This document shows positions 1 through 64,000 of a stretch of DNA of 64,000 nucleotides, in pieces. The notes beneath the pieces are model-generated. The model did no database searches. It saw only the letters and a list, made by a program, of their open reading frames with translations, and was not told the origin of the DNA. Source of the DNA: Pirellulales bacterium. GTDB lineage: Bacteria > Planctomycetota > Planctomycetia > Pirellulales > JACPPG01. Position numbers and translations under genes: made by a program. Within the stretch, counting starts at the first letter, position 1; every line of letters begins with the position of its first letter. The stretch spans positions 1 through 64,000 of the forward strand of contig DASXEJ010000381.1 of the NCBI GenBank assembly GCA_036490175.1. Reading direction: 5' to 3'.

Positions 1-64
1 AAAAATCTGGACTCTGTAAAAATCTCAGTCTCACGTGGCGGGTATGGTTCGGGCCTGGGCGATA

Positions 65-96
65 CCCGGTAGTCGATTGTTCTTACCACTACCGGG
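65..96. repeat. Inverted repeat CCCGGTAGT / ACTACCGGG
   Basis: Perfect 9-bp arms (65-73 and 88-96) are separated by 14 bases. GTCGAT follows both arms (72-77 and 98-103), so there is also a short direct repeat. It could be a recombination site, a protein-binding site or a stem-loop. There is no T-run on either side, so an intrinsic terminator is unlikely. Confidence 0.5.
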
Positions 97-598
97 GGTC
101 GATAGATGTCCTGCACGTGCGATGCCTTCGGGGAGCCTAAGCTCCTCGAATGTCCATTTGCAAGAGTAACGAACGATTATCTGCATCGATTGTCGACGCA
201 ATTACGCTCGGTAAATTCTGTGCTGCCACATGGCGAAGCGGGCGACCATTAATCTGCACATTGGCACGCTACGCTTGCCGGTGCGTACGCTGTGCGTATG
301 GCTAGCGTGTTGGTGTCATTCGTCGTTGCTGTCTTGGCGAACTGTGTCGCTGTGCAACGACGTGACAAGGGCAGGTCGAGGGCAGGGGCATACACCGATA
401 GATCGTGCTGTGGTGGTGCTGTTCTATCGGCTCCGTGCGATTGTTGTTTTATGCGTTCGTGATCTCGCCTATGCACAGGGTACAGCTCTACGGCGTCTAA
501 ACTCGCGGCCCTGATATTTCGACAACTATTGCGACAGGTATTTGCGAGGGTGTTATTGGGGGCGATGGCGTAGGGGCTGATATTGGGGAGATGTAGAA

Positions 599-625
599 CT
601 GGCCAAGGGTGTTAGCCTTGGCCAA
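599..625 (-). terminator. Possible weak terminator hairpin after the small minus-strand genes
   Basis: GGCCAAGG (601-608) and CCTTGGCC (616-623) form a perfect 8-bp stem with a 7-base loop, about 30 bases past the stop of the minus-strand gene ending at 654. On the minus strand it is followed only by AGTTCTAC, not a real T-run. It may be Rho-assisted or just an mRNA 3'-end structure. Confidence 0.35.
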
Positions 626-653
626 GTGTGCTTTGTGGTTGTTGTTGGTGTGG

Positions 654-851
654 TCAGATTCTTGTTCGTTTGATACGTGTTGTGGCCCCACATAGCTTGC
701 AGCGACGTACCTCTACGCGGTAGTGGGCGATGGCTGCTGTACTGATGATTGTTCCATCAGTTGCGGTATGGGTCTCGGTGACTGTGATCTTTCCATAGTC
801 GCCGTATCGTCCTGGGACGTGCCAGCAAAGTGATCTGAGGTAGGCGAGCAT
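654..851 (-). CDS. Small element protein with one CxxC motif
   Basis: A 65-residue protein of unknown function. The start is well supported: AGGAG lies nine bases upstream of the ATG. It ends with a Cys-Lys-Leu-Cys motif and a basic tail, which could be half of a zinc ribbon or a metal site formed by dimerisation. It overlaps the 3' part of the upstream winged-helix frame (713-1141) in another frame, so either the two overlap for real or the upstream frame only reads on for lack of a stop. All neighbours are co-directional and it is probably the last gene of the run. No homologue recognised. Confidence 0.55.
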   Translation of the reverse strand: MLAYLRSLCWHVPGRYGDYGKITVTETHTATDGTIISTAAIAHYRVEVRRCKLCGATTRIKRTRI

Positions 852-1141
852 GGTCTAGCTCTCCTGGGCTGTCGTGGTTGTTTGCGGATGACTTGCCATT
901 TATGGCGTGCGACTTGCTTGATTCGTTTCTTACGGCGAAGGATTCCCAAATGATTTGTAATCAGTTTGCTCGTGAATTTCGTGATCTTCGCAATCTCGGG
1001 ATTGCTTATCGGTTCGGTGGCGTTTAGCAGGAGTTCGTTGATGCGGTACGACTTGGTATTTACCAATGCTCCGAATTCGTCGCGTATGTCGTGCCGTGAT
1101 GGTCTTCCGCTCATCTTGATGCGGTGTTTGCGTTTTCCCAC
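713..1141 (-). CDS. Winged-helix DNA-binding protein of the mobile element
   Basis: Start is a GTG with AGGAG eight bases upstream; that SD overlaps the stop codon of the preceding gene (ends 1152), so the two are translationally coupled. Residues about 30-85 read as a winged helix: a helix with LLLNA, then NPEIAKIT, a recognition helix TSKLITNHLGILRR and a basic wing. The final 45 or so residues are low-complexity and overlap the well-supported 65-residue gene in another frame, so the functional protein may be essentially the first 95 residues. Likely a transcriptional regulator or replication accessory factor; the partner is unknown. Confidence 0.6.
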   Translation of the reverse strand: MGKRKHRIKMSGRPSRHDIRDEFGALVNTKSYRINELLLNATEPISNPEIAKITKFTSKLITNHLGILRRKKRIKQVARHKWQVIRKQPRQPRRARPCSPTSDHFAGTSQDDTATMERSQSPRPIPQLMEQSSVQQPSPTTA

Positions 1142-1151
1142 GATGATGCTC

Positions 1152-1760
1152 CTACTTGGTGGGTTTCTTGCTGGTCAACTTGTACGATCCATCCTCAGTC
1201 TTTGTGGCGAGTTCTTGTCTCACCATCCACTGCATGTGCCCTTTGCAGCGATCTAGCGGTACGCCAGATGCCTTGGAAATGTGGTCTACCGTTTTTGCTT
1301 TCGCTGACAACGCGGCATTAATTGCTCCTGCGGCTGTGGCAATCCGCACGCCGAAGCGATCACGCTTGGGCTTGGCGGGCTTGGTTGCTTTCTTGGTTGC
1401 TTTCTTAGTGGTGGTCTTGGCTTTTTCCTTCGCGACTGTCTTGGCAAATTTCTTGTCATCGGCTGCCAAACGCTTTTTGATTGCGACTGCTGACATGCTC
1501 TTAATCTCCTTCAATGTTTGTGGGGACGCGGGACTTTTGACTAACGATGGTGGCAATGGGCGATGCTCCATTAGGAATTTGGGATCAGGCTTTTCGACTC
1601 TTGGGTTGAGGCCGGCTAAAAGCAGGCTGCGATAGCGACGGCGGGCGGTAATGATCTCCACGCCGTGATAGAGCTTGCTGCTCCGCCCGCCCGTCTTTTC
1701 GCCTTTGTAGTCCCAGGTCAAAACGATGGCAGGCATTCTTCCGCTGATCGCCGTTGGCAT
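1152..1760 (-). CDS. Lysine-rich element protein, possible nucleic-acid binder
   Basis: A 202-residue protein. The ATG at 1760 has GAGGG seven bases upstream. Residues about 100-130 are a Lys/Ala/Thr-rich linker like histone H1 tails (repeated KKATKKATKPAK), followed by a compact C-terminal domain of about 65 residues that looks like a small helix-turn-helix (AGAINAALSAKAKTVDHISKASG type). An internal Met at residue 90 also has a good SD (AAGGAG, nine bases), so a shorter second product is possible. Its SD is inside a pairing leader (1762-1854). Probably binds DNA of the element; function not recognised. Confidence 0.6.
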   Translation of the reverse strand: MPTAISGRMPAIVLTWDYKGEKTGGRSSKLYHGVEIITARRRYRSLLLAGLNPRVEKPDPKFLMEHRPLPPSLVKSPASPQTLKEIKSMSAVAIKKRLAADDKKFAKTVAKEKAKTTTKKATKKATKPAKPKRDRFGVRIATAAGAINAALSAKAKTVDHISKASGVPLDRCKGHMQWMVRQELATKTEDGSYKLTSKKPTK

Positions 1761-1761
1761 C

Positions 1762-1854
1762 TTAAGCCCTCTGTTGGTAAGGGGTTACGCTCCAAGCATA
1801 ACCCCCTCTACAGAGGGGTGCAATGGGCCTTTTGCGGGCCTGCGGCGATAGCAT
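1762..1854 (-). promoter_or_regulatory. Leader ORF and SD-pairing stem-loops before the lysine-rich gene
   Basis: On the minus strand CCCTCTGT (1817-1810) can pair with the adjacent AGAGGGG (1818-1812) or with ACAGAGGG (1774-1767), which holds the SD of the gene at 1760. Between them GGGGTTA and TAACCCC form another hairpin. A 30-codon ORF from ATG 1854 runs through all of this and stops TAA, one base before the gene's ATG. This is the layout of a translational switch in which leader translation decides whether the SD is free. The leader ORF lacks a well-spaced SD, so its translation is inferred. Confidence 0.45.
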
Positions 1855-1882
1855 GGCCCTAGGGGGCATTTTCGAGTGCCGA

Positions 1883-1919
1883 GGGGCTTACGGGGGCAGC
1901 CAGGGGGCTTAAACGGGGG
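1883..1919 (+). other. G-quadruplex motif
   Basis: Four G-tracts of 4, 5, 5 and 5 bases on the plus strand (1883-1886, 1892-1896, 1903-1907, 1915-1919), with loops of 5, 6 and 7 bases, meet the strict G4-loop1-7 rule. A fifth G5 tract lies at 1862-1866. GGGGCTTA recurs at 1883, 1904 and 1916, so the block is also a set of degenerate direct repeats. It lies between two co-directional minus-strand genes, so the C-rich strand is the transcribed RNA sense and the G-quadruplex could form in DNA only. Candidate origin, barrier or protein-binding site. Confidence 0.6.
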
Positions 1920-1972
1920 CTTAGTGGGCCACGAATGGGCCTACTGACGTGATGCAACGGCGTAGTGATCGG

Positions 1973-2614
1973 CTATAGCAGTTTTTTGCCTTTGATATTC
2001 GATGGCAGTATGACGATTTCTTTCTCGTTTCTACCGTTGAAGTACGCGATCACATCTTTCTTCTGACACGTGCCAGTTCTTACGACGGGTTTGTTCGTGC
2101 CGAAGCATAATCGTTTGGCAAACCATTTCGCCTTAGCCTTGTCCACAGTCCATGAAAGTCCGTTGTGTTCGCCACCACGATAGATGGTGAGGACGTCGGG
2201 CAATTTCTCGAATGCCTTCCGGTCGTCCTTTTCCATGATGTGATGCCGCATGGATCTCGTCGCCGAGAGAAACGATTTCCATAACTTCATTTCTTGCCAA
2301 AGGAATTCGGAATCAATCCAAATCTTGCCTAGTAATCGCCAGAAATCTTCGTCTGGTGCGTCTTCCATCGGTAGGTCGAGGAATGCCCTAAGCCGATCGG
2401 TCCTAGGGTGCATAAATACGTATGCTTCCCAATTTCCATCGGCGATGGCCTTATCTAGCGTTGATGTCATCGACTCCATTTTGTTCTGGACTAACGCATT
2501 GAATTGTGCGGCAAGGACTTCGATGTCTGCCGACCACACCTTCGGTTTGTCGTTTTTGCTCTTCTTTTTGGCAACCTTCTTCGACGATTTCCGCGTAGTC
2601 TTGCCCTTGGCCAT
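1973..2614 (-). CDS. Possible ADP-ribosyltransferase-fold protein of the element
   Basis: 213 residues from the ATG at 2614 (GGGGGTGAG upstream; an in-frame GTG at 2668 has no SD). A Lys-rich N-terminus (about residues 3-24) precedes a helical middle. The C-terminal 75 residues have the order expected of an R-S-E class ADP-ribosyltransferase: TIYRGG with Arg, GLSWT with Ser, then NEKEIVI with a Glu-x-Glu. The phrase 'YRG ... GLSWT ... A-WFA' recurs in phage and plasmid proteins as I know them. If active it would transfer ADP-ribose from NAD to a host or phage target; no immunity gene is apparent. Activity and even the fold remain inference. Confidence 0.5.
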   Translation of the reverse strand: MAKGKTTRKSSKKVAKKKSKNDKPKVWSADIEVLAAQFNALVQNKMESMTSTLDKAIADGNWEAYVFMHPRTDRLRAFLDLPMEDAPDEDFWRLLGKIWIDSEFLWQEMKLWKSFLSATRSMRHHIMEKDDRKAFEKLPDVLTIYRGGEHNGLSWTVDKAKAKWFAKRLCFGTNKPVVRTGTCQKKDVIAYFNGRNEKEIVILPSNIKGKKLL

Positions 2615-2922
2615 GCTCACCCCCGGTGCGGTCAGATTCGTGGTGGATAAAAACCCATTTTGCTCCACGAATATAATCTAGGGCTGGCCTATCCTCCCAC
2701 TACCAAGTGGAATTGGTGTAATGCTCATTCGTTGGGCTTGCTTTTTCGCAGTCGCGGGAGCGATTTATAGTGCTCTTTTCTTCGTAATTTCTAGTGCTTT
2801 CAAACACCACACCACCAATACCACCCCTATTACGACCTTTGCGTCTTCAAGAAACCCCTATTTTTCTAGGGTATTTCCATGTCGTGGGGTGTCACAAAAC
2901 GTAGTGTAAAAACCCCAGTTCA
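2615..2922. other. Intergenic stretch in the element, with a weak hairpin
   Basis: About 300 AT-richer bases without a supported gene. CCCTA (2856-2860) and TAGGG (2867-2871) form a short stem about 50 bases past the stop of the minus-strand gene ending at 2923; it may help end that transcript. CCACT/AGTGG near 2699-2712 is another small palindrome. The minus strand also shows a TATATT that could serve as a -10 for the downstream gene, but no matching -35 is evident. Confidence 0.35.
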
Positions 2923-3117
2923 TCAGTGCCTAGAATGGTTGATAAAGAGCTGGTGCTGTGCGAACCGTTCCCATACCTCTTCCACGTCACGTAGCACGCA
3001 TTCAACCTCGACCTTGGCTGTCCAGTCGCCAGTTGATGCCATCAGTTTACGCATCGAATTGCGGGCCTCGTGCAGATGACGCATCACGCTGTTATGCAAC
3101 TGCTGTTGTTGGGTCAC
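2923..3117 (-). CDS. Small helical protein overlapping the polymerase-like gene
   Basis: 64 residues from a GTG at 3117, preceded by GGAGAG with a six-base spacer; this fits better than the in-frame ATG at 3153. The start lies inside the 3' end of the polymerase-like gene (stop at 3092), an overlap of 26 bases that implies translational coupling and a linked role. The sequence (Gln-rich start, then EARNSMRKL and EVECVLRDVEEVWERF) looks all-helical, possibly coiled-coil. No homologue recognised; an accessory or processivity factor of the polymerase would be a reasonable guess, nothing more. Confidence 0.55.
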   Translation of the reverse strand: MTQQQQLHNSVMRHLHEARNSMRKLMASTGDWTAKVEVECVLRDVEEVWERFAQHQLFINHSRH

Positions 3118-4366
3118 GATAGCTCTCCAAACTGAGGTTAGGCCGAACTCCATAGCGGTTGAATTCGGCCAGGATCATTCGTCGGACCAGCCCTACATCT
3201 GCACGCTTCATCAGGAATGAATCATGCACGGTATACAGAGCTAGTTTGGGCCGTTTGGCCCTGATCTTGTTGCAAATCCCTCTGATAAAAATGGTGGCTT
3301 CGTAGTTTTGCAATATCCACGCCGATCGGCGGTAGTCGGTTCGCTTTAACTCCTCAAGCATGGCAGCCACTGAGGGATAGCGATCCTCAAACCGGTTACG
3401 CAATTTCGACCGCCATGACGGTTTGCCGAAAAATACCTCCGCGTAAAACCGAGTCTTAAACCGGTTGCGATCCTCGCCCCTCTCCATCAGGCTTTCGTAA
3501 AACCGCCCTCGCTCGCATAGCTCGATATACTCCTCCACGTCAGGGTGTCGATCTGCCTTGGTCGCGGGTTGTTGGTCCGCATACCGATAAGGATCTCTGC
3601 CATCCTCGAACGTACGCAGCAACAATCTCTGCTTACTTTTCCCGGCTCGAAAAAACTGCCTTGCACAAATGCCAGCGATAAGCGGCTGGCTGTTGGCTAG
3701 GTCGAGTGATACCAGCGGTTCGCCGTCGACCCGCAAGCAGGGGCGTAGCTGCTTGGCAAGTGACGTTATCGGGGTATGCACACGGCCGAACCGATCGCAC
3801 GTCAACGGTAGCTCTCCATCGACGAACTTCTGGCAGGTTTCCAGCAACTGCAATCGGTACGCCCCTACCGTCAACGTGCTACCCTCATCAGGCACCATCG
3901 TGGCTACGATCGACTCTGCCAGCGGCATGTCAAACGTCAGCACCGCTAGCCTTCGCTTAAGCCATTCATGCACCGGCAGCAGCGATACCGTAGCGGTCCC
4001 ATACGCGACCCGAATGGCGTGGTCGACCGATTCATCACGGCACCTCACTCGGCGGGTGTGACGATAGCCTGGGGCCAGTCGAAAGCCATACGACTTGTGG
4101 CCCTGTTGGGCTTGCTTGTCACACTGCACTACTCCACTGTCAATCAGTGCATTGCGGAGTGTCTTGTAGACACTGACGGGAATGACTTTCGTGAGATAGT
4201 CGTACTTGAGCCGTATGTACCCTCGGTTGTCTGCCTGCCAACTAATCCACTTCCAATGCAGCAGATTCAAAAAGTAGTGGGCGTAGTCGCGTTGCGACTT
4301 GGGGAACATTTTTGGGTCGTACATCACTGGGATGTAGAACGATGCCGGTTTATCCGTCCATGCCAT
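3092..4366 (-). CDS. Compact family A DNA polymerase-like protein of a mobile element
   Basis: 424 residues. Three motifs in order match the family A palm and fingers: motif A LDLANSQP (Asp222), an O-helix-like motif B with Arg300, Lys304, Thr305, Tyr308 and Phe312 (the R-x3-K-T-x2-Y-x3-aromatic pattern of T7 DNA polymerase) before a Gly, and motif C VHDS (His381, Asp382). FGRVHT at 193-198 resembles the conserved GR-x-[HS] stretch before motif A. There is no 3'-5' or 5' exonuclease domain, and at 424 residues it is much smaller than PolA. The N-terminal 120 residues may be a DNA-binding or priming part. It probably replicates or repairs the element. The motif A spacing (Asp to Gln five residues, not three) and the Ser in place of the motif C Glu are unusual. 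The structured leader suggests tight translational control, as for plasmid replication proteins. Confidence 0.7.
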   Translation of the reverse strand: MAWTDKPASFYIPVMYDPKMFPKSQRDYAHYFLNLLHWKWISWQADNRGYIRLKYDYLTKVIPVSVYKTLRNALIDSGVVQCDKQAQQGHKSYGFRLAPGYRHTRRVRCRDESVDHAIRVAYGTATVSLLPVHEWLKRRLAVLTFDMPLAESIVATMVPDEGSTLTVGAYRLQLLETCQKFVDGELPLTCDRFGRVHTPITSLAKQLRPCLRVDGEPLVSLDLANSQPLIAGICARQFFRAGKSKQRLLLRTFEDGRDPYRYADQQPATKADRHPDVEEYIELCERGRFYESLMERGEDRNRFKTRFYAEVFFGKPSWRSKLRNRFEDRYPSVAAMLEELKRTDYRRSAWILQNYEATIFIRGICNKIRAKRPKLALYTVHDSFLMKRADVGLVRRMILAEFNRYGVRPNLSLESYRDPTTAVA

Positions 4367-4372
4367 GTCGAA

Positions 4373-4440
4373 ATTCTTCCTTTCAAATGGGTGACCCGAT
4401 CGGCTGTCATGCGAAAGGAAGAATCACAACAGCCGATCGG
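4373..4440 (-). promoter_or_regulatory. Interleaved inverted repeats (possible pseudoknot) sequestering the polymerase SD
   Basis: Two perfect 12-bp inverted repeats are interleaved. In minus-strand order: S1 arm CCGATCGGCTGT (4440-4429), 4 bases, S2 arm ATTCTTCCTTTC (4424-4413), 5 bases, S1 arm ACAGCCGATCGG (4407-4396), 11 bases, S2 arm GAAAGGAAGAAT (4384-4373). The last arm contains AAGGAAG, the SD of the polymerase-like gene (ATG nine bases on). The topology is that of an H-type pseudoknot, or of two alternative hairpins with loops of 21 and 28 bases. Either way S2 hides the SD. Full-length formation of both 12-bp stems at once may be sterically hard. Confidence 0.7.
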
Positions 4441-4469
4441 AATCGACGCGGGAGCGACCCGCTACCCAT
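4407..4469 (-). CDS. Putative 20-codon leader peptide before the polymerase-like gene
   Basis: ATG at 4469 reads MGSGSLPRRFRSAVVILPFA and stops at TGA just before the 3' arm of stem S1. Its codons cover the 5' arm of S1 and all of the anti-SD arm of S2. A ribosome finishing here would melt S1 and cover the anti-SD, freeing the polymerase SD. This is reminiscent of the leader peptides that govern replication genes of IncI-type plasmids, though there the pseudoknot activates. The only SD candidate, GAGGA, is 16 bases upstream, which is too far to be strong, so translation of this ORF is a hypothesis from layout. Confidence 0.4.
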   Translation of the reverse strand: MGSGSLPRRFRSAVVILPFA

Positions 4470-4727
4470 TAGTATTTTCTGCGTATCCTCGAATTGACTT
4501 CTGGTTGCCCTCAATTGGTTGCTATGTCGTTACTCGCACACCCGCTAGGCCAGCCCCTCGGCCCCATCGCGTACGGGGCTCACTGACCGCCGATCGACTG
4601 CCAAGGCCCCTCGGTTCGCCTTTGGGTGCCGAAGGCCCTTAGGGGGTCGCTGGCGGGCTCGGTTCGACCCGTCGCCCCCTGTTTAGCCCGATAGTTGTGC
4701 CGTTTACGACGAAAAGCACGGTATCAA
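4441..4727. other. Element right end, GC-rich hairpins, junction with broken chromosomal gene
   Basis: No gene. GCGGG/CCCGC (about 4449-4463) forms a small hairpin just upstream of the pseudoknot region. AGCCCC/GGGGCT and GGGGGTCG/CGACCC pairs lie between 4550 and 4680. AGGCCCTTAGGGGG (4633-4646) echoes GGCCCTAGGGGG at 1855-1866 in the same element. Similarity to the squalene-cyclase-like family begins only at the Trp codon at 4728, so the insertion junction must lie within a few bases of about 4720. Confidence 0.45.
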
Positions 4728-5405
4728 TGGGTTTCATCGTCGAACGATGCCGCCACGACGGGCAAGCTGCACCCGATCACACGCCAGGCGCTCGACAAGA
4801 TGTGGACGCTACAGCGCGAAGACGGCGGATGGACCTGGCTGAAGTGCGATTGGCCGCCGATGGAATCCGATGATCATTTCGGCGTTGCGTTTGCAGCCAT
4901 TGGGGCGGGCGTCGCGCCGGACGGATACGCCGACACGCCGGCGGCCAAGGCCGGCTTGGACAAGATCCGCACCTACCTGGCGAACAACCCTCCGCCGACC
5001 TTGCATCATAAGGCGATGGTCATGTGGGCCTCGACGTACGTGCCGAACCTGATGACCGATGCCGACCGGCAGGCGTGCATCGATACACTGCGCGGCCTGC
5101 AGCACGACGACGGCGGTTGGGGGCTGGCCACGCTGGGCAACTGGCAGCGCGGCGACGGCACACCGCAGGACACCGCGGCCAGCGATGGCTACGGCACCGG
5201 CTTCGTCATCTATGTGTTACGTCGCGCAGGAATTGCGGCCGACGACGCGCAAATCCAGCGTGGCATTACCTGGCTCAAGACCCATCAGCGGGAAAGTGGC
5301 CGCTGGTTCTCGCGGTCGTTGCACGCGGACAGCAAACACTATATTTCGCACGCGGGCACGGCCTTCGCGCTATTGGCGCTGGCCTCTTGCGATGCGGCGA
5401 AGTAG
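4728..5405 (+). pseudogene. 3' part of a squalene-hopene-cyclase-like repeat protein, start lost
   Basis: About 226 codons of a prenyltransferase/squalene-oxidase repeat protein (alpha-alpha barrel). QW-type repeats are visible: LQREDGGW and LQHDDGGW, then a GRWFSRS repeat near the end. Planctomycete relatives as I recall them are secreted proteins of roughly 350-400 residues; the N-terminal signal and first repeats are missing here. The open frame extends left only to a TTG at 4695 next to a stop, has no SD, and encodes unrelated residues before WVSSSND. I infer that the mobile element on the left inserted into this gene. The C-terminus is intact, with no frameshift, suggesting a recent event. 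Confidence 0.75.
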
Positions 5406-5467
5406 GGACACGACGATGGAATGGTGCGATCGACAGTGGCAGCGCGCCAGTCGTTGCGGGGCTACTG

Positions 5468-6535
5468 CTACTTCTTCCACGGAATGTGATAGCCGTCGAC
5501 GTTGAGCCTAATGCGGTACAGCTTCTTGTCGACGGTTACATACAGCGTGCTTGCCTCGGCGCCGATCCCGAATTCGCAATTGCTCGGCAAGCCTTCGGTC
5601 GCCTCGACGTCGGCCGCTACCGTGGCCGTGGGAATAAAGGCCAGTTCCTTGCCTGCGGGATCGAGCACTAGTATTCCCGGCCGCTTGGCGCTGCGTGCCG
5701 CCAGGTAAAGATTCCCTTGCACGTCGATGGTCATGCCGTCGCAGCCATCTTCCTTGCCGAAATCAATCAAGGTGTGGCGTGGCCCACTGACCGTGCCTGC
5801 TGCAGACAAGCCGAAGGCGTAGACCTTCATGGCACCTTTCGCCGGTTTGACGCCGGCCTGGATGCGATCGCTGCCGTTGTTGGTATCGGCAACGTACAGT
5901 GTCTTCTGGTCCGGGCTGATGGCGATGCCGTTGGGCTTTTCGACATCGTGCGTCACTTCATTCACCTTGCCGTCGGCGTCGATCCGATAGACGGCCCGCT
6001 GCTCGAGCTCGCGCGGTTCAGTTCCCAAGTAACGCGGATCGGTGAAATAGATGCGTCCTTGCTCGTCCAGACATAGATCGTTGGGAGCGTTGAAGTGCTT
6101 TCCCTGATAACGGTCGGCGAGCGTCGCGCGCTCGCCCGTCTTTACGTTCCAGCGAGACACGCGGCGGCCCCCCTGGTCTGAACCCTCGCAGGCGATGAGT
6201 TGGCCCTGGGCGTCGAATGCCAGTCCGTTTGCTTTGCCGCTGTCGGCCGTGAAGGTTGACGTTTTTTGCGTGGCCGGATCGAAGCGGACGATTAATCCAT
6301 GGTCTGCCCCTTCCGGGATATCGGTGAAGTAAATGCTGCCGTCGGGGGCAACCGCCGGACCCTCGGTCAATCCGCCGGCGATTGGCGCGGTGCGCGTGTA
6401 GAGCAGCTCGAGCCGTGCATTGGCAGGCACAATATCATTGTCGGCTGCCAGAACCGCGCGCGGTGCCAGCGAAACCACGAGCAGCAGAGCCGCCACTACC
6501 GGTCGCCGGCATTTTTCGTTGATCTTGATGCGCAT
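5468..6535 (-). CDS. Secreted SMP-30/gluconolactonase-family protein
   Basis: 355 residues with a signal peptide (basic start, hydrophobic run to residue about 30, cleavage after VLAA). The rest is a six-bladed propeller of the SMP-30/LRE family: TEGPAVAPDG near the start gives the metal-binding Glu, NAPNDLCLDEQG the Asn pair, KPNGIAISPD a third blade and DGMTIDVQGN the catalytic Asp. Such enzymes hydrolyse sugar lactones with a divalent metal. The substrate cannot be read from sequence. It is convergent with the truncated cyclase-like gene and has about 400 bases of upstream sequence holding a dispersed repeat. Confidence 0.85.
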   Translation of the reverse strand: MRIKINEKCRRPVVAALLLVVSLAPRAVLAADNDIVPANARLELLYTRTAPIAGGLTEGPAVAPDGSIYFTDIPEGADHGLIVRFDPATQKTSTFTADSGKANGLAFDAQGQLIACEGSDQGGRRVSRWNVKTGERATLADRYQGKHFNAPNDLCLDEQGRIYFTDPRYLGTEPRELEQRAVYRIDADGKVNEVTHDVEKPNGIAISPDQKTLYVADTNNGSDRIQAGVKPAKGAMKVYAFGLSAAGTVSGPRHTLIDFGKEDGCDGMTIDVQGNLYLAARSAKRPGILVLDPAGKELAFIPTATVAADVEATEGLPSNCEFGIGAEASTLYVTVDKKLYRIRLNVDGYHIPWKK

Positions 6536-6947
6536 GATTAACTCCGCGAGGGGGGCCGCATAAGGGTGGCGTCCTATCTAGGGCGCAGAGGGGCACTTTA
6601 GTCTGCTGGCGGAGGCTATGCCATAGTGGCGATCTGCTTGTAATGAGGCCGACGGTTAGGACCGATGCGGTCGGGGGGCATTACGTAAGCGCAATTGGCC
6701 GGGGTACCACGCCCACGCCAAGTGTGGGCGTGCGAAGTAAGTTTTGACGCCAAGACATGCCCACGCCAGCGTGGGCATGGCACCGGGCCCAAGATTTTTA
6801 GCTTCCTGCGGACTCGTCTCTGCTCTGGGCCCACGATGCTGGTCGATTTGCACCGTCGCGGCGAGTCGTGTCTAATCGAAATTGTTCGGGAACGTGGAAC
6901 TCAAAAACATCGCACGCCATACCCGTCATCCCTTCGGAGGTCCTGCC
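6536..6947. other. Intergenic region holding a dispersed palindromic repeat
   Basis: Divergent intergenic region between the lactonase and DUF3500 genes. Apart from the palindrome pair at 6708-6785 nothing is recognised. The short ORFs on both strands here come from the repeat and are not real genes. Confidence 0.6.
6708..6785. repeat. Dispersed palindromic repeat, copy 1
   Basis: Two hairpins side by side: CACGCCCAC/GTGGGCGTG (6708-6716, 6724-6732) and CATGCCCACGC/GCGTGGGCATG (6756-6766, 6769-6779), followed by GCACC. The second module, including its GGCACC flank, recurs at 25398-25427 between trpB and trpA, and a degenerate copy sits in the hairpin at 17403-17432. The arrangement is like REP/BIME elements. 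Translating it yields a MPTLAWAC-type frame. Confidence 0.75.
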
Positions 6948-8027
6948 ATGACACGCGACAACCGTCCGTGCCCGGATTGCTCTTCTTCGGACGCCGTAAC
7001 CGCTGTTGATTCCGTGAACCGGCGCGACTTTTTGCGCACGGCCGGGGCCGTAGGCGCGGCGGCTACCTTGGGTTCGTTGCCGTTGTGGACGCCTGGGCGA
7101 AGTTGGGCGGCCGATACGGCGGCGTCGAGCAGTTCGTCCCCCGAATCGTTGGTGAAGGTGCTCTACGATGCGTTGAAGCCTGAGCAGCGCGCCAAGGTGT
7201 GCTACTCGTGGGACCACACCGACCCGAAGCGTGGTTTGCTGCGTACCTTTGTCGCCAACAACTGGAACATCAACGACCAGGAAATCAACAGCGACTTTTA
7301 CACCGACGACCAGCGGGCGATTGTCCGTTCGATTTTCGAAGGAATCATCCAGCCCGATTGGCACAAGCGGATCGACCAGCAGTTGCAGGACGATGCCGGC
7401 GGCTATGGGGAGCAACAGAGTCTGGCCATCTTCGGCACGCCCGGCGCCGATAAGTTCGAGTTCGTCATGACAGGCCGCCACATGACTCTGCGTTGCGACG
7501 GCAATTCGAACGATAGCGTGGCCTTTGGCGGTCCGATTTTCTACGGGCATGCCGCCGATAGCTTCAACGAAGGCCCGACGCATCCGGGCAACATCTTCTG
7601 GCCGCAGGCCGTGGCCGCCAACAAGGTGTTCCAGATGATGGACGAGAAGCAGCGCAAAGCGGCGCTCGTCAAAAGCCTGCCCAACGAAAGCAAGGTGGGC
7701 TTTCAAGGATCTTCTGGTGGCTTCCCCGGCATCCCCGCCGCCGAACTATCGAGCGATCAGCGCGAAGAGTTGCAGAAAGTGCTGCAAGTTCTCTTGGAGC
7801 CGTATCGTCAAAGCGACCGCGACGAGGTCGTGGCCTGCCTCAAGGCGCAGGGCGGGCTCGACAAATGCTCCCTTGCCTTTTACCAGGACGGCGATATCGG
7901 CAACGACAACGTATGGGACTGCTGGCGTCTGGAAGGCCCGTCGTTCGTGTGGTACTTCCGCGGAACACCACACGTCCATGTGTGGGTCAACGTGGCCAGC
8001 GATCCGTCGGTGAAGCTGAACGCGTAA
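6948..8027 (+). CDS. DUF3500 protein with Tat signal
   Basis: 359 residues from ATG 6948, which has GGAGG eight bases upstream; the frame extends further left but without an SD. A twin-arginine leader (NRRDFLRTAGAVGAAATLG, about residues 24-42) indicates folded export. The body fits DUF3500: SLAIFGTPG followed by a GRHMTLRCDG segment, and a C-terminal HVHVWVNV with two histidines that may bind metal. Function of the family is not established. Two early cysteines (CPDCSSS) precede the Tat motif. It stands alone, 60 bases from the convergent next gene. Confidence 0.8.
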   Translation: MTRDNRPCPDCSSSDAVTAVDSVNRRDFLRTAGAVGAAATLGSLPLWTPGRSWAADTAASSSSSPESLVKVLYDALKPEQRAKVCYSWDHTDPKRGLLRTFVANNWNINDQEINSDFYTDDQRAIVRSIFEGIIQPDWHKRIDQQLQDDAGGYGEQQSLAIFGTPGADKFEFVMTGRHMTLRCDGNSNDSVAFGGPIFYGHAADSFNEGPTHPGNIFWPQAVAANKVFQMMDEKQRKAALVKSLPNESKVGFQGSSGGFPGIPAAELSSDQREELQKVLQVLLEPYRQSDRDEVVACLKAQGGLDKCSLAFYQDGDIGNDNVWDCWRLEGPSFVWYFRGTPHVHVWVNVASDPSVKLNA

Positions 8028-8087
8028 GCGGTCGATCAAGGCCTCAAACGATCGCCGGTCGTCAACACAGCCGAAATGGTTGCGGAT

Positions 8088-8486
8088 TCAAGGCGCGCGG
8101 CGGTACGCCTCGCGCTCGAATGGGTTGTCCCAATAGGGGCTCCGCCCCGCGAGCCACAGTGCCAATGCGCACAGTCCATAGGCAGGCAGGAAGGCCGGCC
8201 CCCAGCGTTCGTACTGCGCGACGTGTACCAGTTCGTGCTCGCGCGAATCGTCAAGCGCCCGGCGATCGACCCCCAGGACGACATGACCGAGCGTCATCGC
8301 CGCGGCACCCTGGACAAGGGGCGCGTGTGCCAAGAACCGCGTCACTGCGCCGCCCCAGAACTCGAGAATCCGGCCTCTTCGGCGGCAGCCTCCGCCGGTC
8401 GCCAGGCCGATAATCCCCATGAGCAATCCCAACGCCGTCGCGGGCGATACCCACACGATCAGTATGATTGCGCGTAGCGCGGCCAT
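8088..8486 (-). CDS. Small membrane protein with HExxH motif
   Basis: 132 residues. An N-terminal membrane segment (about 5-28) and a second around 98-113 flank a region with HELVH at 84-88, the zinc-binding HExxH signature, preceded by GHVVLG and followed by QYERWGPAF. A C-terminal YWDNPFEREAY is part of the same conserved pattern I associate with a widespread uncharacterised bacterial membrane family. It may be a tiny membrane metallopeptidase or only a metal-binding protein. Convergent with the DUF3500 gene. Confidence 0.7.
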   Translation of the reverse strand: MAALRAIILIVWVSPATALGLLMGIIGLATGGGCRRRGRILEFWGGAVTRFLAHAPLVQGAAAMTLGHVVLGVDRRALDDSREHELVHVAQYERWGPAFLPAYGLCALALWLAGRSPYWDNPFEREAYRRAP

Positions 8487-8573
8487 ATACGCAATACCTG
8501 CTCCCAGGCGGTTCCAACGTCTGGATCTAATTGTGACGCCGCCACTGCCACTATGGTTCGACGGATCGCAAAT

Positions 8574-9557
8574 CTAACCCGGTGTCAGTAGCACCTTGCC
8601 ATCGCGGCCGGGCTTCATGGCATGTTCGAGGGCATCTTTAATGCGCGACAGCGGATAGGTTGCCTCGACCGGGGCGCTCAGCTTTCCTTCGGCAACGAGC
8701 TTGATCAAAGGACCGAAGACTGCCATTTGATCCGCGGGCGTTGCCTCGCTAAACCAATGGGCAAGCCAGAATCCCCGCAGGCTCACCTTGCGAAAGATCA
8801 AGTCTTGCTGCGCCACGCGGCACGGTTCGCCAGAAAGAGCGCCGTAGTTGACCACCGTGCCGCCAGGTGCGACCGCATGGGCCAGTCGCTGCGTGGCTTC
8901 GCCGCCGATGCAATCGATGGCCAGGCGGATCGAAGCTTTCTCGGTAGCTTCGGCCACACGCTTGTGTAGATCCGGTCCGTCGACTACCACCGCATCGGCG
9001 CCAAGCTTCTTGAGGGGTTCGATCAATGCCTCGCGCCGCACGACATTCACAGTGCGCAAGGAACGGAGCTTGGCGAGCGTGATCAAGTACGAACCAACAC
9101 CGGAGTTGGCAGCGTTCTGAATGACCCACTCGCCCGCTTTCAGATCAACGATGTCGCGCAGCAAGAGCAGAGCCGTGGGTGGGTTCACGGTGAGCATCGA
9201 CAACTGCTGGCGGTTAGCCTCGGCAGGCATAGGTAGCAATCGTCCAGCCGGCACCAGCATTTGCTCGCGCCACGCGCCGACGCCGGCGGGCAACAAGACG
9301 ATGTCTCCGGCCTTAACGTTTTTCACCGCGCTCCCGACCGCGATCACGCGCCCCACCCCTTCGTTGCCTGGCACGGCCGGCAACTTGGGAAGGATTCCGT
9401 ATTGCGCCGACAAAGTCAGCACGTCAGAAGGGTTGATCGGCGACGCTTCTAGCGCCAACAGGGCCTGGTCGGCGGCCGGAGAGCCAGGATCGGGCAGCTC
9501 GACACAGCGGGCAACTTCCAACGGGTGCCCGAAACTTTGAATTTGTACAGCTTTCAT
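8574..9557 (-). CDS. Zinc-independent MDR reductase, trans-2-enoyl reductase (ETR)-like
   Basis: 327 residues of the medium-chain dehydrogenase/reductase superfamily. N-terminal GroES-like domain with the PINPSDVLTLSAQYG segment (Tyr and Pro-Ser-Asp typical of the ETR/MECR branch) and no zinc-binding cysteines; Rossmann domain from about residue 140 with NAANSGVGSYLITLAK as the nucleotide loop and VNVVRR after it, suggesting NADPH. Probably reduces an alpha,beta-unsaturated acyl-CoA or quinone-like substrate. The neighbouring acyl-CoA dehydrogenase on the same strand, 140 bases upstream, fits an acyl-CoA setting. Confidence 0.85.
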   Translation of the reverse strand: MKAVQIQSFGHPLEVARCVELPDPGSPAADQALLALEASPINPSDVLTLSAQYGILPKLPAVPGNEGVGRVIAVGSAVKNVKAGDIVLLPAGVGAWREQMLVPAGRLLPMPAEANRQQLSMLTVNPPTALLLLRDIVDLKAGEWVIQNAANSGVGSYLITLAKLRSLRTVNVVRREALIEPLKKLGADAVVVDGPDLHKRVAEATEKASIRLAIDCIGGEATQRLAHAVAPGGTVVNYGALSGEPCRVAQQDLIFRKVSLRGFWLAHWFSEATPADQMAVFGPLIKLVAEGKLSAPVEATYPLSRIKDALEHAMKPGRDGKVLLTPG

Positions 9558-9699
9558 GGTGCGATGATTGCCTTGGCGTTATGAGGAAAGTTGGTGAATG
9601 AAGTTAGGGAATTACCTGTGTTCAAGCGTTGCAGGGTCGCTCGGCAACTGCTGGCGGCGAGACAGCTACGATACGGTGCCCGGCCCTTGCTGCGACTCG

Positions 9700-11439
9700 T
9701 TACATCGACGGCCGGGCACTGGCGGGCGAGCGTTCGCGGAGCGGAATACCACGAGCCAATGCGTCGCTCTGCGCGCGCCAGTCGAGATTCGCCGCCACGA
9801 GCGGGGCGAGCTGCCGCTGGCACCAACGCTGCGCGACCACGACGCCCTGACTGTCGCCGTGAGCATGGACAGACCATTGGGCATCGTCAAGCAGCAACGC
9901 CGCGGCCATCAGTCGGACCAGACTGTAGGCGAACCCACGCGCTCCGGCTTGCACGTAATCTCGTCCTTCGGCCAGTGCCACGGGAAGGTAGGCCCGCAAG
10001 CGGTTGGCCGCTTCGCGCGTCTGTGCCACGGCGTCGCTAAGCTCGCCCAACGTTACTCCGGCGGTCAGTTCGTCGATTTCGGCCAGAAACGGGCCGAGCG
10101 CATCAGACTTTTCGATCGCCCGCAGCGCGTCGAGGCTGAGCACATTGGTCGTTCCTTCCCAGATCGACAGGACCTGGGCATCGCGCAACAGTCGCGGCAA
10201 GCCTGTGTTCTCGACGTAGCCGGCGCCGCCAAATCCTTCGACCACTTCGCTGGCGCCGGCCACCGCTTGCTTGGCGGTATACAGCTTGGCCAGCGGCGTG
10301 AGCAGTCGCAAGACGGCCGATTCGTCCCTGGTGGCGGTGCCGCATTCCTCCTTGCCCAACAGCTCCAAGGCACGAAAACCCAACTGAAACCCGGCCTGGA
10401 AATCGACGGCCAAATCGGCCAGCGTTTCAACGTGCAACGGTTGGTCGATCAACTGCTTGCCGAAGACTTCGCGACGTTGGGCATAGTCGCGCGCCAAGGC
10501 CAGGGCGCGGCGCATTCCTGAAAGGGCGCCGATCACATTGTGTAGCCGGGTGATGTTCACCAATGTCGTAATATTGCGCACGCCATCACCGGGTGCGCCG
10601 AGCATTTTGGCCCTCGTTCCCTCCATGCTTAGTTCGGCAGTGGGGAGGCTGCGCGTGCCCAACTTGTCCTTTAAACGATGGATCAGGATGTTGTTCAGCG
10701 CGCCGGCCGAATCGCGTGTCTCTAAATAGAACAGCCCCAGACCGCGGCTGCCTGGTACGGTGTTGCCTCCCGCGTCCTCGACACGGGCGAGGGTCATCGT
10801 CATTTGCGCTGTCGTGGCCGATGTGAACCATTTGGCTCCGTAGAGACGAAACCAGGGGCCGCGCTCGTGCTGGGCGATTGTCTCGGTCCGGCCCACGTCG
10901 GAGCCGCCAGTGCGTTCGGTCATCCATTGCCCGCTGGTCCAGAATTGGTGTGGGTCGCGCGATATCAAATGGAAGTACGCGCCCGATCGCAATTCGTCAT
11001 CCCCCATCACTTCGATCAATCGCGCGGCGCCGTCGGTCATGGCCAACGGACAGGAATAGGTGGCTGACGACGGATTGAACAGGTACAGCTTCGCGAACTG
11101 GTAGAGCCTAGAAAGGGGACCAAACTTGCGCTCGTAGCCGATGGCGATCAAACCCTCTTCGGCACTGACCCGATCGAGTTCCTGCCAACCGCGGGCAGTC
11201 TCGATGTGGTCGATCCGCCGACCCCACGGATCGAACTGCACCAGCTGCGGTTCGTGTGCGTGGGCATCCTCACCCATTGCCAGAATATCGCCCACCACCC
11301 GGACGCCGAATCGCTGCAGGTCGGGCTCGATTTCGGCCAGCTCGTCGGGCGGGATGTGCCGGGCCAGGTAGCGGCGCAGGACGTGATCGTCGTCGTACTG
11401 ATTGCCAAGTGCTGGCGGATCTTGAAAGAATTCAGTCAT
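9700..11439 (-). CDS. Acyl-CoA dehydrogenase, AidB-like
   Basis: 579 residues, longer than ordinary acyl-CoA dehydrogenases and matching the AidB/isovaleryl-like branch. CPLAMTDGAARLIE and WMTERTGGSDVGRTET are the FAD and substrate motifs of the middle domain; RREVFGKQLIDQPLHVETLADL opens the helical C-terminal domain; GFGGAGYVENTGLPRLLRDAQVLSIWEGTTNV is the strongly conserved FAD dimer segment. An additional C-terminal domain of about 130 residues is the AidB-type extension. Oxidises an acyl-CoA or acts in alkylation protection; substrate unknown. Confidence 0.9.
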   Translation of the reverse strand: MTEFFQDPPALGNQYDDDHVLRRYLARHIPPDELAEIEPDLQRFGVRVVGDILAMGEDAHAHEPQLVQFDPWGRRIDHIETARGWQELDRVSAEEGLIAIGYERKFGPLSRLYQFAKLYLFNPSSATYSCPLAMTDGAARLIEVMGDDELRSGAYFHLISRDPHQFWTSGQWMTERTGGSDVGRTETIAQHERGPWFRLYGAKWFTSATTAQMTMTLARVEDAGGNTVPGSRGLGLFYLETRDSAGALNNILIHRLKDKLGTRSLPTAELSMEGTRAKMLGAPGDGVRNITTLVNITRLHNVIGALSGMRRALALARDYAQRREVFGKQLIDQPLHVETLADLAVDFQAGFQLGFRALELLGKEECGTATRDESAVLRLLTPLAKLYTAKQAVAGASEVVEGFGGAGYVENTGLPRLLRDAQVLSIWEGTTNVLSLDALRAIEKSDALGPFLAEIDELTAGVTLGELSDAVAQTREAANRLRAYLPVALAEGRDYVQAGARGFAYSLVRLMAAALLLDDAQWSVHAHGDSQGVVVAQRWCQRQLAPLVAANLDWRAQSDALARGIPLRERSPASARPSM

Positions 11440-11801
11440 GGCGAGTTATGCCTTGAATGCGGAGGCGTCCAATCGCTTCGAGCGAGGCGAGTACCAGGAG
11501 CTGTAGAGATGTGTCGATGGGTGCCGAGCGGTCTGCGAGTAAATATCCAGCGCGGCGCTTGATTCTATCGCTGCGCGGCGGCCTGCAACAAATCGTTCCG
11601 GCAAAAATGCTGGCTCTGTGCGGTCGCGGATAGGAGGTGTTTCGGGCGGCGCTGGCACCAGTTTTGCTGCTTTTTCCGGCCACACCCGGCGCCGCCCACA
11701 GTGGCCGGCCAATTGTGGGCTCGGCGGCCGTGAGCTACGTTCAAACAGGCACATGCCGGACGTGCAACTTGGGAAAATCCCGCAGAACTCGCCAGAAAGT
11801 G

Positions 11802-12137
11802 ATGGGTAAGCCTGTGAGCGTGCCAAACCATGATCCGTCCGAAGGTCGTTCAGAGGCCGGCGGAACTTTCGAGAACCTCGGCCGTAAGTTAGACGAGCGG
11901 CCCGAGGTGCAGGCAGCCCAAGAGGCCCTGCGACATGCCCAGGAACAGCTCGAGCGCGCCAAGCAACAGTATCACGAAATCCGTGCCCAGGCCGTAGAGG
12001 GAATGAGCAAGCCCGAGGATCGCAAGGTCAGCGACCTGGTTGCCACGGCCCTGGAAATGGTGCGAAAGCACCCCGGACCGGGCGTACTGGCGGCCGTTGC
12101 CTTGGGCTGGTTTGCGGGACGTATTTTCCGGCGTTAG
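11802..12137 (+). CDS. YqjD/ElaB-like membrane-anchored protein
   Basis: 111 residues from ATG 11802 (the frame extends further left without support). A helical, charged N-terminal part (EVQAAQEALRHAQEQLERAKQQYHEI) leads to one C-terminal membrane helix (GVLAAVALGWFAGRIFRR), the layout of YqjD/DUF883 proteins, which in E. coli tether to the inner membrane and can bind ribosomes. It heads a run of three small genes with the YqjK-like and YqjE-like proteins. Confidence 0.75.
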   Translation: MGKPVSVPNHDPSEGRSEAGGTFENLGRKLDERPEVQAAQEALRHAQEQLERAKQQYHEIRAQAVEGMSKPEDRKVSDLVATALEMVRKHPGPGVLAAVALGWFAGRIFRR

Positions 12138-12216
12138 TTCATTCGACATCGCTCGCCCGTCGGCCTGCGAAACTGCCTGACTGTGGCGGACTTTTGTTGC
12201 CAAGAGGCTTTTCCCA

Positions 12217-12582
12217 ATGTCCGGCTATCGCATAACCGATCGCGAGATTTTGCTCCGCAAGCGGAAATTGCGGGCCGAGATCGCGCGCTCGCGCCACGCG
12301 ACACGAACAACCTTGGCGACCCTATCCGGCGAGCGTAGAAGGCTCACGTCCTGGCGGACCTATGTCCGCCGTTTCCCGGTGGCAACGCTGGGAGCGTCGT
12401 TCGGTGTCGGCATGTGGCTCGCAGCGGCCCGTCCGGGCGGAAAACTGCCGCGCAGCCTGGCGTCGACCGCGTTCCGCTGGGGATTCGCCGCCGTGCAATC
12501 GGGCGTCCTCAGTGATCTGAAGTCCCTCTGGATGGCTTACCAATCGCGTGGTGCAGGCCCCGGCGCCGACATGGATACGTAG
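12217..12582 (+). CDS. YqjK-like small basic protein
   Basis: 121 residues, very basic at the N-terminus (RKRKLRAEIARSRHATRTTL), with a hydrophobic stretch PVATLGASFGVGMWLAA around 55-70. Position between the YqjD-like and YqjE-like genes parallels the enterobacterial yqjDEK cluster, where yqjK has the same kind of composition. Identity rests on context more than on sequence. Only six bases separate it from the next gene. Confidence 0.6.
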   Translation: MSGYRITDREILLRKRKLRAEIARSRHATRTTLATLSGERRRLTSWRTYVRRFPVATLGASFGVGMWLAAARPGGKLPRSLASTAFRWGFAAVQSGVLSDLKSLWMAYQSRGAGPGADMDT

Positions 12583-12587
12583 AACGA

Positions 12588-13010
12588 ATGGCTGACGACG
12601 AAGATTCGCTGTTTGGTCCGACGGTGGCCGAGGTAGGCCGCCTGCGGGACGAGCTGCGCGAGCATGTCGCCATGCGTTGGCAATTGGCACGACTGGAATT
12701 ATCGGTTGCCTTCGCCGATCTAAAGCGGTTGGCAATCTGCCTGGCCGTGGCGGGTCTGCTGGCCCTGATCTCACTGCCTGTCGCCGTCGTGGCGGCGGCC
12801 GATGCCTTGGCCGGGCAGCTTGGCATCGACCGCACCGGGTGGCTGTTGATCTGGTTCGCCGGGCTGGTGGTCGCCGCGGTCGCCACGGGGTGGCTTGGCT
12901 GGCGACGATTCCGGCAACACTTCGTCGGACTCGAAGAGACGCTGGAAGTGCTCAGGGAAGACCAAGCGTGGGTCGAGTCGCTGACCGCACGCAGCAAACG
13001 ATCTCCGTAG
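12588..13010 (+). CDS. YqjE-like phage-holin-family membrane protein
   Basis: 140 residues. An amphipathic N-terminal helix (LRDELREHVAMRWQLARLELSVAFADLKR) is followed by two membrane helices (about 46-70 and 83-105) and a charged tail. This is the YqjE/Holin-X layout. Together with the two upstream genes it forms a likely operon of cell-envelope stress or ribosome-hibernation related proteins. Confidence 0.75.
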   Translation: MADDEDSLFGPTVAEVGRLRDELREHVAMRWQLARLELSVAFADLKRLAICLAVAGLLALISLPVAVVAAADALAGQLGIDRTGWLLIWFAGLVVAAVATGWLGWRRFRQHFVGLEETLEVLREDQAWVESLTARSKRSP

Positions 13011-13146
13011 CAAATGACCGTCTTGGCCGTTGTCGCGCGTCGATCAGGCTCTTATTCGTAGCACGCGAAGAATTGCGACATGCGCCGCTTGAGCTGCCAG
13101 GAATGGCTACCGACCGGCATCAAGTTGCCAGAGCGGCCCGGTGGAA

Positions 13147-13863
13147 TTAACCCACGCCGGGGCGGGCATCCATATCGCACATCGAGTCCATGCCCAGGCG
13201 CGTCTTCAACTCTTCGAATTGGCGGAAGTAGTTGTCGCTGGAAGAGTGAACGTGCTCGGCCTCGGTGATGAACTTCATCTGGTCGTCGCAATGGATCGAG
13301 CGGTCCTGGAAGACGTGCTCGAAACCGCGCAGATCCTCGCCGTAGACGATCAGCAGTTTGTGCTCGTCGAACTGAACTTCCTGCGGGGCGGCGGGGTTAA
13401 GCACCGCGATACCGACGCAGCCGTCGTTCAGCAACAGCTCTTCATAATCCCACAGGATGCTTTTCAGCACCGGCATGTCGATATGCTCGCGGTACAGGTC
13501 GACGTGCCCTCGCTGCTCGCGATTGTGGCTCGTCTCCAATACCACGTCGACCTCCGAGCCCAGCGGATCGAGGAGTTCCATGAACAACTCGAACAGCTCC
13601 TCACGCGAGGCGGATCCCATCAGCACGGGCACAGAGCAACGGCTGTCGGCGTCGTGATAGACGTCATGCCGAAAGCCTTGCCGTGGGACTACCTGCAAGT
13701 TGTAGGACGGGCGGATGGCATCGGTCAGCGTAAAGTCGCCATAGCGAGCAACGCCCAGGTGCGCCTCGAGCTCCGATTCGCTCAAGCGCTCGAAGCTGCT
13801 GGTGCCGGTTGACACCTCACCGTCGCGAAAGACGTTTCGGAATATGCGTTTCAAGAAGCCCAT
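13147..13863 (-). CDS. Conserved hypothetical protein, acidic, possibly planctomycete-specific
   Basis: 238 residues, no signal peptide or membrane segment, acidic (many Asp/Glu), with two blocks that look well conserved: SYNLQVVPRQGFRHDVYHDADSR and DEHKLLIVYGEDLRGFEHVFQD. The first 15 residues are basic and amphipathic (MGFLKRIFRNVFRDG), perhaps a membrane-surface anchor. I do not recognise a family. Start codon has no strong SD. It faces the YqjDKE-like cluster convergently. Confidence 0.65.
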   Translation of the reverse strand: MGFLKRIFRNVFRDGEVSTGTSSFERLSESELEAHLGVARYGDFTLTDAIRPSYNLQVVPRQGFRHDVYHDADSRCSVPVLMGSASREELFELFMELLDPLGSEVDVVLETSHNREQRGHVDLYREHIDMPVLKSILWDYEELLLNDGCVGIAVLNPAAPQEVQFDEHKLLIVYGEDLRGFEHVFQDRSIHCDDQMKFITEAEHVHSSSDNYFRQFEELKTRLGMDSMCDMDARPGVG

Positions 13864-14615
13864 TGATCGAAAGGTCCCGAGTCAGTTGTGTGGGCAGTAA
13901 TGCTTTGTGACACGGCCGGCGAATGACCGATCCTTAAGCAACCCTAGGTTACGCTCATGGCTCATATTCCCCAGAGGACGTCGAATGTCGGTCCGGGGGC
14001 TGTGTAGGTCGGCAGAAACGGTATGATCGGATTCCTCAGCACAACGCGCACCGACGAGCCGAGGGCCCCCTGTCGCTCGTACGGATTGCGCTTTCGGCCG
14101 GTTCGCGACAGCGCGATCGGCCGAAGAGTCTCGGAAGTTCCTCGAAGTTAGTCTAGCACTTGGCTCCGGTGGCGGAGCCCAACTGGTCAAACGGTACGGT
14201 GAAATTCGTCCCGCTGCCAAGAAAGAAATGCGCGTCACGAAAGGTTTGTCATCGGCGGAATCCTCGCAGGCGAAAATGCCGTCGCTTTCTGCACAGCGTA
14301 CCAACAAAAATAGGAAGCCCTTCTCACGCTTGCCTGCGTGCGAAATGACTTCCCTGAGTCGCTCGTATCTGGTTTTGGTCGTGCCCGCAATGGCCGACAG
14401 CACTCATTCTAACGGCGGTACACGATTCCGTCGCGTTTTTTACCGCCGCCAAGATCTGCTACTACTAGGTTACGTTGCGTAGGTATATTTCGTTCGGTCC
14501 GTTTTTTCGTTCGCGTAGCAGCCGGGTAATCCAACTATCCTGGCTGTGCGTTCGGCCGAGGCACCCGATCCGTGCTGCCGATCGGCCGCTAGCAACCACG
14601 GACTATCGAGGAACA
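13864..14615. other. Long intergenic region without a supported gene
   Basis: About 750 bases. A minus-strand frame (13882-14403) is open but lacks an SD, has a composition unlike any neighbour and shows no family features, so I do not call it. Nothing else is recognised apart from the SD of the downstream lipoprotein gene. Confidence 0.5.
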
Positions 14616-16316
14616 ATGCCCGTGTCCGAGTTAATGTGCGGCACCGCGAAGTGCCTGCGACTGCTGGCGATGCTATTGATGGTTTTGCCGGGGTGCGCGC
14701 CGCAAAAATCGACGTTGCCTGATGCATCGGCCACAGACTTGTCGGCCACCTCCCCAGCGGCAGCCGACTCACCGGCAACTGTGCGGCGCGTCTCGGCCGG
14801 CGATCCACCGGTCGCCAACAGCGTTGAGCCGCTCTCGGCAACAGGGCCCGACGAGCGTCTTGCCAGGTTGGTCGGTCAGGACAGATGGGACGTTTATTAC
14901 CTCGGCGGGGCACGATTCGGTTACGGATCGACGCGCTGGCGACGCATGGCCGACAAGCCAGACCTGATCGTCGCCTCAGGCATGCTGCGGTTGTCCATCA
15001 AGCGCTTTGGCGAAGTGAGCGATTCCGAAGTTAGCATGTCGGTTGTCGAAACCACGGCCGGAGAAATCCGCAGCTTCGAGTCTGACGCGCGGCTCGGACC
15101 GACGCCCAACAGGGCCCGCGGAAAGCTCGTTGCCGGCACGATGCAAATCACGCTCGATTCCGGCGGCCAGACTCGCGGCAGTAGCATCGCGTGGCCCAAG
15201 GGGACTGGGGGATACTTTGTCGTCGACGAAGAACTGCTCTGCCGGCCCATGCGGCCCGGCGAGCGGCGTACCGTGCGATCGCTGATGCCGATTTTCAACC
15301 AGATTGCCGAGATCGAGCTGCGGGCTGTGCAACTCGAATCGACCGAATTGCTCGACGGCCGGCGGGAACTTTTGCGGATCGAAACGACGACGAAATTGCC
15401 CGGCGCCGACCCGATGGAAGGTGTCATGTGGACCGACCGCGACGGCGAGACCGTCAAGACATTGACCACGGCGCTCGATCAGGTCGCCTATCGTACGACA
15501 AAGGCGATCGCACTGGGCAAGTCTGAAGCCGCGGGACTCGACCTGGGAGATCGCTCGCTGGTGCGGCTTGCAAAACCGCTAGCCGATCCCCATCGCGCTA
15601 AGGAAATACACTATCGTTGTCATCTCGACGAGGGGGATCCGGCCCGGGTGTTTTTGTCTGATGCGAGCCAGCAGGTCACGGCGATCGATCCGCACACCGC
15701 GGAAATTGTCGTGCGGGCGCTGCGGCCCGCGGCGTCGGGGGCTGAAGGTGGGACAGGGGATCGCGCGTCAGGTAGCGCCGGTACGGGCGAAGCAGCAAAA
15801 ACCCCCACGGATGATGATCGGCAGCCCAACAGTTTCATTCAGAGCGATAATCCGCGGATCGTGGCGATGGCGCGCGAGGGGGCAGGGAACGAGAAGGATC
15901 CCTGGCGCACCGCTGTGGCCCTGGAACGATATGTCCGCGACAAGGTGAAGGTGAAGAACTACTCGCAGACCTTCGCCACGGCCGCGGATGTCGCTCAGAG
16001 TCTCGAAGGCGATTGCACCGAGCACGCCGTCCTGTTGGCGGCACTATTGCGTGCGCGTGGGCTGCCAGCCCGCGTGGCGATCGGACTAGTTTACGTCCCG
16101 GCCGAACAAGCTTTCGGTTTTCACATGTGGACCGAGGTTTATGTCGACGGACAGTGGATCGGAGTCGATGGCACGTTGGGCCTGGGAGGAATCGGCGCCG
16201 GCCATTTGAAACTGGCCACGTCGAGCCTGAAGGAAGCAACGGCATTCTCGAGCTTCTTGCCCGTGGCCCAAGTGTTGGGGAAGCTCAAGATCGAGGTGCG
16301 CGACGAGAATCGATAA
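14616..16316 (+). CDS. Lipoprotein with C-terminal transglutaminase-like domain
   Basis: 566 residues from ATG 14616 with GAGGAA upstream. Signal with lipobox LPGC at about residues 25-28, then a Ser/Ala/Pro-rich linker. The middle 300 residues are beta-rich and unassigned. The C-terminal transglutaminase-like core has Cys467 (GDCTEHA), His503 (FHMWTEVY) and Asp518 (WIGVDGT), a complete catalytic triad. Planctomycetes have many such proteins; most likely a periplasmic peptidase or cross-linking enzyme. A linker near residues 395-435 is low-complexity. Confidence 0.85.
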   Translation: MPVSELMCGTAKCLRLLAMLLMVLPGCAPQKSTLPDASATDLSATSPAAADSPATVRRVSAGDPPVANSVEPLSATGPDERLARLVGQDRWDVYYLGGARFGYGSTRWRRMADKPDLIVASGMLRLSIKRFGEVSDSEVSMSVVETTAGEIRSFESDARLGPTPNRARGKLVAGTMQITLDSGGQTRGSSIAWPKGTGGYFVVDEELLCRPMRPGERRTVRSLMPIFNQIAEIELRAVQLESTELLDGRRELLRIETTTKLPGADPMEGVMWTDRDGETVKTLTTALDQVAYRTTKAIALGKSEAAGLDLGDRSLVRLAKPLADPHRAKEIHYRCHLDEGDPARVFLSDASQQVTAIDPHTAEIVVRALRPAASGAEGGTGDRASGSAGTGEAAKTPTDDDRQPNSFIQSDNPRIVAMAREGAGNEKDPWRTAVALERYVRDKVKVKNYSQTFATAADVAQSLEGDCTEHAVLLAALLRARGLPARVAIGLVYVPAEQAFGFHMWTEVYVDGQWIGVDGTLGLGGIGAGHLKLATSSLKEATAFSSFLPVAQVLGKLKIEVRDENR

Positions 16317-16402
16317 ACGCGGAATTCAAGTCGATGAGCTGTCCAGCACTCAGCGATGGTCGATTCCTGCACGACGAACGCCGCTTGAGACAGATAGAAC
16401 CT

Positions 16403-17365
16403 ATGCAAAGCACGAAGTTCACACTGACCACGCCTGACGACGTGTCGCTGCACGTTTATCGTTGGCAGTCGCCAGGTCCGGTCAAAGCGGTGGTGCAGAT
16501 CGCCCATGGCTGGGTCGAACACGCGGCGCGATACGGCCGGCTGGCCGAGGCCCTGTGTGCGGCGGGCTACGCCGTATTTGCAAACGATCACCGCGGGCAT
16601 GGCCGCACGGCGCGCTCTTCGGCCGAACTGGGTTTCTTTGCCGAGCGCGACGGCTGGAACCACTGCGTTGCCGACCTGTGGCAGCTTCATCAGCGAATCG
16701 CGGCCGAATTGCCTGGCGCGCCCATCATCGCAATGGGGCATTCGCTCGGTTCGTTTATGATTCAGCAATTCCTCAGCGAGCATGGCAATGCGGTCGCCGG
16801 CGCGGTGCTTTCGGCCACCAACGGCAAGCCCCCGGCTATTGCGCCGCTGGCGCTTGTTCTGGCACATGCCGAGCGGCTGCGCTTGGGCCGGCATGGCACG
16901 AGCAAGATATTGCAGTACCTGTTTATTGGAGCATTGAACAAATCGTTTGAGCCGGCGCGGACGCCGTTTGACTGGCTATCGCGCGACACGGCCGAGGTCG
17001 ACAAGTATCTGGCTGATCCGCTGTGCGGCTTTTCGCCGCAGGTGCAGGCGTATCTGGACGTGGTACACGGGCTGGCCGAGATGTCGCGATCCGCGCGACA
17101 AGCGCGCATCCCGCAGCAGTTGCCGATTTACATTTTCTACGGCAGCCGCGATCCGGTGGCGGTCAATATGAAGCAACTGCGGGCGGCTTACCGAACGGCC
17201 GGGCTCGCGCAGGTCACGTACAAGGAATATCCCGACGCCCGGCACGAGACATTGAATGAGATTAATCGTGACGAAGTGACGCGAGATTTAATCGCCTGGC
17301 TGGACAGCGTCGTCGATCGCGCGAGCCAGACCGCCGGCGCAACGAGTGCGCCGCGCGGCGCCTGA
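16403..17365 (+). CDS. Monoacylglycerol-lipase-like alpha/beta hydrolase
   Basis: 320 residues from ATG 16403; the frame extends left (ATG 16334) but homology begins here. Serine aminopeptidase/Hydrolase_4 fold: IAHGWVEHAARY oxyanion strand, NDHRGHGRT, nucleophile Ser114 in MGHSLGS, Asp in YGSRDPV and His in DARHETLNE near the C-terminus. No signal peptide, so cytoplasmic. Likely splits acylglycerols or lysophospholipids. Follows the transglutaminase lipoprotein by 87 bases on the same strand. Confidence 0.85.
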   Translation: MQSTKFTLTTPDDVSLHVYRWQSPGPVKAVVQIAHGWVEHAARYGRLAEALCAAGYAVFANDHRGHGRTARSSAELGFFAERDGWNHCVADLWQLHQRIAAELPGAPIIAMGHSLGSFMIQQFLSEHGNAVAGAVLSATNGKPPAIAPLALVLAHAERLRLGRHGTSKILQYLFIGALNKSFEPARTPFDWLSRDTAEVDKYLADPLCGFSPQVQAYLDVVHGLAEMSRSARQARIPQQLPIYIFYGSRDPVAVNMKQLRAAYRTAGLAQVTYKEYPDARHETLNEINRDEVTRDLIAWLDSVVDRASQTAGATSAPRGA

Positions 17366-17397
17366 CCCTGTCCGAGCTGGCTTTTCGGCAAGCCTAC

Positions 17398-17432
17398 AAA
17401 AAATGCCCACGCCGCGTGAGCGACATGGGCAT
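17398..17432 (-). terminator. Intrinsic terminator of the redoxin fusion gene
   Basis: ATGCCCA (17403-17409) and TGGGCAT (17426-17432) form the stem; on the minus strand it is followed directly by six T (17403-17398). It lies 46 bases past the minus-strand stop at 17479. The loop and stem look like a decayed copy of the dispersed CATGCCCACGC repeat. Confidence 0.65.
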
Positions 17433-17478
17433 CGTTTGTAGTTTCATATTCTGTCGCAACCTTTGGCGGCCGCGGCGA

Positions 17479-19323
17479 TTACTCAGGCGCGGCCGAGGAG
17501 CTGTCTCCTCCCTTATCGCCACCAGAGGATTTTGCGCCGGCTACTTTTTCAGCCGTGCGGTCCTCTTTCGGATCGATCGACGTGTAGAAGCCGAACATCA
17601 TTTCTTCCCACGTCTGTTCACCGAATTTGACGGTGGCCGTCGGGTCGGGGTTGGCCAGGTTGTCGGCCGAATTATCGAAGTGGGCCGTGCATTCCAGTCG
17701 CGTTCCCTTGGGCATCAGCTTCGGCTCGGCCAAATAATAACGCAGTTGCCAATTGAAGTCGTACTGGGGAACATCGAGCAGGACTTCTTTGGTGCCGTCC
17801 GGATATTGCGCCTCGAACTTGAAGCTCTTGCCGCGCAGATGCATGTGCGGCATCAGGCTCAACAGCAAGGTGTCTTTCAGAAAGCGGTGCTTCCCCTTGA
17901 TTTCGAAGTTGCCGTCGCCAGGCGGAATCTTGAACGCCACGTCGCCGATCATGCCGTCGCGGAGCGTTTTCTTTACCGTCTTCGGATCCGCAAACTTGAA
18001 CCCCACCGCGCTACGATCGTCTTGCGCCGTGCCGTTGGGGGTGTAGTGCAGTTGGAAGACTAATTTCGCCCCGGCCGGTACGAACGTGGCCGTGCCTGCC
18101 GGATTGGTATGCGGAGGCGTTCCCGGTGCATAGCCGGCCAGGCCGCCGCGGCCCCCTTCAAACTCGTCCTGCCCTTCGACCTTGATGAAGACGATGATGT
18201 GATGCACTACGCTGCGATTGCTCGGTCGGCATTCGCTGGCCTGCACCCACTTGTCTTCTTTCCAACCGGGATCGACTGTGAAGAACTGATATTCAACAGT
18301 TCCTTCCGCCGGAACTTTGTAGGCTTCGTCACTCATGTAGCAGATCTGATCCGGCGTGCCGATCTGCCAACCATCGACAAACTGGCGCGGCGCCGGCAAC
18401 TTGTTGGTGTCCCCTTCGGGGCAGCCGTTGGCGATCCAGGTCGTGATGAGTTTCTTTTCGTCCTCAGTCAGACGGGCGTCATTGCTAAAGTGCCCATGAC
18501 CTGGGTCGGCAAACCAAGGAGGCATTTGTCCGCCGGCAACCACCTCGCCAATCATTTCCGCCCAACCTTGCACCTCGTCGTACGAGGTCATGGCAAACGG
18601 GGCGATCTCGCCCGGCCGATGGCAATTGACGCAGCGATCGTTGAAGATTCGCGCAATCTGGTTCGCATAGGTTACATCGCCGTGCGGTTCATGCTTGACA
18701 CGGCCAATCAGGCAACCGTCGGCCTTGGTCATGGGCTTGGCCACTGGCTTGCCCGCCAACACTTCGTCGATGGCCGAGGCGAGGAAACGTTCATTCAACT
18801 TGGGCTTCACGTAGCCGGCTCCGGTCTTGAAGCCGTATTGATCATCAATGCGACCGCAATAACGAATCGTCTGGTCACCATCGAGCAGGAAGACCTCGGG
18901 CGTGCGCTGCGCACCCATCGCGTCGGCCAACTTGTTTCCCAGATCCTTAAGGACGGGAAAACCGAGTTCGTGACTCTTCGCGAATGCCGCGATGTCCGAG
19001 AGCGAGTCTTGCAGGTTGGCGTCGACGCCGACGAACGCAACACCCTTGGATGCAAACTCCTTGGCCAATTCGGCCAAACGCGGCGCATAGATCTTGGCGA
19101 GCGGGCATTCGGCGCCCAGGAAGACGACGACTGTGGCGTTTTGCCCCTTCAACTCGCTCAGCGAGATGTCGCGGCCGTGATGGTCGGGCAATGAGAAGGC
19201 TTCGATCTTTCGACCAATCGGCGAGGCGTCGGCCGTGGCCGCTGCCGCCATCGACGCTTGGCAGACCGTGGCCATCACGACACCGACAAATCCGATCGCC
19301 GCGAGGAGGCCGATACGCCGCAT
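17479..19323 (-). CDS. Secreted redoxin / cytochrome c / copper monooxygenase-like fusion
   Basis: 614 residues with a signal peptide (to about residue 29). Domain 1 (35-190) is an AhpC/TSA-type thioredoxin fold with a single Cys73 in GAECPLAK rather than CxxC. Domain 2 (215-305) has CVNCH at 231-235 and MPPW (Met267), a c-type haem site. Domain 3 (310-600) resembles the peptidylglycine monooxygenase C-terminal copper domain: VVHHIIVF at 372-379, QLHYTPNG at 424-431, MPHMHLRG at 491-498, and MMFGFYT near the end as a methionine ligand. The combination suggests a periplasmic oxidoreductase. This architecture is, to my knowledge, common in planctomycetes, but the reaction is unknown. Confidence 0.85.
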   Translation of the reverse strand: MRRIGLLAAIGFVGVVMATVCQASMAAAATADASPIGRKIEAFSLPDHHGRDISLSELKGQNATVVVFLGAECPLAKIYAPRLAELAKEFASKGVAFVGVDANLQDSLSDIAAFAKSHELGFPVLKDLGNKLADAMGAQRTPEVFLLDGDQTIRYCGRIDDQYGFKTGAGYVKPKLNERFLASAIDEVLAGKPVAKPMTKADGCLIGRVKHEPHGDVTYANQIARIFNDRCVNCHRPGEIAPFAMTSYDEVQGWAEMIGEVVAGGQMPPWFADPGHGHFSNDARLTEDEKKLITTWIANGCPEGDTNKLPAPRQFVDGWQIGTPDQICYMSDEAYKVPAEGTVEYQFFTVDPGWKEDKWVQASECRPSNRSVVHHIIVFIKVEGQDEFEGGRGGLAGYAPGTPPHTNPAGTATFVPAGAKLVFQLHYTPNGTAQDDRSAVGFKFADPKTVKKTLRDGMIGDVAFKIPPGDGNFEIKGKHRFLKDTLLLSLMPHMHLRGKSFKFEAQYPDGTKEVLLDVPQYDFNWQLRYYLAEPKLMPKGTRLECTAHFDNSADNLANPDPTATVKFGEQTWEEMMFGFYTSIDPKEDRTAEKVAGAKSSGGDKGGDSSSAAPE

Positions 19324-19627
19324 GTGTCACCTTTGAAAATACGTGTGGTTGGCTTTTTTTCGCGATACGCGGCTGGGAACCAATCGAATCGGCTGGGTGG
19401 AAGTCGCTTCGAATCAATTCGGCCCAAATCGCCTTGCGCGCTAAGTAATTATTTGACCATGATCCGCGTTACGAAGCCAGGGCAAAATGGCGAGAAAGGC
19501 GAAGCTACGGCAGCCGATGCGCTCGGGACGCATGCGGCTGCCGCTTCGCCTTCTCAACTGCCCTGGTACCTATTCTCTGGCCAGCCCCGACACCGATCTC
19601 GCCAGCTATACTGGCGTGTGCTGATCG
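19324..19627. other. Intergenic region with a long imperfect hairpin
   Basis: Upstream of the redoxin fusion gene and downstream of the Spy-like gene. No ORF is supported. It contains the 90-bp inverted repeat at 19477-19566 described separately. Confidence 0.6.
19477..19566. repeat. 90-bp imperfect inverted repeat
   Basis: The outer arms CCAGGGCA (19477-19484) and TGCCCTGG (19559-19566) are perfect. Inside, GAGAAAGGCGAAGC pairs with GCTTCGCCTTCTC, GGCAGCC with GGCTGCC, and ATGCG with CGCAT around a seven-base loop. It is much longer than an intrinsic terminator needs and has no T-run. It could be a REP/MITE-like element or an mRNA 3'-end stabiliser for the Spy-like gene 61 bases away. Confidence 0.65.
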
Positions 19628-20350
19628 TTAGGCGCCTGGGAAGCGGCCGCCGCCGGCGGGGAAATCGAACTTGGCGCCCTGCATCTTTTCGAACTGTGCC
19701 TTTTGCTCGGCCGTCAGAATCGCCAGCGCCTTTTCGTTGCGCTCTTTTTGCATGGCCTGGAAGCGTTCACGCATGGCTTCGCGATCGCCGCCCCCGGCAC
19801 CGCCACCACCACCGGCGCCACCCTGGCCGCGGCCCTGGCGTGAGTCGGCCACCATGGTCTCGACCTTCTTTTTCTGCTCGTCGGTCAATTTTAACGCCGT
19901 GGCGACTTCGGCGTCTTGAATGGCACCAAAAGCGCCGCGCCGCTGGATGGTCAGCTGGTTGAGCCGTTCTTTCTGCGAGGCGTCGAGCAGGGCGTCCACC
20001 TTGCCGCGCAGCTCTTTAACCTTCTTTTCGGCATCGCCGCGCAGCTCTTGCATCTTCTCGCGACGCTCTTCCGGCGACAGATCCTGCAGGCCGGAGAAGA
20101 TTTCCTGCATCTCAGACATCGCTTCGGTCGCGGCGTCGCGGACCTTGGTCGTTTGATCAACGCTCAGCTTCAGTTCTTTCTGGACCGCTTCCTGATTCAA
20201 CAGCGTCAAGGTATCCATGCCGGGGATGCCCATGCCGCCACGGCCGCCGCCACCTCCACGCCGTTGCTGTTGCGCATTTGCCGAACTGACAATAGCCACG
20301 GCACCGATCAACGCCACTACGGCGACCATAGACCTACGACGGAAAAGCAT
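19628..20350 (-). CDS. Secreted Spy/CpxP-like protein
   Basis: 240 residues from the ATG at 20350 with AAGGAG upstream. Signal peptide ends near NAQQQ. After a Gly/Arg-rich linker come long amphipathic helices with two copies of a LxLTxEQ-type pattern (ELKLSVDQTTKV and ALKLTDEQKKKV, then ILTAEQKAQFEKM), as in Spy/CpxP/LTXXQ chaperones. A Gly-rich insert (GGAGGGGGAGGG) separates the last helix pair. Probably a periplasmic chaperone or stress-sensing protein. Confidence 0.75.
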   Translation of the reverse strand: MLFRRRSMVAVVALIGAVAIVSSANAQQQRRGGGGGRGGMGIPGMDTLTLLNQEAVQKELKLSVDQTTKVRDAATEAMSEMQEIFSGLQDLSPEERREKMQELRGDAEKKVKELRGKVDALLDASQKERLNQLTIQRRGAFGAIQDAEVATALKLTDEQKKKVETMVADSRQGRGQGGAGGGGGAGGGDREAMRERFQAMQKERNEKALAILTAEQKAQFEKMQGAKFDFPAGGGRFPGA

Positions 20351-20696
20351 GAGTTGGCTCCTTGAAAGCATGTGGGCAGTGAAACGTGTGAAATCCACCC
20401 CGGATTCGATCGAAATCAGTTTCTTGTGGTCGGTAGCTTGCGGGCCCCGATCCGTGTTTCTCACCTAGGTTTCAGCTCGGTCAACTTTCCATCGACCGGA
20501 CACAAAGAGCGGAGCGAAGGCGCAACAAGGGAACACCGCGCTGAATTAAACCCCGGCCGTCCGGCATTGTTTCACATCCCCCAGGGAAATGCCAGAAACC
20601 TTCCTTGGAGAATGACTTCGGACGATGCTCGCCAGTGCCACGATGTACAGATTTCGAGGCCGCCAACGGCAAAACACCCGCGGATTGCGACTGCTG

Positions 20697-22952
20697 TTAC
20701 CCCTCGTACACGCGTCGCTGGGGCGTGGCGATGATCGATTTCGGGGCCGGCTGGGCGTGCGGGCCATCTACCACATACTGGGTCGATTGCCTTACTGACG
20801 ACTCTCTCGCGACCCCGGGCTCCTTTTTCGCGGGAGGGGCTGCGGCAATGGCCTCGCCTGGTGTCGTTCGCGTCGCGGCCGGAGACGTGACGATTGCGAG
20901 TTGCAGGTCGACACTCCATCGTCCGGCTGCGTCGCCGACGACGATCCAGTGGGGGAATACCGCCACGGATTGCTGGATGGTCTCCAGCCCGCGCTGCGAT
21001 CGGCTGACCGATTGAATCGGAAAGGCCCAGATTCCTCCGACTTCGGAAGCCGACAGCCCGATATCGACGCCGAGCCAGCGATCGACCAGCCGCAACGAGC
21101 CGACACCGCTGAGATCGAGTCGGTGGCCCAGATCGGCCAGCACGCGTCCCTGAGAGTCGACAAAGTATCGATCGGGGCAAGCAGGCGGCAGCCCGGCAAA
21201 GTTGAATTCGACCGCAAACCGGCAAGGTCGTCCGGGGGGCAAACCCGTGAGCTCGTAATGGATGTCGACGACCGAGCGGTCGGCCCACAGGGTCAATTGC
21301 TTGGTGACGGTAACAGGCTGGCCGAAGGCGCGGCCCGTGCGTGCCAGTTGTGCACAGACGCCCCCCTGAATGCGGCGCAGTCGCGCGCGGTAGCGCCCAG
21401 CGAGGAAGTCGCCTTGCTCGGTCGCCGCGCAGGCGGCCACTTGGTCGAGCGTGCAGCGGACGTCAAAAAAATGGTCCAGCAGGCTTTTTCGAGCATAGCT
21501 GTCGTAAATCAGGTGGGCGTTTTCCGCAGCGCTTGCCAGGGTGGCTGTCTGGCGATGATAGGGCTCGGGCCGTCGCGTCAAGGAGGCCAGCAGATTCGCG
21601 CCCACGTCGCGCACGTCTAACTCATACAACTGTCCGCCACGGTCGGGTGCCAGAAAGAGGCCGAGCTTTCCGCTCGTGAGCGACAGCTCTTTGTGCACAT
21701 CCAGATTAAAGTCGTCAATCGTGGCCGACAGCCACGGCTCGGTGCGTCCGGCGACGATATCTAACAGCGACTCGGCTGCGAGCAGGTTTCGGTACACGGC
21801 CTGGCGCAAATGGGGCGAATAAACGCCGCCGAAGATCCCATGCCAATAAGCGCAGCCGCATTGCGCGCGATAGAGCGCCTGCCGTGCCTGTTCAATGAGC
21901 GGGTGACTGTCGTCGGCGTCTTCCGCCACGGCTGCCTGGGCGCGCTTGCTCACTTGCAGCATGCGGCAATACATCTCGTCGATCTCGGGGTAGCGGACGC
22001 GAAAATTGCGCCAGGTGCCTGCCAGCGGGATTGCCGAAATGTCGGATGTATCCGGTGAAATGCTCGTCGATTCCGCCGGGGAGTGCTGGACGTTCTTGGC
22101 CAACGTCGACCAAGGCCCCATCTCGCGGTAACTCCCCTCGGGCACGTACACTTTGCCCAGCGGCGGTACGTGGTCGATGCACTCGCCGAGCGTGGTGACT
22201 TGCAGCCAGTCGGAATTCGCGGCCAAAGCATCGAGAAAGCGGCGCAGCCAGCGACTGTTTTGCATCCGCTCGCGCATGCCGGGCCACGCGCCGAACTTTT
22301 CGGCGTCGTCGGCATAGACCAAGACACCGCCTGGATGGCGACGCGCTTCGTCTCGCAAGTATGCGATCGTTTCTTCTGGCTCGGCAAACGGTATCAGATA
22401 GCGTAAACGCTCTTCGCCGGCGAACAGCGCGATCAGCCCACCTTCGGATTCGGTCAGGTAGTAGCCGCGCAATTGGTCGTCGGCCAGTCCGGCCGCATGG
22501 AAATGAAAATCGTCGAGCACGGTATGTTCGATGTCGCAGGCCGCCAGGTCGGCCGCCAATGCCGGATCCCAGATGCGCTCTGGCATCCACATGCCGCGCG
22601 GCACCTGTCCAAAAAGCTGGCCGAGGCGCCGAGAGAATGAGTTGATCTGCCCGCGGCGATCGGCCTGCGAGAGCATCGGCAGCAGCGGGTCGTGATAGGC
22701 GCCCCCCATGATCTCGATGCGGCCCGCGGCGGCCAACTCGCGCAGCCGATGCGTGTATTCCGGATGCCGCCCGGCGAGCCAATCCAGCAGCGACCCGCTC
22801 GTGTGCAAATTAACCGGCAGCGTCGGGTAGTCGGCCAGCGTCTCGACCAGCGGCAGATAGCAGTCGCGATAGACGCCTTCGGTGACCTGATCCAAGTTCC
22901 CAACCGGTTGATGCTGGTGCAGCGCAAGCACCAGGCGGAGGCGATCGTTCAT
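20697..22952 (-). CDS. GH57 4-alpha-glucanotransferase / alpha-amylase-like enzyme
   Basis: 751 residues from ATG 22952. HQHQP at 12-16 is GH57 region 1. The catalytic nucleophile is the Glu of WMPERIWDP, and the acid is the first or second Asp of VYADDAEKFGAWPG; both match the Thermococcus glucanotransferase motifs. The C-terminal half (roughly 420-700) fits DUF1925/DUF1926, the beta-rich domains of that branch. The last 40 residues are low-complexity. It acts on alpha-1,4-glucans in the cytoplasm, so a role in glycogen or maltodextrin turnover is likely. Confidence 0.85.
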   Translation of the reverse strand: MNDRLRLVLALHQHQPVGNLDQVTEGVYRDCYLPLVETLADYPTLPVNLHTSGSLLDWLAGRHPEYTHRLRELAAAGRIEIMGGAYHDPLLPMLSQADRRGQINSFSRRLGQLFGQVPRGMWMPERIWDPALAADLAACDIEHTVLDDFHFHAAGLADDQLRGYYLTESEGGLIALFAGEERLRYLIPFAEPEETIAYLRDEARRHPGGVLVYADDAEKFGAWPGMRERMQNSRWLRRFLDALAANSDWLQVTTLGECIDHVPPLGKVYVPEGSYREMGPWSTLAKNVQHSPAESTSISPDTSDISAIPLAGTWRNFRVRYPEIDEMYCRMLQVSKRAQAAVAEDADDSHPLIEQARQALYRAQCGCAYWHGIFGGVYSPHLRQAVYRNLLAAESLLDIVAGRTEPWLSATIDDFNLDVHKELSLTSGKLGLFLAPDRGGQLYELDVRDVGANLLASLTRRPEPYHRQTATLASAAENAHLIYDSYARKSLLDHFFDVRCTLDQVAACAATEQGDFLAGRYRARLRRIQGGVCAQLARTGRAFGQPVTVTKQLTLWADRSVVDIHYELTGLPPGRPCRFAVEFNFAGLPPACPDRYFVDSQGRVLADLGHRLDLSGVGSLRLVDRWLGVDIGLSASEVGGIWAFPIQSVSRSQRGLETIQQSVAVFPHWIVVGDAAGRWSVDLQLAIVTSPAATRTTPGEAIAAAPPAKKEPGVARESSVRQSTQYVVDGPHAQPAPKSIIATPQRRVYEG

Positions 22953-23045
22953 AGTAGAAATCCGTTTCGCTGGGGCGGGATTTGGCACACCGCTCGTCAC
23001 GTGGCGATCCTATCGCACGGAACGGCAAACCACCAAGAGCAGTCG

Positions 23046-23555
23046 CTAGCGTGCGTCGGTGGCGGCTAGCTGGGCGGATCGCATCATTTTAAGAGCGGCC
23101 GTCGCCACTGCGCAATCGGGGAACTCGCCGATAGCACGCTCGTAGCATGCCAGGGCTTTGTCTCCTTCGCCCATCTGGCTGTAGCAGAACGCGATATTGC
23201 AAAGTGCCATCTCGCGATAGCTCGTGGCACTCGCGCTACCGACGAGCAGGCAGCGCCAGCGGTCTGCCCAAGGGTGCCGACGCATGAACTCGTAGGACGC
23301 TTCGAAGCACGGGACGGCGTCAGCAAATTGCTGCTGGCGAACGAGGACGATCCCGCGTCGATGGTCGTTCACCAGCAGGCGACGCATGAACCGATAATAC
23401 ACCAGGCAACAGGCCGCCCCGATCATCACGCCAAGGCTCGGGTCGCGATCCTTGAACAGAGCCGAGCCCAGCAGGGCAGCGCCAATGACGATGGCGATCT
23501 GAACGATCGCGGCGCCCCAGGATATCGAACGTACTACCGGCGTACTTGCGGCCAT
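23046..23555 (-). CDS. Membrane protein with TPR-like repeat
   Basis: 169 residues. Two N-terminal membrane helices (about 13-33 and 42-58) precede a helical region in which ALCNIAFCYSQMGEGDKALACYERAIGEFPDC is a clear TPR unit, with a partial second one (GIVLVRQQQFADAVPCFEASYEFM). A protein-interaction role at the membrane is likely, with no further hint from context. Confidence 0.7.
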   Translation of the reverse strand: MAASTPVVRSISWGAAIVQIAIVIGAALLGSALFKDRDPSLGVMIGAACCLVYYRFMRRLLVNDHRRGIVLVRQQQFADAVPCFEASYEFMRRHPWADRWRCLLVGSASATSYREMALCNIAFCYSQMGEGDKALACYERAIGEFPDCAVATAALKMMRSAQLAATDAR

Positions 23556-23640
23556 CTGCGCTCGACTCGAATGGGCTCAAAACTACGCGTGTTCGAACTC
23601 CCTTCGATTCGATCACAAATGCATTTGCATCGCAAACGGC

Positions 23641-24189
23641 TCAATCGATCAGCCACGGCCCAGGTCGTTCTTCGTTTCCTTCGACCGGGTCGCGGCGTTC
23701 CCATTCGCGGCGTAATTCGCTCAGGCCATAGGCGCACAGTTCGAACTCATGGCTCAGACGCTCCAACACTTCGCTTTCGTCCCGATTCTTGTCCGTGCGG
23801 ATGGTACTGGCGATGTAATACGCACGTTTCCCCTGTTCGCGATAGTCGAGCAAGTGATCGACGCGTTGCTCGCACTCTAACCGGCGGATGAATTCGGGAT
23901 AGACGCCGGTCCAGAAGAGGGTGAAATCGCCAATGTGCCGATGCACTTCGCGGCGGGCGTCGCCGACGCGGGCTTCGCCTTCCAGCAGCATGGCGGCCAC
24001 TTCTTCCAGCCGGCGGCCGCTGAGACTGCGAACGTTGTAGATCGCGTCGGTGTGAACAAAGCGGGCCATCATGCCGGACAGATAGTCCACCAGCGGTGGA
24101 TCGGCCACACCGAGCCGAGTCTGAAAGACATACTCGGCCAAGCCGGAGAAGAACTGGTAAAGCGTCGGCTGCGAGCGGCTGCGGTCCAT
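23641..24189 (-). CDS. Conserved hypothetical protein
   Basis: 182 residues, soluble, mostly helical, many charged residues and no cysteines in recognisable motifs apart from two isolated ones. SGRRLEEVAAMLLEGEARVGDARREVHRHIGDFTLFWTGVYPE looks like the most conserved block and contains Arg, His and Asp that could form a site. AGGAGAG precedes the ATG. I do not recognise a family. It follows no clear operon partner. Confidence 0.65.
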   Translation of the reverse strand: MDRSRSQPTLYQFFSGLAEYVFQTRLGVADPPLVDYLSGMMARFVHTDAIYNVRSLSGRRLEEVAAMLLEGEARVGDARREVHRHIGDFTLFWTGVYPEFIRRLECEQRVDHLLDYREQGKRAYYIASTIRTDKNRDESEVLERLSHEFELCAYGLSELRREWERRDPVEGNEERPGPWLID

Positions 24190-24464
24190 TCCTCGCTCTC
24201 CTGGAGCTTAGGGGCGTCCGCCGATCACCTCGGGCAAGTCAATCTACTTGTCGCACTGGGGCGATCGCGGCGCCGCCAATTCAATTATTCTCCGAGATTC
24301 GCCAGATTCCAGCGGAAATCTACGCAGGCCCGCGCCAAATGGTCAAGGCGAGCTTATTTATCGAGCGAACCCTTGGCGCCCCGGGGGTGTCGGCAGCGAC
24401 CGTCAACGAGGGCGTTGCGGCGTGGAATGGCCGAAGACGGACCAGTGGATAACAGGCAGAAACG

Positions 24465-25271
24465 CTACGAGCCCAGCGCATCCACAAGCTCGGCCACATA
24501 ATTGCCGATCTCGGCCAGCACCTGGTCGCGTGGGCGGGCGCCGGCTTCGGCCACGCGACGGACGACCGCCGAGCCGACGATCAGTCCATCCGCCACGGGG
24601 GCCAGAGTGCGGACATGCTCGGGAGTGCTAATGCCAAACCCGACGCAGATGGGCAAATCGGTCTCACCACGCAGCCAGCGCAGGTTATCGATCAGCTCTT
24701 GCGGCAGAGCGGTTCGCTCGCCGGTGATGCCGGTTACCGAGACGTAATACAGAAAGCCGGTCGAAGTGGCCGCAATCCGCAAAGTCCGCTCGCGGGGTGT
24801 GGTGGGGGCGACCAGTTGTACCAGGCTGAAGTCCTCGCCGCGGCAGATCCGCGACAACTCTTCCGACTCGTCGGCCGGCAGATCGGGGACGATCATGCCA
24901 GACATGCCGGCTTGCTTGGCGTCGCGCACATACGCGGCCGGACCGTGCCGCAGCACGATGGCGTAGCTGACCATGCTGGCGACCGGCGCGGACAATTGCG
25001 GCTGCGCCTTGCGCACGGTGTCGAAGATTTGGGCCAGCTTGACGTGCCGTTCCAGAGCGCGCGTATACGAGGCCTGGATCACCGGACCGTCGGCAATCGG
25101 ATCGCTATAAGGGATTCCCAGCTCGCACAGGTTGGCCCCCCGGCGCATTATTTCGGCCAGCACCAAGGCGGTGAACTCCAGGTCGGGATCGCCGGCCGTC
25201 ACGAATGGCATGAAGGCCTTGCGCCCTTGGGCGCGGAGCGCGCGGAAAACGTCGTCAATCGCGGACATCAA
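24465..25271 (-). CDS. trpA: Tryptophan synthase alpha subunit
   Basis: 268 residues, full length. Catalytic Glu in LCELGIPYSDP and Asp in DPIADGPVIQ; the phosphate-binding loop near VGFGISTPEHV and LIVGSAVV is intact. Cleaves indole-3-glycerol phosphate to indole and glyceraldehyde phosphate and passes indole to TrpB. trpB lies upstream on the same strand but 189 bases away, with a palindromic repeat between, unlike the usual tight or overlapping trpBA. Confidence 0.97.
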   Translation of the reverse strand: MMSAIDDVFRALRAQGRKAFMPFVTAGDPDLEFTALVLAEIMRRGANLCELGIPYSDPIADGPVIQASYTRALERHVKLAQIFDTVRKAQPQLSAPVASMVSYAIVLRHGPAAYVRDAKQAGMSGMIVPDLPADESEELSRICRGEDFSLVQLVAPTTPRERTLRIAATSTGFLYYVSVTGITGERTALPQELIDNLRWLRGETDLPICVGFGISTPEHVRTLAPVADGLIVGSAVVRRVAEAGARPRDQVLAEIGNYVAELVDALGS

Positions 25272-25344
25272 TGCTCCGGTTCAGGTCAGGCTTGGTGTAT
25301 CTAACTTTCAATTCGATCTAAGTGTCCGCAGAGAGTACAAACTT

Positions 25345-25428
25345 GGGTGCCATGTCCACGCTTGCGTGGACATGCCGTCGGTCTCGCTTACAGTCCGCAT
25401 GCCCACGCGGTGCGTGGGCATGGCACCC
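25345..25428. repeat. Dispersed palindromic repeat, copy 2, between trpB and trpA
   Basis: GGGTGCCATG (25345-25354) and CATGGCACCC (25419-25428) are perfect outer arms. Inside are two perfect 11-bp hairpins: CATGTCCACGC/GCGTGGACATG (25351-25361, 25364-25374) and CATGCCCACGC/GCGTGGGCATG (25398-25408, 25412-25422). The second module matches copy 1 at 6756-6779. Transcribed, it puts strong hairpins between trpB and trpA and may affect their relative expression or mRNA stability. Confidence 0.85.
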
Positions 25429-25460
25429 GAACTCTGGCTCGGGCAGGCTTGGCATTTCAA

Positions 25461-26708
25461 TCAGGCGATCGTTTCGCCACGTAGCCGAGCGATCTCGAAG
25501 GCGTCTTTGTCTCCGCGGCCGGATAGGCATACGACCACGGCTTCGGTCTTGGGGCGCTTGCGGGCCTCTTCCATACCTTTGGCCACCGCGTGCGAACTTT
25601 CCAGCGCGGGAAGGATCCCTTCGCTGCGCGCGAGCGCGTCGAACGCCGTCAGGGCTTCGTCGTCGCGGGCAAACGTGTAGCGGGCTCGGCCCGAATCTTT
25701 CCAATAACTGTGCTCGGGGCCGACGCCTGGGTAGTCGAGCCCCGCCGAGATCGAATGGACGTCGCTGGTCTGGCCATCTTCGTCCTGCATGACATAGCTG
25801 TAACTGCCGTGCAGCACGCCGGGCGAACCAAACGACAAGGGGGCCGCGTGATCGCCCGCTTTGACAGAGCGGCCGCCGGCCTCAACGCCCAGCAGTTCGA
25901 CGTTCCTGTGTTCGACAAACGGATAGAACATGCCGGCCGAGTTGCTGCCGCCGCCGACGCAGGCCACCACCAGGTTGGGCAGCCGGCCGAGTTGCGCTTG
26001 GCACTGCTCGATCGTCTCACGGCCGATCACGGATTGGAAGTCGCGCACGATCACTGGGAACGGATGCGGACCCACGACCGATCCAAGGATGTAGTGGGTC
26101 GTCTCGACCGTGCTCATCCAGTTACGCATCGCTTCGTTGATGGCGTCGCGGAGCGTCCGCGAGCCGCTGGTGACCGGCCGCACTTCGGCTCCCATCATCC
26201 GCATGTTGAAGACGTTGAGCTTCTGACGGCGAATGTCTTCTTCGCCCATGTAGACGACGCAGTCCAAGCCGAAGCGCGCGCATGCCGTGGCCGTGGCGAC
26301 GCCGTGCTGCCCGGCGCCGGTCTCGGCGATGACATGCTTCTTACCCATCCGCAAAGTGAGTAGCGCCTGGCCGAGCGTGTTGTTGATCTTGTGGGCGCCG
26401 GTGTGGTTAAGGTCTTCGCGCTTCAGATAAATCTGCGCGCCACCGCACCGCTCGCTGAGCTGCCGGGCGTGGTACAGCGGCGAAGGGCGGCCCACGTAGT
26501 TCTTGAAAAGATCGGCCAGCTCGGCCGCGAACTGGGGGTCGCGCTTGGCTTCGTCGTAGGCCACGGCCAACTCTTCCAACGCCCGCATCAAAGTCTCGGG
26601 CACATAACGTCCGCCGAAGGCACCGAAACGCCCGACCGCATCGGGCACATGGCTCGAAGCCGGTGTATTTACGGCGGGCTTGCCACCGGTAGGAGTCGTA
26701 GCTGGCAT
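25461..26708 (-). CDS. trpB: Tryptophan synthase beta subunit
   Basis: 415 residues. PLP lysine in [22 protein letters not shown] phosphate loop, and [12 protein letters not shown] are all intact. An N-terminal extension of about 25 residues is Thr/Pro-rich. Condenses indole with serine to tryptophan in the alpha2beta2 complex with the trpA product encoded downstream. No attenuator was recognised upstream. Confidence 0.97.
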
Positions 26709-27257
26709 AAAAAGTCCTTATCGCTAGCGCGCAAGTCGCCCAGGTAGCGGGCCGCCCTGGCGCGCAGAAAAGTCGATTGTCAGCCGGGCAGGGCAGGGGG
26801 TCAAGGGTGGGGATTTGGCCGAAGCCAGGCGAGATTTTTCACGGGCCAGTATGTTGACGGGTGGATTGAAGATGCCGGTTCGTCAATATGTTCCACGACT
26901 ACCTCAAGCGTGCGTGTTCCGCGATCGGCTAAACGTCGCGCAGGATGACCCTTGTCGAATAAATATGTGCAAGACAGACACGGCAAAGTCGAAGTGGTTC
27001 GGGTGCGTGACCCTGGCGCGTAGTCTCGCCTTAGACCGGCCATTAATGGGAGGTAGCACTTGATGGAAGTCGATCTGTGCTGTCGCGCTTTCTCGTGAAC
27101 GGGAACGTAACTCTCAATGCTGTATGCGGTATCTACTGGAACGTGCGAGTTCCGAATTTCGGCGCGACTACTACGCGCAGCATGCGCGACAACGTCGCGA
27201 TACTATAATCAGGGATCGAGGATACTGTTCGCTGATTATCCGGAAGGGATTCGCATC
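26709..27257. other. Intergenic region without recognised features
   Basis: About 550 bases between divergently arranged genes. The short open frames lack SDs and family resemblance. I see no tRNA, repeat or terminator of note. Confidence 0.5.
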
Positions 27258-27533
27258 ATGTTCGAATTAGACGCCATAATTTGGCAGGTCGAATGGACGG
27301 TCATTGGTGTGCCCGTCGTGGATGTCGAAGAGTTTGGATATCGCAAAACGTTGTTACGCATAGTTTCTAGCCGTGATGAAGCTATCGCAATTGCTCAGCA
27401 AGTTCTCCACAGAGCTGAAGCTGGAGTATCCATAACTCCGTTGCGAAAGACCGGTCCCTGCGCCTGGGAACCATGTGGCGAGGCGGAAATATTACAGACC
27501 GACATCTATCAAGCTACGGAATCTGATACCTAG
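27258..27533 (+). CDS. Small hypothetical protein
   Basis: 91 residues from ATG 27258, chosen because GGAAGGG lies nine bases upstream. Sequence begins MFELDAIIWQVEWTVIGVPVVDVEEFGYRK with an alternating hydrophobic pattern suggesting a small beta-rich fold, followed by a helix SRDEAIAIAQQVLHRAEAG. No family recognised; an immunity-like or uncharacterised cytoplasmic role is open. Base composition is somewhat less GC-rich than neighbours. Confidence 0.55.
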   Translation: MFELDAIIWQVEWTVIGVPVVDVEEFGYRKTLLRIVSSRDEAIAIAQQVLHRAEAGVSITPLRKTGPCAWEPCGEAEILQTDIYQATESDT

Positions 27534-27787
27534 TTATTTCGGCGCCATTCGACCTCACTTCGCGCCATCGTTCTAATCCGCGCAACAGGTCCAGCCGCCT
27601 TGCGTTCAGGCTGGTTTCCATGGCGCGCAAACTCGCTCAGCGTCATGCCGGAATCACTGGCCGTTGCAATCCGCGGCGTTATCTCACCGCACAAATGCCC
27701 TGCCGTCGTTTTGCCAACGTGTCGTACAATTGCGCAGGCCCATTGCCGTCTGACGTTGCACCGTTGTCAATTTCTTGAGGCCGCACG

Positions 27788-28771
27788 ATGCTCACGCTTC
27801 AGCCTGTCGATCAGTTGGTCGTTGACATTGCCATCGATAATCTTACGGATAGCTACTCCAGCAAGCCGGCCAACGTGTCGCCGGAGTTTGATAATGTGAT
27901 CGCGGCCGGCGCGACAGAGATTTCCGGCACGACATTGTGTTGCGCTCAACTGGGGCTGGCGCTCGTGATGACGGCGACTGTGGGGAAGCATCGCCGCAAA
28001 CTCTTGTTCGACACCGGGCCCGAAGGGGCCATTTTCTTGCGCAATTGCCGGAACCTGGGCATTACGCTCGACGAAGTGGCGGCCATCGCCATTTCGCACG
28101 GCCATTGGGATCATACGGGCGGGATGCTCGACGTGCTCGATCAAATCACGCGCAACCAGCGCGGCAAGGAAGTGGAATGTCATGTGAACCCGGGCATGTT
28201 TCTCGAACGGGGCACGCGGCTCGATACCGGAAAAGTCGCCCCGTTCGCGAAAGTTGCTTCGCTCGACGAACTGGCGGCGCACGGGGCGCGGCTGGTCAAT
28301 TTGCCCGCCGAGCGCGAAATGTTCGACGGCTGGTTCTATCTCAGCGGAGAGATTCCGCGCGTGTCGAGCTTCGAGAAAGGGCGGCCTGACCATTTGTGTC
28401 GCACTTCGGCCGCGAGTCCCTGGCAGCCCGACCCGCTGATCATGGACGAGCGCTACCTGGCCGTACACGTAAAAAACAAGGGGCTGCTGATTTTCAGCTC
28501 TTGCTCGCACGCGGGCATCGTAAACGTGCTCTTGAACGTGCGCGAAAAGTTCGCCCATATTCCTCTGTACGGCGTACTGGGGGGATTTCATCTGGCCGGC
28601 AAAGGAATGGAACCGTTGATCCCCGAGACGGTCGCCGAGTTGAAGCAGTTCGAGTTGCAGCAGATCATGCCGGCCCATTGCACGGGCTGGCGCGCGGTAC
28701 ACGCCTTGCTGAACGAATTCGGCGAAGACGTCGTCACACCGTCGGCCGTCGGTAGTCGCTTTACGTTTTAG
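27788..28771 (+). CDS. MBL-fold metallo-hydrolase
   Basis: 327 residues. SHGHWDHTGG is the HxHxDH metal motif; further metal ligands are likely His in CHVNPG, SSCSHAGIVN, and GGFHLAG / PAHCTGW near the end. This pattern fits the branch annotated as 7,8-dihydropterin-6-yl-methyl-4-(beta-D-ribofuranosyl)aminobenzene 5'-phosphate synthase, though bacterial members are mostly of unknown substrate. Cytoplasmic. It lies upstream of the cobalamin adenosyltransferase on the same strand, with 142 bases between. Confidence 0.8.
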   Translation: MLTLQPVDQLVVDIAIDNLTDSYSSKPANVSPEFDNVIAAGATEISGTTLCCAQLGLALVMTATVGKHRRKLLFDTGPEGAIFLRNCRNLGITLDEVAAIAISHGHWDHTGGMLDVLDQITRNQRGKEVECHVNPGMFLERGTRLDTGKVAPFAKVASLDELAAHGARLVNLPAEREMFDGWFYLSGEIPRVSSFEKGRPDHLCRTSAASPWQPDPLIMDERYLAVHVKNKGLLIFSSCSHAGIVNVLLNVREKFAHIPLYGVLGGFHLAGKGMEPLIPETVAELKQFELQQIMPAHCTGWRAVHALLNEFGEDVVTPSAVGSRFTF

Positions 28772-28913
28772 CGACGCCGGGCTCTGGGGCAGCTCGCTAC
28801 GGCGAAGCTGCGCTTGCTTACCGCGCGACCTCGGCGCTACAATCGGCGCACATGCCCGCAAGGGCGAGTTTCCACGGCGGCCATCGGTCGCAGGTCACCA
28901 GGGCTCGATCGCT

Positions 28914-29462
28914 ATGAAGATCTATACCAAGACGGGCGATACCGGTGACACGGGGCTATTCGGCGGACCGCGCGTGCGCAAAGACGCTCCGCGGATCGAA
29001 GCCTATGGCACGGTGGATGAATTGAACGCCGTGCTGGGGATGGCGCGGGCCGATGCGTTGACCTCGGATGTGGATTTGCTGTTGGCCCGCGTCCAGAACG
29101 AGCTGTTTGATCTGGGGGCCGAATTGGCCACTCCTGACCCGCAAGCTCATCAGATGGTTACGTTGGGCGCGACGCACATTACGGCGTTGGAAGCCGCCAT
29201 TGATCGCCACGAGGTGGGGCTTGCGCCGCTCAAGCAATTTATCTTGCCGGGGGGCAGCCAGGGGGCAGCTCTTTTGCATTTGGCGCGAACGGTCTGTCGC
29301 CGGGCCGAACGCCGCGTGATTACACTGTCGGCCAGCGAGTCGGTGGCGCCGACGCTGGTCGTGTACCTGAATCGGCTGAGTGACCTGTTGTTCGTGTTGG
29401 CTCGCTCAGTGAACCAATCCGCCGGTCGCGGCGATGTGCCCTGGCAGAAATCTCCTTCTTGA
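28914..29462 (+). CDS. PduO-type cob(I)alamin adenosyltransferase
   Basis: 182 residues. YTKTGDTGDTGLFGG at the N-terminus is the ATP-binding loop of the PduO/MMAB family; YGTVDELNAVLG, FDLGAELATP and RTVCRRAERRV are the other hallmark segments. Transfers adenosyl from ATP to cob(I)alamin to make coenzyme B12. A trimeric five-helix bundle is expected. No B12-dependent enzyme lies nearby in this window. Confidence 0.93.
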   Translation: MKIYTKTGDTGDTGLFGGPRVRKDAPRIEAYGTVDELNAVLGMARADALTSDVDLLLARVQNELFDLGAELATPDPQAHQMVTLGATHITALEAAIDRHEVGLAPLKQFILPGGSQGAALLHLARTVCRRAERRVITLSASESVAPTLVVYLNRLSDLLFVLARSVNQSAGRGDVPWQKSPS

Positions 29463-29839
29463 TTGCGATGCCGCGGGCGTATTCACGCAGGGTAGGGACG
29501 TGCCACAATGGCGCGGCTGACCACTCTTGCCACGAACCGCTTTACTACTTCTGTGCGCCTCGGTTACGTTGTTGTCGCGGGATTAACGTCATTCAAGGTG
29601 ATCCACGAGAAACGTTCGCAGGGGATTGGCTGTCGCGCGGCTATCGCGCGGTGGGCGACTACGACAATCAGCAGAACCATCGCTAAGCGGGCGACTGGGG
29701 CCGCGCGGGATGTTCGCTCGACAGTAGCCCGCGACGATTCGGCTATGGCTGGATGCGACTGGATGGATGCTCAGGCGGCGGTTCGGACCGGTGATTTTCA
29801 CGGTCCGACGGGAGTCTCATATTCAAGGGAGGGCTTCGC
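29463..29839. other. Intergenic region before the nitrogen operon
   Basis: About 380 bases with no supported gene. I looked for a sigma-54 type site before amtB and found none convincing. The plus-strand frame 29508-29846 has no SD or family features. Confidence 0.5.
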
Positions 29840-31357
29840 GTGTTAGCGATTTATCAAAAAATATTGTTCGTGGGCGCATGCACGCTGTGTATTGGCTGGG
29901 TCACGACCGCGTGGGCGCAACCGGCCGAGACGGCCGAAGGAGCGACCGAAGCTACGCCGGCTGCCAGCGAAGGCCCCGCAATTATCGACGACACTCCGGA
30001 AAGCTCGCATGTCGAGCCGGCGCCGCAGCCCATCGACAAAGGCGACCATGCCTGGATGCTGGTCTCGTCGGCGCTGGTGTTGATGATGACGGGGCCGGGG
30101 CTGGCGCTGTTTTATTGCGGATTGGTGCGCAAAAAGAATGTGCTGAGCGTGATGATGCAGTGCATCTTCATGATGGGATTGATGACCGTCATTTGGGCGC
30201 TGTGGGGTTATTCGTTGAGCTTTGGCGGCACGCCGGGCGAGGCCTCTTACAGCCCCTGGATCGGCAATACGGATTTCCTGTTCATGCGCAACGTACAACC
30301 GTTCGAAAAAGATGGGGCCATTGTCTATCCCATCGAGGGGACCATTCCGCGACTGACGCACATGCTGTTCCAAGGCATGTTCTTCATCATCACTCCGGCG
30401 CTGATTTGCGGCGCGTTTGCCGAGCGCATGAAATTCAGCACGATGGTTGTGTTCATGGTCTTGTGGGGCACGTTGGTCTACTGCCCACTCTGTCATTGGG
30501 TGTGGGACGGCGGGCTATTGGCCTGGGATATTCCGGGTGGCCACAAAGCCGATGGAGCCTGGTTCGGGGCGCTCGATTTTGCCGGCGGCACGGTAGTGCA
30601 TATCAGTTCGGGAATCTCGGCGCTCGTGTGCGCGCTGGTCATGGGACGACGGCTGGGATTCGGCACCGAACCGATGCCTCCCCACAATTTGACGTACACG
30701 ACCACCGGCGCCGCACTGTTGTGGGTCGGCTGGTTTGGGTTCAATGCCGGCAGTGCCCTAGCGGCCACCGAGCAAGCGGCCAGCGCGTTTGTCGCCACCC
30801 ACTTTGCGGCAGCCGCCGGGGGATTGGCGTGGGCCGGCATGGAATGGATCACGCGCGGCAAGCCAAGCGTGTTGGGAATGTGCTCGGGGCTCGTGGCCGG
30901 CCTGGTTTGCATCACGCCGGCGTCCGGCTTCGTCTTGCCGATGCCCGCCTTGGCCATGGGCGCGGCCGCCGGAGTGGTCTGCTTTCTGGCCTGCACCACC
31001 CTCAAGACCCGACTGGGTTACGATGATTCGCTCGACGCTTTCGGCGTACATGGCGTGGGAGGAACGCTGGGGGCGCTTTTGACGGGAATCTTTGCGACCC
31101 GGATCGTGGGTGGGGGCAACGTCTCGCTGGGGCTGCTCGAAGAGATGCAGAAGGGAGAGCAGGCCTGGTCGCTCGACATCGCCGGTATCGGGGCCCAGGC
31201 GGCCGCCGTGGGCGTGACCTGGGTCGTCGCCGCCGTCGCAACGTTTGTCATCCTAAAGGTGCTCGACGTGGTGATGGGATTGCGGGTTTCGCAACGGGAG
31301 GAGATCCAGGGATTGGACCTCAGCCAGCACGGCGAGGAAGGCTACATATTCATTTGA
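29840..31357 (+). CDS. amtB: Ammonium transporter
   Basis: 505 residues starting at a GTG with GGAGG seven bases upstream. A signal peptide (to about residue 30) and an acidic, Ala/Glu/Pro-rich linker precede the Amt core, which has about eleven membrane helices starting with HAWMLVSSALVLMMTGPGLALFYCGLV. DFAGGTVVHISSGISALV and WVGWFGFNAGSA carry pore residues including a conserved His; FGVHGVGGTLGALLTG holds the second. Imports ammonium, and is blocked by unmodified P-II. First gene of amtB-glnB-glnD. Confidence 0.95.
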   Translation: MLAIYQKILFVGACTLCIGWVTTAWAQPAETAEGATEATPAASEGPAIIDDTPESSHVEPAPQPIDKGDHAWMLVSSALVLMMTGPGLALFYCGLVRKKNVLSVMMQCIFMMGLMTVIWALWGYSLSFGGTPGEASYSPWIGNTDFLFMRNVQPFEKDGAIVYPIEGTIPRLTHMLFQGMFFIITPALICGAFAERMKFSTMVVFMVLWGTLVYCPLCHWVWDGGLLAWDIPGGHKADGAWFGALDFAGGTVVHISSGISALVCALVMGRRLGFGTEPMPPHNLTYTTTGAALLWVGWFGFNAGSALAATEQAASAFVATHFAAAAGGLAWAGMEWITRGKPSVLGMCSGLVAGLVCITPASGFVLPMPALAMGAAAGVVCFLACTTLKTRLGYDDSLDAFGVHGVGGTLGALLTGIFATRIVGGGNVSLGLLEEMQKGEQAWSLDIAGIGAQAAAVGVTWVVAAVATFVILKVLDVVMGLRVSQREEIQGLDLSQHGEEGYIFI

Positions 31358-31399
31358 TTTTGTCACGGACGATTCAATACTTTCTTTAGCGGACGTCGC

Positions 31400-31427
31400 G
31401 CGCGGCGGAATTCTTGTTCCGCCGCGC
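31400..31427 (+). promoter_or_regulatory. Stem-loop between amtB and the P-II gene
   Basis: GCGCGGCGGAA (31400-31410) and TTCCGCCGCGC (31417-31427) form a perfect 11-bp stem with a six-base loop. No T-run follows, so it is not a simple intrinsic terminator. It may protect the amtB 3' end or set the ratio of amtB to downstream genes. Confidence 0.6.
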
Positions 31428-31450
31428 CGGCTGCCGATATCAGGAGTTGA

Positions 31451-31792
<342 letters not shown>

Positions 31793-31847
31793 CCGCGTCC
31801 GCAATCGACCGCGACGTTCCCACGATTGGTAGAGAAACACACCTACG

Positions 31848-34514
31848 ATGACGAGTGCTCCGCAATTGCGTTCCAACATACTCGTAGCCAAGCAGCACTT
31901 GAGCGAGGGGCGAGAAAAGCTTCGGCAACGGCACGCGCGCGGCGCCTTGGGCGCGCAGATCAGCGCCGCGATGGCCGATCTATTCGACACGATCGTTCTC
32001 GAACTCTACGAAGCGGCGCTCGCGGACCTGGGGGAGACCGGGCCAAACGGCCTGGCCACGGAAGTTGCCTTGGTTCCCCACGGCGGCTACGGGCGCCGGG
32101 ACGTCGCGCCATTCTCGGACGTCGACCTGATGATCTTGCACACGCGGGCTGCCACGCAGCGCGTGACCGGCCTCGCCGAGCGGCTGGTGCGCGACGTGTT
32201 CGACGTGGGCTTGCACCTCGGCCAGAGCGTCCGCACGGCACGCGATGCGTGCAGCCTGGCCACGCAGGACGCCACGATTTGCACTTCACTCGTCGAGTCG
32301 CGTTACCTGGCGGGCAGCGTCGGGTTGTTTACGCAGTTCGCGCATCGCTTCGAGCGGCAAACGCGCCGCCGCGCGCGACGTTTGATCGGCGAGATCGACC
32401 AAGCACGCCGCGAAGAGCGAGCACAGTATGGCGAAACGGTCTACCTGCTCGAGCCGAACATCAAACGCTCGCAGGGGGGGCTGCGCGAGATCCAATTGCT
32501 GCGCTGGGTAGGCTTCGCACGCTACGGCGTGGCCGATCCCGACGGTCTCAGGCTGGCGGGTGCTCTGGCGCGGCCCGATTACGACCTCATCCGGCGCGCC
32601 AGCGAGTACTTGCTGCGGTTGCGCAACGAGATGCACTTTCACGCGGGCAAGTCCAGCGACGTGCTGGACCGGGCCGAACAGATGCGGCTGGCGCAAGTCT
32701 ACGGATTCGAGGGCAAGGCTGGTCTGCTGCCCGTCGAGCAGTTCATGAAGGAGTACTTCCTCATGACCAAGGGAGCCAGCCACATTGTGTCGCGATTTGT
32801 CACCACCGCGCGCTCGGCGCCGGCCTGGCTGGAAGTATTTAGTCCCCTGTACAGCCATCGTTTCGAGCGCGACTTCCGCGTGAGCCGCAACTATGTGGCG
32901 GTGAATCCGCGCAGCATGGAAACGGTGCGAGGCGACCTGGCGCAGATATTGCGATTGGCCGACGTGGCAAATCGCTATGACAAACGGATAGCGCATGCCA
33001 CGAGCGAAGCGATTCGGGCTACGATCCCCCAGGTGCCCAGCGACGTGACACCCGTCGTGGCGCGGCATTTTCTCTCGCTGATGGATCATCCTGCGCGCTT
33101 GGGCGAGCTGCTGCGAAATCTGCACGAGATGGGGGCGCTTGAGAAAATCATTCCGGCGTTCGAGCACGCCCGCTCGCTGCTGCAATTCAACGAATACCAC
33201 AAGTACACCGTCGACGAGCATTGCCTGCGGGCCGTGGAAGCCGCCACGAACTTGTTGACGGATAATGGACCGTTGGGGCGCGTGTATCGCCGGATCAAGC
33301 GAAAATGGTTGTTGCACCTGGCTCTGCTGCTGCACGACCTGGGCAAGGGGTTCCCCGAGGACCACAGCGACATCGGCCGCGACATCGCCGAGCAGACCGG
33401 CCATCGATTGGGCCTGTCCGACGCCGATACAGAGACGCTGAAGTTCCTAGTGCACAAGCATCTGCAGATGGCCCACCTGGCCTTCCGCCGCGACACGAGT
33501 GATCCGCAGTTGATCGTCAAATTCGCCGTCGAGGTGGGCTCGCCCGAGGTGTTGCAGATGTTGTTCGTGTTGACGGCATCGGACTTTGTGGCCGTGGGGC
33601 CGGGAGTGCTCAACGGCTGGAAAGTGCAAGTGCTGACGGGCTTGTACCGAGCGACTATGAGCCATCTGGCCGAAGATGCGCCGGCTTTACGTAATGAAGA
33701 TCTCTTGCGGCAGCGTCGCGAAGAAATGCTCACCCGCCTTCCTGCCAGCGAAGACCGTACCTGGTGGCAACAACAGTTAACAGCGCTACCGGCGCCGTAT
33801 TTAGACAAGACCGGTATCGACCAGATCATCGAGGACCTGACGCATTTGCATCGCTTGTCGCGCGGCGATGTCGCGGTGCAAACCCGCTATTTGCCCGAAG
33901 CCAACACGATCGAATATCGAGTTGGAACTTACGACGAAATCACACCCGGCGTGTTTCACAAGTTGTGCGGAGCGCTGGCGAGCCAGGGCTTGCAAATTCT
34001 GTCGGCCGAAATCAACACGCTGGCCCATGGTCTGGTGTTCGATCGCTTCTGGGTTCATGACCCCGATTTTGCAGGTGAACCGCCTCCTTCGCGCGTCAGT
34101 CAGGTGGAGCGTGCCATCGAAGAGTCATTGAAGGCCGGTCAGGACAAACGCCCAGCCTTCCGACGCGTGTGGCGCTCGGGCCGCGACCGCAGTCCGGCCA
34201 GTTTGAATCCGCTGCCGACGCAGGTCCGCATCGACAATAGCACGTCAGATCGATTTACCGTTGTCGAATTCTTCGCCGCCGATCGCATGGGCTTGCTTTA
34301 TACAATCACGCAGACCCTGTTCGAGCTCGGGCTGTCCATCTCAGTGGCCAAAATCGGCACGTACCTTGATCAGGTCGTCGACGTTTTTTACGTGACCGAT
34401 TGCAATGGCAACAAGGTCGACAACGATGGCCGCATCGAGGAGGTCCGCGGACGACTTCTGGCGGCCGTCGAGGAGCTTGAAAAGCAGGAAGCGGGCCACG
34501 CCCGCGCGCTGTGA
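31848..34514 (+). CDS. glnD: P-II uridylyltransferase/uridylyl-removing enzyme
   Basis: 888 residues with the full GlnD layout: nucleotidyltransferase motif GGYGRRD at 79-85 followed by the DVD pair at 91-93; an HD domain with HDLGKGFPEDHS in the middle; and two C-terminal ACT domains (YDEITPGVFHKLCGAL and EFFAADRMGLLYTITQTLFEL). Uridylylates P-II under nitrogen limitation and removes UMP under glutamine excess. Co-transcribed with its substrate. Confidence 0.95.
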   Translation: MTSAPQLRSNILVAKQHLSEGREKLRQRHARGALGAQISAAMADLFDTIVLELYEAALADLGETGPNGLATEVALVPHGGYGRRDVAPFSDVDLMILHTRAATQRVTGLAERLVRDVFDVGLHLGQSVRTARDACSLATQDATICTSLVESRYLAGSVGLFTQFAHRFERQTRRRARRLIGEIDQARREERAQYGETVYLLEPNIKRSQGGLREIQLLRWVGFARYGVADPDGLRLAGALARPDYDLIRRASEYLLRLRNEMHFHAGKSSDVLDRAEQMRLAQVYGFEGKAGLLPVEQFMKEYFLMTKGASHIVSRFVTTARSAPAWLEVFSPLYSHRFERDFRVSRNYVAVNPRSMETVRGDLAQILRLADVANRYDKRIAHATSEAIRATIPQVPSDVTPVVARHFLSLMDHPARLGELLRNLHEMGALEKIIPAFEHARSLLQFNEYHKYTVDEHCLRAVEAATNLLTDNGPLGRVYRRIKRKWLLHLALLLHDLGKGFPEDHSDIGRDIAEQTGHRLGLSDADTETLKFLVHKHLQMAHLAFRRDTSDPQLIVKFAVEVGSPEVLQMLFVLTASDFVAVGPGVLNGWKVQVLTGLYRATMSHLAEDAPALRNEDLLRQRREEMLTRLPASEDRTWWQQQLTALPAPYLDKTGIDQIIEDLTHLHRLSRGDVAVQTRYLPEANTIEYRVGTYDEITPGVFHKLCGALASQGLQILSAEINTLAHGLVFDRFWVHDPDFAGEPPPSRVSQVERAIEESLKAGQDKRPAFRRVWRSGRDRSPASLNPLPTQVRIDNSTSDRFTVVEFFAADRMGLLYTITQTLFELGLSISVAKIGTYLDQVVDVFYVTDCNGNKVDNDGRIEEVRGRLLAAVEELEKQEAGHARAL

Positions 34515-34559
34515 CGTTCCTCTCGCCATTGACTCGCCCGGTCGGCGCGTCGATGCCTG

Positions 34560-35438
34560 TCAGCGGCGAGCGCGACGCACAGACGCCGATGCGGGTTGCT
34601 TCGGCTGGCAGCTGGGGCAAAAGAATGTCGATCGTTGGGCCTGTACCACCCGCACGATCGTTTGGCCACAGCCCGTGCAAGGCTTGCCATCGCGATCGTA
34701 CACGCGGTGATGGTTTTGAAACCCTCCTTCCTTATTGAGCGCGTTGCGATAGGTACCGTCGGACAAAGTCGATCCCTCGTGGCGAATCGCGGCGTCCAGC
34801 ACAGCCAGCATGCAATCGTGAATCTGTTGCCATTCGTCACGCCGCAATCGATCGCACCGTCGCGCGGGGTGAATCGAGGCCCGATGCAGGATTTCCGACG
34901 CGTATAGGTTGCCGATTCCGGCCACGGCGCGCTGATCCAGGAGGGCCACCTTGATCGGGCGCCGGCTATGGAACAATTGCTCGCGCAGCGCGTCGCAAGT
35001 GATGCTGAGCGCGTCGACCCCCAACCGCTCGGGGCCGTACAACGCGTCGAGCTCGGCCGGATTTACCACGCGTACCAGGCCCAGCCCGCGACGATCCCAG
35101 TACATCAGCTCTTGCCGCTGGCTGTTCTTGCGGCCTTCGAGATGTATGCGCAAACGCAGATGTTCGCGCGAGGGCGGGTCCGCCAGCAGCACCAGGCCGG
35201 TCATGCGCGGCTCGAAGACCAGCGAGCAGCCGTCGTCCAGCCGCACGACCACACGCTTTCCGAGCCGGTCGACAGCCGTGACCGTGCGGCCGACTAAGCG
35301 GCGGCGAAACGACGCACCCGCCGGCGTCATCTGAATGGGCCGCGCCCGCAGCCGGCAACGCTCGACCTCGATGATGCGGCTACCGATCGTGGCCACGATG
35401 CCGCGACGCATGGTTTCGACTTCGGGTAGCTCGGGCAT
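34560..35438 (-). CDS. mutM: Formamidopyrimidine-DNA glycosylase
   Basis: 292 residues. Starts MPELPEVET, with the catalytic Pro2 and Glu3; Lys in RLGKRVVVRL is the beta-sheet lysine; the C-terminal zinc finger CTGCGQ...FFCPSC is complete. Excises oxidised purines such as 8-oxoguanine and cuts the abasic site. Convergent with glnD, stops 45 bases apart. Confidence 0.96.
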   Translation of the reverse strand: MPELPEVETMRRGIVATIGSRIIEVERCRLRARPIQMTPAGASFRRRLVGRTVTAVDRLGKRVVVRLDDGCSLVFEPRMTGLVLLADPPSREHLRLRIHLEGRKNSQRQELMYWDRRGLGLVRVVNPAELDALYGPERLGVDALSITCDALREQLFHSRRPIKVALLDQRAVAGIGNLYASEILHRASIHPARRCDRLRRDEWQQIHDCMLAVLDAAIRHEGSTLSDGTYRNALNKEGGFQNHHRVYDRDGKPCTGCGQTIVRVVQAQRSTFFCPSCQPKQPASASVRRARR

Positions 35439-35653
35439 GAATGCTCCTGCGGCGTTTGCCCATCGTGCGGTGCAGCGGCGTGTTGGGCTGGAAAGTAGGG
35501 GAATTGTAGCGCATGGCTTTGCAGCGGGACAGGCGGCTACCTGTCAGCGAGAGGCGGGCAGCCTATAATCAATCATTCGTTCGGCAAAAATGGCGCGTCA
35601 AAGTGCGCCGGCATAGCAGCGACCAGGTTGCGACACTTCATCAGGAGCTTGCT

Positions 35654-36733
35654 TTGAGACGAAACTTGGCAATCAGCATTCATACCGTGGTCGTGACCAC
35701 ATCGGCGATTCTGTTGACCTGTCTGGTCGGCTTGCGATCTGTCGCGGCCGAGGAATCGATCGAAGAAAAGTATCTCAGTCACGTACGACAGGTGACCGAT
35801 GGCTTCGTAAAGGCGGGGGAAGGATACTTTTCGCCGGATGGCCGCGAGATCGTCTATCAGGCGGTGCCGAAGGACTATCCCTTCTACCAGATCTATACAC
35901 AGCCGCTGGGCGGGGGATTTTCGCGCCGCGTGAGCACGGGCCGTGGCCGCACGACCTGCGCCAACTTCTCACCAGATGGCAAGAAGCTGATCTTCGCTTC
36001 CAGCCATCTCGATCCGCAGCTTGATGCGACCGAGGAAGCCGAACGCGATCAGCAGGCGGACGATGCCAAGACGGGCCGCCGCCGCCGTTACGAATGGAAC
36101 TTCGATCCGCACATGGATATTTTCGAGTCGGATCTGGATGGCAGCAACCTTCGCCGCCTTACCGATACGCCGGGCTATGACGCTGAGGGGGCGTTTTCGC
36201 CCGACGGCCGGCAAATCGCCTTTTGCAGTACGCGCGACGGCGACCCCGACATTTACGTGATGAATGCCGACGGGTCCAACGTTCGCCAACTTACCAACTC
36301 GCCTGGCTATGATGGCGGGCCATTTATTTCGCCCGACGGCAAGTGGGTTGTATTCCGCAGTGACCGAGACAAGGAAGGGTTCTTGCAGATCTATGTCATT
36401 GGCATTGACGGGACGCACGAGACGCCGCTGACGACAAATCCCAATTCCGTGAATTGGGCGCCGTACTGGCACCCCAGCGAGCCGTACATCATTTGGACAG
36501 GCGCAGACCACAGCGATCCGCAGGCGCGACCCAACTACGATTTATGGCTGATGCGTTTCGAACGCAAGGACGGGTTGATCCTGCCCGGGCCGATCACGCG
36601 CGTGACCGATAATCCTACGGCCGATGTGTTACCGGTGTTTTCGCCAGATGGCAAGCGGTTGATGTGGACTTCGAACCGCACGGCGGATCATGCCAGCCAG
36701 CTATACATCGGCGATTTCCAACTGCCGAAGTAG
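35654..36733 (+). CDS. Secreted TolB-like beta-propeller protein
   Basis: 359 residues from a TTG at 35654 with AGGAG six bases upstream; upstream extension lacks an SD. Signal peptide to about residue 34. At least five PD40 repeats are visible (FSPDGREIVYQAV, FSPDGKKLIFASS, FSPDGRQIAFCSTRDGDPDIYVMNADGSN, ISPDGKWVVFRSDR, FSPDGKRLMWTSNR). TolB-like but without the TolB N-terminal domain. Likely a periplasmic scaffold or peptidase-like propeller. Confidence 0.8.
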   Translation: MRRNLAISIHTVVVTTSAILLTCLVGLRSVAAEESIEEKYLSHVRQVTDGFVKAGEGYFSPDGREIVYQAVPKDYPFYQIYTQPLGGGFSRRVSTGRGRTTCANFSPDGKKLIFASSHLDPQLDATEEAERDQQADDAKTGRRRRYEWNFDPHMDIFESDLDGSNLRRLTDTPGYDAEGAFSPDGRQIAFCSTRDGDPDIYVMNADGSNVRQLTNSPGYDGGPFISPDGKWVVFRSDRDKEGFLQIYVIGIDGTHETPLTTNPNSVNWAPYWHPSEPYIIWTGADHSDPQARPNYDLWLMRFERKDGLILPGPITRVTDNPTADVLPVFSPDGKRLMWTSNRTADHASQLYIGDFQLPK

Positions 36734-36770
36734 CAGCGAGCCGGCCGTATTTTTCGCGTGCCGCGCGTCG

Positions 36771-36804
36771 GCGTGTTACCTATCGACGCGTGTTACCTAT
36801 CGAC
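36771..36804. repeat. Perfect 17-bp tandem duplication at the end of the DUF2252 gene
   Basis: GCGTGTTACCTATCGAC occurs twice head to tail (36771-36787 and 36788-36804). The right copy contains the stop codon and last codons of the DUF2252 gene; the left copy carries the same in-frame TAA downstream. It looks like a recent slippage duplication that did not change the protein. Confidence 0.9.
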
Positions 36805-38262
36805 CTCGGCCGGCAGGCGCCCGTCGCTGACGGCCTTGGTAAAGGTGCGGAAATCTTCGTCGTTTTGGTCGGCGTAACTTTCGGCGAAGTCCGCGACCGC
36901 CTCGTCGAAGCGATCGCCGGTACCCAGATAGGCGCTGATGGCGCGGGGCTCGCCCGAGCGCGCGTGGGCGCGGGCCAGCACCCAACCGCAAGAGGAAGCG
37001 AAACCGGCCATCATGGCCGGATTGTAGACTTCGACGACCGGCTTGACGTGAATGTCGCGCAATTGGCGAACGTAGAAATCGCGCCCGGTTTCGGCTCGCG
37101 TCCAACCCAGGAATAGATCGCTGGCCGCCTGCATCAGGCGTTGGCCGATGACAACGCGTTGACCGTTGTTGCCGTAGAGGCATTTATCGACGATCGGCTC
37201 CAAGACCGAGGGACGCGCCTCTTTGACTTGCAAAAACAAGATATCGCGCGGCTCGGCCATGAGCAGTAGCACGCCGCAACGCGTCCCCACACTGCCGACA
37301 CCGACCACTTTTACGGCATGATCGATCAGCTTATAGCGGTCCAACAGCACGCGGCGTTCGTCGGACAATGATTGCCGATAAGCGTGAAAAGATTGGCGGA
37401 CATGGCTGATAAACTCCACTGCCTCGGCATGCTGGGGATGGTAAATGAGTGGCGGATCGTCATGAATGCGCGGCTCTGCGCTGCGCGCATCCAATAGTTT
37501 GGGCGAGCCGCGATCGGTGAAACCGTGGGCCGCCTTGCGGATTTCGCGCACGTCGCGCTTGTCGAACGCTTTGTCCGACAATCGTGCCAGCAGCTCGTCG
37601 ACATCGACGCTCTCGTACCAAATGTCGAGCGGGGCCATCGTGGCATAGCGCGCCATCTGCTCGCGATAACTGCGCAAACAGGCCAGAGCCGCGGCGCGGG
37701 CCTGCGTTGGCTTGAATTCGTTGTGGCGACCCGCGATCACAAAACTGGCTGCCAGCCGCTTGACGTCCCATTCCCAGGGGGCGGGCAGCGTTTCGTCGAA
37801 GTCGTTCACGTCGAAGATCAATCTCCGCTCGGGCGTGGCAAAGATGCCAAAATTCATGGCGTGGCAATCGCCGCAGGCCTGCACCCGCAAGCCCGTATTG
37901 GGCGTCTGGGCGAGGTCGTCCGCCATGATCGCTGCGGCGCCGCGATAGAACGAGAACGGGGATTGCAGCATGCGGCCGTAACGGATCGGCAGCAAGTGCT
38001 CAACCCGGCCGACGCTCGATTCGATGAGGATAGCGACCGGGTCACGGCGATCGATCGACGGGTGCCAATCGGCATGCCCCGAACGCGGCGCTTGTTTGCG
38101 TCGTGATCGGCCGTCGTCGGCCGGCGCGTCTTCGGGAGTTGACACGTTTTTTGTCGATTCTTGCCTCGGCGACGCGACCGCCGTTGCTGTGTGCGCTGCA
38201 GGGTGAGGATGTTCGGCTACTGCGTGACTCTCGGGCGTCTGCTTGGGCTTGAGCTTTCCCAT
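36793..38262 (-). CDS. DUF2252 protein
   Basis: 489 residues from ATG 38262 (GGGGGAC upstream). The first 90 residues are Pro/Ala/His-rich and probably disordered. The DUF2252 core has RYGRMLQSPFSFYRGAA, ACGDCHAMNFGIFATPERRLIFDVNDFDETLPAPWEWDVKRLAAS, which resembles kinase-fold catalytic and metal-binding loops (GDCHxxNFG with an Asp later), and VGVGSVGTR. Function is unassigned, but the family has a protein-kinase/phosphotransferase-like look. Monocistronic. Confidence 0.85.
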   Translation of the reverse strand: MGKLKPKQTPESHAVAEHPHPAAHTATAVASPRQESTKNVSTPEDAPADDGRSRRKQAPRSGHADWHPSIDRRDPVAILIESSVGRVEHLLPIRYGRMLQSPFSFYRGAAAIMADDLAQTPNTGLRVQACGDCHAMNFGIFATPERRLIFDVNDFDETLPAPWEWDVKRLAASFVIAGRHNEFKPTQARAAALACLRSYREQMARYATMAPLDIWYESVDVDELLARLSDKAFDKRDVREIRKAAHGFTDRGSPKLLDARSAEPRIHDDPPLIYHPQHAEAVEFISHVRQSFHAYRQSLSDERRVLLDRYKLIDHAVKVVGVGSVGTRCGVLLLMAEPRDILFLQVKEARPSVLEPIVDKCLYGNNGQRVVIGQRLMQAASDLFLGWTRAETGRDFYVRQLRDIHVKPVVEVYNPAMMAGFASSCGWVLARAHARSGEPRAISAYLGTGDRFDEAVADFAESYADQNDEDFRTFTKAVSDGRLPAEVDR

Positions 38263-38544
38263 GTCGAGTCCCCCGTGCGATGTGTTCGCGCTCGGATAGA
38301 CGTGCGGAATATCCTGTCCAGCCACCGGCGCGCTGCAGAAACTGCCATAACGTGACAAGAGGCCAGCGTCTCGCGGCCGCGTGGCGCCAAGCTGGTACGG
38401 TCGCCATTGGCCGGGACGCGTCTGCTGTAGTTTAGAGCGCCGGTGCCTGGCTATGCCAGTATTTTGCCTTCGGCAATTTCGCGGCGATTCGTACGGAGGA
38501 AAACACCATCCGGAGTGCCTTGCAAACGACAAGAGCCAGCGGTG

Positions 38545-40824
38545 CTATTTGCCGGCCACGTGCTTCAGAAAGTGCTCGGCAATCCGCGTGTACAGGCTGC
38601 GGGTCATCACCGGATCGGACACCATGTGCGTCAGCCCAGAAAGGGGCAGAAAATCGAAATCGCGCTGGGCGCGGAACAATGCGTCGGCCAGGCGGACGCT
38701 GTGCAAGAAATAGACATTATCGTCCGCCGTGCCATGTATGACCAGCAGCGGACGCGTCAGGTCCTTGGCGTAGGTTAGCACTGAGCTTGCCGCGTAGCCC
38801 GATTCGTTCTGGTCTGGCAGGCCCAGGTATCGCTCCGTGTAATGCGTGTCGTAATCGAGCCAATCTGTGACCGGCGCGCCGGCCACGCCCGCGCGAAACA
38901 GTTCGGGCGCGCGCATGACGGCCATCGCCGCCGCGTATCCGCCGAACGACCAGCCATAGATCCCGACGCGCGACAAGTCGAGCTCAGGATACTTGGCGCC
39001 GAGCGCCTTGAGCCCTGTCGTTTGGTCGGCCAGTGGTACGTCGATCAAATTGCCGCGCAGCGCCCGTTCCCACTCTCGGCCACGCCCTGGCGTGCCGCGC
39101 CCGTCGATCGAGACGACGATAAATCCCTGTTCGGCCAGCCACTGGTCCAGCAGGTAGCGGCTTCGCGCCGCGACGACCATCTGCCGATGAGGTCCCCCAT
39201 ACACGCTGACGATCACAGGGTATTTCCGGCCCGGCTGAAAGTCGCTGGGTCGTACGATCGAGGCGTGCAGCAGTGGCGACTGCCCCACAGTGGTCAATTC
39301 GACGCGCGGCAACAGCGGTGTCGTCTCGGCGATGCTCTTCAACGTCCCGACCTTGCTGCCGTCGCGCCGATGGATCGTGTATTGCGGGTCTGACGAGAGT
39401 GTCTCGGTCGTCAGCACGTAAATACCACTGGCCGATGCGACCACCGCGTTATGAACGCCAGGCTCGCGCGTGAGTGGTTCGGGCAGAGGGCGCCCACTGC
39501 TGCTCCCCTTGGGCTGATTTCCCCCACCGGGCCTCGTCTGGCTCAGAGGTATGCGGTAGACATGCGTTTGAGTTGGCTCGGCACCGGCCGCCACCAGGAC
39601 AGCGTTGGCGCTCTCGTCTATGTCGATCACGCGGTGATAATTGAATCCCGAAGGTGTTATGGCACGGACCCGCTGGCCATCGCGTGCGCGCAGTTCGAGC
39701 TCCCATTGCCCGTTGCGCTCGCTCGACCATAAAAATTCGTCGCCCGACGGAAGCCAGCGAGGCAGAGTCGGATCGAGATTCAGCCAGGCCTTATCGGTTT
39801 CGCGCAACAGCTCCGACGTGGCGCCGCTGGCCGTGTCGACCGCAAGGAGCAACTCTAAAGTTTGCTCACGGTTTTGCACCAGGATCACCGCCGGCGCGTT
39901 ATCATCCCAGGCGACCGTGGTGAGATAAGGGAATGCCGTGCCATCCCAATCGATCCAGCGGGTCTCGCCGCCGGCCGCAGGAACCAACCCCAATCGGACG
40001 CGAGCGTTATTCTTGCCCGGCCTCGGATACCGCCAACTTTGCGCCGGCCGCTCGGGATGGGCCGGGTCGGCGATGTGCAGCGTTTCGACGTCGCTCGTAT
40101 CCGCCTCTTCGTAGAGGATCGTTTTACTGTCGGGCGACCACCAGTAGCCGCGCATGCGACCCATTTCTTCCTGGGCAACGAACTCGGCCAGCCCATGGGT
40201 CAGGGTTTCGGTCGCTCCATCGGTCAGGCGCAGCTCTCGCTCGGATTCGATATCTATGACATACAGATCGCCGTTGCGGACGCATGCCACCTGGCGGCCA
40301 TCGGGCGAAAAGTGCGCGTCGATGGCTTGGCCGGCCGTACTGGTCAGTTCCTTGGCGGCGCCCGTGGCACGCTCGATAACAAACAGTCGGCCCGACAGCG
40401 GCACCAGAACCCGCTGGCCATCGCGGGCAAGCTCGAACGTGGCAATGCCGCGCGCCGCCAGGCGGAGTCGCTCGCGACGGGCTTTCTCTTCGTCGCTCAG
40501 TTGCTCGTCCGCGCCCCCCAGCAGCTTGGCCGCGGTGGCCAACACACGCTCGCGGCCCGTCGTCACATCGAACTCGTAAAGATCGCGCACAAAGCTGCGC
40601 GGGCCTGATCGCAGAAAAAGCACCGCATCGCCGGCACGCGTGATTTCGATACTCGCGGGCCGCCCCAGGCTGAAGCGGAACGTCTCGGCATACTGTTCCA
40701 GGAACTCGGGATGCCGAACCGTCGGCTCATCTGCCATCGAGGTCCTCGCGAAACTGGTGAAAACGAACACAAGCGCGACAACCCACGGCGGCGGGACGAC
40801 GGCAGGTGACTGGCGAACGAACAT
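38545..40824 (-). CDS. Secreted dipeptidyl-peptidase IV-type (S9) protease
   Basis: 759 residues from the ATG at 40824 (GAGG upstream). Signal peptide to about residue 31. The N-terminal beta-propeller is followed by the alpha/beta hydrolase domain with Ser626 (YGWSFGGY), Asp702 (HGTADDNVYF) and His733 (GLTHMVSDP). A Glu-containing loop GLAEFVAQEEMGR in the propeller corresponds to the DPP-IV double Glu that binds the peptide amino end. Cleaves X-Pro or X-Ala dipeptides outside the cytoplasm. Confidence 0.9.
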   Translation of the reverse strand: MFVRQSPAVVPPPWVVALVFVFTSFARTSMADEPTVRHPEFLEQYAETFRFSLGRPASIEITRAGDAVLFLRSGPRSFVRDLYEFDVTTGRERVLATAAKLLGGADEQLSDEEKARRERLRLAARGIATFELARDGQRVLVPLSGRLFVIERATGAAKELTSTAGQAIDAHFSPDGRQVACVRNGDLYVIDIESERELRLTDGATETLTHGLAEFVAQEEMGRMRGYWWSPDSKTILYEEADTSDVETLHIADPAHPERPAQSWRYPRPGKNNARVRLGLVPAAGGETRWIDWDGTAFPYLTTVAWDDNAPAVILVQNREQTLELLLAVDTASGATSELLRETDKAWLNLDPTLPRWLPSGDEFLWSSERNGQWELELRARDGQRVRAITPSGFNYHRVIDIDESANAVLVAAGAEPTQTHVYRIPLSQTRPGGGNQPKGSSSGRPLPEPLTREPGVHNAVVASASGIYVLTTETLSSDPQYTIHRRDGSKVGTLKSIAETTPLLPRVELTTVGQSPLLHASIVRPSDFQPGRKYPVIVSVYGGPHRQMVVAARSRYLLDQWLAEQGFIVVSIDGRGTPGRGREWERALRGNLIDVPLADQTTGLKALGAKYPELDLSRVGIYGWSFGGYAAAMAVMRAPELFRAGVAGAPVTDWLDYDTHYTERYLGLPDQNESGYAASSVLTYAKDLTRPLLVIHGTADDNVYFLHSVRLADALFRAQRDFDFLPLSGLTHMVSDPVMTRSLYTRIAEHFLKHVAGK

Positions 40825-40937
40825 GCGGCGACCTCGAACAAGCTGTCGACGAATTCCTGTAAGCAACGCCTCGCAACAATTCGCCGCGTTAGGCGAGATT
40901 TTCAGCAGAAAAATGCCCTCGTGGCGGACCTGGCGTC

Positions 40938-41987
40938 TCACGCTGGGCAGGCAACTCCGAACTTGGCGGCCAACTCGCGCAGGGCCTGCCAATTGCCGTC
41001 GTCCAGTGGGATGCCATCGGAGGAGCGCGCGGCCAGCGTGCGGCGTTCTGGATCGCCGGGAAGCAGAATCTCGTCGACGCCGTCGATTCGTGGGCAGCTG
41101 CGCACGAAGGCGGCCAATTGAGCGACCTCTTGCGCGAAGTGCGCTTGGCCACACATGCCCTGCGGATCCATGACCAGCATGAAGACGCAATTACCCAATT
41201 GATTGATGGGTTTCTCGCGAATCGTAACTCCGGCCGAAAGGGCACCGGCGAGGACCTCGATCATCAGCGCCAGTCCAAACCCCTTGTACGCCTGATCGCC
41301 CCCCATCGGGCGAATCGTCCCCGGCGGATCGGCGTAGAGAGAATGAGGATCATTGGTCGGTTGTCCCTGGGCATCGAGCAGCCAGCCATCGGGACACGTT
41401 TGGCCCGCGATCCGCTTGACGCGGACTTTGCCTTCGGCCGTGGCGCTCGTGCCGAAGTCTAGGACCAGCGCACCATCGGGGTGCGGCACGCCAAAGGCCA
41501 AGGGATTGGTTCCCAGGCGCGGCGCCGTGCCGCCGACCGGCGCCACACGTCGGGCGGCGCCATGCGTGTTCGCCATCAATAGCGAAACCATACCGGCGTC
41601 GGCAGCGTGCTCGCAGTATTCGCCCAAGCGGCCGATGTGGCCCGTGTGAATGAGCGTGCCGACACAGACGCCACCGTGACGGGCCTTGGCGATGAGCCGC
41701 GCGGTCAGATCGCGCGCCAGCGTCTGGCCGAAGCCCCACTGGCCGTCGGCCAAGAGCAGAGCATGCTCTTCCTTGATAACCTTGAGCTTGGCCCCGGCTT
41801 TGAGTTCTCCCTTGGCGAGTTGATCCAGATAGTAGGGAACTCGCATCACGCCGTGCGAATCGTGACCGCGCAGATTGGCCGCTACCAGGCTGCGGGCCAC
41901 AACCTGGGCCTCTTCCACGGCAAGCCCTCCCGACAATAGTAAGTTCGTGGCGAATTGGGTCAGCTGATCGGCGGCGATGGTCGGCAT
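40938..41987 (-). CDS. Ldh-family (malate/L-lactate/ureidoglycolate type) dehydrogenase
   Basis: 349 residues. LRGHDSHGVMRVPYY holds the conserved His-Gly pair, HTGHIGRLGEYCEHAA the catalytic His, and GTNPLAFGVPHPDGALVLDFGTSATAEGKV the NAD(P)-binding and substrate loops; MGGDQAYKGFGLALMIEVLAGALSG-type helix follows. Oxidises a 2-hydroxy acid with NAD(P). Substrate cannot be assigned. It is 113 bases upstream of the DPP-IV gene on the same strand. Confidence 0.88.
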   Translation of the reverse strand: MPTIAADQLTQFATNLLLSGGLAVEEAQVVARSLVAANLRGHDSHGVMRVPYYLDQLAKGELKAGAKLKVIKEEHALLLADGQWGFGQTLARDLTARLIAKARHGGVCVGTLIHTGHIGRLGEYCEHAADAGMVSLLMANTHGAARRVAPVGGTAPRLGTNPLAFGVPHPDGALVLDFGTSATAEGKVRVKRIAGQTCPDGWLLDAQGQPTNDPHSLYADPPGTIRPMGGDQAYKGFGLALMIEVLAGALSAGVTIREKPINQLGNCVFMLVMDPQGMCGQAHFAQEVAQLAAFVRSCPRIDGVDEILLPGDPERRTLAARSSDGIPLDDGNWQALRELAAKFGVACPA

Positions 41988-42133
41988 GGGCAGGTAGGCG
42001 TGGGAAAAAGGGAAGGCAATAGCGTAGTGCGCCGCGGCAGACCAGTTTAGCGCCTAGCGCGCCCTGCTAGCAAGCTATGCGGAGCCGTGCTGCTGCACTT
42101 CCGAAATGACGGTCATGGTGATGCCGAAGACGC

Positions 42134-43303
42134 CTAGGGCTCGCCGATGATTACCGCACGGCCGCGACCGATGGGGCCTTCGACCAGCGGGCGCACACCG
42201 TCGAGCGCGCGGGGGTCGCCGTTCTGAATGCGCGCCAAGACGTTCATGACGAGCGGCTTTACCACCGGGTAAAGCTCGACCCAGCGGGTCAGCGCACCGG
42301 CGGCTTGCACCGTGATCTCGTTGTCCGTCATGCGAAAGTCCATGGCACGCATCTCGGCGCCGGCAAACAGTTCTGATCCCAGCATCTCGAGCGTGATGGT
42401 GCGCACGGCCCCGCTGGCGTCGCGGGCGAAATGCGGTCGCACGTCGAACAACTTGTCACGATCGGCCCTAACCTGCGCGAGCTGCGCTTCGAGATCCTGC
42501 CGCGTTTGCTCATCCGGGGCGGAGCGCGCGTCGGCACGCAATTGCTCGATTGTCTGACTGGCCGCCGTCAGGCGTAGGCCCGAGATCGCCGTCAGTAGAT
42601 CCGCGACATCGTCCAGTGATTCCAGACGGTCGACGCGGGCCAAACGCTCGTCGAGCATCTGTGCAAACAATTCGTCATAACTAGCGGGGGCCGGTGCACC
42701 GTCCGAGCGATTTTCCTTCCGCCGCTCTTTGAATTGGGCTACCGCGTAGTTTGCCAATGCGACCGTAGGGGTTTGCAGCCGCAGATTGCCATCGAGCAAC
42801 GCGACCAGTCCGCCGGTTTCAGCCCGCGATACTTGCACGTTTAGCATGGCCGTGACGCGCGTGGGGGCATTGCTCCACGAGGTGCGTCGCAGCGCGGCAT
42901 CGACCCGCAGCCGCGCGCGATCTTCGGCAAAGTTTGTCCCCTCGGGATCGAAGCCGATACGCAGCGATTCGATACTGTCTCCCCCTCCCAGCAATCCTTT
43001 AATGAGCGGGCTGAGCGCGGAGTTGAGTTTGGTCATGTCGAGCGGCACGGGCGTACCGTCGGGACCCGTCGGGGGTGCCAGGGCGCCCAGCACTTGACCA
43101 CCCAGGTTGCGCAGGCGGTCGCGCCGGTCGGCCCGTTGCTGGTCTGTCAGTTGCCCGCGCGGTATCAGAAGGGGGCGCCGTGCGGGGGCTGCGGGTGCCG
43201 GCGCCGGTGCCGGAGTGGGCAACTCTTCTTGGGCGCCAACTAACGGCGCCGACAGCGCCAGGGCCATGCTGGCCAGTGCGATACGGTGAAAAAATAGTCG
43301 CAT
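42134..43303 (-). CDS. Secreted hypothetical protein
   Basis: 389 residues from ATG 43303. Signal peptide to residue about 24, then a Pro/Ala-rich linker (PTPAPAPAPAAPARR). The body mixes amphipathic helices and strands; TMLNVQVSRAETGGLVALLDGNLRLQTPTVAL and TITLEMLGSELFAGAEMRAMDFRMTDNEITVQAAG suggest beta domains and the central 80 residues a coiled coil (QLRADARSAPDEQTRQDLEAQLAQVRADRDKL). No family recognised. Confidence 0.65.
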   Translation of the reverse strand: MRLFFHRIALASMALALSAPLVGAQEELPTPAPAPAPAAPARRPLLIPRGQLTDQQRADRRDRLRNLGGQVLGALAPPTGPDGTPVPLDMTKLNSALSPLIKGLLGGGDSIESLRIGFDPEGTNFAEDRARLRVDAALRRTSWSNAPTRVTAMLNVQVSRAETGGLVALLDGNLRLQTPTVALANYAVAQFKERRKENRSDGAPAPASYDELFAQMLDERLARVDRLESLDDVADLLTAISGLRLTAASQTIEQLRADARSAPDEQTRQDLEAQLAQVRADRDKLFDVRPHFARDASGAVRTITLEMLGSELFAGAEMRAMDFRMTDNEITVQAAGALTRWVELYPVVKPLVMNVLARIQNGDPRALDGVRPLVEGPIGRGRAVIIGEP

Positions 43304-43517
43304 GATGTATAGCTCTCGGCTTTCGGTTGTGGTGGTACTCGCCTCTGCCGGCCCGGGGATGGCCCCCGCGCGTGGAATTAAATCAATGCGGCTGAACACA
43401 TGCAGAAATTGTACCGCAATCATACTCTTCGGGCGCGCTGGGCCACGCCGCCGCGCAGTCCAGAACCGTGGCTTTCATTGCCGACGGAGACTACCTACTG
43501 TTCGCCGTCTACTGGGT

Positions 43518-44759
43518 TTACGCTATTTCCCAGCGCGCCACCTGACCGCTGCGTAGCGCCTTGTTGCCCAGGTGGGCACCCTTGACGGCGGTGACACCCG
43601 CCTCGGCCGGGGCATTAGGCTTCTTACGGCTCCGAATGCACTCGATCCAATTGGTCAGATGCAGCAATTCTCCATCCGGAGTCGCGAAGAAATCCGCTCC
43701 GCGGGGGCCTTGGCCCAGAATAAGTTCGCTCGCAGCAAGTTTCTTGTTCCGTTCGGGGATCACTTCGTAACGGCCACGATCGAGGTACAGCGTCCCTTCG
43801 GTCCCCATGAATTCCAGCATGGCCGCATTGCGGGCGTTGACAAAAGTTCCTTCGAAGTAGACCTGCGTGCCTTGCTCGGGATAGTGCAAAAGCGTTTGCA
43901 CCGTGTCGGGCGTTTGCCACAGCCCGCCGGCCTGAAAGTGATCGCCGATCGTGGCGGCTGTCGCCGGATGATCGAGATCGAGATACCAGTTCGCGACATC
44001 GAGAAAGTGAACCATCAGGTCGGTCAGGATGCCGCCGCCGAAATCCCAAAACCACCGCCAATTGCGAAAGCGGTATTCATCAAAGGGTTGCTCGGGTGCA
44101 TTGCCCAAGAACCGCTTCCAGTCGACAGAGGCCACGTCAATGTTCTCAGGCTTGGGATTGTGCCGCGGCTGATTGCGATTCCAGGTCAAATGAACCTTGT
44201 GAATCTTGCCGAGTTGGCCGCTGCGGATGATCTCGTGGCCCTTTTGAAATTGCGGCATGCTCCGCTGCTGCATGCCCACTTGCACGATGCGCCCATGTTT
44301 GTTCTGGGCGTCGACGACGGCTTGCCCCTCGGCGAGGTTATGCGTCAACGGCTTTTCGACGTACACATCCTTGCCGGCCGCGCAGGCGTCGATCGTAATC
44401 GGCACATGCCAATGGTCGGGCGTGGCGATCAGGACCGCGTCGACGTCCTTGCGGTCCAACAGCGCGCGATGATCCTTGGTGGTGAATGGATCTCGGCCGA
44501 CGGCCTCGCATCCGGCAGCCACGTTCTTGTCCCACACGTCGCACACGGCAACAACTTGCACGCCGGGAACCTTCTGCAGCGCCCCCAATAGGTGCCGGCA
44601 GCGTCCGCCGACGCCGATCAGGCCCACGCGGATTGTCTCGTTGGCGGTCACGGCGCGGACCGTGCCAGGAGCGTTTGCGGTCAAGGCCGCTGCGGCCCCC
44701 ATCCCGGCGATTTGCAAGAATGCGCGACGATCCTGCGACGATGCGTGACGAGTGTCCAT
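43518..44759 (-). CDS. Gfo/Idh/MocA oxidoreductase with Tat-like leader
   Basis: 413 residues from ATG 44759. Leader DRRAFLQIAGMGAAAALTA has the twin-arginine pattern. Rossmann domain with GLIGVGGRCRHLLGAL and catalytic EKPLTHN; C-terminal beta domain with WRWFWDFGGGILTDLMVHFLDVANW. Members act on sugars or cyclitols with tightly bound NAD(P). Planctomycetes carry dozens of these. Divergent from the HtrA-like gene. Confidence 0.9.
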   Translation of the reverse strand: MDTRHASSQDRRAFLQIAGMGAAAALTANAPGTVRAVTANETIRVGLIGVGGRCRHLLGALQKVPGVQVVAVCDVWDKNVAAGCEAVGRDPFTTKDHRALLDRKDVDAVLIATPDHWHVPITIDACAAGKDVYVEKPLTHNLAEGQAVVDAQNKHGRIVQVGMQQRSMPQFQKGHEIIRSGQLGKIHKVHLTWNRNQPRHNPKPENIDVASVDWKRFLGNAPEQPFDEYRFRNWRWFWDFGGGILTDLMVHFLDVANWYLDLDHPATAATIGDHFQAGGLWQTPDTVQTLLHYPEQGTQVYFEGTFVNARNAAMLEFMGTEGTLYLDRGRYEVIPERNKKLAASELILGQGPRGADFFATPDGELLHLTNWIECIRSRKKPNAPAEAGVTAVKGAHLGNKALRSGQVARWEIA

Positions 44760-45021
44760 GGAAGGCTGCTCCGCCTGAGAGTATTCGAGAATGCTGCACC
44801 GCACGAGGGACGTGCCCGTGGCGCGCTCATAATAACCGGCACTCTCGGGCGAAGCCATTGCGGGCTGACGGCTGGGTAACGCAATTTGACGGCCCGAATT
44901 CTTCTGATTCGGCGCGAACCTGTCCTGTGCTTGCCGGTCGATTGAGCCGCGCATAGCATTCTTCACCGTTGCCTGTGCGACGGAATGTGTGTTGCGCGGT
45001 TTGCGAAAGGAAGGTATCGTG

Positions 45022-46056
45022 ATGCCCGGCTTTTTGGAGCTTGCTGCCAGCGAAGATGCCGTGCGGTTTCCTGCGTCGTCGTCTGTCCGTCGGCCTGCGG
45101 ACGATGCTGGCCTACTCGACGCTTACTCTCAGGCGGTTACCCATGCCGCCGAGCTTGTCAGCCCCTCGGTGGTGAAGATCGAAGTGCGCCAGGCTGCGCA
45201 ACGCAATGCGCACGGCCAGGACGTGCCCGGGGGTGGCGGCACTGGCTCGGGGTTTGTCATTACGCCCGACGGCTTCGTGCTCACCAACAGTCACGTGGTC
45301 CATGGCGCCGAAAAAGTTCAGGTGATGTTTTCCGACGGGCAGAAGGTGTCGGCCGACGTCGTGGGAGACGATCCGGACAGCGACCTGGCCGTGATCCGGG
45401 CCCATGCTTCGGAATTGCCGCCGGTTGTGCTGGGGGACTCGCAATCGATCCGCGTGGGACAATTGGCGATTGCGATTGGCAACCCGCTGGGGTTTAGCTG
45501 CTCGGTCACTGCCGGCGTGGTCAGCGCGCTGGGACGTTCCTTGCGGGCGGGAAGCGGCCGATTGATGGACGACATCATTCAAACCGACGCGGCGCTCAAT
45601 CCGGGCAATTCGGGCGGGCCGCTGGTGAACTCGCGCGGCGAAGTGATCGGCGTCAACACGGCCATGATCTTGCCGGCGCAAGGAATCTGTTTTGCCATCG
45701 CCGTGAACACGGCGCGGCTGGTGACCACGCAATTGATCGCCTACGGCCGCGTGCGGCGCAGCGTGATTGGCGTGGCGGGCCAGAATGTCGCACTGCCACG
45801 AGCATTGGCGCGGCAGCATGACATACTGTCCGATACGGCTGTGCTGGTGATGGGAGTCGAGCCACGTGGTCCTGCCGCGGCGGCCGGACTGCACGAAGGA
45901 GACTTGATTGTCGAGTTCGAGGGGCGTTCGATTGCCAGCATCGACGACCTGCACTCGGTGCTCACGCATGGCCGTATCGGCACGACATGCCGCATTCTGG
46001 TGCTACGCGACGGCGATCGAGTCGAACTGCAAATCGCGCCGGCCGAAAAGGCCTGA
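45022..46056 (+). CDS. HtrA/DegP-like serine protease without a visible signal
   Basis: 344 residues from ATG 45022 (AAGGAAGG upstream). Trypsin-like domain with His91 (TNSHVVHG), Asp121 (DSDLAVI) and Ser197 (NPGNSGGPL); one PDZ domain from about 255. There is no signal peptide or membrane segment; the N-terminus is a plain 45-residue extension. DegP-type proteins usually act in the periplasm, so this copy is probably cytoplasmic, or exported by an unseen route. Confidence 0.9.
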   Translation: MPGFLELAASEDAVRFPASSSVRRPADDAGLLDAYSQAVTHAAELVSPSVVKIEVRQAAQRNAHGQDVPGGGGTGSGFVITPDGFVLTNSHVVHGAEKVQVMFSDGQKVSADVVGDDPDSDLAVIRAHASELPPVVLGDSQSIRVGQLAIAIGNPLGFSCSVTAGVVSALGRSLRAGSGRLMDDIIQTDAALNPGNSGGPLVNSRGEVIGVNTAMILPAQGICFAIAVNTARLVTTQLIAYGRVRRSVIGVAGQNVALPRALARQHDILSDTAVLVMGVEPRGPAAAAGLHEGDLIVEFEGRSIASIDDLHSVLTHGRIGTTCRILVLRDGDRVELQIAPAEKA

Positions 46057-46103
46057 GCAGCTCTCGCCGATCAGAGTTGAGGAGACGCATCGGTTTGGCG
46101 CAT

Positions 46104-46139
46104 AAAAAATGCGTGCCGCGCACGAGGCGCGGCACGCAT
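46104..46139 (-). terminator. Intrinsic terminator of the blaI-blaR1-like operon
   Basis: ATGCGTGCCGCGC (46109-46121) and GCGCGGCACGCAT (46127-46139) form a perfect 13-bp stem with a five-base loop; on the minus strand it runs into six T (46109-46104). It lies 17 bases past the BlaR1-like stop at 46157. Confidence 0.9.
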
Positions 46140-46156
46140 GCTTGTCAAATATCTCG

Positions 46157-47893
46157 TTAGCGGGCAGACAAACTTAAGTTCACGGGCTCGCCCCCTGCGA
46201 TCGTGAACATGGCCTTCAGTAATGCCGGGTCTAGATCATTCGGAAGCAGTCGGACCGATCCGTCGTCAACGGCCACCATGATGCCGCCGAATTCCTTTGC
46301 CAGGCCGGCCTTGGGGTGGTCGGCGTCGAACTGCCAATCGTCAGGCTTGGTCCAGGGAATAGCGTGATCTTCGTCCACTTCCACAACCGCGATCGTGTTT
46401 GAAAGTCCGTCGGTAATCTGCATCAATTTGACGCCGGTCTCGCCGGGGAACGTGGTCACGGCACCGCGCGGTGTCAGATACACGGTCCGGCCGTCGGTCA
46501 GTTTCGAATGGGGCGACTTGTACGTCGCAGGCATCTTGGCGATCAGCGCCTTGTTGTGGTCGCTATCCCACGGCTCATCGAGATGGAATTCCTTGTAGAG
46601 ATTTTTTTGATCGAGGTACGGCAACACGGCGACGCGCCAACTCAGCAGCGGTTTACCATTCTTGGCAATGTAGGCGGGAGGGAAGGCTTTCGACTCGTCC
46701 GTGGCGGCAAAGTTATGATTTGCCAGCATGATCTGCTTGAGATTGTTCATATCGAGTCGTCGATCGCCCGCTTGGTTTTCGGCAGATTTCTTTTCAGGCT
46801 CGGTTGCGGCGGGCTGCTTGGCCTCTTGTGCCACGAGTTTCCAAGGAACCACGCTCACGAAGGCTGCGACGACGAGCGCGCTCGCAGCGACAATCAGATA
46901 ATTGCGAGTAATCGGTTTGACGCGTGTCATGGATAGAATTCTCCTTTCCAGGTTTCCAGAAGAACCAAAAACGCCTGCAGTGGCGAATGACGGACGCAGG
47001 CACGCCTCGGGGCGAGTGGCAAGCGACAGCAACAGACGGCCATATTCGACCGGCCGCGCGATACCGCGATCGAGCACCAATTCGTCGCAGGCCGCTTCCT
47101 GGGTCTCGGACCAGCCGCGTGCCATGAGCCACACCAGTGGATGAAAGAAAAACAGGGAACGGACCGCCAGCGGCAGCCAATTCCAGGCCAGGTCGCGTCG
47201 CTGCAGGTGTGCCAGCTCGTGCCCGGCCATGACGCCGATTTCGGCATTGTCAAATGTCGCCAAAACATCATGCGGAAAAATGATTGTCGGCCGCACGATG
47301 CCGACGATGGCCGCGCAGGCCGCCGTACGCGACACGCGCAGCTCGGGCAAATGCCTCAGACCAAGACGCCTCGCTTGCTGCCGGCAAAGCGAGCGGAGCG
47401 ATCGAGCGCGGACAGCCACGCTGAGACGAACCAGCCGGCGGGCAGCGCTCCACTGCCGCACGGCAATCACGATCGAAAACAGCACACCGATCAGCCAACA
47501 AAAGCATGCGACGATCTTTGCGACGCGCGCAACGGCGGGAGCAACGGCACCATGGGTCTTCGAGGCGGCCTTGGTCTGGCCGTACTGTTCAACTTTACCA
47601 AGCTGTGTCAGTTGGGACGCGTTCGTGGCCATAGCCTGGGCTGGCGCCAACGACGCCGTGTTAGGCGGCAGCACCGGTACGTCTACCGGCATGGCCCAGA
47701 CTATGGCCACGAGCAATTTCACGCACGCCAATCGCCACATCCAGCACACGACGCGCGGCGACAGAAACGTACACCTACACGACAAGAGCCAGACGATGGC
47801 CAGCACAATGCCCCCTTGCCAGGTGGCGCGCCACATAGCGTCGAACCACGACTCGGTCCACGGCCCGATGTATTGCAGAAGAGTATTCATCAT
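46157..47893 (-). CDS. BlaR1-like M56 metallopeptidase with DUF1559 sensor domain
   Basis: 578 residues. An M56 peptidase of the BlaR1/MecR1 class: membrane helices near 28-37, 53-68 and 125-145, zinc motif HELAH at 225-229, and EAACDELVLDRG later. A final helix (about 334-354) leads outside to a DUF1559 domain (380-578: NNLKQIMLANHNF, KPLLSWRVAVLPYL, DGRTVYLTPRG, DGLSNTIAVVEVD, PWTKPDDW). In BlaR1 a penicillin-binding domain sits there; here DUF1559 takes its place as the likely sensor. Signal sensed outside would activate the peptidase to inactivate the BlaI-like repressor. Start overlaps the blaI stop in ATGATGA. Confidence 0.85.
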   Translation of the reverse strand: MMNTLLQYIGPWTESWFDAMWRATWQGGIVLAIVWLLSCRCTFLSPRVVCWMWRLACVKLLVAIVWAMPVDVPVLPPNTASLAPAQAMATNASQLTQLGKVEQYGQTKAASKTHGAVAPAVARVAKIVACFCWLIGVLFSIVIAVRQWSAARRLVRLSVAVRARSLRSLCRQQARRLGLRHLPELRVSRTAACAAIVGIVRPTIIFPHDVLATFDNAEIGVMAGHELAHLQRRDLAWNWLPLAVRSLFFFHPLVWLMARGWSETQEAACDELVLDRGIARPVEYGRLLLSLATRPEACLRPSFATAGVFGSSGNLERRILSMTRVKPITRNYLIVAASALVVAAFVSVVPWKLVAQEAKQPAATEPEKKSAENQAGDRRLDMNNLKQIMLANHNFAATDESKAFPPAYIAKNGKPLLSWRVAVLPYLDQKNLYKEFHLDEPWDSDHNKALIAKMPATYKSPHSKLTDGRTVYLTPRGAVTTFPGETGVKLMQITDGLSNTIAVVEVDEDHAIPWTKPDDWQFDADHPKAGLAKEFGGIMVAVDDGSVRLLPNDLDPALLKAMFTIAGGEPVNLSLSAR

Positions 47894-48285
47894 TTGCTCT
47901 CCTTATCGCGGGCTTCGAGTTCTCGCAGCAATTGTTCGACGCGGCGCGCTTCGGCCTCGGTCAGGTTGGGAGCCTTGGCGAGATAAGCGATGAAAGGGGA
48001 CATCGAGCCGCCCAGCACATCCTCGACAAAGTTGCCCACCAGGCCGTGCAACAGGTCGGCCTTGGTGATCTTGGGCCGGTACTGATGCACGCCGTCGACC
48101 TTGCGGCGGCCGAGATAGCCTTTGCTGCGCAGCCGCTCCATGATCGTGAGCAGCGTCGTGCGGGCCTGGCCCGAAGTTTCGGCAAAATACCGGGCGACTT
48201 CGCGCACCGTGATGGGATGGTGGTCGGCGACGTATTGCAGCACGTCGAGTTCCAGCGGACCGAGCGATTCACGCGGGGGCGACAT
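47890..48285 (-). CDS. BlaI/MecI-family repressor
   Basis: 131 residues from ATG 48285 with AAGGAG upstream. Winged-helix domain (LGPLELDVLQYVADHHPITVREVARYFAE...ARTTLLTIMERLRSKGYLGRRKVDGVHQYRP) and a C-terminal dimerisation helix. Represses its own operon via the palindromic sites upstream (48302-48343); relieved when the BlaR1-like partner is activated. Four-base overlap with the partner gene. Confidence 0.93.
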   Translation of the reverse strand: MSPPRESLGPLELDVLQYVADHHPITVREVARYFAETSGQARTTLLTIMERLRSKGYLGRRKVDGVHQYRPKITKADLLHGLVGNFVEDVLGGSMSPFIAYLAKAPNLTEAEARRVEQLLRELEARDKESK

Positions 48286-48301
48286 AGTGGGTCTCCTTTG
48301 C

Positions 48302-48344
48302 CTATGCGTGTAGTCAGTGTATCGAAGACTATGCGCGTAGTCAA
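48302..48344 (-). promoter_or_regulatory. Promoter and tandem operators of the blaI-blaR1-like operon
   Basis: On the minus strand TTGACT (48344-48339) and TACACT (48321-48316) are 17 bases apart, a sigma-70 promoter. Two near-identical palindromes overlap it: CTATGCGTGTAGTCA (48302-48316) and CTATGCGCGTAGTCA (48329-48343), 27 bases apart; the inner one reads GACTATGCGCGTAGTC, near-perfectly symmetric. Placed over the -35/spacer and over the start point, they are the expected BlaI-type operators and imply autoregulation. Confidence 0.85.
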
Positions 48345-48454
48345 CAGCGCGCGGAAAATAATTGAGGATCGAAGCGCACCGCAAGCCGTGGCGAGCAATG
48401 CGCGAACAGAGACGCATCGCGCCAGGGTGAATTCAGCCACGAACCCGTCACCGC

Positions 48455-49249
48455 CTAATCCGGCAGCCGGACGGGCTCGCCCCCGTTGCGGGTGAAGAGG
48501 GCCGTTAAGGTTGGCTCGGCAATCGTATCGGCGATGAAGTGGACCGAGCCATCGCACAGCGCGGCGTGGAAACCGCCCAGGTAGTGCCCGCCGAGTTCGG
48601 CCTTGGGGTCCTGCGGTTCAAACTTCCAATCGTCGGGCTTGGTCCAGGGAACCGCGGCTGCGTCGTCGACTTCGACCACGGCGATCGTGTTTGAGGTGCC
48701 GTCGGTGATATGCGCGAGGCCGATATTCTTGCCTCCGGGAAATGACGTGTTGTCGCCGCGCGGTGTGACGTACACCGTGCGACCGTCTTTAAGTACCGAT
48801 GTCGGGGCCCGATAAACGTCGGGCATCTTTGCGACGAGCGCCTTGTTGTATTCGCTATCCCATGGCTCGTCGCGATGAAAATCGTTGTAGAGGGCCTGCT
48901 GTTCCAGGTAAGGGAGCAATGCGACCCTCCAGCTCAAAAGGGGTTTCTCCGCTGTGCCTGAGTACGCCGCAGGAAGCTTATTGAAGGTGTCGTGATAGTT
49001 GAGCATCGCGAGCATGATGCGTTTCATGTTGTTTGTCGTTTTTTGCTTATTCCTGGCCTCGGCCGCTGCCGCTTTGGCGCCCTCCTTGTCATCATCCGCG
49101 AGCGCGACGGCAAACACGGTTGTGGGCCGCTTCGTAGCGGCGTCTTCGGCCGCGAGCCGTGCGACGAACAGGCCCCCTACAAAGAAAAGTAGGAAGAATG
49201 CTGTTGAGAAATGATGCCGACAAGCAAGTCGATAGACGCGAACCGCCAT
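48455..49249 (-). CDS. Free DUF1559 protein paralogous to the BlaR1-like sensor
   Basis: 264 residues from ATG 49249 with GGAGG upstream. An N-terminal hydrophobic segment (about 16-36) serves as signal or anchor; it lacks the prepilin-type leader common in DUF1559 proteins. The rest matches the BlaR1-like sensor domain block for block: NNMKRIMLAMLNYHD, KPLLSWRVALLPYLEQ, DEPWDSEYNKALVAKMP, DGRTVYVTPRG, DGTSNTIAVVEVD, PWTKPDDW. Lies just upstream of the blaI-like promoter on the same strand. Could be the ligand, co-sensor or a decoy for the BlaR1-like receptor. Confidence 0.8.
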   Translation of the reverse strand: MAVRVYRLACRHHFSTAFFLLFFVGGLFVARLAAEDAATKRPTTVFAVALADDDKEGAKAAAAEARNKQKTTNNMKRIMLAMLNYHDTFNKLPAAYSGTAEKPLLSWRVALLPYLEQQALYNDFHRDEPWDSEYNKALVAKMPDVYRAPTSVLKDGRTVYVTPRGDNTSFPGGKNIGLAHITDGTSNTIAVVEVDDAAAVPWTKPDDWKFEPQDPKAELGGHYLGGFHAALCDGSVHFIADTIAEPTLTALFTRNGGEPVRLPD

Positions 49250-49339
49250 GAGAAGCCTCCCCCCTCTTTTTTTAGACCGATCCGAAGGCCATATGACCCC
49301 GCGCCGGAAAGTTTCTCGCAAGCGACCGCACGAGGCGTG

Positions 49340-50383
49340 TTATTTATTGAGCCTGGCGGTGATCCACTCGCGCAACTCTAGGAGCACGGCCGGTGAGATC
49401 TCTCCGGCAAAGCCTGGTTCGGTGTTGTCCTTGACTGGTTTCAGATTGTGGCTCGCCCCGGCGACGACAAGAAGTTTATGGTCGTCTGCGGCGCGCGAGG
49501 CCAGGCCCACATCAACGGGCTTGGCGTCGCGCTCGGGCGAAACCTGTACATCCTGCTCGCCAGCGATGACCAGCACCGGGCCCTTGATCCGGGCGGCCAG
49601 TTTGCTGGGATCGGTCGCGAAATTGCTTTGCAGAAATTTGCCGATGTAGGCCGGATAAAGCGCCTGCAGCCCCGCGGGCACATCGCTTGGTACTTTTCCG
49701 GTGTCCTTGATCGCTTGGACCACACGGGCATTCTCGTCAAGAAAATACTTTGTCTGCTCGGGCGTGGCCTTTTGTTTAACCAGCAACCGTACGAGCTGAT
49801 CGTGAATCACCGCGTCGAGCGATCGGCCCGGTGTACTCAACAGAACGAGTACGGCAGGCCTTGCAGGAGTGGCGGCCAGCTTTTCGCCCACGGCTAGCGC
49901 CAGCACGCCCCCCTCGCTATGGCCGAGGATGCCGACACGATCGGCAGCGATTTCCGGCTGCCGCCGGACGAACTCGTAGGCCGCGGCGACATCGTCGACA
50001 AAGTTTTCCCACGAGAAGAACTCTCCATACTGCGCGCGGTCTTTGGGCAACTCGCCGACGTTTGCGTGCATGCCTCGCTTGTCGTACCGCAAGGATGCGA
50101 TACCGTGTTTTGCCAGATCCACGGCAATATCTTTCAGCAGATCGGTGACCAACGTCGGTGCTTGATTGCCGTCGCGGTCTGTCGGGCCGCTGCCGGGGAC
50201 TAGTACCACGGCCGGGAACTTTGTACCCGGTTTACCTTCCGGTAACAGAAGTGTGCCAGCCAAGCTCGTCCCGCCGGCGCCAGGAAAGGTGACGGTCCGA
50301 TCGACGGGCTGCGCCGGCACAGTAGTGGCACAGGTTAAAAATGTGCCAATCAGAATCGCGACAGTTTTTACCAGGCTCGACAT
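49340..50383 (-). CDS. Secreted alpha/beta hydrolase
   Basis: 347 residues with a signal peptide (to about residue 25). LPEGKPGTKFPAVVLVPGSGPTDRDGNQ is the oxyanion strand region, GILGHSEGG holds the nucleophile Ser, GEQDVQVSPERD the acid, and GASHNLK the His. Resembles the S9-like/dienelactone-type hydrolase family found as extracytoplasmic esterases or peptidases. It lies upstream of the DUF1559 gene, 91 bases away on the same strand. Confidence 0.85.
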   Translation of the reverse strand: MSSLVKTVAILIGTFLTCATTVPAQPVDRTVTFPGAGGTSLAGTLLLPEGKPGTKFPAVVLVPGSGPTDRDGNQAPTLVTDLLKDIAVDLAKHGIASLRYDKRGMHANVGELPKDRAQYGEFFSWENFVDDVAAAYEFVRRQPEIAADRVGILGHSEGGVLALAVGEKLAATPARPAVLVLLSTPGRSLDAVIHDQLVRLLVKQKATPEQTKYFLDENARVVQAIKDTGKVPSDVPAGLQALYPAYIGKFLQSNFATDPSKLAARIKGPVLVIAGEQDVQVSPERDAKPVDVGLASRAADDHKLLVVAGASHNLKPVKDNTEPGFAGEISPAVLLELREWITARLNK

Positions 50384-50459
50384 CTGTTCCCGCCCTCGGT
50401 GTCGAAATCGCCCTGACAGTCTAACCGTGCGAACCGTGCATGGACAACGGCCGGTCGTC

Positions 50460-51602
50460 CTAGCGCGACGTGGCGCTCGGATTGCTTGTCGGGAGCGACG
50501 GCGTGGAGAGCCTTCGTCCAGAGGCCAGGCTGTTTGTCCGGACGGTTTCTGTCGCTTCGCCGGCGGCGTTCAGGAATGCGTCGACTTGCTGGCCCACGTA
50601 CATGTTGTCGGCCCCGGGCGCCAGGGCGTAGATTACTTGCAATACGCGCGTGTCGACACGCTCGACGCTGTTCCCGATGAGCGAAACCTTAGGCTGAACA
50701 TAGGGCTCGACGCGCACGAACGACAAGGCGATCTTCTGGCTGGCATTGCCGCGGACGCATGCTTCGCCGGGAATGCCAGGGCGAAAGCGGGCGATATCTT
50801 GCTCGTCGATATCGATCCGTACGTGCATTTGCGATAGATCGCCCAGCACCACCAGCGGCTGCCCTGGCGGCGTGCCTACGTACTCGCCTGGGCGCACGTC
50901 GACTTTCAGCACGTGACCGTCGACCGGCGCCCGGATGTGCAGCCTGTCGAGCTCGGTGCGATATTGCTCGACCAGCGTGCGCTGTCGCGCGACGTCGACG
51001 CGGGCCAATGCCTTATCGTGTGTCCAGCTACCGGCCTTGAGCAGCTGATCTTCGGCCTTGGCCTGCAGCATCGCTTCGATCGAGCTGGTCAGCGACTGGC
51101 GCCGCTGAATGACTTCTTCCTCGGGCACCGCGCGGTGGGCCAGCAATTTCTCGCGACGTTCGAGCAAGTCGCGCTGGGCCACGACGTCGGCCTCGGCCCG
51201 CCGCACTTTTGCCTCACTGGGCGGAATCTCTTCCGGTCGCGGCATTTCTTCCAGGCGATCGAGCGTTGCCTGCGCGGCGGCCAGCTGCGCCTCGCGCACG
51301 TGCAATTCTGCAAGGATCTGTCGATCGTCGAGGCGGAACAGCGCGTCGCCCGCCTTGACCTGATCCCCCACGTCGACCAGCACTTCGACGACGACACCCG
51401 GTTCGGGCGAGCCGACCTTGATGTTCTCGGTCCGCGCTTCGACAAGGCCAGCAGCTGCGATCACATCTGCATACGGAGAGCGCGCCGGCTCGGCCAGGGG
51501 ACCATGCTCTGGCGGCGCCTGGTGCGTGCGCACCAGGTGATAACTCATGAACGCGATGCAACCGACCGCAATGCCTGGCAAAAGCAATTTACCGAAGGAC
51601 AT
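50460..51602 (-). CDS. DevB-like membrane fusion protein
   Basis: 380 residues. N-terminal membrane anchor (about 5-22), then the HlyD/DevB biotinyl-lipoyl-like half motif SPEPGVVVEVLVDVGDQVKAGDALFRLD, a long coiled coil (about 75-190) and a second half motif with IRAPVDGHVLKVDVRPGEYV. Bridges the inner-membrane ABC exporter to an outer-membrane partner. Last gene of the tetR-devC-devA-devB run, overlapping devA's stop by one base. Confidence 0.88.
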   Translation of the reverse strand: MSFGKLLLPGIAVGCIAFMSYHLVRTHQAPPEHGPLAEPARSPYADVIAAAGLVEARTENIKVGSPEPGVVVEVLVDVGDQVKAGDALFRLDDRQILAELHVREAQLAAAQATLDRLEEMPRPEEIPPSEAKVRRAEADVVAQRDLLERREKLLAHRAVPEEEVIQRRQSLTSSIEAMLQAKAEDQLLKAGSWTHDKALARVDVARQRTLVEQYRTELDRLHIRAPVDGHVLKVDVRPGEYVGTPPGQPLVVLGDLSQMHVRIDIDEQDIARFRPGIPGEACVRGNASQKIALSFVRVEPYVQPKVSLIGNSVERVDTRVLQVIYALAPGADNMYVGQQVDAFLNAAGEATETVRTNSLASGRRLSTPSLPTSNPSATSR

Positions 51603-52330
51603 CAGGCTTCTCCCGCCGGCGTGCCGGCAGTTTGCGTGGCGACGTGTTCGACCCGCCCGTCGGCCATGGAAATGATCCGGTCACCGTAAGAGAAAATGCG
51701 GCTGTCGTGCGTCACGACGATCACCGCGCGATCCTTTTGAACCACCACGCGGCGGACGAGTTCGAGCACCGTCTGGCCCGACTTGGCGTCGAGCGCCGCG
51801 GTGGGTTCGTCGCACACGAGCAGACGCGGTTCGTGTACTAGCGCGCGGGCAATGGCCACGCGCTGCTGCTGGCCGCCGGAGAGCTGGCGGGGCAGGGCGT
51901 CTGCCCGAGCGCCCAGGTCTACCGCGTCGAGCAGTAGCCGAGCGCGGTGGAGGGCATTGCGCCGGGGTACACGGCCGATCAACAGGGGCACTGCGACGTT
52001 CTCAACCGCCGAGAGTGCCGGGAGCAGGTTGTATTGCTGAAAGACAAATCCAATGTTCGTGGCCCGAAATTGCACCAATTGCCGCGGCGATAATCGCGAT
52101 TGCACGGCGCCGAACACGTCGACCTCGCCCCCGGTGGGCCGCAGCAAACCGGCGATGATCGAGATCAGCGTCGTCTTGCCGCAACCGCTGGGGCCGACGA
52201 GCAATGTCAGCTCGCCAGCATGAACCGTGAGATCGACGTCCACGAGTGCGCGGACCCGCGTATCGCCGGTGCCAAAATCTTTTCCCAGGCTGCGGCAAGC
52301 GACAGCGATAGCGCTGTGGGCCGTGACCAT
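51602..52330 (-). CDS. DevA/LolD-type ABC exporter ATPase
   Basis: 242 residues. Walker [10 protein letters not shown], signature [10 protein letters not shown], Walker [13 protein letters not shown], and H-loop VVTHDSR all present, in the MacB/LolD/DevA branch. ATG 52330 has GAGGG seven bases upstream. Pairs with the FtsX-like permease encoded upstream. Confidence 0.95.
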
Positions 52331-52407
52331 TATGCGACCCTCGGATCTGTTGCCGCGGCCCTTGCGCCCGATAACTCACGATAAGGTGGTGGACCCGCGT
52401 GGGATGC

Positions 52408-52492
52408 CTGGGGTCGGTCGGCAAGCCGTTCCCCGCAATCAAATTGCGGGAGACCCTCCGTCCACTGCGTCCAGTGGGATGCGCGACCCCAG
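52408..52492. repeat. Cloverleaf-like structured element between devC and devA
   Basis: CTGGGGTCG (52408-52416) and CGACCCCAG (52484-52492) are perfect closing arms. Inside lie CGGC/GCCG (52419-52428), CCCGCAAT/ATTGCGGG (52432-52439, 52443-52450) and CCACTG/CAGTGG (52462-52467, 52472-52477). GGGATGC occurs as a direct repeat at 52401 and 52476. This folds as a multi-branch element of 85 bases within a 193-base gap inside an otherwise tight operon. It resembles an inserted REP/MITE-like unit or an RNA element controlling devA. Confidence 0.65.
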
Positions 52493-52523
52493 ACATCGGC
52501 ACGGGAAAGACGCGTTGATTCAT

Positions 52524-53663
52524 TCATGTGCGGAAGACCTCGGCAGGCTCCAGCACCAGCACTTTGCGCGCACTAACGAGACTGGCTAGCACGACGATCA
52601 GGCTCACGGCGCCGGCCGATAGTGCCACGACTTGCCACGGCAGATAAAATCCTGCCAGGTGTGCGAGGTTCTTTGTTCCTTCGAAAAACAGAGCTGTGAG
52701 CCCCACGCCGATTCCAAACCCAATGCAACCCACGATAGAAGCTTGCAGCAGCACCATCAGGATCAAGCGGCCATTGGTCAGCCCCATGGCCTTTAGCGCG
52801 CCGAATTGCCGCAGGTTTTCCAAGGTGAAGAGATAAAACGTCTGGCCGGCGATGGCCGTGCCGACAATGAATCCCAACCCGATCGTGATGCCGAAATTCA
52901 CCGGAATGCCGGTCGAGCGGAGATAGTAACCGACCGTGCGCCACACGAAATCCAATCGAGACAACGCCAGCAAGCCCGTCTGGGCCTGGATGCGGCGGCA
53001 GGTTTCCGGCACGCTCGTCAGCTCGTCGGGCTGCGCGAGCACGAACGACATGCGATTGCGCTCGCGGGCTACAAATTCCATAGCCTGCGTGTAACGGCAA
53101 TACATGATCGGAAATGTTTGAAACGGCGGAGACGCTTTGCAGATGCCGACAATGATCGCGCGCTGGTCGTTCATCTCTAACGTATTGCCCAACGTCAAGG
53201 GCTGGCCGGGCCAGAGATACTCGAAGCCTGCCTTGTCCACGATCACTGCGTCGGGATGGCGCAACTCGCTGAGGGAACCCAAGAGCATCTCGGTGGGTGC
53301 GCCGACCAACGTGTCGTCATCCAATCCCAAAAGCGATACCTGGCGAAAACTGCCGTCGGCCACCCGCGCCCGAGCCAACCCTTTATAGAATCGCACGGCC
53401 CACGAAACGCCGGGCACACCACGCACGCGAAAGACGTCGTTCTCGCCCAGCGGCTTGATCTCGTCGGAATTCTGTACTTCGGGTCGCATGACCCAAATGG
53501 CCGCTTCGCGGATGTCGCTGATCTGGCTGGCCGTGCGGCTCATCAAGCCGACAAAGATCGCCGTCTGCTGCGAGATCAGCAGCGTGCCGAAGGCCACGCC
53601 AAAGATCGTGCCCAGGTATTTGGCACGATCTCCGGTGAGCATTCTCCAGGCGACCCAGTTCAT
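52524..53663 (-). CDS. DevC-type FtsX-like permease
   Basis: 379 residues. N-terminal membrane helix (about 17-37), a large extracytoplasmic domain, then three helices in the C-terminal half (LGFIVGTAIAGQTFYLFTLENLRQFGALKAMGLTNGRLILMVL typical of FtsX-like permeases). Exports a glycolipid or other hydrophobic substrate with DevA and DevB in cyanobacterial relatives. Starts three bases after the TetR-family stop. Confidence 0.9.
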   Translation of the reverse strand: MNWVAWRMLTGDRAKYLGTIFGVAFGTLLISQQTAIFVGLMSRTASQISDIREAAIWVMRPEVQNSDEIKPLGENDVFRVRGVPGVSWAVRFYKGLARARVADGSFRQVSLLGLDDDTLVGAPTEMLLGSLSELRHPDAVIVDKAGFEYLWPGQPLTLGNTLEMNDQRAIIVGICKASPPFQTFPIMYCRYTQAMEFVARERNRMSFVLAQPDELTSVPETCRRIQAQTGLLALSRLDFVWRTVGYYLRSTGIPVNFGITIGLGFIVGTAIAGQTFYLFTLENLRQFGALKAMGLTNGRLILMVLLQASIVGCIGFGIGVGLTALFFEGTKNLAHLAGFYLPWQVVALSAGAVSLIVVLASLVSARKVLVLEPAEVFRT

Positions 53664-53666
53664 CGG

Positions 53667-54305
53667 TTACCCTTTGCTGGCCGAAGGCGTGGTGGTCTGG
53701 GCATAGCCCAAGGCCGTCAGCGAGAACGTGGCGATGTGGTCAGCCAGCCGATCGACGGAAAGCTGCCGGTATTCGTCGACGCCGATCAACAGCTCGGCAA
53801 TCGGACGATGCACGTAATAGAAAAGGCATTGCCCCACGATGCTGAAGCCCGTCACATAGGCCTGGCTGCGTGGCGTGCCCGCAGGCAACAAGTCGGCCAG
53901 GATTTTCTCCAACTCTTCGGCCATGGGTCGAATGTAGTCGTCGACCACTTCAGCGCAGGCCGCGGTGGGGCTGGCCAATTCACGCAACATCAACCCCAAA
54001 TGCCAGGCTGGCCGCTCGGCGTACAGCATGCGGCTGAGCATCGTATGTACAAATGCTCGCAGGCGCTCGGTAGCCAGCATCGCGGGGTCCCACTCGGGCA
54101 TGGGGACTTGCCCAACGCAGATGCATTGCGCCTGCCGCACGGCGTCGATATACAACCGCTGCTTGTCACCGAAGTAGTAGTTGACGCTGGCGACATTCGC
54201 TTCGGCACGGTCACAGATTTCGCGCACCGTGGCCAGCTCGAATCCCTTGTCGCAAAAGATCTGTCCTGCCGCTTCCAGCAGGCGATTTTTAGTGTCGTCG
54301 GTCAT
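53667..54305 (-). CDS. TetR-family regulator with CerR-like C-terminal domain
   Basis: 212 residues. Helix-turn-helix at about 8-55 (ILEAAGQIFCDKGFELATVREICDRAEANVASVNYYFGDKQRLY pattern), and a C-terminal domain with HTMLSRMLYAERPAWHLGLMLRELASPTAA as in the CerR/DUF1956 group. First gene of the exporter operon, probably its repressor; operators lie upstream. Confidence 0.9.
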   Translation of the reverse strand: MTDDTKNRLLEAAGQIFCDKGFELATVREICDRAEANVASVNYYFGDKQRLYIDAVRQAQCICVGQVPMPEWDPAMLATERLRAFVHTMLSRMLYAERPAWHLGLMLRELASPTAACAEVVDDYIRPMAEELEKILADLLPAGTPRSQAYVTGFSIVGQCLFYYVHRPIAELLIGVDEYRQLSVDRLADHIATFSLTALGYAQTTTPSASKG

Positions 54306-54617
54306 AGTTTCCGCCTCCGCCAGGGGCGTGGTAAGAGAGTGTCAAAACAGCCGATTAAAACATTTGTTTCAAACGATTATATTAAACACTCATTTCATGG
54401 GCAAGACCAGCCGCCGGGTTTTCCGTGAATCGCGATAAGTGACGGAGCCTAAATGCCATGCGACGCTAGCAGTCACGAGCAAAGCAAAGTTTCTTTGCAC
54501 AATGTCTCTCGGTTTTCTAAGATTAGAAAACCCGCAGACGCCTTCCTCCGTTGCCTGCCGTTTGAACTAGCAGCTTGCCGGTTTGTTTGGCGAGCGCTTT
54601 GCTACGAGGGCCAGACC
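54306..54617. other. Intergenic control region between the exporter operon and the PLP-enzyme gene
   Basis: About 310 AT-rich bases separating the divergent exporter operon and the aldolase-like gene. It contains the TetR-operon promoter and operators (54358-54404) and the SD of the plus-strand gene. Nothing else was recognised. Confidence 0.6.
54358..54404 (-). promoter_or_regulatory. Promoter and likely operators of the TetR/Dev operon
   Basis: On the minus strand TTGCCC (54404-54399) and TATAAT (54381-54376) are 17 bases apart. Immediately downstream are two overlapping palindromes, GTTTCAAAC (54366-54374) and AAACATTTGTTT (54358-54369, five-base arms). They fit a TetR-family operator placed to block transcription start and imply autoregulation. 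Confidence 0.65.
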
Positions 54618-55733
54618 GTGAGCTCCACTTTGCCAGCGCCGGAATTGATCGAGTCGACCAAGGATGCGCTTGATACGCCGGCGCTGTGCCTGGACCTGGC
54701 GGCCATGGATGCCAACATCCGCGCCATCGTCGACGCTTGCCGCGCGCACAACGTCGCCTGGCGACCGCACGCCAAGGGGCACAAGGTGCCGGCCATTGCA
54801 CAGCGCGAAATCGCCGCCGGCGCGATCGGGATCACATGCGCCAAGCTCGGCGAGGCCGAGGTCATGGCCGCCGCCGGCATCGGCGAATTGTTGATCGCCA
54901 ACATGATTGTGGGTCCCATGAAGTTGGCGCGGCTTGTCGAGCTGCGCCGCATCGCCGATCCAATTGTCTGCGTCGATCACATCGACCAGGTGGCCCCCAT
55001 GGCCGAAGCGATGAGTCAGGCCGGCCTGACGTTGAGAACTATGATCGAGGTCGATATCGGCCTGCGGCGCGTGGGAGTGCTGCCGGGTAAAGGGGCGCTA
55101 GCGCTGGCCGGCCAGATTCTGGAGAGCCCTGGTCTCGAACTGGTCGGCATCATGGGATACGAAGGACATTTGTTGACCGTTGCCGACGCGCATGAAAAAG
55201 GGTCGGCCATACGCGCCGCGCTGGGCCAACTGACGGACACGGCCGAAGCGTTGCGCCGCGCGGGCTTGCCGTGCGATATCGTTTCCTGCGGCGGGACCGG
55301 ATCTTATCCCTTTGCTATCCAGCAGCCGGGCATCACCGAGATCCAAGCCGGCGGGGCGATCTTTATGGACGCCTATTACCGCACGCGCTGCCGCATACCC
55401 GACTTGAAGTACGCGCTGACGCTACTGACGACGATCGTCAGTCGACCGGCGCCCGATCGGGCCATCGTCGACGCCGGCCGCAAGTCGATCAACATGGAGC
55501 TGGCGATGCCACTGGTAGCGGGCCGCGACGATATCCGCGTAAAAGGATTGTCGGCCGAACACGGCACGCTGGAACTGGGGCCCACGGCGCGCGATCTAAG
55601 GATCGGAGATCGGCTGGAACTCATCCCCGGCTACGCCGACCTGACTGTGGCACTGCACGACGAACTGTACGGTTTCCGCGACGAACGGCTGGAAGTGATC
55701 TGGCCGATCGAGGCCCGCGGGAAACTGCGGTAA
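54618..55733 (+). CDS. D-threonine aldolase / DSD1-like PLP enzyme
   Basis: 371 residues from a GTG at 54618 (GAGGG upstream). Fold type III PLP barrel; RPHAKGHK holds the PLP lysine. CGGTGSYPF is the phosphate-binding loop, and the C-terminal beta domain ends with HDELYGFRDERLEVIWPIEARGKLR, where DSD1 members carry the metal-binding His and neighbouring acidic residues. Family members split D-3-hydroxy amino acids or dehydrate D-serine. Divergent from the exporter operon. Confidence 0.85.
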   Translation: MSSTLPAPELIESTKDALDTPALCLDLAAMDANIRAIVDACRAHNVAWRPHAKGHKVPAIAQREIAAGAIGITCAKLGEAEVMAAAGIGELLIANMIVGPMKLARLVELRRIADPIVCVDHIDQVAPMAEAMSQAGLTLRTMIEVDIGLRRVGVLPGKGALALAGQILESPGLELVGIMGYEGHLLTVADAHEKGSAIRAALGQLTDTAEALRRAGLPCDIVSCGGTGSYPFAIQQPGITEIQAGGAIFMDAYYRTRCRIPDLKYALTLLTTIVSRPAPDRAIVDAGRKSINMELAMPLVAGRDDIRVKGLSAEHGTLELGPTARDLRIGDRLELIPGYADLTVALHDELYGFRDERLEVIWPIEARGKLR

Positions 55734-55993
55734 TTTGTCGCCTCGGCCAAATGGGGCTGCTCGCGTTGCCGGCAATCTGGCAATGGCGGTCGTGCCAAAG
55801 TGTCTTGGCGCTTGGCTTACGGCTCTGCAAGCCGCCGGAAATGCCGCTTTTCCCTGGAAATCCGTCACGGTTTAGCGTACGAGCTTATTTCCTGGAAATG
55901 TGCGCCGTTCCGACGCGACTGCCGCGGCTTTGCCCCGTAAGATAAAAGGAGGGGAGCTACGGTTCTCTTTCGCCAGGGAGGGGAGTAAGAGCC

Positions 55994-56458
55994 ATGAATG
56001 TCCTCGAATTTCTTGACGAGCACCACAGCACCTATCAGGTGATCGACCACACGGCGGCCTACAGCGCGCTGCGGATGGCCGAGGCGGTACATGTCTCGGG
56101 AGACATGGTCGCCAAGAGCGTCGTGCTGAAGGCAGGGCACGGATTCTGCTATTTCTTGGTCGTCGTACCCGCCACTTCGCGCGTGGATCTGGAAAAGATT
56201 CGCGCCACGATGGGGCTAGACGAGATCGAACTGGCCAGCGAGCAGGAGGTCGCGGCGCAGTGCCGCGATTGTGAAGTAGGCGCCATGCCTCCCTTTGGAT
56301 CGCAACTGGGCATGGAGACGATCATCGACGAGTCGCTATCATCGAGTGAAGAGATCGTCTTCGAAGGCAATAGCCACCAGCAGGCGATTCGCATGAAGTA
56401 TCGCGACTACTACCAGCTCGAACATCCGTTGATCGTGCGGATCGCAACTCACATTTAA
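55994..56458 (+). CDS. YbaK/EbsC-type aminoacyl-tRNA deacylase
   Basis: 154 residues. MVAKSVVLKAGHGFCYFLVVVPATSRVDLEKI holds the catalytic lysine and strand; GAMPPFGSQLGMETIIDESL is the conserved GxxPPFG loop. Clears mischarged tRNA, in trans to prolyl- or similar synthetases. The family has other branches, so the amino acid is not assigned. Strong SD (GGAGGGGAG) upstream. Confidence 0.85.
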   Translation: MNVLEFLDEHHSTYQVIDHTAAYSALRMAEAVHVSGDMVAKSVVLKAGHGFCYFLVVVPATSRVDLEKIRATMGLDEIELASEQEVAAQCRDCEVGAMPPFGSQLGMETIIDESLSSSEEIVFEGNSHQQAIRMKYRDYYQLEHPLIVRIATHI

Positions 56459-56478
56459 ACCCGCTGCGCAAAAGAGAA

Positions 56479-56513
56479 CGCCCGATTCGTTGCTGTGAGC
56501 GACGAACCGGGCG
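56479..56513 (-). terminator. Terminator of the proline-rich protein gene
   Basis: CGCCCGATTCGTTGC (56479-56493) and GCGACGAACCGGGCG (56499-56513) form a stem with two imperfect positions around a five-base loop. On the minus strand it is followed by TTCTCTTTT. It sits 52 bases past the stop at 56565 and also just after the plus-strand ybaK-like gene, so it may work in both directions. Confidence 0.7.
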
Positions 56514-56564
56514 CTGTGGGTCTCCAGCGGATATTACTCTTCTGATCTTGTCAGTTGCGCGCGA

Positions 56565-57620
56565 TTAGCGCGACGACGGGCGCCACGTGCCAATGTCTGT
56601 GCTGACCGGCTTGGCGTACACCGCGGGCACCACGCTGCCGGCGGGCGTTGTGGAAATCGGCCGGGCGGCGGTCCGCGCATCGGCTTCGGTGTCGCGGCGC
56701 GGGGCCGATGCCGGACCGGCTTGCGTTCGCGGTTGCTCGGGCTCGGGATTCAGTTTAACGTCCGGCGGCGACGGATTACTCGGGTTGAACGGTGGGGCAT
56801 TGCCTCCCGAGGCCGGCGCGCTCGGCGACGTGCTGGGGGACGGATAGTTCGACGTGCCTTGGCTACCGGATCCGTAGATCGAGGTCCCGGCATTTGGCGC
56901 GCCAAACGTCGAGCTGCCCTGTGCCGGCGCGCTGAACGTCGAATTGCCTTGCGCCGGTGCACCGTAGGGGGACGTGCCTTGTGTCGGCGCGCTGTAGTTC
57001 GAACCGCTTTGCGTAGCCGGTCCGGGGTATGTCGGAATGTTCGAGCCGTAGTTAGCCGAATCTGCGCTCGGCGGATACAAAGACGGCGCCGGCGTGACGC
57101 CCGGCATCGCGGGTGGGGCGGGTGGGCCAGCCGCGGGTACGCCAGCACCACAGCAGGCCGGAGCAGGCGGGGGTGCAACCGGCATGGCCACGGGAGCCGG
57201 AGCCAGGTAGTTCGTCGTGTAGGCCGGGTAGGCGGCCGAATAGACCAGGCGGTACGAGCTGTAAGGCACGTACTGAGTCTGTTGCACCATCGTGGTCACC
57301 GGCCGCATCGTGGTCGTAGGGCCGCACAGACCGCAACGCGTCACCGGCTGGTAGGTAGTCACCGGCGAATTGACGACGACGGGGCGGAAATAGGTCTGCG
57401 GCACATAGTTGACCACAGCGGGCGCGGCGCATGGCGCGTAATAGCTGACCGCCGGCGGAGCAGGGGGCGGGACATAAACCGGTGCGGCGGGCGCAACCGG
57501 CGCAGCTGTTCCGCAGCCGCGGCACCAGTGAAAAATCGCTTTGCTCTCGGTCGGTCCGACCAACAGCGACCCCGCGAATGCGGAAGCCATGATCACGCTA
57601 CGAAGATTCAACTGTGTCAT
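56565..57620 (-). CDS. Secreted proline-rich protein with 10-residue repeats
   Basis: 351 residues with a signal peptide (to about residue 28). Two CxxC motifs (CRGC 33-36, CGLC 96-99), a Tyr/Pro-rich middle (YVPQTYFRPVVVNSP, QQTQYVPYSSYRLVYS), and six tandem 10-residue repeats at 205-264 of the form G-x-S-x-[YF]-x-A-P-x-Q. The rest is Pro/Ser/Gly-rich. Probably a cell-surface or cell-wall-associated protein; planctomycetes have relatives with the same Tyr/Pro block. No enzymatic domain. Confidence 0.75.
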   Translation of the reverse strand: MTQLNLRSVIMASAFAGSLLVGPTESKAIFHWCRGCGTAAPVAPAAPVYVPPPAPPAVSYYAPCAAPAVVNYVPQTYFRPVVVNSPVTTYQPVTRCGLCGPTTTMRPVTTMVQQTQYVPYSSYRLVYSAAYPAYTTNYLAPAPVAMPVAPPPAPACCGAGVPAAGPPAPPAMPGVTPAPSLYPPSADSANYGSNIPTYPGPATQSGSNYSAPTQGTSPYGAPAQGNSTFSAPAQGSSTFGAPNAGTSIYGSGSQGTSNYPSPSTSPSAPASGGNAPPFNPSNPSPPDVKLNPEPEQPRTQAGPASAPRRDTEADARTAARPISTTPAGSVVPAVYAKPVSTDIGTWRPSSR

Positions 57621-57660
57621 ATTGTTCTCCCCCGGCAGACTGAGGTTGACCGCATCTTTG

Positions 57661-57689
57661 GTTAGAGTTTCTCAATTCGTGAATGTCAA
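57661..57689 (-). promoter_or_regulatory. Likely promoter of the proline-rich protein gene
   Basis: On the minus strand a perfect -35 TTGACA (57689-57684) is 17 bases from TCTAAC (57666-57661), a weak -10. The start codon is about 40 bases further at 57620, preceded by GGGGGAG. Confidence 0.5.
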
Positions 57690-58107
57690 GTTTTCTGTAG
57701 TGTGATTGCACCACTTGGTAGTAGTTTACAGCTAGCAAAGCCTTGTCGATTACAGAATGTGTAAGGATCAGCTGCTAGCGTTGCGGTCGCGGGCAAGGAT
57801 CACGCGTTTCTCTTGTACGCAACTCATGTGCCTGCTGGCACTCTTCACGCGGAACAAATTTTCTTCGATTAGTCACTCTTGCCGGTCGAGCGACGAGCAC
57901 AGATTTCTCGGCGCGCACGTTCGCACGCTTTCCGATAGCGTAGGCCCCGGAGAAGCTGGCTCGTGAATATCTTAGGTTACGCGTGCGCACCAAATGCAAG
58001 AATCTGCAGGGCCGGCAAAGATTCGCTGCGGAAATCCACGGTGACAGTCGACAGCCGGTCGAAAGGCTTCCACCCGCTGGTTGCGCGAGAGCCCAGCGCT
58101 ACGATCG
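57690..58107. other. Intergenic region without recognised features
   Basis: About 420 bases of lower GC upstream of the proline-rich gene's promoter and downstream of the ATPase gene. Short plus-strand frames lack SDs and family features. No hairpin or repeat of note. Confidence 0.5.
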
Positions 58108-58767
58108 CTACTCTTTGCGCGGTCGGCGCATCTCGTACAAGTCGTACAAATCGAAAAACGTTTCGCGCAAGTCGCCTGGATGCGCAGCGTACGCGTTGAG
58201 CAGATCATCACGGGTGACCAGGGTTTCGTCAGGGACCAGCAATTGGAACACGCGCGCAGCTATGGTGGCGTCGATCGCTGTATCCGCCAAAAGGGGAAGT
58301 CCGACGCTTTTGTGAGCCGTAACGATCAGCCCGTGCTCCTGGCGATGACACTGCCGGCGCAAGCGACACTTGTTCCAGGGCGCCAACTGCTCGTATCCGT
58401 CGACGATGACGATCGTGCGCCTTCCGGCCTTGGCCAAAGTCGCGCGATGCGCGGCCAGCGATCGTTCGCCGTCGTGCAGTGTGATCAGCAGCGGGTCACG
58501 GCCGGCGTCGCTTAGCAACGGAAGCAGCATGGCCAATAGCGTGGATTTGCCGCTACCGTGGGGACCAATGATTTGCCCGCGCCAACCGTCAGAGCGCAGC
58601 CGCTCGACGAGCATCGCAGCGTCGAGGCCGGCAGGAAACAGATATGCAAGCGCCCCGGGTCGAACGCGGCACGTGGAAAACGGATTCGACGCACTGCGGT
58701 CATTGTCGGCGGACCGGGGCGCGGCGACTTTGACGCCAAATTCGCGGTGACCTGCTGCATCGCTCAT
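58108..58767 (-). CDS. Small P-loop ATPase of a three-gene operon
   Basis: 219 residues from ATG 58767, overlapping the upstream stop as ATGA. Walker A GPHGSGKST at 68-76, Walker B TIVIVDGYE at 118-126, and a sensor-like LIVTAH at 147-152. The Cys/His pair at 134-145 may be structural. No ABC signature, so more like an ExeA/AAA-type switch or a loader ATPase. Third gene of DUF3592-arrestin, arrestin, ATPase, so likely works with them at the membrane. Confidence 0.75.
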   Translation of the reverse strand: MSDAAGHREFGVKVAAPRSADNDRSASNPFSTCRVRPGALAYLFPAGLDAAMLVERLRSDGWRGQIIGPHGSGKSTLLAMLLPLLSDAGRDPLLITLHDGERSLAAHRATLAKAGRRTIVIVDGYEQLAPWNKCRLRRQCHRQEHGLIVTAHKSVGLPLLADTAIDATIAARVFQLLVPDETLVTRDDLLNAYAAHPGDLRETFFDLYDLYEMRRPRKE

Positions 58768-59165
58768 GGCAATACGGCCCGCGCCGCCGGAATGGTGCCA
58801 AGCCGGAACGGGCATTCTTCGACCAATTGCTTGCCGCGCGCCAGGAAGACGCGCAGACGAACACACCAGCGAATCTTGACAATCACCCCGTCGTAAGTGA
58901 GTGGCGAATTGGGAAGCACAGTGCTGAATTGCCGGGGGCCGAGAAAAGCGATCTGTCCGGTCTCGTCGACCGTGGCCCGCTCGAAGGAGTGGACCGCCAT
59001 GTCCTCGTCCCCTTTGCCCTCGGTCGTCCACAGCACCGAGATTTCCAAGGCTTGCGATTCACCTCCGGGCGGGGCATGGACCTGGTATGTGCCGCTGAGC
59101 GTGTCACCCGGCTGGTAGGCCTCGCGCGGCTCGTTGAGTGTCACGGTGAGGATGGGTACGCTCAT
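58764..59165 (-). CDS. Arrestin-like fold protein
   Basis: 133 residues from ATG 59165 (ATGA overlap with the upstream gene). PILTVTLNEPREAYQPGDTLSGTYQV followed by LEISVLWTTEGKGDEDMAVH and a strand-rich end with IVKIRWCVRLRVFLARGK matches the N-terminal half of an arrestin/Spo0M-type beta sandwich. No membrane segment. Couples physically or translationally to its neighbours by overlapping starts and stops. Confidence 0.7.
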   Translation of the reverse strand: MSVPILTVTLNEPREAYQPGDTLSGTYQVHAPPGGESQALEISVLWTTEGKGDEDMAVHSFERATVDETGQIAFLGPRQFSTVLPNSPLTYDGVIVKIRWCVRLRVFLARGKQLVEECPFRLGTIPAARAVLP

Positions 59166-60457
59166 CGGCCATCCTCTCGGGCGATGCGCGGACGAATCAC
59201 GACCGGAAAGCTGCGTTCGAAGTCGGGCCATTGCTCGGCGGCCCCTTTGACGACAAACTTCCAGCCAATTTGATTATGAGCTGCCTTGAACGAGTGCATG
59301 GCGTCGAGCGGGACAGTAAGCGTAGCGCGTGCTTCCGAGGAGACGCTGTCTCCCGCCGCGGTCTGTTCGCAGGTAGCGAGCAATTGCTCATAGACGCGAC
59401 GTATGGCCTTGCGGGTGTTTGTGCCCTGGCGGTAGGTGGTCGTTTCTTCGCAGACCAGCTTCAAGTCGAGCCGTTTGATTGTCAGACGGCCTGCCTGCGC
59501 CATGTAAACTTCGTACTCTCCGCCCGGCACAAGCGGATTTGCCGAAATCTCGACCAGTGTGGGCCCGATACCCGTGGCGATACGCAATGCCCGTATCAGC
59601 AGCCACGCAAACACGACGCCGATCAGCACGCAGGGGATTACAAAGACGGTGAGCAGCCAATCCGGAGCACCTTCCTCGAAGCTGTGCATTACCATCCGCA
59701 CAAAGATCGCCACGGTGCCGTTCCACAACAGGCAAACAAGCGCCGTGGCAACCAGGCTCCATCCCCCCGTGCCGGGCGGTAATCGATAGGCCAGGACCGT
59801 GCCGGGACTGTCGTTCAGATCCTGCGGATCGGGCACAAAGGGGTACGGATCCGCGGTTGCATTCTGCGGCGGCAAAAAGAAATCCAGCCCGGGCGCGTGC
59901 TGCGCGGATGCTGCGATGCGCTCGGTCGACTTACCCCAGGTCAAAATCGTATAGATCAACCCACCGCCGCCGACCGAGATGAAGGACCCGGGAATCAACA
60001 ACATCAGCCAGGCGAACCAGGTATAACCGCGCGCGAAGACGACGTTTTCCGGCTGGTCGGGGTCGTACCAGCAATGGTACTCGTCGCCAATTTGGAATTG
60101 ATCCAAAATCGTTTGCGCACGTTGGGCGTCGGCCTGGAATTCACCCCGGACGTCGTAATGGCTCCAGGCGGTGAGGTTCCGACCGTCGACCTCGTAGGCG
60201 ACGTGAATCTCGGGGCGCGTCAAACGCGTGTTATTCATGAGCAGCCGCGTCTCGAGCACGCGGCCGGTGGTTTCCACAAAGTCGTGGTTGGCGCGCCACT
60301 CGGGAATCGACAGCTTTAAAACGACGAAGGCCAACGAGATAACGCCGGCGACGAAGAAGACGGCGGCGAACAACCCCAGAGCGGCGCGCCCGGCCGTGGT
60401 CGAGCCGGTGCGACGCTCGCCGCGCTTCTTGCCGAGTAGGAAGGTCCAACGCGCCAA
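59162..60457 (-). CDS. DUF3592 membrane protein with C-terminal arrestin-like domain
   Basis: 431 residues from a TTG at 60457 with GGAG seven bases upstream; an ATG 78 bases further left has no SD. Four membrane helices near 25-48, 147-172, 233-255 and 267-292. The DUF3592 part (55-145) has GRVLETRLLMNN and YHCWYDPDQPENVVF. The C-terminal domain (296-424) has SANPLVPGGEYEVYMAQAG and HSFKAAHNQIGWKFVVKGAAEQWPDFERSFPVVI, an arrestin-like ending. First gene of a tightly overlapping operon with a free arrestin-like protein and an ATPase. Confidence 0.75.
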   Translation of the reverse strand: MARWTFLLGKKRGERRTGSTTAGRAALGLFAAVFFVAGVISLAFVVLKLSIPEWRANHDFVETTGRVLETRLLMNNTRLTRPEIHVAYEVDGRNLTAWSHYDVRGEFQADAQRAQTILDQFQIGDEYHCWYDPDQPENVVFARGYTWFAWLMLLIPGSFISVGGGGLIYTILTWGKSTERIAASAQHAPGLDFFLPPQNATADPYPFVPDPQDLNDSPGTVLAYRLPPGTGGWSLVATALVCLLWNGTVAIFVRMVMHSFEEGAPDWLLTVFVIPCVLIGVVFAWLLIRALRIATGIGPTLVEISANPLVPGGEYEVYMAQAGRLTIKRLDLKLVCEETTTYRQGTNTRKAIRRVYEQLLATCEQTAAGDSVSSEARATLTVPLDAMHSFKAAHNQIGWKFVVKGAAEQWPDFERSFPVVIRPRIAREDGR

Positions 60458-60741
60458 ATCTGGGACTCCACTTGCAAATTCTCGACACCGATCGCGGCAT
60501 GTCCCGGCCGGGGTTGCGACGATCACCGTTATCAAGCTCTATGGGCCGACATACTATAATGGCCGGGCCAGAGTTCGGCAGACCATTTCGCCCGCCGATT
60601 ATCTACGCGTGAAACGCATTAAGGATTGCCTGCTTGAACATAATCTATCGTTCATCGCTGCGCGGTGTCTGTCGAATATTGCCGCGCGGGTCGTGGCAAC
60701 ATTCCGTGTACGCCATCGACCCGGGAGCCGCCGCTAGGACC

Positions 60742-62151
60742 GTGCAGATCGAGCCGGACGTCAGCAAGCGGCGCCATAGCCGCCTGCGGTGCGTTAGCCA
60801 TTGTATCGCCTGCGTCATCGCCTGTGGTCTGCTGGGAAGCATGATGGTCAAACCGGCCCTCGGGGCCGCGCCCGACGAAAAAGTCGGTCCGCAGCCTGCC
60901 GCGAGCGCTTGGCCTCAATGGCGTGGACCGATGGGGCGCGCCGTGCTGACGGATACCGCCTTGCCGGCGCCGTGGCCTGCGCAACCTCTGAGGGAAGTCT
61001 GGCACGCGCGGCTCGGCACTGGCTGGTCAAGTCCCGTAGTGGTTGACGGTCGTGTATTCATCACCGACCGGCAGGGAGCAGTCGAGCGCGTGCTGGCCTT
61101 CGATGCCGACAGTGGCCGTGAGCTATGGCAAAAGTCACACGCCGTGGACTTCGATCCGCACCCGGTAGGTCGGCGGCATGGCAACGGTCCGAAAGCGACA
61201 CCGCTGGTGAGCAACGGCAAAGTTTACGCCGTGGGGATTGCGGGTCGACTCGATTGCCTGCGCGCCGCCGATGGCGAGATCGTGTGGCAGCTCGACTATC
61301 CCGCGCAATTCGGCGCGCGCCAGACTCTGCCTGGGGGGCGCGCCCGCGTTAATGGTACCGAGAATGTCATCGTGCCAGTCGGAAAGGGGCAGGGGGCGCC
61401 CGTGCCGCTGTTTGGCTACACGGGATCTCCGACCATCAGCGGCGAACTTTTGATCACGCCGGTCGGCGGTCAGAACGCCGGCACGATCGTAGCTTTTCAG
61501 CGGGATACGGGTCGCGTGGCCTGGAAGACACTCGACGAGAATGTCTCCTACTCGTCCCCGGTGGTTGCCGAGATTGGCGGTAAGACGCAAGTCGTGGCAA
61601 TGACGGGACCGCGCGTAGTGGGTTTGGACGCTGCCGACGGCGCGCTGCTGTGGAGTCATCCGTTCCAGGTGCAATACGACGAGAGCATCAGCACGCCGGC
61701 GATTGCCGGCGATACGGTGCTGGTCACGGCCACCGGGCGGCCGCTGACCGCATTGCGTATCAGCCGCGACGGCAATAAATACAAAAAGCAGGTCGCTTGG
61801 ACCAACGAGATATTGTCGAGCTATTTATCGAGCATGGTCACCAGCGGCGAGCACGTGTATGGCATGAACGACGGTGGCGAGTTCTCGTGCCTGCGCCTGA
61901 GCGACGGCAAGATCCTTTGGACCGGCGGCAACCACGGGTATTACTGCTCGCCGATTCTTGCCGGCCGGCGCTTGCTCGCGCTCAACGAACGAGGCAGCCT
62001 GGCCGTGCTGGCCGCCGATCCGGCCGGCTACCAGGAGCTTGGCGCGAGCCAACTGGCAACAGGCGAAACGTGGACCATGCCGGCCATTGTCGGTAGCCGC
62101 ATCTATGTGCGCAGCGGCGACGGGCTTGCCTGCTTTGACCTGCAGCGCTGA
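60742..62151 (+). CDS. Secreted PQQ-like beta-propeller protein
   Basis: 469 residues from a GTG at 60742, chosen because the hydrophobic signal (CIACVIACGLLGSMMVKPALGAA) follows closely; an ATG at 60634 is an alternative. PQQ-like blades: WPQWRGPMG at the start, then VLAFDADSGRELWQKS, LDCLRAADGEIVWQLDY, IVAFQRDTGRVAWKTLD, VVGLDAADGALLWSHPF, CLRLSDGKILWTGG. Structural propeller rather than a dehydrogenase, as catalytic residues are absent. A typical planctomycete secreted scaffold. Confidence 0.85.
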   Translation: MQIEPDVSKRRHSRLRCVSHCIACVIACGLLGSMMVKPALGAAPDEKVGPQPAASAWPQWRGPMGRAVLTDTALPAPWPAQPLREVWHARLGTGWSSPVVVDGRVFITDRQGAVERVLAFDADSGRELWQKSHAVDFDPHPVGRRHGNGPKATPLVSNGKVYAVGIAGRLDCLRAADGEIVWQLDYPAQFGARQTLPGGRARVNGTENVIVPVGKGQGAPVPLFGYTGSPTISGELLITPVGGQNAGTIVAFQRDTGRVAWKTLDENVSYSSPVVAEIGGKTQVVAMTGPRVVGLDAADGALLWSHPFQVQYDESISTPAIAGDTVLVTATGRPLTALRISRDGNKYKKQVAWTNEILSSYLSSMVTSGEHVYGMNDGGEFSCLRLSDGKILWTGGNHGYYCSPILAGRRLLALNERGSLAVLAADPAGYQELGASQLATGETWTMPAIVGSRIYVRSGDGLACFDLQR

Positions 62152-62248
62152 CAAAACCGCCGGGCTCTGAACGAGCGCGCAATTTCGAGACGGCCGCGCT
62201 CGGCCGATCCGTTCGTCCAGCACACGGCGCTTTGCCTTTCGCCGTTAC

Positions 62249-62521
62249 CTACACGCCCACGGGCTGGGCTTTTGCGCGGCGTGCAAAGCCGATGCTGCCG
62301 AGGGCTTTGTAGACTTCGTCGAGCGTCTTCTCGCCAAAGTTCGAGATACTCAACAAGTCTTCGCGGGTACACTGCAGCAGGTCGTGAACGGTGAAGATGC
62401 CGCGCTCTTCCAGGCAGTTCGTGGTGCGGACCGAAAGTCCGATTTCGGCGGTGCTCATCTCGAGCCGCTCGGTCAGTTCCTTGGCCTTCTCGTCGATAGC
62501 GCTAAGTGGAATGCGCGTCAT
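62249..62521 (-). CDS. Stand-alone RNA polymerase alpha C-terminal-domain-like protein
   Basis: 90 residues. IGLSVRTTNCLEERGIFTVHDLLQCTREDLLSISNFGEKTLDEVYKALGSIGF reproduces the alpha-CTD fold (two helix-hairpin-helix motifs, with RTTNCL and the NFG-KTLDEV segment). It has no alpha N-terminal domain and a 25-residue N-terminal helix instead. GGGAGGG precedes the ATG. It could bind DNA, act as a regulator that competes with the real alpha-CTD, or be an RNA polymerase partner. Confidence 0.85.
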   Translation of the reverse strand: MTRIPLSAIDEKAKELTERLEMSTAEIGLSVRTTNCLEERGIFTVHDLLQCTREDLLSISNFGEKTLDEVYKALGSIGFARRAKAQPVGV

Positions 62522-63233
62522 CTGGGGTTCCCTCCCTAATGCGAGTTGTGGAAATAATTCGCAGGGCTCGTGCTTGAGCCCATCGGCCTGTCCGATTGAG
62601 CAAGAGTATAGCGATGAGCCCCGATTTTCGCCTAGCGTCTGGCGCGATTTTTTTCGCGGACGCCGTCGTGCAGTGCTAGCGTCGCGTGCTGGCTGCCACG
62701 TCTGCCGCAGGATATGCGGCGCGCTGCGAGCCGTGAATCAGTGCGTCACGCGCGTTCGTTTGGCATGAACTACGACCGCAGGTGATTCAGCGTCATGTAC
62801 AGGCGTGCGGTTCTCACGACAGGCGCGCGAATCGGTACGCGGCAATTGTCATGCTTTCTTGGCGATGCGCGTCTGGCGTCGGGCATTGTCGGTAAACGTG
62901 ATAATTCCGCAGCAACGGGCGACTGATCGCCTCACCGCCACAGGAGGACTGAAAGGTCGATGGGTGCCTGGGGTCTGCGTATTCGCCGCCCCCAGATTTT
63001 CGCGACAAACTGGGGGCCCAGTTCGCTCGATCCCAGCCACCCAAACTCAAATTAGACTTCGCGATCGTCCTGCTCACTGTGTCGCCAGCACCACAAAACG
63101 GGGCAAATTGCCTATAATTCATTGCATACGCAATCGACCTCACTGAAAGACGCGCGCGGTGGCTTGAAGGGTTTAGCTGCGTCTGGGAAGTCCAGGCGAT
63201 GCCCCTTCGGCGGTAATCCAGCAAGGAGCTACG
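62522..63233. other. Intergenic region with a perfect -10 near the helicase gene
   Basis: About 700 bases between the alpha-CTD-like gene and the helicase gene. No supported ORF. TATAAT at 63113-63118 is a perfect -10 hexamer about 115 bases before the helicase start, without a good -35. CGCGA/TCGCG around a T-run near 62640 is a weak hairpin. Confidence 0.5.
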
Positions 63234-64000
63234 TTGAAAGATCTGTTTCAGGGTTTGACGCCTGCGCAACGCGCCGCGGTCGAGCACGTCGATGGGCCGC
63301 TCTTGATCTTGGCCGGGCCCGGTAGCGGCAAAACGCGCGTCGTCACGCATCGGATCGCCAACCTGCTTCGGCAGGGCGTATCGGCCTCGCGCATTTTGGC
63401 GCTGACCTTTACGAACAAAGCAGCCGACGAGATGCGCGGACGCGTCGAGCGGCTCGCTCCGGGGCAGCCCGTCCGGTTGAGCACGTTTCACCGTTTTTGC
63501 GCGCGATTGTTGCGCGAGTTCGCGCCGTTGGTCGGACTGCGAGAGAACTACACGATCTATGACACGTCGGACAGCCTGCAGGCCCTGCGGCGCGTGATCG
63601 ACGAGCTGAATATCGACGCCACGCACTACACGCCACAGCAGATCGCCACGGCGATCTCGGGCGCCAAGAATCGGCTCGTGTCCGCCGAGCAATATGCGGC
63701 GCGGCCGGGCAGTCCACTTGCCAGCATCGTGGCCCGCGTGTTTCCTGCCTATCAGGCCCGCTTGCTGGCGTCGAGCGCCGTCGATTTCGATGATTTATTG
63801 ATCCATGCGGTCACGCTGCTGCACGAACACCCCGAGGTCCGATCCGAGCTCGATGCACGTTTTCAATACGTCATGGTCGACGAGTACCAGGACACAAATC
63901 TGGCGCAATACAAAATCGTCCGCGCGCTCTCGGCCGACTTTCCCAATCTGGCCGTGACCGGCGATCCGGACCAGTCGATTTACGGCTGGCGAGGTGCGAA
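63234..64000 (+). CDS. UvrD/PcrA/Rep-type DNA helicase (N-terminal part, cut by window edge)
   Basis: About 255 codons from a TTG at 63234 with AAGGAG five bases upstream. Q-motif-like LTPAQRAAVEHVDGPLLILAGPGSGKT (Walker A), LALTFTNKAADEM, LSTFHRFCARLLREF, VDFDDLL, MVDEYQDTN (motif II) and VTGDPDQSIYGWRGA (motif III) give a superfamily 1A helicase. The rest lies beyond the window. Confidence 0.95.
   Translation, partial: MKDLFQGLTPAQRAAVEHVDGPLLILAGPGSGKTRVVTHRIANLLRQGVSASRILALTFTNKAADEMRGRVERLAPGQPVRLSTFHRFCARLLREFAPLVGLRENYTIYDTSDSLQALRRVIDELNIDATHYTPQQIATAISGAKNRLVSAEQYAARPGSPLASIVARVFPAYQARLLASSAVDFDDLLIHAVTLLHEHPEVRSELDARFQYVMVDEYQDTNLAQYKIVRALSADFPNLAVTGDPDQSIYGWRGA

What the first reader, a model, noticed from the sequence alone, without database searches (positions are those of the whole stretch)
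4373..4469. Possible pseudoknot switch with leader peptide controlling the polymerase-like gene
Two perfect 12-bp inverted repeats are interleaved (4440-4429/4407-4396 and 4424-4413/4384-4373). The last arm holds the gene's Shine-Dalgarno. A 20-codon ORF (4469-4407) runs through the first arm of each stem and stops exactly at the S1 3' arm, so a terminating ribosome would cover the anti-SD and free the SD. Plasmid replication genes of IncI and related types use leader translation plus RNA pseudoknots, although there the pseudoknot activates, so this would be a variant with the opposite sign.
Basis: partly seen in the sequence, partly recalled or inferred. Interest (0 to 1): 0.85.

Follow-up and report, generated by a model that had tools for sequence, protein, structure and literature searches.

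The report
Hidden ribosome-binding site before prophage polymerase
In a virus genome lying dormant in a planctomycete bacterium, the start signal of the virus's DNA-copying gene sits in two interlocking hairpin stems that look built to hide or expose it, a known style of RNA control, seen here in one genome only and not shared by its relatives.

Summary
Two perfect 12-bp inverted repeats interleave on the minus strand, and the last arm holds a strong Shine-Dalgarno (SD) of the gene at 4366. They are two of only three perfect inverted repeats of 12 bp or more (loop up to 60) in the 64-kb window; simulations never gave such an interleaved pair. The setting is not a plasmid: window 1-4742 is the right end of a prophage inserted in a cyclase gene. 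The left end, with a large serine integrase and terminase, is on another contig, and removing the prophage restores the cyclase frame. The gene is a minimal superfamily-A polymerase, TV-Pol-like, found in about 6-9% of sampled genomes of its order and class. Best reading: a cis-acting translational control element, with SD-exposed and SD-buried folds of nearly equal computed energy, resembling the rpsO pseudoknot operator. The leader-peptide part is not supported: that ORF lacks an SD, and its geometry arises in about 5% of shuffles. No relative, including those at 46-47% identity, shares the stems, so there is no covariation evidence. The trigger and even the default state are unknown. Probably functional, but a single-genome case of a known kind of element.

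The parts
4396..4440 (-). Stem S1: perfect 12 bp, arms 4440-4429 and 4407-4396, 21-nt loop that contains the anti-SD arm of S2
   Evidence: duplex energy -22.5 kcal/mol
4373..4424 (-). Stem S2: perfect 12 bp, arms 4424-4413 (anti-SD, in the S1 loop) and 4384-4373 (contains the SD)
   Evidence: duplex energy -14.8 kcal/mol; 2 of 20,000 shuffles reach 12 bp
4376..4383 (-). Shine-Dalgarno AAAGGAAG of the polymerase gene, 9 nt before its ATG
   Evidence: sequence; same SD style in other phage genes
4386..4470 (-). S0: 7-bp pairing of 4470-4464 with 4392-4386 that encloses S1 and pairs the start codon of the leader ORF; with a small hairpin 4462-4448
   Evidence: MFE fold, z = -4.3; energies
4407..4469 (-). 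20-codon leader ORF (MGSGSLPRRFRSAVVILPFA*); no SD at proper spacing; considered a probable chance ORF
3092..4366 (-). Minimal superfamily-A (TV-Pol-like) polymerase gene, 424 aa, motifs D222, R300xxxK304, D382
   Evidence: alignments A1-A3; fold matches; PMC2579912
4743..4750 (+). attR core AACGATGC: junction between prophage (1-4742) and the cyclase gene remnant (4743-5405)
4590..4603 (+). Third copy of the S1-arm motif (CCGATCGACTGCCA, 12/14 to 4396-4409), relevant to the DNA-site rival

Best explanation
A cis-acting RNA element that controls translation of the prophage's own polymerase. The SD of the polymerase gene is in one strand of a 12-bp stem (S2); the other strand lies in the loop of a strong 12-bp hairpin (S1). 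The leader can hold the SD free (S1 with S0) or buried (S2 as an extended hairpin, or S1 and S2 together as an H-type pseudoknot). The computed nested folds differ by about 2 kcal/mol, so a factor that favours one of them would set the polymerase level. Shown: the anatomy, its rarity, the gene's identity and the prophage setting. Computed only: the folds and their energies. Inferred: that the RNA is made and folds so, that SD access limits translation, and that a trans factor acts. The most economical factor is the polymerase itself binding its leader (as T4 gp43 does) or simple throttling that needs melting by the ribosome; ribosomes on a leader ORF are less likely.
For: Exact interleaved stems with the SD in the last arm; statistical excess; the leader folds better than shuffles, z -4.3, and is one of the two most structured of 46 leaders in the window. 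S1-fold -47.4 kcal/mol with the SD core mostly unpaired, S2-forced fold -45.6 with the SD paired; removing the S1 5' arm (5' end at 4428) gives complete SD pairing, removing the anti-SD (5' end at 4412) gives a free SD core. Phage genes mostly carry clear SDs, so hiding one should matter. Polymerase-fold product, with an RNA operator precedent in T4 gp43 (PMC3014915) and a two-fold pseudoknot operator precedent in rpsO (PMC8470358).
Against: No covariation or conservation: none of 44 other family leaders, nor the relatives at 46-47% and 39-40% identity, has the paired stems. No Rfam family. The nested optimum leaves the SD mostly free, and the pseudoknot state is only estimated, roughly -36 to -38 kcal/mol (hairpin+S1 -31.2 plus S2 -14.8 plus an assumed penalty of 8-10), less stable than either nested fold. 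L1 of 4 nt across a 12-bp S2 is tight, so a few A-U pairs would have to open. Transcription start unknown; no consensus promoter found.
Confidence: 0.55

Rival explanations
1. One reading: ribosomes translating the 20-codon leader ORF stop at 4407, cover the anti-SD arm and free the SD, coupling polymerase translation to leader translation.
For: The stop codon position would place a ribosome over about 4424-4394; computed removal of the anti-SD arm frees the SD. The relative L076 (47% identity) has its own short upstream ORF and an SD inside a local palindrome ACCTCTAAGAGGT, a loose functional parallel.
Against: No SD for the leader ORF although most phage genes have one; 5.5% of shuffles give an ORF with this geometry; its start codon is itself paired in S0. 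No homologous leader peptide in relatives.
Confidence: 0.12
2. DNA-level sites: the S1 arms are recognition sites (operator or iterons) of a DNA-binding protein, near the attachment site and the replication gene, and the RNA stem is a by-product of their inverted arrangement.
For: The S1 arms carry the palindrome CCGATCGG, and CGATCGNCTG occurs three times in 204 bp (4397, 4430, 4591) of seven in 64 kb.
Against: Does not explain S2, whose 12-bp match is to the SD; the third copy is only 12/14; no comparable repeats upstream of relatives' genes; CGATCG is common in this genome.
Confidence: 0.15
3. A structure acting on the upstream gene: in the circular phage the integrase reads across attP into this region, so the stems could act on integrase mRNA stability from downstream, as lambda sib does.
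For: Integrase and polymerase are co-oriented across attP in the circular form, and the integrase frame runs on past the junction to about window 4639.
Against: The stems lie about 200 nt beyond that stop and are placed exactly on the SD of the next gene; RNase III cleavage cannot be tested here.
Confidence: 0.04
4. Chance: a coincidental pair of inverted repeats with no function.
For: Not conserved in relatives; the components are a frequent palindrome and a purine tract.
Against: Joint probability very low.
Confidence: 0.14

Closest known systems
rpsO (ribosomal protein S15) pseudoknot translational operator, E. coli and mycobacteria (PMC8470358)
   Same: Leader with two topologies, two hairpins or a pseudoknot, in which hairpin-loop bases pair near the ribosome-binding site of the gene.
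   Different: Phage polymerase gene, much longer stems (12+12 bp), no known ligand protein, no conservation shown.
T4/RB69 gene 43 (DNA polymerase) and gene 32 mRNA autoregulatory sites (PMC3014915)
   Same: Phage replication gene with a leader structure that governs ribosome access; gene 32 uses a pseudoknot.
   Different: The gene 43 operator is a short hairpin with no evidence for a pseudoknot; the gene 32 pseudoknot lies 67 nt upstream of the start, away from the ribosome-binding site. Autoregulation untested here.
IncI/IncB/IncL/M plasmid rep leaders (ColIb-P9 repY/repZ; Asano and Mizobuchi 1998, cited in PMC10286972)
   Same: Leader ORF plus pseudoknot before a replication gene.
   Different: Prophage, not plasmid; leader ORF lacks an SD; the pseudoknot here would bury the SD rather than activate; no antisense RNA found.
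TV-Pol family of minimal superfamily-A polymerases in mobile elements (Iyer et al. 2008, PMC2579912)
   Same: Small stand-alone polymerase, two palm aspartates, RxxxK finger motif, conserved arginine, linked to resolvase/integrase genes, present in planctomycetes.
   Different: No D5 helicase neighbour looked for or seen in the part of the prophage read; leader regulation is not treated in the passages I read.

Membership tests
SD-sequestering pseudoknot operator (rpsO-like architecture) | A hairpin loop pairs with a downstream strand that holds or overlaps the SD | tested here: met
   S1 loop 4424-4413 perfectly complementary to 4384-4373, which holds the SD
SD-sequestering pseudoknot operator (rpsO-like architecture) | Two competing conformations of similar stability, one with SD exposed | tested here: met
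   In silico only: -47.4 versus -45.6 kcal/mol
SD-sequestering pseudoknot operator (rpsO-like architecture) | Structure conserved with covariation in homologous leaders | tested here: not met
   Absent from 44 other family leaders and from the 46-47% identical relatives; no closer relatives were found to test
SD-sequestering pseudoknot operator (rpsO-like architecture) | A protein or ligand that stabilises one conformation | not testable with these tools
   needs binding or reporter assays
IncI-type leader-peptide and pseudoknot replication control | Replication initiator gene of a plasmid | tested here: not met
   Prophage with integrase, terminase and att sites
IncI-type leader-peptide and pseudoknot replication control | Translated leader peptide with its own ribosome-binding site | tested here: not met
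   No SD at 4469; geometry 5.5% by chance; translation itself not testable
IncI-type leader-peptide and pseudoknot replication control | Antisense RNA against the leader hairpin | tested here: inconclusive
   No consensus promoter on either strand in 4300-4800
TV-Pol (superfamily A minimal polymerase) | Two palm aspartates, conserved arginine, RxxxK in fingers, no nuclease domain | tested here: met
   D222, D382, R300xxxK304, invariant R195/R208 in alignments; fold matches to Pol I polymerase domains, Foldseek E 5.5e-5 at low TM, and to a phage putative DNA polymerase I, E 5e-17
TV-Pol (superfamily A minimal polymerase) | Direct sequence match to the published TV-Pol alignment | not tested
   Published alignment not held; no Pfam model matched
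Temperate phage with large serine integrase | Integrase, att core, restored target gene, virion genes | tested here: met
   phrog_95 8.6e-51, terminase 5.2e-22, weak head protease; empty site in frame, attP dyad

The most novel reading that the evidence does not exclude
An integration-state switch: in the circular phage the polymerase leader is transcribed from the integrase across attP, and ribosomes arriving from upstream or from the leader ORF keep the SD open; in the prophage the leader is cut off from that traffic and folds so that the SD is buried, keeping the polymerase silent.
Probability: 0.08. Interest if true: 0.75.

Novelty: new member of a known kind. Interest (0 to 1): 0.42.

Why it matters
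If confirmed it would give a translational control element for a TV-Pol-type polymerase in a planctomycete temperate phage, and a further phage case of a pseudoknot at a translation start, which a 2010 review (PMC3014915) called possibly unique among viruses to T4-type gene 32. The test is cheap: a few reporter mutants.

Tried and rejected
Rfam search of 1-6000: nothing. Close relatives by single protein in genome contigs and viral contigs: none; by an alignment of five: four loci at 36-47%, none viral. Leader DNA by blastn in phages, plasmids and 20 relatives: nothing beyond one weak 51-nt hit. Exact S1-loop pattern in viral contigs: none. Aligning the leader to L075 and L076 gives no common structure. 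tRNA as attachment site: none in the window. Intrinsic terminator reading of S1: no T run after the full stem; the one scan hit is a 6-pair partial stem. Iterons upstream of relatives: none. The 24-nt 79% inverted repeat 4366-4389/4408-4431 is S2 with imperfect extensions.

Full report
What was checked. In 120 Markov simulations of the whole window (orders 1 and 4, 60 each) no interleaved pair with both stems of 11 bp or more appeared. The window has only three independent perfect inverted repeats of 12 bp or more with a loop of at most 60 nt, and two of them are this pair. Keeping the SD region fixed and shuffling the 126 nt upstream, 2 of 20,000 shuffles give a perfect complement of 12 or more. 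Among 143 ORF leaders it has the longest SD complement. Two features soften this: the S1 arm is built on the palindrome CCGATCGG, and CGATCG is common here (88 times); S2 is a purine tract.

What the gene is. The 424-aa product has no Pfam or PHROG match. A profile of nine relatives, from planctomycete genomes, a Hymenobacter plasmid and very large phages, finds the family in 26 of 397 genomes of the order. The single protein finds 36 of 398 in the class and 3 of 392 across the phylum, the window's own genome included in each count. Invariant residues include the palm aspartates D222 and D382, R195 and R208, and K304, with R300 invariant in the closer set (RxxxK). An AlphaFold model (mean pLDDT 79) matches Pol I polymerase domains, though at low TM-scores (Foldseek E 5.5e-5, TM 0.37), and a phage 'putative DNA polymerase I' (E 5e-17). 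This agrees with the TV-Pol family of Iyer and colleagues (PMC2579912): minimal superfamily-A polymerases of mobile elements, linked to resolvases and integrases. I could not test the published profile itself.

Where it sits. The ORF at 4695-5405 is the C-terminal part of a cyclase whose open frames are 369-406 aa in the same genus. Its N-terminal part is on another contig of the same genome, C125, next to a large serine integrase (phrog_95, 8.6e-51), a terminase large subunit (5.2e-22) and a weak head-protease match. Both junctions share AACGATGC. Joining the bacterial flanks restores the cyclase in frame (...VATGTVLAFNDAATTGKLHP...), and joining the phage flanks gives an attP with a 19 of 24 dyad. 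So window 1-4742 is the right end of a prophage. In the circular phage, integrase, attP, leader and polymerase follow each other on one strand.

How it may work. The best nested fold (S0, small hairpin, S1; -47.4 kcal/mol) leaves the SD core mostly unpaired. The fold with S2 forced is -45.6, with the SD paired. The leader scores z -4.3 against shuffles. Taking away the S1 5' arm makes S2 form completely; taking away the anti-SD arm frees the SD core. S1 and S2 share no bases, so both could form as a pseudoknot. With an assumed pseudoknot penalty of 8-10 kcal/mol this state is about -36 to -38 (from the energies), so I leave pseudoknot and alternating folds both open. The order of synthesis would let S1 form first, which argues that the SD may be open unless something favours S2. 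Which state is the default cannot be decided from sequence.

The leader peptide. All eight phage genes checked on C125 and four of six on the window have a recognisable SD at normal spacing; the leader ORF has not (GAGG is 17 nt away). An ATG ORF of at least 10 codons that stops at this spot occurs in 5.5% of shuffles. Its start codon is paired in S0.

Relatives. Closest by protein are Pirellulales MAG loci L075/L078 (46%) and L076/L079 (47%), then L073/L080 (40%) and L074/L081 (39%). Only the window has interleaved stems among 45 leaders scanned, and leader alignment shows no common structure. Start codons of several distant members were picked by rule and may be wrong. L076 has a different arrangement: an SD inside the palindrome ACCTCTAAGAGGT and an upstream 37-codon ORF with an SD-like GGAG. 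Family leaders as a group are only slightly more structured than controls (median z -0.58 versus 0.2). This weakens but does not exclude function, since such operators differ even between related phages (gene 32 of RB49 lacks the T4 pseudoknot; PMC3014915).

Comparison. By mode of action the nearest known system is the rpsO operator, two hairpins or a pseudoknot at the initiation region (PMC8470358), with T4 gene 43 and 32 autoregulation as precedent for phage replication genes. Membership in either would need a bound protein, which is untested. IncI-type control fails on setting, leader ribosome-binding site and sign.

Verdict. A real and unusual sequence feature, most likely a translational control element of a prophage polymerase, known in kind, with the leader-peptide story unsupported and no comparative evidence. 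Interest moderate.

Noticed in passing
L093:6038-7885 and window 4639-4742: The integrase gene ends on the attachment core: in the prophage its stop codon comes from the cyclase gene, while in the circular phage the frame would run about 34 codons further, to about window 4639. Integration thus changes the integrase C-terminus.
   Followed up: partly
window 4743-5405 and L093:7863-8276: A squalene-hopene-cyclase-like gene, intact in four congeners, is split by the prophage across two contigs.
   Followed up: yes
window 1760-1885 (-): The leader of the prophage gene 1152-1760 is also strongly structured (z -3.8): a 13-bp hairpin inside an 8-bp stem that pairs its SD region.
   Followed up: partly
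window 1973-2668 (-): Prophage gene of phrog_4776 (unknown function, 7e-53), with distant relatives on Agrobacterium and other plasmids, 20 of 44 of them typed as conjugative.
   Followed up: no
L075 and L076, roughly 140-220 nt before the polymerase gene: Two relatives share a conserved non-coding stretch GAAGGTCTTACCATCCTGCCCTT...ATCATAAT upstream of the gene, of unknown role.
   Followed up: no
LR756511, LR756501, LR756504, LR745206: Distant polymerase relatives (20-30%) in unannotated phage genomes of 595-735 kb.
   Followed up: no

Follow-up and report, generated by a model that had tools for sequence, protein, structure and literature searches.

What does a BlaR1-type membrane protease sense when its outer domain is DUF1559, and how does that sensor relate to the free DUF1559 protein encoded beside it? 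The locus lies in a 64,000-nt stretch of DNA from a Pirellulales bacterium, analysed as a whole (the window), and its features are collected in Table 1. The blaI and M56 reading frames share an ATGA (47890-47893), and the hairpin 3′ of the M56 gene has the longest stem (13 pairs) among six terminator-like hairpins in the region, where 3.6 are expected. Scans of the window for tRNA and Rfam families returned no matches.

Table 1. Positions of the receptor genes, their control elements and the surrounding interval within the window.
Feature	Position	Strand	Size or basis
M56 metalloprotease with BlaR1-like core and C-terminal DUF1559 ectodomain (P0003)	46157..47893	-	578 aa; Pfam, zinc ligands, Foldseek
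DUF1559 sensor domain of P0003, residues 368-574	46172..46792	-	local profile match
BlaI-type winged-helix repressor (P0002)	47890..48285	-	131 aa; PF03965
Free secreted DUF1559 protein (P0001)	48455..49249	-	264 aa; PF07596, hydrophobic N-terminal stretch
Secreted-looking alpha/beta hydrolase, same interval as the receptor genes	49340..50383	-	PF12146, 48 bits
4.4-kb interval with all four genes, missing at the locus in the congeners examined	46057..50459	.	flanking-gene comparison
Terminator-like hairpin and T run 3′ of the M56-DUF1559 gene	46109..46139	-	longest stem, 13 pairs
Likely BlaI operator 1, GACTACGCGCATAGTC	48327..48342	.	overlaps the -35 hexamer; same dyad 5′ of blaI in relatives
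Likely BlaI operator 2, GACTACACGCATAGGC	48300..48315	.	directly past the -10 hexamer
Promoter-like site TTGACT-17-TACACT of blaI-M56	48316..48344	-	weak on its own

By sequence and structural model, the core of P0003 retains the BlaR1 fold and its catalytic residues. In particular, Peptidase_M56 (PF05569) matches at 142.1 bits (cut-off 31), and the zinc ligands are H225, H229 and E266, the first two belonging to a HELAH site (residues 225-229) that lies between helices 3 and 4 with basic flanks. H225, H229, D270 and R318 are invariant in 34 of 34 alignment rows and E266 is kept in at least 90%; the spacing of these five residues equals that of H201, H205, E242, D246 and R294 in Staphylococcus aureus BlaR1, as numbered in passages of PMC9834060. 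Foldseek with the predicted model returned S. aureus BlaR1 (8exs) as its top match (E 2.1e-6, prob 1.00), and the BlaR1 cryo-EM entry 8exr superimposed on the core with a TM-score of 0.56 of the target. A PDB sequence search with P0003 gave no match, and the NCBIfam model blaR1_generic scored 83.5 bits, below its cut-off of 400. The reading of P0003 as a BlaR1-type antirepressor with an M56 peptidase and a final membrane helix, put forward in the earlier note, is thus upheld.

That final hydrophobic helix (residues 333-351) lies before the sensor, which matches DUF1559 (PF07596) at 80.7 bits (cut-off 23.3) and retains almost every residue conserved across the family in its globular part. Given this helix and the location of the HELAH site described above, the topology would place DUF1559 on the outer side, where it replaces the penicillin-binding domain as had been proposed. 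P0003 has no transpeptidase, beta-lactamase or other PBP-type Pfam match and SxxK and K[TS]G motifs are both absent from its sensor, past residue 360, so the stimulus is probably not a beta-lactam, as the earlier note had also held. Inspection of the P0003 and P0001 sequences found no class III prepilin signal in either, and the sensor is not among the matches listed for TIGR04294 (pre_pil_HX9DG). In the AlphaFold model of the full fusion, the sensor part mostly has a pLDDT of about 45-70, with only four alignment rows spanning it.

The repressor P0002 is a winged-helix protein that matches Penicillinase_R (PF03965) at 78.8 bits (cut-off 22.6) and has sequence matches to the BlaI and MecI structures. 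Its likely operator is GACTAYNNNNRTAGTC, present as two copies 27 bp apart over the blaI promoter; the promoter-like sites themselves (2 seen, 0.8 expected) are weak taken alone. Across seven genomes, 13 of 14 exact GACTAYNNNNRTAGTC sites precede blaI-M56, and the other one falls inside a long ORF of a congener (G019). Moreover, 396 genomes yielded eight two-site operator arrays, each of them located 5′ of a blaI-M56 pair and none 5′ of the free gene. An operator belonging to P0001 itself was considered and rejected, as only blaI's two sites occur within two mismatches between 46000 and 52500; because the free gene lacks an operator, its product is probably not regulated by BlaI. Regulon genes elsewhere were likewise rejected: sites with up to three mismatches number 41 in the genome and 50 in the reversed control, and long ORFs enclose both the two-mismatch site on C250 and the three-mismatch one on C3. 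No operator-bearing target besides the blaI-M56 operon, a beta-lactamase included, was found in the source genome.

The free protein is closely related to the sensor. P0001 matches PF07596 at 119.8 bits (cut-off 23.3) and TIGR04294 at 23.3 bits (cut-off 19), carries a single N-terminal hydrophobic stretch (16-34) resembling a Sec signal, and is modelled by AlphaFold at a mean pLDDT of 87.6, rising above 95 across the domain; it gave no match in a PDB sequence search or a plasmid search. The sensor is 54% identical to it across 206 aa (E 3e-72, far beyond chance), which bears out the earlier description of an almost collinear protein encoded just upstream. In a tree of 76 DUF1559 domains, P0001, the sensor and a solo secreted protein of another genome (G030) form one clade (100/94, bootstrap not settled), within which the sensor groups next to the G030 protein (99/78, bootstrap likewise not settled). 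As the sensor groups with this solo secreted protein, the donor of the sensor domain was probably a protein of that kind.

The explanation we favour, at somewhat less than an even chance, is an autoregulated BlaR1-type BlaI/M56 receptor in which a secreted pilin head has been captured as the sensor and has its partner or ligand in common with the free protein. A DUF1559 head captured from a secreted DUF1559 protein would fill the position of the penicillin-binding sensor and bind what the free protein binds, be it an assembly of DUF1559 or pilin type outside the cell or a molecule that these heads recognise. Its occupancy would shift transmembrane helix 4, the M56 protease would then cleave BlaI, and loss of BlaI would derepress the operon and yield more receptor. 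In functional terms, the free protein would correspond to the sensor and have the same partner, in the way that the BlaR1 sensor resembles a class D beta-lactamase (excerpts of PMC7593790). On this view, the receptor probably monitors the cell envelope and not antibiotics. Points against this explanation are that the pair is unique in the searches, that other fusions lack a free partner, that no target beyond the operon itself was found, that the sensor is poorly modelled in the full fusion, and that DUF1559 matches pilin folds weakly.

A different ligand class is suggested by the Pfam short name of DUF1559, SBP_bac_10. The domain could bind small molecules or osmolytes, so that the receptor senses a solute which the free protein scavenges, delivers or competes for; this reading lies close to the view of the earlier note. 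In its favour, the sensor and the free protein retain the same conserved residues. However, a prepilin N-terminus occurs in 19 of 20 DUF1559 proteins examined in the source genome (high scorers, not a random draw), which points to assembly and not to soluble solute binding, and Foldseek found no match for DUF1559 at E<=0.001 among solved structures, solute-binding proteins included. We consider solute binding unlikely. Because so many of the examined proteins carry a prepilin N-terminus, DUF1559 reads from sequence as a pilin-type head domain, in line with passages of PMC8567305 that describe DUF1559 proteins as mostly prepilin-type; the short DUF1559 proteins examined are mostly without the motif. 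Direct comparison with pilin folds gave weak matches (CofA Z 3.3; TcpA Z 2.5 over 110 residues; Foldseek E above 1). The huge expansion ascribed to the family stands, with 44 DUF1559 matches in the source genome, and excerpts of PMC10632474 count 68 paralogues in P. limnophila, two of them essential; the prepilin evidence calls for correcting the description of the family as lacking a known function.

Further, the free gene could be an unrelated neighbour, a common secreted DUF1559 type that stands beside the fusion by chance and has no function in common with it. With 44 family matches in the genome, DUF1559 neighbours are not rare, and the missing operator fits this account, as do the other M56-DUF1559 fusions. 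Counting only fusions whose locus stretch was itself examined, there are at least four (G056, G177, G018 and G110), and a free partner occurs in 0 of 4 of the stretches around them. No second pair of fusion and free partner was found in 396 genomes of the order or 392 of the phylum, with the best six candidates per genome taken in protein searches and the best three in the profile search; within the searches made, the pair is unique to the source genome. The co-occurrence of fusions with free neighbours, whose absence the earlier note had named as grounds for refuting its reading, therefore fails as a general rule. In contrast, the sensor and the free protein fall in the same three-member clade of 76 domains, unlike a random DUF1559 neighbour, and their genes lie within the same 4.4-kb interval, making chance adjacency quite improbable.

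The genes flanking this interval, encoding a trypsin-like protein and an HlyD protein, are adjacent in congeners G019 and G055, while in G045 and G036 the trypsin-like gene adjoins a different gene of the window. Because the free gene and the fusion share one interval that is missing from congeners, their linkage in the source genome is suggested. Loss of the interval in the congeners is a possible alternative, but several events would be required. No counterpart of the hydrolase was found at E<=1e-20 in G030 or in the four congeners. The GC3 of the interval resembles that of neighbouring genes, so a foreign origin is not supported.

The M56 proteins closest to P0003 (39-46% identity in the core) have outer domains of unrelated kinds (HlyD, PD40, and carboxypeptidase-regulatory plus LRR). 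The core and the ectodomain thus evolve apart, and the sensor is a swappable module; M56 ectodomains also include POTRA and Poly_export. An ectodomain copied from a neighbour was rejected as a common pattern. An ectodomain-like neighbour occurs at only 2 of 18 M56 loci examined in the source genome (the fusion locus and C64; proteins with fewer than 40 residues past the core were skipped) and at none of 13 such loci elsewhere. The neighbour at C64, moreover, is no free effector but an M56-HlyD copy that has decayed and lost HExxH. In 6 of 11 loci the gene 3′ of M56 is encoded on the other strand, and in the remaining 5 it lies 128-505 bp away, so M56 has no clear operon partner. Least probable of all is that the ectodomain is cargo, with BlaI and the protease forming a self-limiting expression switch that controls the M56-ectodomain protein, which cleavage might release: the near restriction of the operator to blaI-M56 promoters, the missing operon partner and ectodomains that are functional parts (e.g. 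HlyD, POTRA, Poly_export) fit it, but the S. aureus ectodomain on the same core type is a sensor (passages of PMC9834060), and an intact protease would be hard to explain if there were no signal.

A speculative extension of the captured-head receptor, which we hold to be doubtful, treats the BlaR1-type proteases of planctomycetes as an exchangeable set of receptors, each reporting on an envelope machine through an outer domain that imitates one of its parts (pilin heads, HlyD adaptors, POTRA, polysaccharide-export and secretin-type domains). At the present locus, the sensor would mimic a pilin head and monitor a DUF1559 assembly, much as PilS senses PilA but by proteolysis, with the secreted free protein as the real subunit or its competitor. 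DUF1559 is among the most expanded planctomycete families; a receptor with a DUF1559 outer domain and a defined putative operator offers a reporter for what its heads bind. More broadly, beta-lactam sensing may be just one use of the BlaR1 protease core, which the locus suggests to be a general chassis for signalling on which sensors can be exchanged.

A search of the open-access literature found no account of such M56-DUF1559 fusions. The system shares with BlaR1/BlaI and MecR1/MecI of staphylococci and Bacillus the M56 core (HExxH...E), four membrane helices with a re-entrant segment, a C-terminal outer sensor, an adjacent BlaI and dyads over the promoter. It differs in its outer sensor, which is DUF1559 here and of class D or PBP type there, in the lack of a beta-lactamase or other operator-bearing target among those sought, and in its sub-threshold blaR1_generic score. 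With the prepilin-type DUF1559 (SBP_bac_10, H-X9-DG) proteins of planctomycetes, the sensor and P0001 have the Pfam domain in common; unlike those proteins, neither has a prepilin N-terminus, the sensor being mounted on an M56 helix and P0001 carrying a Sec-type signal. A pilin head is not known in PilS. PilS-PilR of Pseudomonas aeruginosa, which senses the pilin PilA (excerpts of PMC6058289), is alike in idea only, as a membrane receptor monitoring a pilin-type protein; it pairs a histidine kinase with a response regulator, whereas the system described here pairs a protease with a repressor.

The coordinates and description of the earlier note, which had proposed a BlaI/BlaR1-type system with a DUF1559 sensor and an adjacent free DUF1559 protein, proved correct in their open reading frames, in their Pfam domains (the scores of the DUF1559, BlaI and M56 proteins greatly exceed the cut-offs) and in the 54% identity between sensor and free protein across 206 residues. 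The BlaI and M56 genes overlap at the sequence ATGA.

Genes of the receptor interval, in window positions
Feature	Position	Strand	Transcription order
Alpha/beta hydrolase	49340-50383	minus	first
Free DUF1559 protein, 264 aa	48455-49249	minus	second
BlaI-type repressor, 131 aa	47890-48285	minus	third
M56 protease with DUF1559 domain at C-terminus, 578 aa	46157-47893	minus	fourth

The four genes look like a single gained block, with loss in the congeners as the alternative, and this apparent block is the main evidence linking the free gene with the receptor. In particular, the trypsin-like and HlyD genes that flank them in the window adjoin each other in two congeners (G019 and G055); in two more (G045 and G036), the trypsin-like gene adjoins a homologue of window 54453-55733. 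The hydrolase had no match at E<=1e-20 in these four genomes, an empty answer that, lacking a positive control, carries little weight. The neighbouring stretch 50460-53100, with an HlyD gene, an ABC ATPase gene and one more gene, is a second block varying at the same place, present in G019 and missing at the locus in G045 and G036.

In a tree built from 76 short DUF1559 domains, five M56 fusions among them, the sensor shares a clade with the free protein and with a secreted solo protein from genome G030 (support 100/94, bootstrap unsettled); within it, the G030 protein is the sensor's neighbour (99/78, likewise unsettled). This grouping argues that the donor of the sensor domain was probably a secreted solo protein from the small clade of the free protein. 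The five fusions are scattered, requiring five label changes, two of them forced by starred branches, and the M56-DUF1559 fusion probably arose more than once. Within the globular part, the sensor keeps the family's conserved residues, and its departures lie mostly in the linker before residue 383.

Fusions were confirmed in the window's own genome and in G056, G177, G018 and G110. The earlier note had proposed counting how often a free DUF1559 neighbour accompanies them; the count was 0/4 for the other fusions, whose fetched stretches hold neither a DUF1559 of this type nor an ectodomain-like neighbour. Searches with the free protein across 396 genomes of the order and 392 of the phylum gave no further pair among the few candidates scored per genome, an absence that is not proof; similarly, a fusion-profile search of the 392 phylum genomes (E<=1e-60) gave a full-length match only here, again with few candidates scored per genome. 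Short DUF1559 domains of this kind mostly lie C-terminally in proteins of 500-900 aa (L037, L038, L039, L040 and many other loci), many secreted-looking, with an N-terminal part of no clear Pfam family. A planctomycete-type DUF1559 protein is encoded on a contig labelled Candidatus Nealsonbacteria (L082, JABMRB010000160.1), a bin that is probably mixed.

The sensor is probably a pilin-type head, as suggested by the N-termini of its family and a model match of the free protein. By a simple motif, 19/20 fetched DUF1559 proteins of the own genome (the high scorers among 44 matches) have a classical prepilin N-terminus, in agreement with the 91 T. immobilis proteins that combine a prepilin motif with SBP_bac_10 (DUF1559) (PMC8567305). 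The H-X9-DG model (pre_pil_HX9DG) hits the free protein, whose predicted structure (mean pLDDT 87.6; >95 over the domain) opens with a 37-residue helix; among the entries listed in the realignment, only the type IV pilins CofA (3.3) and TcpA (2.5) reach Z >= 2, a weak match that is not decisive alone. The prepilin segment is absent from both sensor and free protein, its place being taken by M56 helix 4 in the fusion and by a Sec-like signal in the free protein.

Sequence comparisons indicate that sensors are swapped on the M56 core. The nearest cores (39-46% identity; own-genome contig C64, G004, G045, G019, G065 and G056) have a juxtamembrane VPW.L motif in common, and their outer domains include HlyD (C64), PD40 (G004) and carboxypeptidase-regulatory plus LRR repeats (G019), with no Pfam domain found in that of G045; cores of the other M56-DUF1559 fusions have merely 19-25% identity to the window core. 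Pairwise comparison of ectodomains (n=5) found similarity only between G045 and G019, which have their last 270 residues in common. Other M56 proteins of the own genome bear POTRA, Poly_export, HlyD, T2SS-T3SS_pil_N, carboxypeptidase-regulatory and redoxin domains. Overall, this genome has a large BlaR1-like receptor set with varied ectodomains (~18 M56 loci and 17 BlaI genes; outer domains including POTRA, Poly_export, HlyD, secretin-type and redoxin). On C64 (L186, 710-1984 and 2253-4406), a decayed M56-HlyD copy, which lost its HExxH part and retained the helix and HlyD domain, lies facing an intact M56-HlyD protein; in G177 (contig C184, L089:2312-7006), one BlaI precedes two tandem M56 proteins, of which the second carries a DUF1559 ectodomain as well as a glycine-rich tail.

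The candidate BlaI operator consists of two dyads at a distance of 27 bp in the gap that separates the free gene from blaI; GACTACGCGCATAGTC overlies the -35, and GACTACACGCATAGGC follows the -10. The dyad also occurs 5' of blaI in C64, G004, G045, G019, G065, G056 and G064. Exact GACTAYNNNNRTAGTC gave 14 distinct sites in seven genomes, 13/14 immediately 5' of a blaI-M56 pair and the remaining one inside a long ORF (reversed control: one site); a scan of 396 genomes of the order for the two-site array, allowing <=3 mismatches, gave 8 occurrences, 8/8 before blaI-M56 (reversed control: 2 occurrences). No such candidate operator was found at the free gene or the hydrolase gene, and the gene 3' of M56 is on the opposite strand in 6/11 loci and 128-505 bp off in the other 5/11. 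With candidate operator sites at blaI-M56, none at these two genes and no clear operon partner downstream, the operon itself is the sole target visible from sequence.

Building on the steps established from sequence, we infer the receptor's partner, signal direction and output as follows: the sensor would most likely bind the same thing as the free protein, the signal would then pass via helix 4 to the protease, and the protease would cut BlaI, opening the operon. That the operon is the only visible target is the main puzzle for this mechanism; it means either that there are weak targets or that the important product is the receptor or its ectodomain.

The core of the protease resembles that of BlaR1. 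Its confidently predicted structure has BlaR1 cryo-EM structures as top matches, and hydrophobic stretches at 27-45, 57-75, 127-145 and 333-351, with another at 240-258 in the re-entrant position, suggest a BlaR1 layout with the sensor outside. Inspection of the sensor sequence found no penicillin-binding motifs, and the protein scores 83.5 against the NCBIfam BlaR1 model (cut-off 400), which together place the receptor outside the beta-lactam receptor family, though BlaR1-like in plan. The 34 aligned M56 sequences show no variation at H225, E226, H229, D270 or R318 and almost none at E266; E266, D270 and R318 follow the first histidine by 41, 45 and 93 residues, a spacing identical to that of S. 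aureus BlaR1, where His201 is followed by Glu242, Asp246 and Arg294 (PMC9834060).

Follow-up and report, generated by a model that had tools for sequence, protein, structure and literature searches.

Described Arrestin-Type Proteins and AAA+ ATPases

In eukaryotes, the alpha-arrestins and VPS26 consist of two arrestin lobes and serve as adaptors at membrane proteins, and a bacterial protein of the arrestin clan, Spo0M, is already in print (PMC2515105 for both points). The locus described here, found in a member of the Pirellulales (Planctomycetota), is composed of three genes, named A, B, and C, encoding, respectively, a membrane protein with a DUF3592 domain and a C-terminal domain predicted to be of arrestin type, a putative single-domain arrestin-type protein, and a small ATPase of predicted AAA+ fold. 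Spo0M, the top Foldseek match of the domain of A, is like it in belonging to the bacterial arrestin clan; it is unlike A and B in that its Pfam model is matched by one of 42 homologues of B and by none of the 40 homologues of A. Spo0M is soluble and possesses neither transmembrane (TM) helices nor DUF3592, and no ATPase gene is known to be dedicated to it. The alpha-arrestins ARRDC3 and TXNIP, together with VPS26, share the arrestin domain with A (Z 12.3 and 11.9; see below), whereas in the present case the lobes are separate genes or are joined by a TM hairpin, an AAA+ ATPase is co-encoded, and the host is a bacterium.

As to the ATPase, its predicted fold aligns over residues 22-219 with RFC, ORC/Cdc6, and MgsA/RarA, from which C differs in lacking a collar or winged-helix domain and in having a DG-x-E Walker B. 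The MoxR-VWA and RavA-ViaA systems are also to be considered, being composed of an AAA+ ATPase with membrane-associated beta-sandwich partners; judging from the families matched, however, C belongs to another ATPase clade, and an arrestin-type domain replaces the VWA domain. The first-pass annotation of this DNA knew of no described system of such composition; no description of an arrestin-AAA+ unit was found in the open-access literature searched, where DUF3592 led to one paper, on a beta-lactamase. As far as the search extended, the folds are already known and the assembly of A, B, and C is undescribed.

Organization of the Locus

The window, that is, the whole stretch of 64,000 nucleotides that was analysed, is part of one contig of a genome of 7.58 Mb. 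All three open reading frames are present in its sequence and lie on the minus strand between positions 58108 and 60457: A at 59162-60457 (431 aa), B at 58764-59165 (133 aa), and C at 58108-58767 (219 aa). The stop codon of A and the start codon of B overlap at 59162-59165, as do those of B and C at 58764-58767; at both junctions the plus strand reads TCAT and the coding strand ATGA, as first reported, and the inference then drawn that the genes are made together is in line with the co-transcribed layout that two such overlaps support. The start codon of A is TTG, a start supported by homologues that align from the same position (M-x-R...KKRGxRRTGS).

Around the set, genes for UvrD, a PQQ propeller, an alpha-CTD-like protein, and a Pro-rich protein are syntenic in 14-15 of the 28 loci examined; since they do not recur beyond close relatives in 16 loci outside the order, this is taken as order-level synteny only. 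The propeller (60634-62151, plus strand; syntenic in 14/28) is a divergent PQQ/BamB-like protein (E 1.8e-32), while the minus-strand gene at 62249-62521 (15/28) encodes a free-standing RNA polymerase alpha C-terminal domain protein of 90 aa (E 7.9e-20); at three loci of family f18 (L144, L145, and L147) a separated A still lies beside the alpha-CTD-like gene, which is close to A in the window too, B-C having moved away. The Pro-rich, secreted-looking protein (56565-57620, minus strand; 14/28) has no Pfam match, and its gene is retained after the separated C (G008; L139), as in the window.

The Membrane Protein Encoded by Gene A

From its basic N terminus onwards, A comprises a first TM segment (TM1, 60296-60397; hydrophobic residues 21-54, helix 20-58 in the model), the DUF3592 domain (60026-60271; residues 63-144; Pfam PF12158, E 9.1e-10), TM2 (59951-60010; residues 150-169 by hydropathy, helix 154-172 in the model), a TM3-TM4 hairpin (59567-59761; residues 233-297 by model and hydropathy, with hydrophobic segments at 233-257 and 263-297) that matches the hairpin of the fused proteins described below, and the arrestin-type domain (59177-59566; residues 298-427), the equivalent of the second lobe of those proteins. 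PF12158 is matched above threshold in the window (39.5 bits, cut-off 25.3) and by 38 of 40 A homologues (E <= 0.1). The helices, recognized both by hydropathy and in the model, together with this match, agree with the earlier description of a membrane-anchored arrestin protein with DUF3592.

An arrestin-type beta-sandwich fold is predicted for the C-terminal domain. In the AlphaFold2 model of A (mean pLDDT 85, pTM 0.60), the best Foldseek matches of this domain are Spo0M (PDB 5cl2) and ARRDC3 (E 2e-7), followed by TXNIP, VPS26C, and beta-arrestins; VIA-align gives Z 12.3 over 135 aligned residues (rmsd 3.4 A) against ARRDC3, and Z 11.9 against VPS26B. No arrestin-clan model is among the Pfam families matched by the 40 A homologues at E <= 0.1, so that the assignment rests on the predicted fold; the Spo0M model (PF07070) matched neither A nor B of the window at E <= 1.

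The N terminus of A carries six Lys and Arg against one Asp or Glu; from this charge bias DUF3592 is predicted to be extracytoplasmic and, the number of helices being even, the arrestin domains would lie in the cytoplasm. DUF3592 is not indispensable to the unit, since A genes without it exist at L045 and L047, where the alignment has the helices and the arrestin domain kept. The A genes of L234 and L229 carry two successive DUF3592 units, and those of L085 and L238 are broken by an in-frame stop or a change of frame. The TM1-DUF3592-TM2 portion (60026-60397) bears a weak likeness to the beta subunits of BK channels (Foldseek 9czh_E, E 1.9e-5 but rmsd 8.4; Pfam CaKB in 4 of 40 A homologues).

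The Soluble Protein Encoded by Gene B

No TM segment was found in B by hydropathy, as expected from its first description as a soluble arrestin-like protein. The Pfam model Arrestin_C is matched by the window protein below the curated cut-off (17 bits versus 27.7; E 0.0074); among 42 B homologues at E <= 0.1, Arrestin_C is matched by 20 (best 4.3e-6), Arrestin_N by 17, Vps26 by two, and Spo0M by one, and in the PDB the B profile found four weak matches, each to VPS26 or TXNIP (E 0.62-0.68). This profile evidence points to B being a second, different arrestin-type domain, whose most conserved stretch in the alignment is LPNSPLTYDGVIVKIRWCVRLRVF (residues 84-107; 58845-58916, minus strand). The claim that A and B share an arrestin-like fold is supported by structure prediction for A and, for B, where the fold is putative, by profiles, with the qualification that they are not simply similar copies: compared by hhalign, B and the arrestin domain of A showed no mutual match (probability 0.1%).

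The Small ATPase Encoded by Gene C

C, which carries an NPF motif in its N-terminal part, is assigned to the AAA+ ATPases by its predicted fold: the AlphaFold2 model (pLDDT 90.7) has an AAA+ fold with a helical lid, and Foldseek and VIA-align match it with RFC, ORC, Cdc6, and MgsA (residues 22-219 aligned, Z 12-13), the top VIA-align match being RFC (Z 13.0, 186 aligned residues, rmsd 3.6). The Walker A motif is GPHGSGKS (residues 68-75; 58543-58566, minus strand), with K74 and S75 invariant in 43/43 sequences; in the Walker B region, VIVDGYEQL (58384-58413, minus strand), D123 and G124 are likewise invariant in 43/43 and E126 is conserved in 98%, the canonical DE being replaced by DG (DG-x-E). 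H152 is also invariant in all 43, and the sole invariant Arg of the 43 C sequences is R201, found in the lid within GDLRE (58165-58167, minus strand), at what we take to be the sensor-2-like position. Between H152 and R201, presumably the sensor-1 to sensor-2 interval where box VII would lie, no conserved Arg that might act as an Arg finger was found in the 43 sequences. Both the Walker B DE and the Arg finger are variable within the AAA+ superfamily. The DG-x-E Walker B and the lack of a conserved Arg between sensor-1 and sensor-2 are easier to reconcile with a switch than with a translocating ring. ATP could still be hydrolysed by C via E126.

An ABC ATPase was considered and rejected: no LSGGQ is present in C, as the first reading of a small ATPase without ABC signature had it, ABC_tran scores 22 bits against a cut-off of 25, and the predicted fold is AAA+. 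As regards a possible NACHT or STAND identity of C, the NACHT Pfam family is matched by 24 of 43 C homologues at E <= 0.01, and no NACHT or STAND structure is among the 50 matches listed for the C model. Within the window's own genome, the only other match to C is a RarA-like protein (named by eye). At L052 and L124, C is split by a long in-frame insert, giving two separated profile matches.

Fused Relatives and the Two Lobes

The relationship between A and B is illuminated by fusions. At one locus of the Pirellulales (L016) they form a single open reading frame, with a linker rich in Pro, Ala, Ser, and Glu between them; at another, outside the order (L229), B is in one frame with the A that has two DUF3592 units. 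In distant planctomycetes, one polypeptide, about 330-540 aa long, has the arrangement arrestin, hydrophobic TM hairpin, arrestin; it was matched in 10 of 246 genomes (E <= 1e-20), four further matches of the same search being A genes of family f66. The B profile aligns with the first half only of this protein (hhalign 97.4%, E 1.5e-11), the hairpin and arrestin domain of A with its second half (99.3%, E 4.8e-20). At L090, L091, and L148, a P-loop gene with the NPF motif lies within 100 bases of the fused gene; at L093 the end of such a gene is present beside it, at the contig edge. The profile of this C-like ATPase aligns with C over the ATPase core and a C-terminal LYD/LYE motif (97.2%, E 2.9e-11). 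No ATPase was found next to the fused gene in the DNA around L089, L092, L094, and L245, a point against the machine proposed below. From the mapping of the fusions and the adjoining C-like gene, A and B look like two parts of a membrane-anchored arrestin with two lobes, which C would serve as a dedicated ATPase. Neither the window, where the domains belong to two genes, nor the fused relatives, which hold a TM hairpin between the lobes, have two arrestin domains in one soluble chain as VPS26 does.

Distribution of the Gene Set

B was found (E <= 1e-3) in 347 of 396 Pirellulales genomes (228 of 252 when only those of good quality are counted) and is represented in 134 of 144 genera. Gene order was followed in 63 loci, comprising the window's own and others hand-picked from the best B matches listed, with at least one per listed family, and so not a random sample (families f4 and f6 were left out); A-B-C is contiguous in 51 of them, eight have no adjacent A (two of the eight run into the end of a contig), three have no adjacent C, and one has B alone. 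A non-adjacent A gave a profile match elsewhere in all seven genomes searched, G066 showing only a partial gene, about 1.9 kb from B, where a contig begins; a non-adjacent C was strongly matched elsewhere in four genomes (G008, G026, G168, and G419), and in G034 and G004 the search for C returned weak P-loop matches only. G034 (83% complete), having A-B and no C found, is a point against the machine proposed below. With two loci found via A and C the collection rises to 65, of which 53 are A-B-C; here NTGA overlaps join A to B in 44 of the 56 loci having A (one further is the fusion) and B to C in 26 of 61.

Contigs of a named collection were also searched. The B alignment retrieved 293 relatives, and C alone as query none; among the best 80 of the 293, some of which duplicate the same assemblies, 53 are A-B-C, seven have A-B without C, 12 have B-C without A, two have B only, and six are cut by the contig end. 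The closest B genes are in records labelled Planctomycetia, Pirellulales, Pirellulaceae, and Thermoguttaceae. Among the A-B-C loci are those of records labelled Blastopirellula marina (L186) and Rhodopirellula sp. (L163). One record named Candidatus Nealsonbacteria (L160) carries a Pirellulales-type locus and is probably a mis-binned contig.

The distribution in the rest of the phylum is patchy. In one draw of 246 Planctomycetota genomes C was present in 20 (E <= 1e-12), four from the Pirellulales and 16 from outside the order, and the set is absent from the other 226; most planctomycetes outside the Pirellulales are devoid of it. A search for A (E <= 1e-15) gave matches in 32 genomes, with DUF3592 and arrestin in 20, the arrestin part only in four (the fused type), and DUF3592 only in eight; full-length A occurs in exactly the 20 genomes with C, which span 11 families, a co-occurrence given here uncorrected for relatedness. 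Among the 16 outside the order, A and B are adjacent in all and A-B-C in 13, with C located apart from A-B in three genomes of one genus; apart from genes shared between close relatives, no other neighbour recurs across these 16 loci, and the conserved unit is therefore A, B, and C. Two loci (L095 and L096) with an A-B pair lacking both DUF3592 and a nearby C are weaker evidence against a fixed set. For 35 loci, the distances obtained with A, with B, and with C are correlated (r 0.74-0.80; maximum of 500 shuffles 0.25), a result that shared vertical descent alone would also be expected to give.

According to these surveys, the A-B-C arrangement is far beyond chance. Conserved linkage, which the first-pass annotation had proposed to look for, was found both in the Pirellulales (51/63 loci) and outside the order (13/16); the arrestin fold, on which its reading equally depended, was obtained by structure prediction for A only. 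Neither of the two outcomes that it had named as refuting was thus observed.

Possible Function of the A-B-C Unit

On sequence grounds, the three genes are inherited together, with the composition and domain mapping given above. We tentatively propose, with somewhat less than even confidence, that A, B, and C make up one membrane-attached machine, in which a two-lobe arrestin pair grips a client and C is the ATP switch. A and B would assemble on the cytoplasmic face into the two-lobe arrestin, which may grip a client, probably a membrane protein held by the portion of it that lies in the cytoplasm. DUF3592 would face outward and sense a signal or position the complex. C would be the nucleotide switch: its ATP-bound form would dock on the arrestin pair and open or release it, and in this way ATP would regulate the binding of the client. 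The more specific idea of a planctomycete client-gripping arrestin, with lobes split between membrane and soluble proteins and loaded or released by an AAA+ ATPase, as a counterpart of the eukaryotic arrestin/VPS26 adaptors, is rather doubtful.

An AAA+ system for maturation or chaperoning, like MoxR-VWA or RavA-ViaA, with C working on an envelope complex and the arrestin domains as adaptors presenting substrates to it, would account for the similar make-up (a small AAA+ protein, a membrane-anchored beta-sandwich protein, and a soluble beta-sandwich partner); it is nonetheless fairly unlikely, considering that neither MoxR nor VWA is among the matches listed for A or for C (for the latter, 25 of 39 families), that the conserved set consists of these three genes only, and that C has no conserved candidate for an Arg finger. 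Unlikely, too, is a sensing or signalling unit in which DUF3592 reads the outside, the arrestin pair relays, and C acts as a nucleotide timer, for instance in division as for Spo0M. The loci L045 and L047 have lost DUF3592 and kept the rest, and outside the order no gene for a kinase, a regulator, or an output is found repeatedly beside the set; such a unit would agree, however, with the ectodomain between the TM helices of A and with Spo0M being the nearest bacterial structural match of A, the Bacillus protein being reported at the septum and poles and to co-precipitate with FtsZ (PMC5325327).

For a role of the set in membrane remodelling, sorting, or signalling, as the first-pass annotation envisaged, the case does not go beyond analogy. 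A retromer-like or coat-like device for remodelling or sorting would be suggested by the similarity of the A domain to VPS26 and ARRDC3, and the membranes of Planctomycetota are unusual; a common fold is, however, no proof of function, among the neighbours compared, no partner like VPS35 or VPS29 recurred, and the unit is patchy outside the Pirellulales and absent from most planctomycetes, all of which renders this explanation quite improbable. Least credible of all is an anti-phage or toxin-type unit, to which an AAA+ or STAND-like ATPase with a patchy occurrence outside the order might lead: PADLOC gave only weak P-loop matches, a plasmid search gave no match, and within one order the genes are near-universal and syntenic (B in 347/396).

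Eukaryotic cells depend on adaptors with the arrestin fold for controlling receptors and sorting proteins; the relative known to date from bacteria is Spo0M. If the proposed machine is correct, two arrestin lobes tied both to an ATPase and to the membrane would offer a tractable system in which to study the roles that arrestin folds had before eukaryotes; in addition, a gene set that the majority of a large order of bacteria have in common gains a hypothesis for its function.
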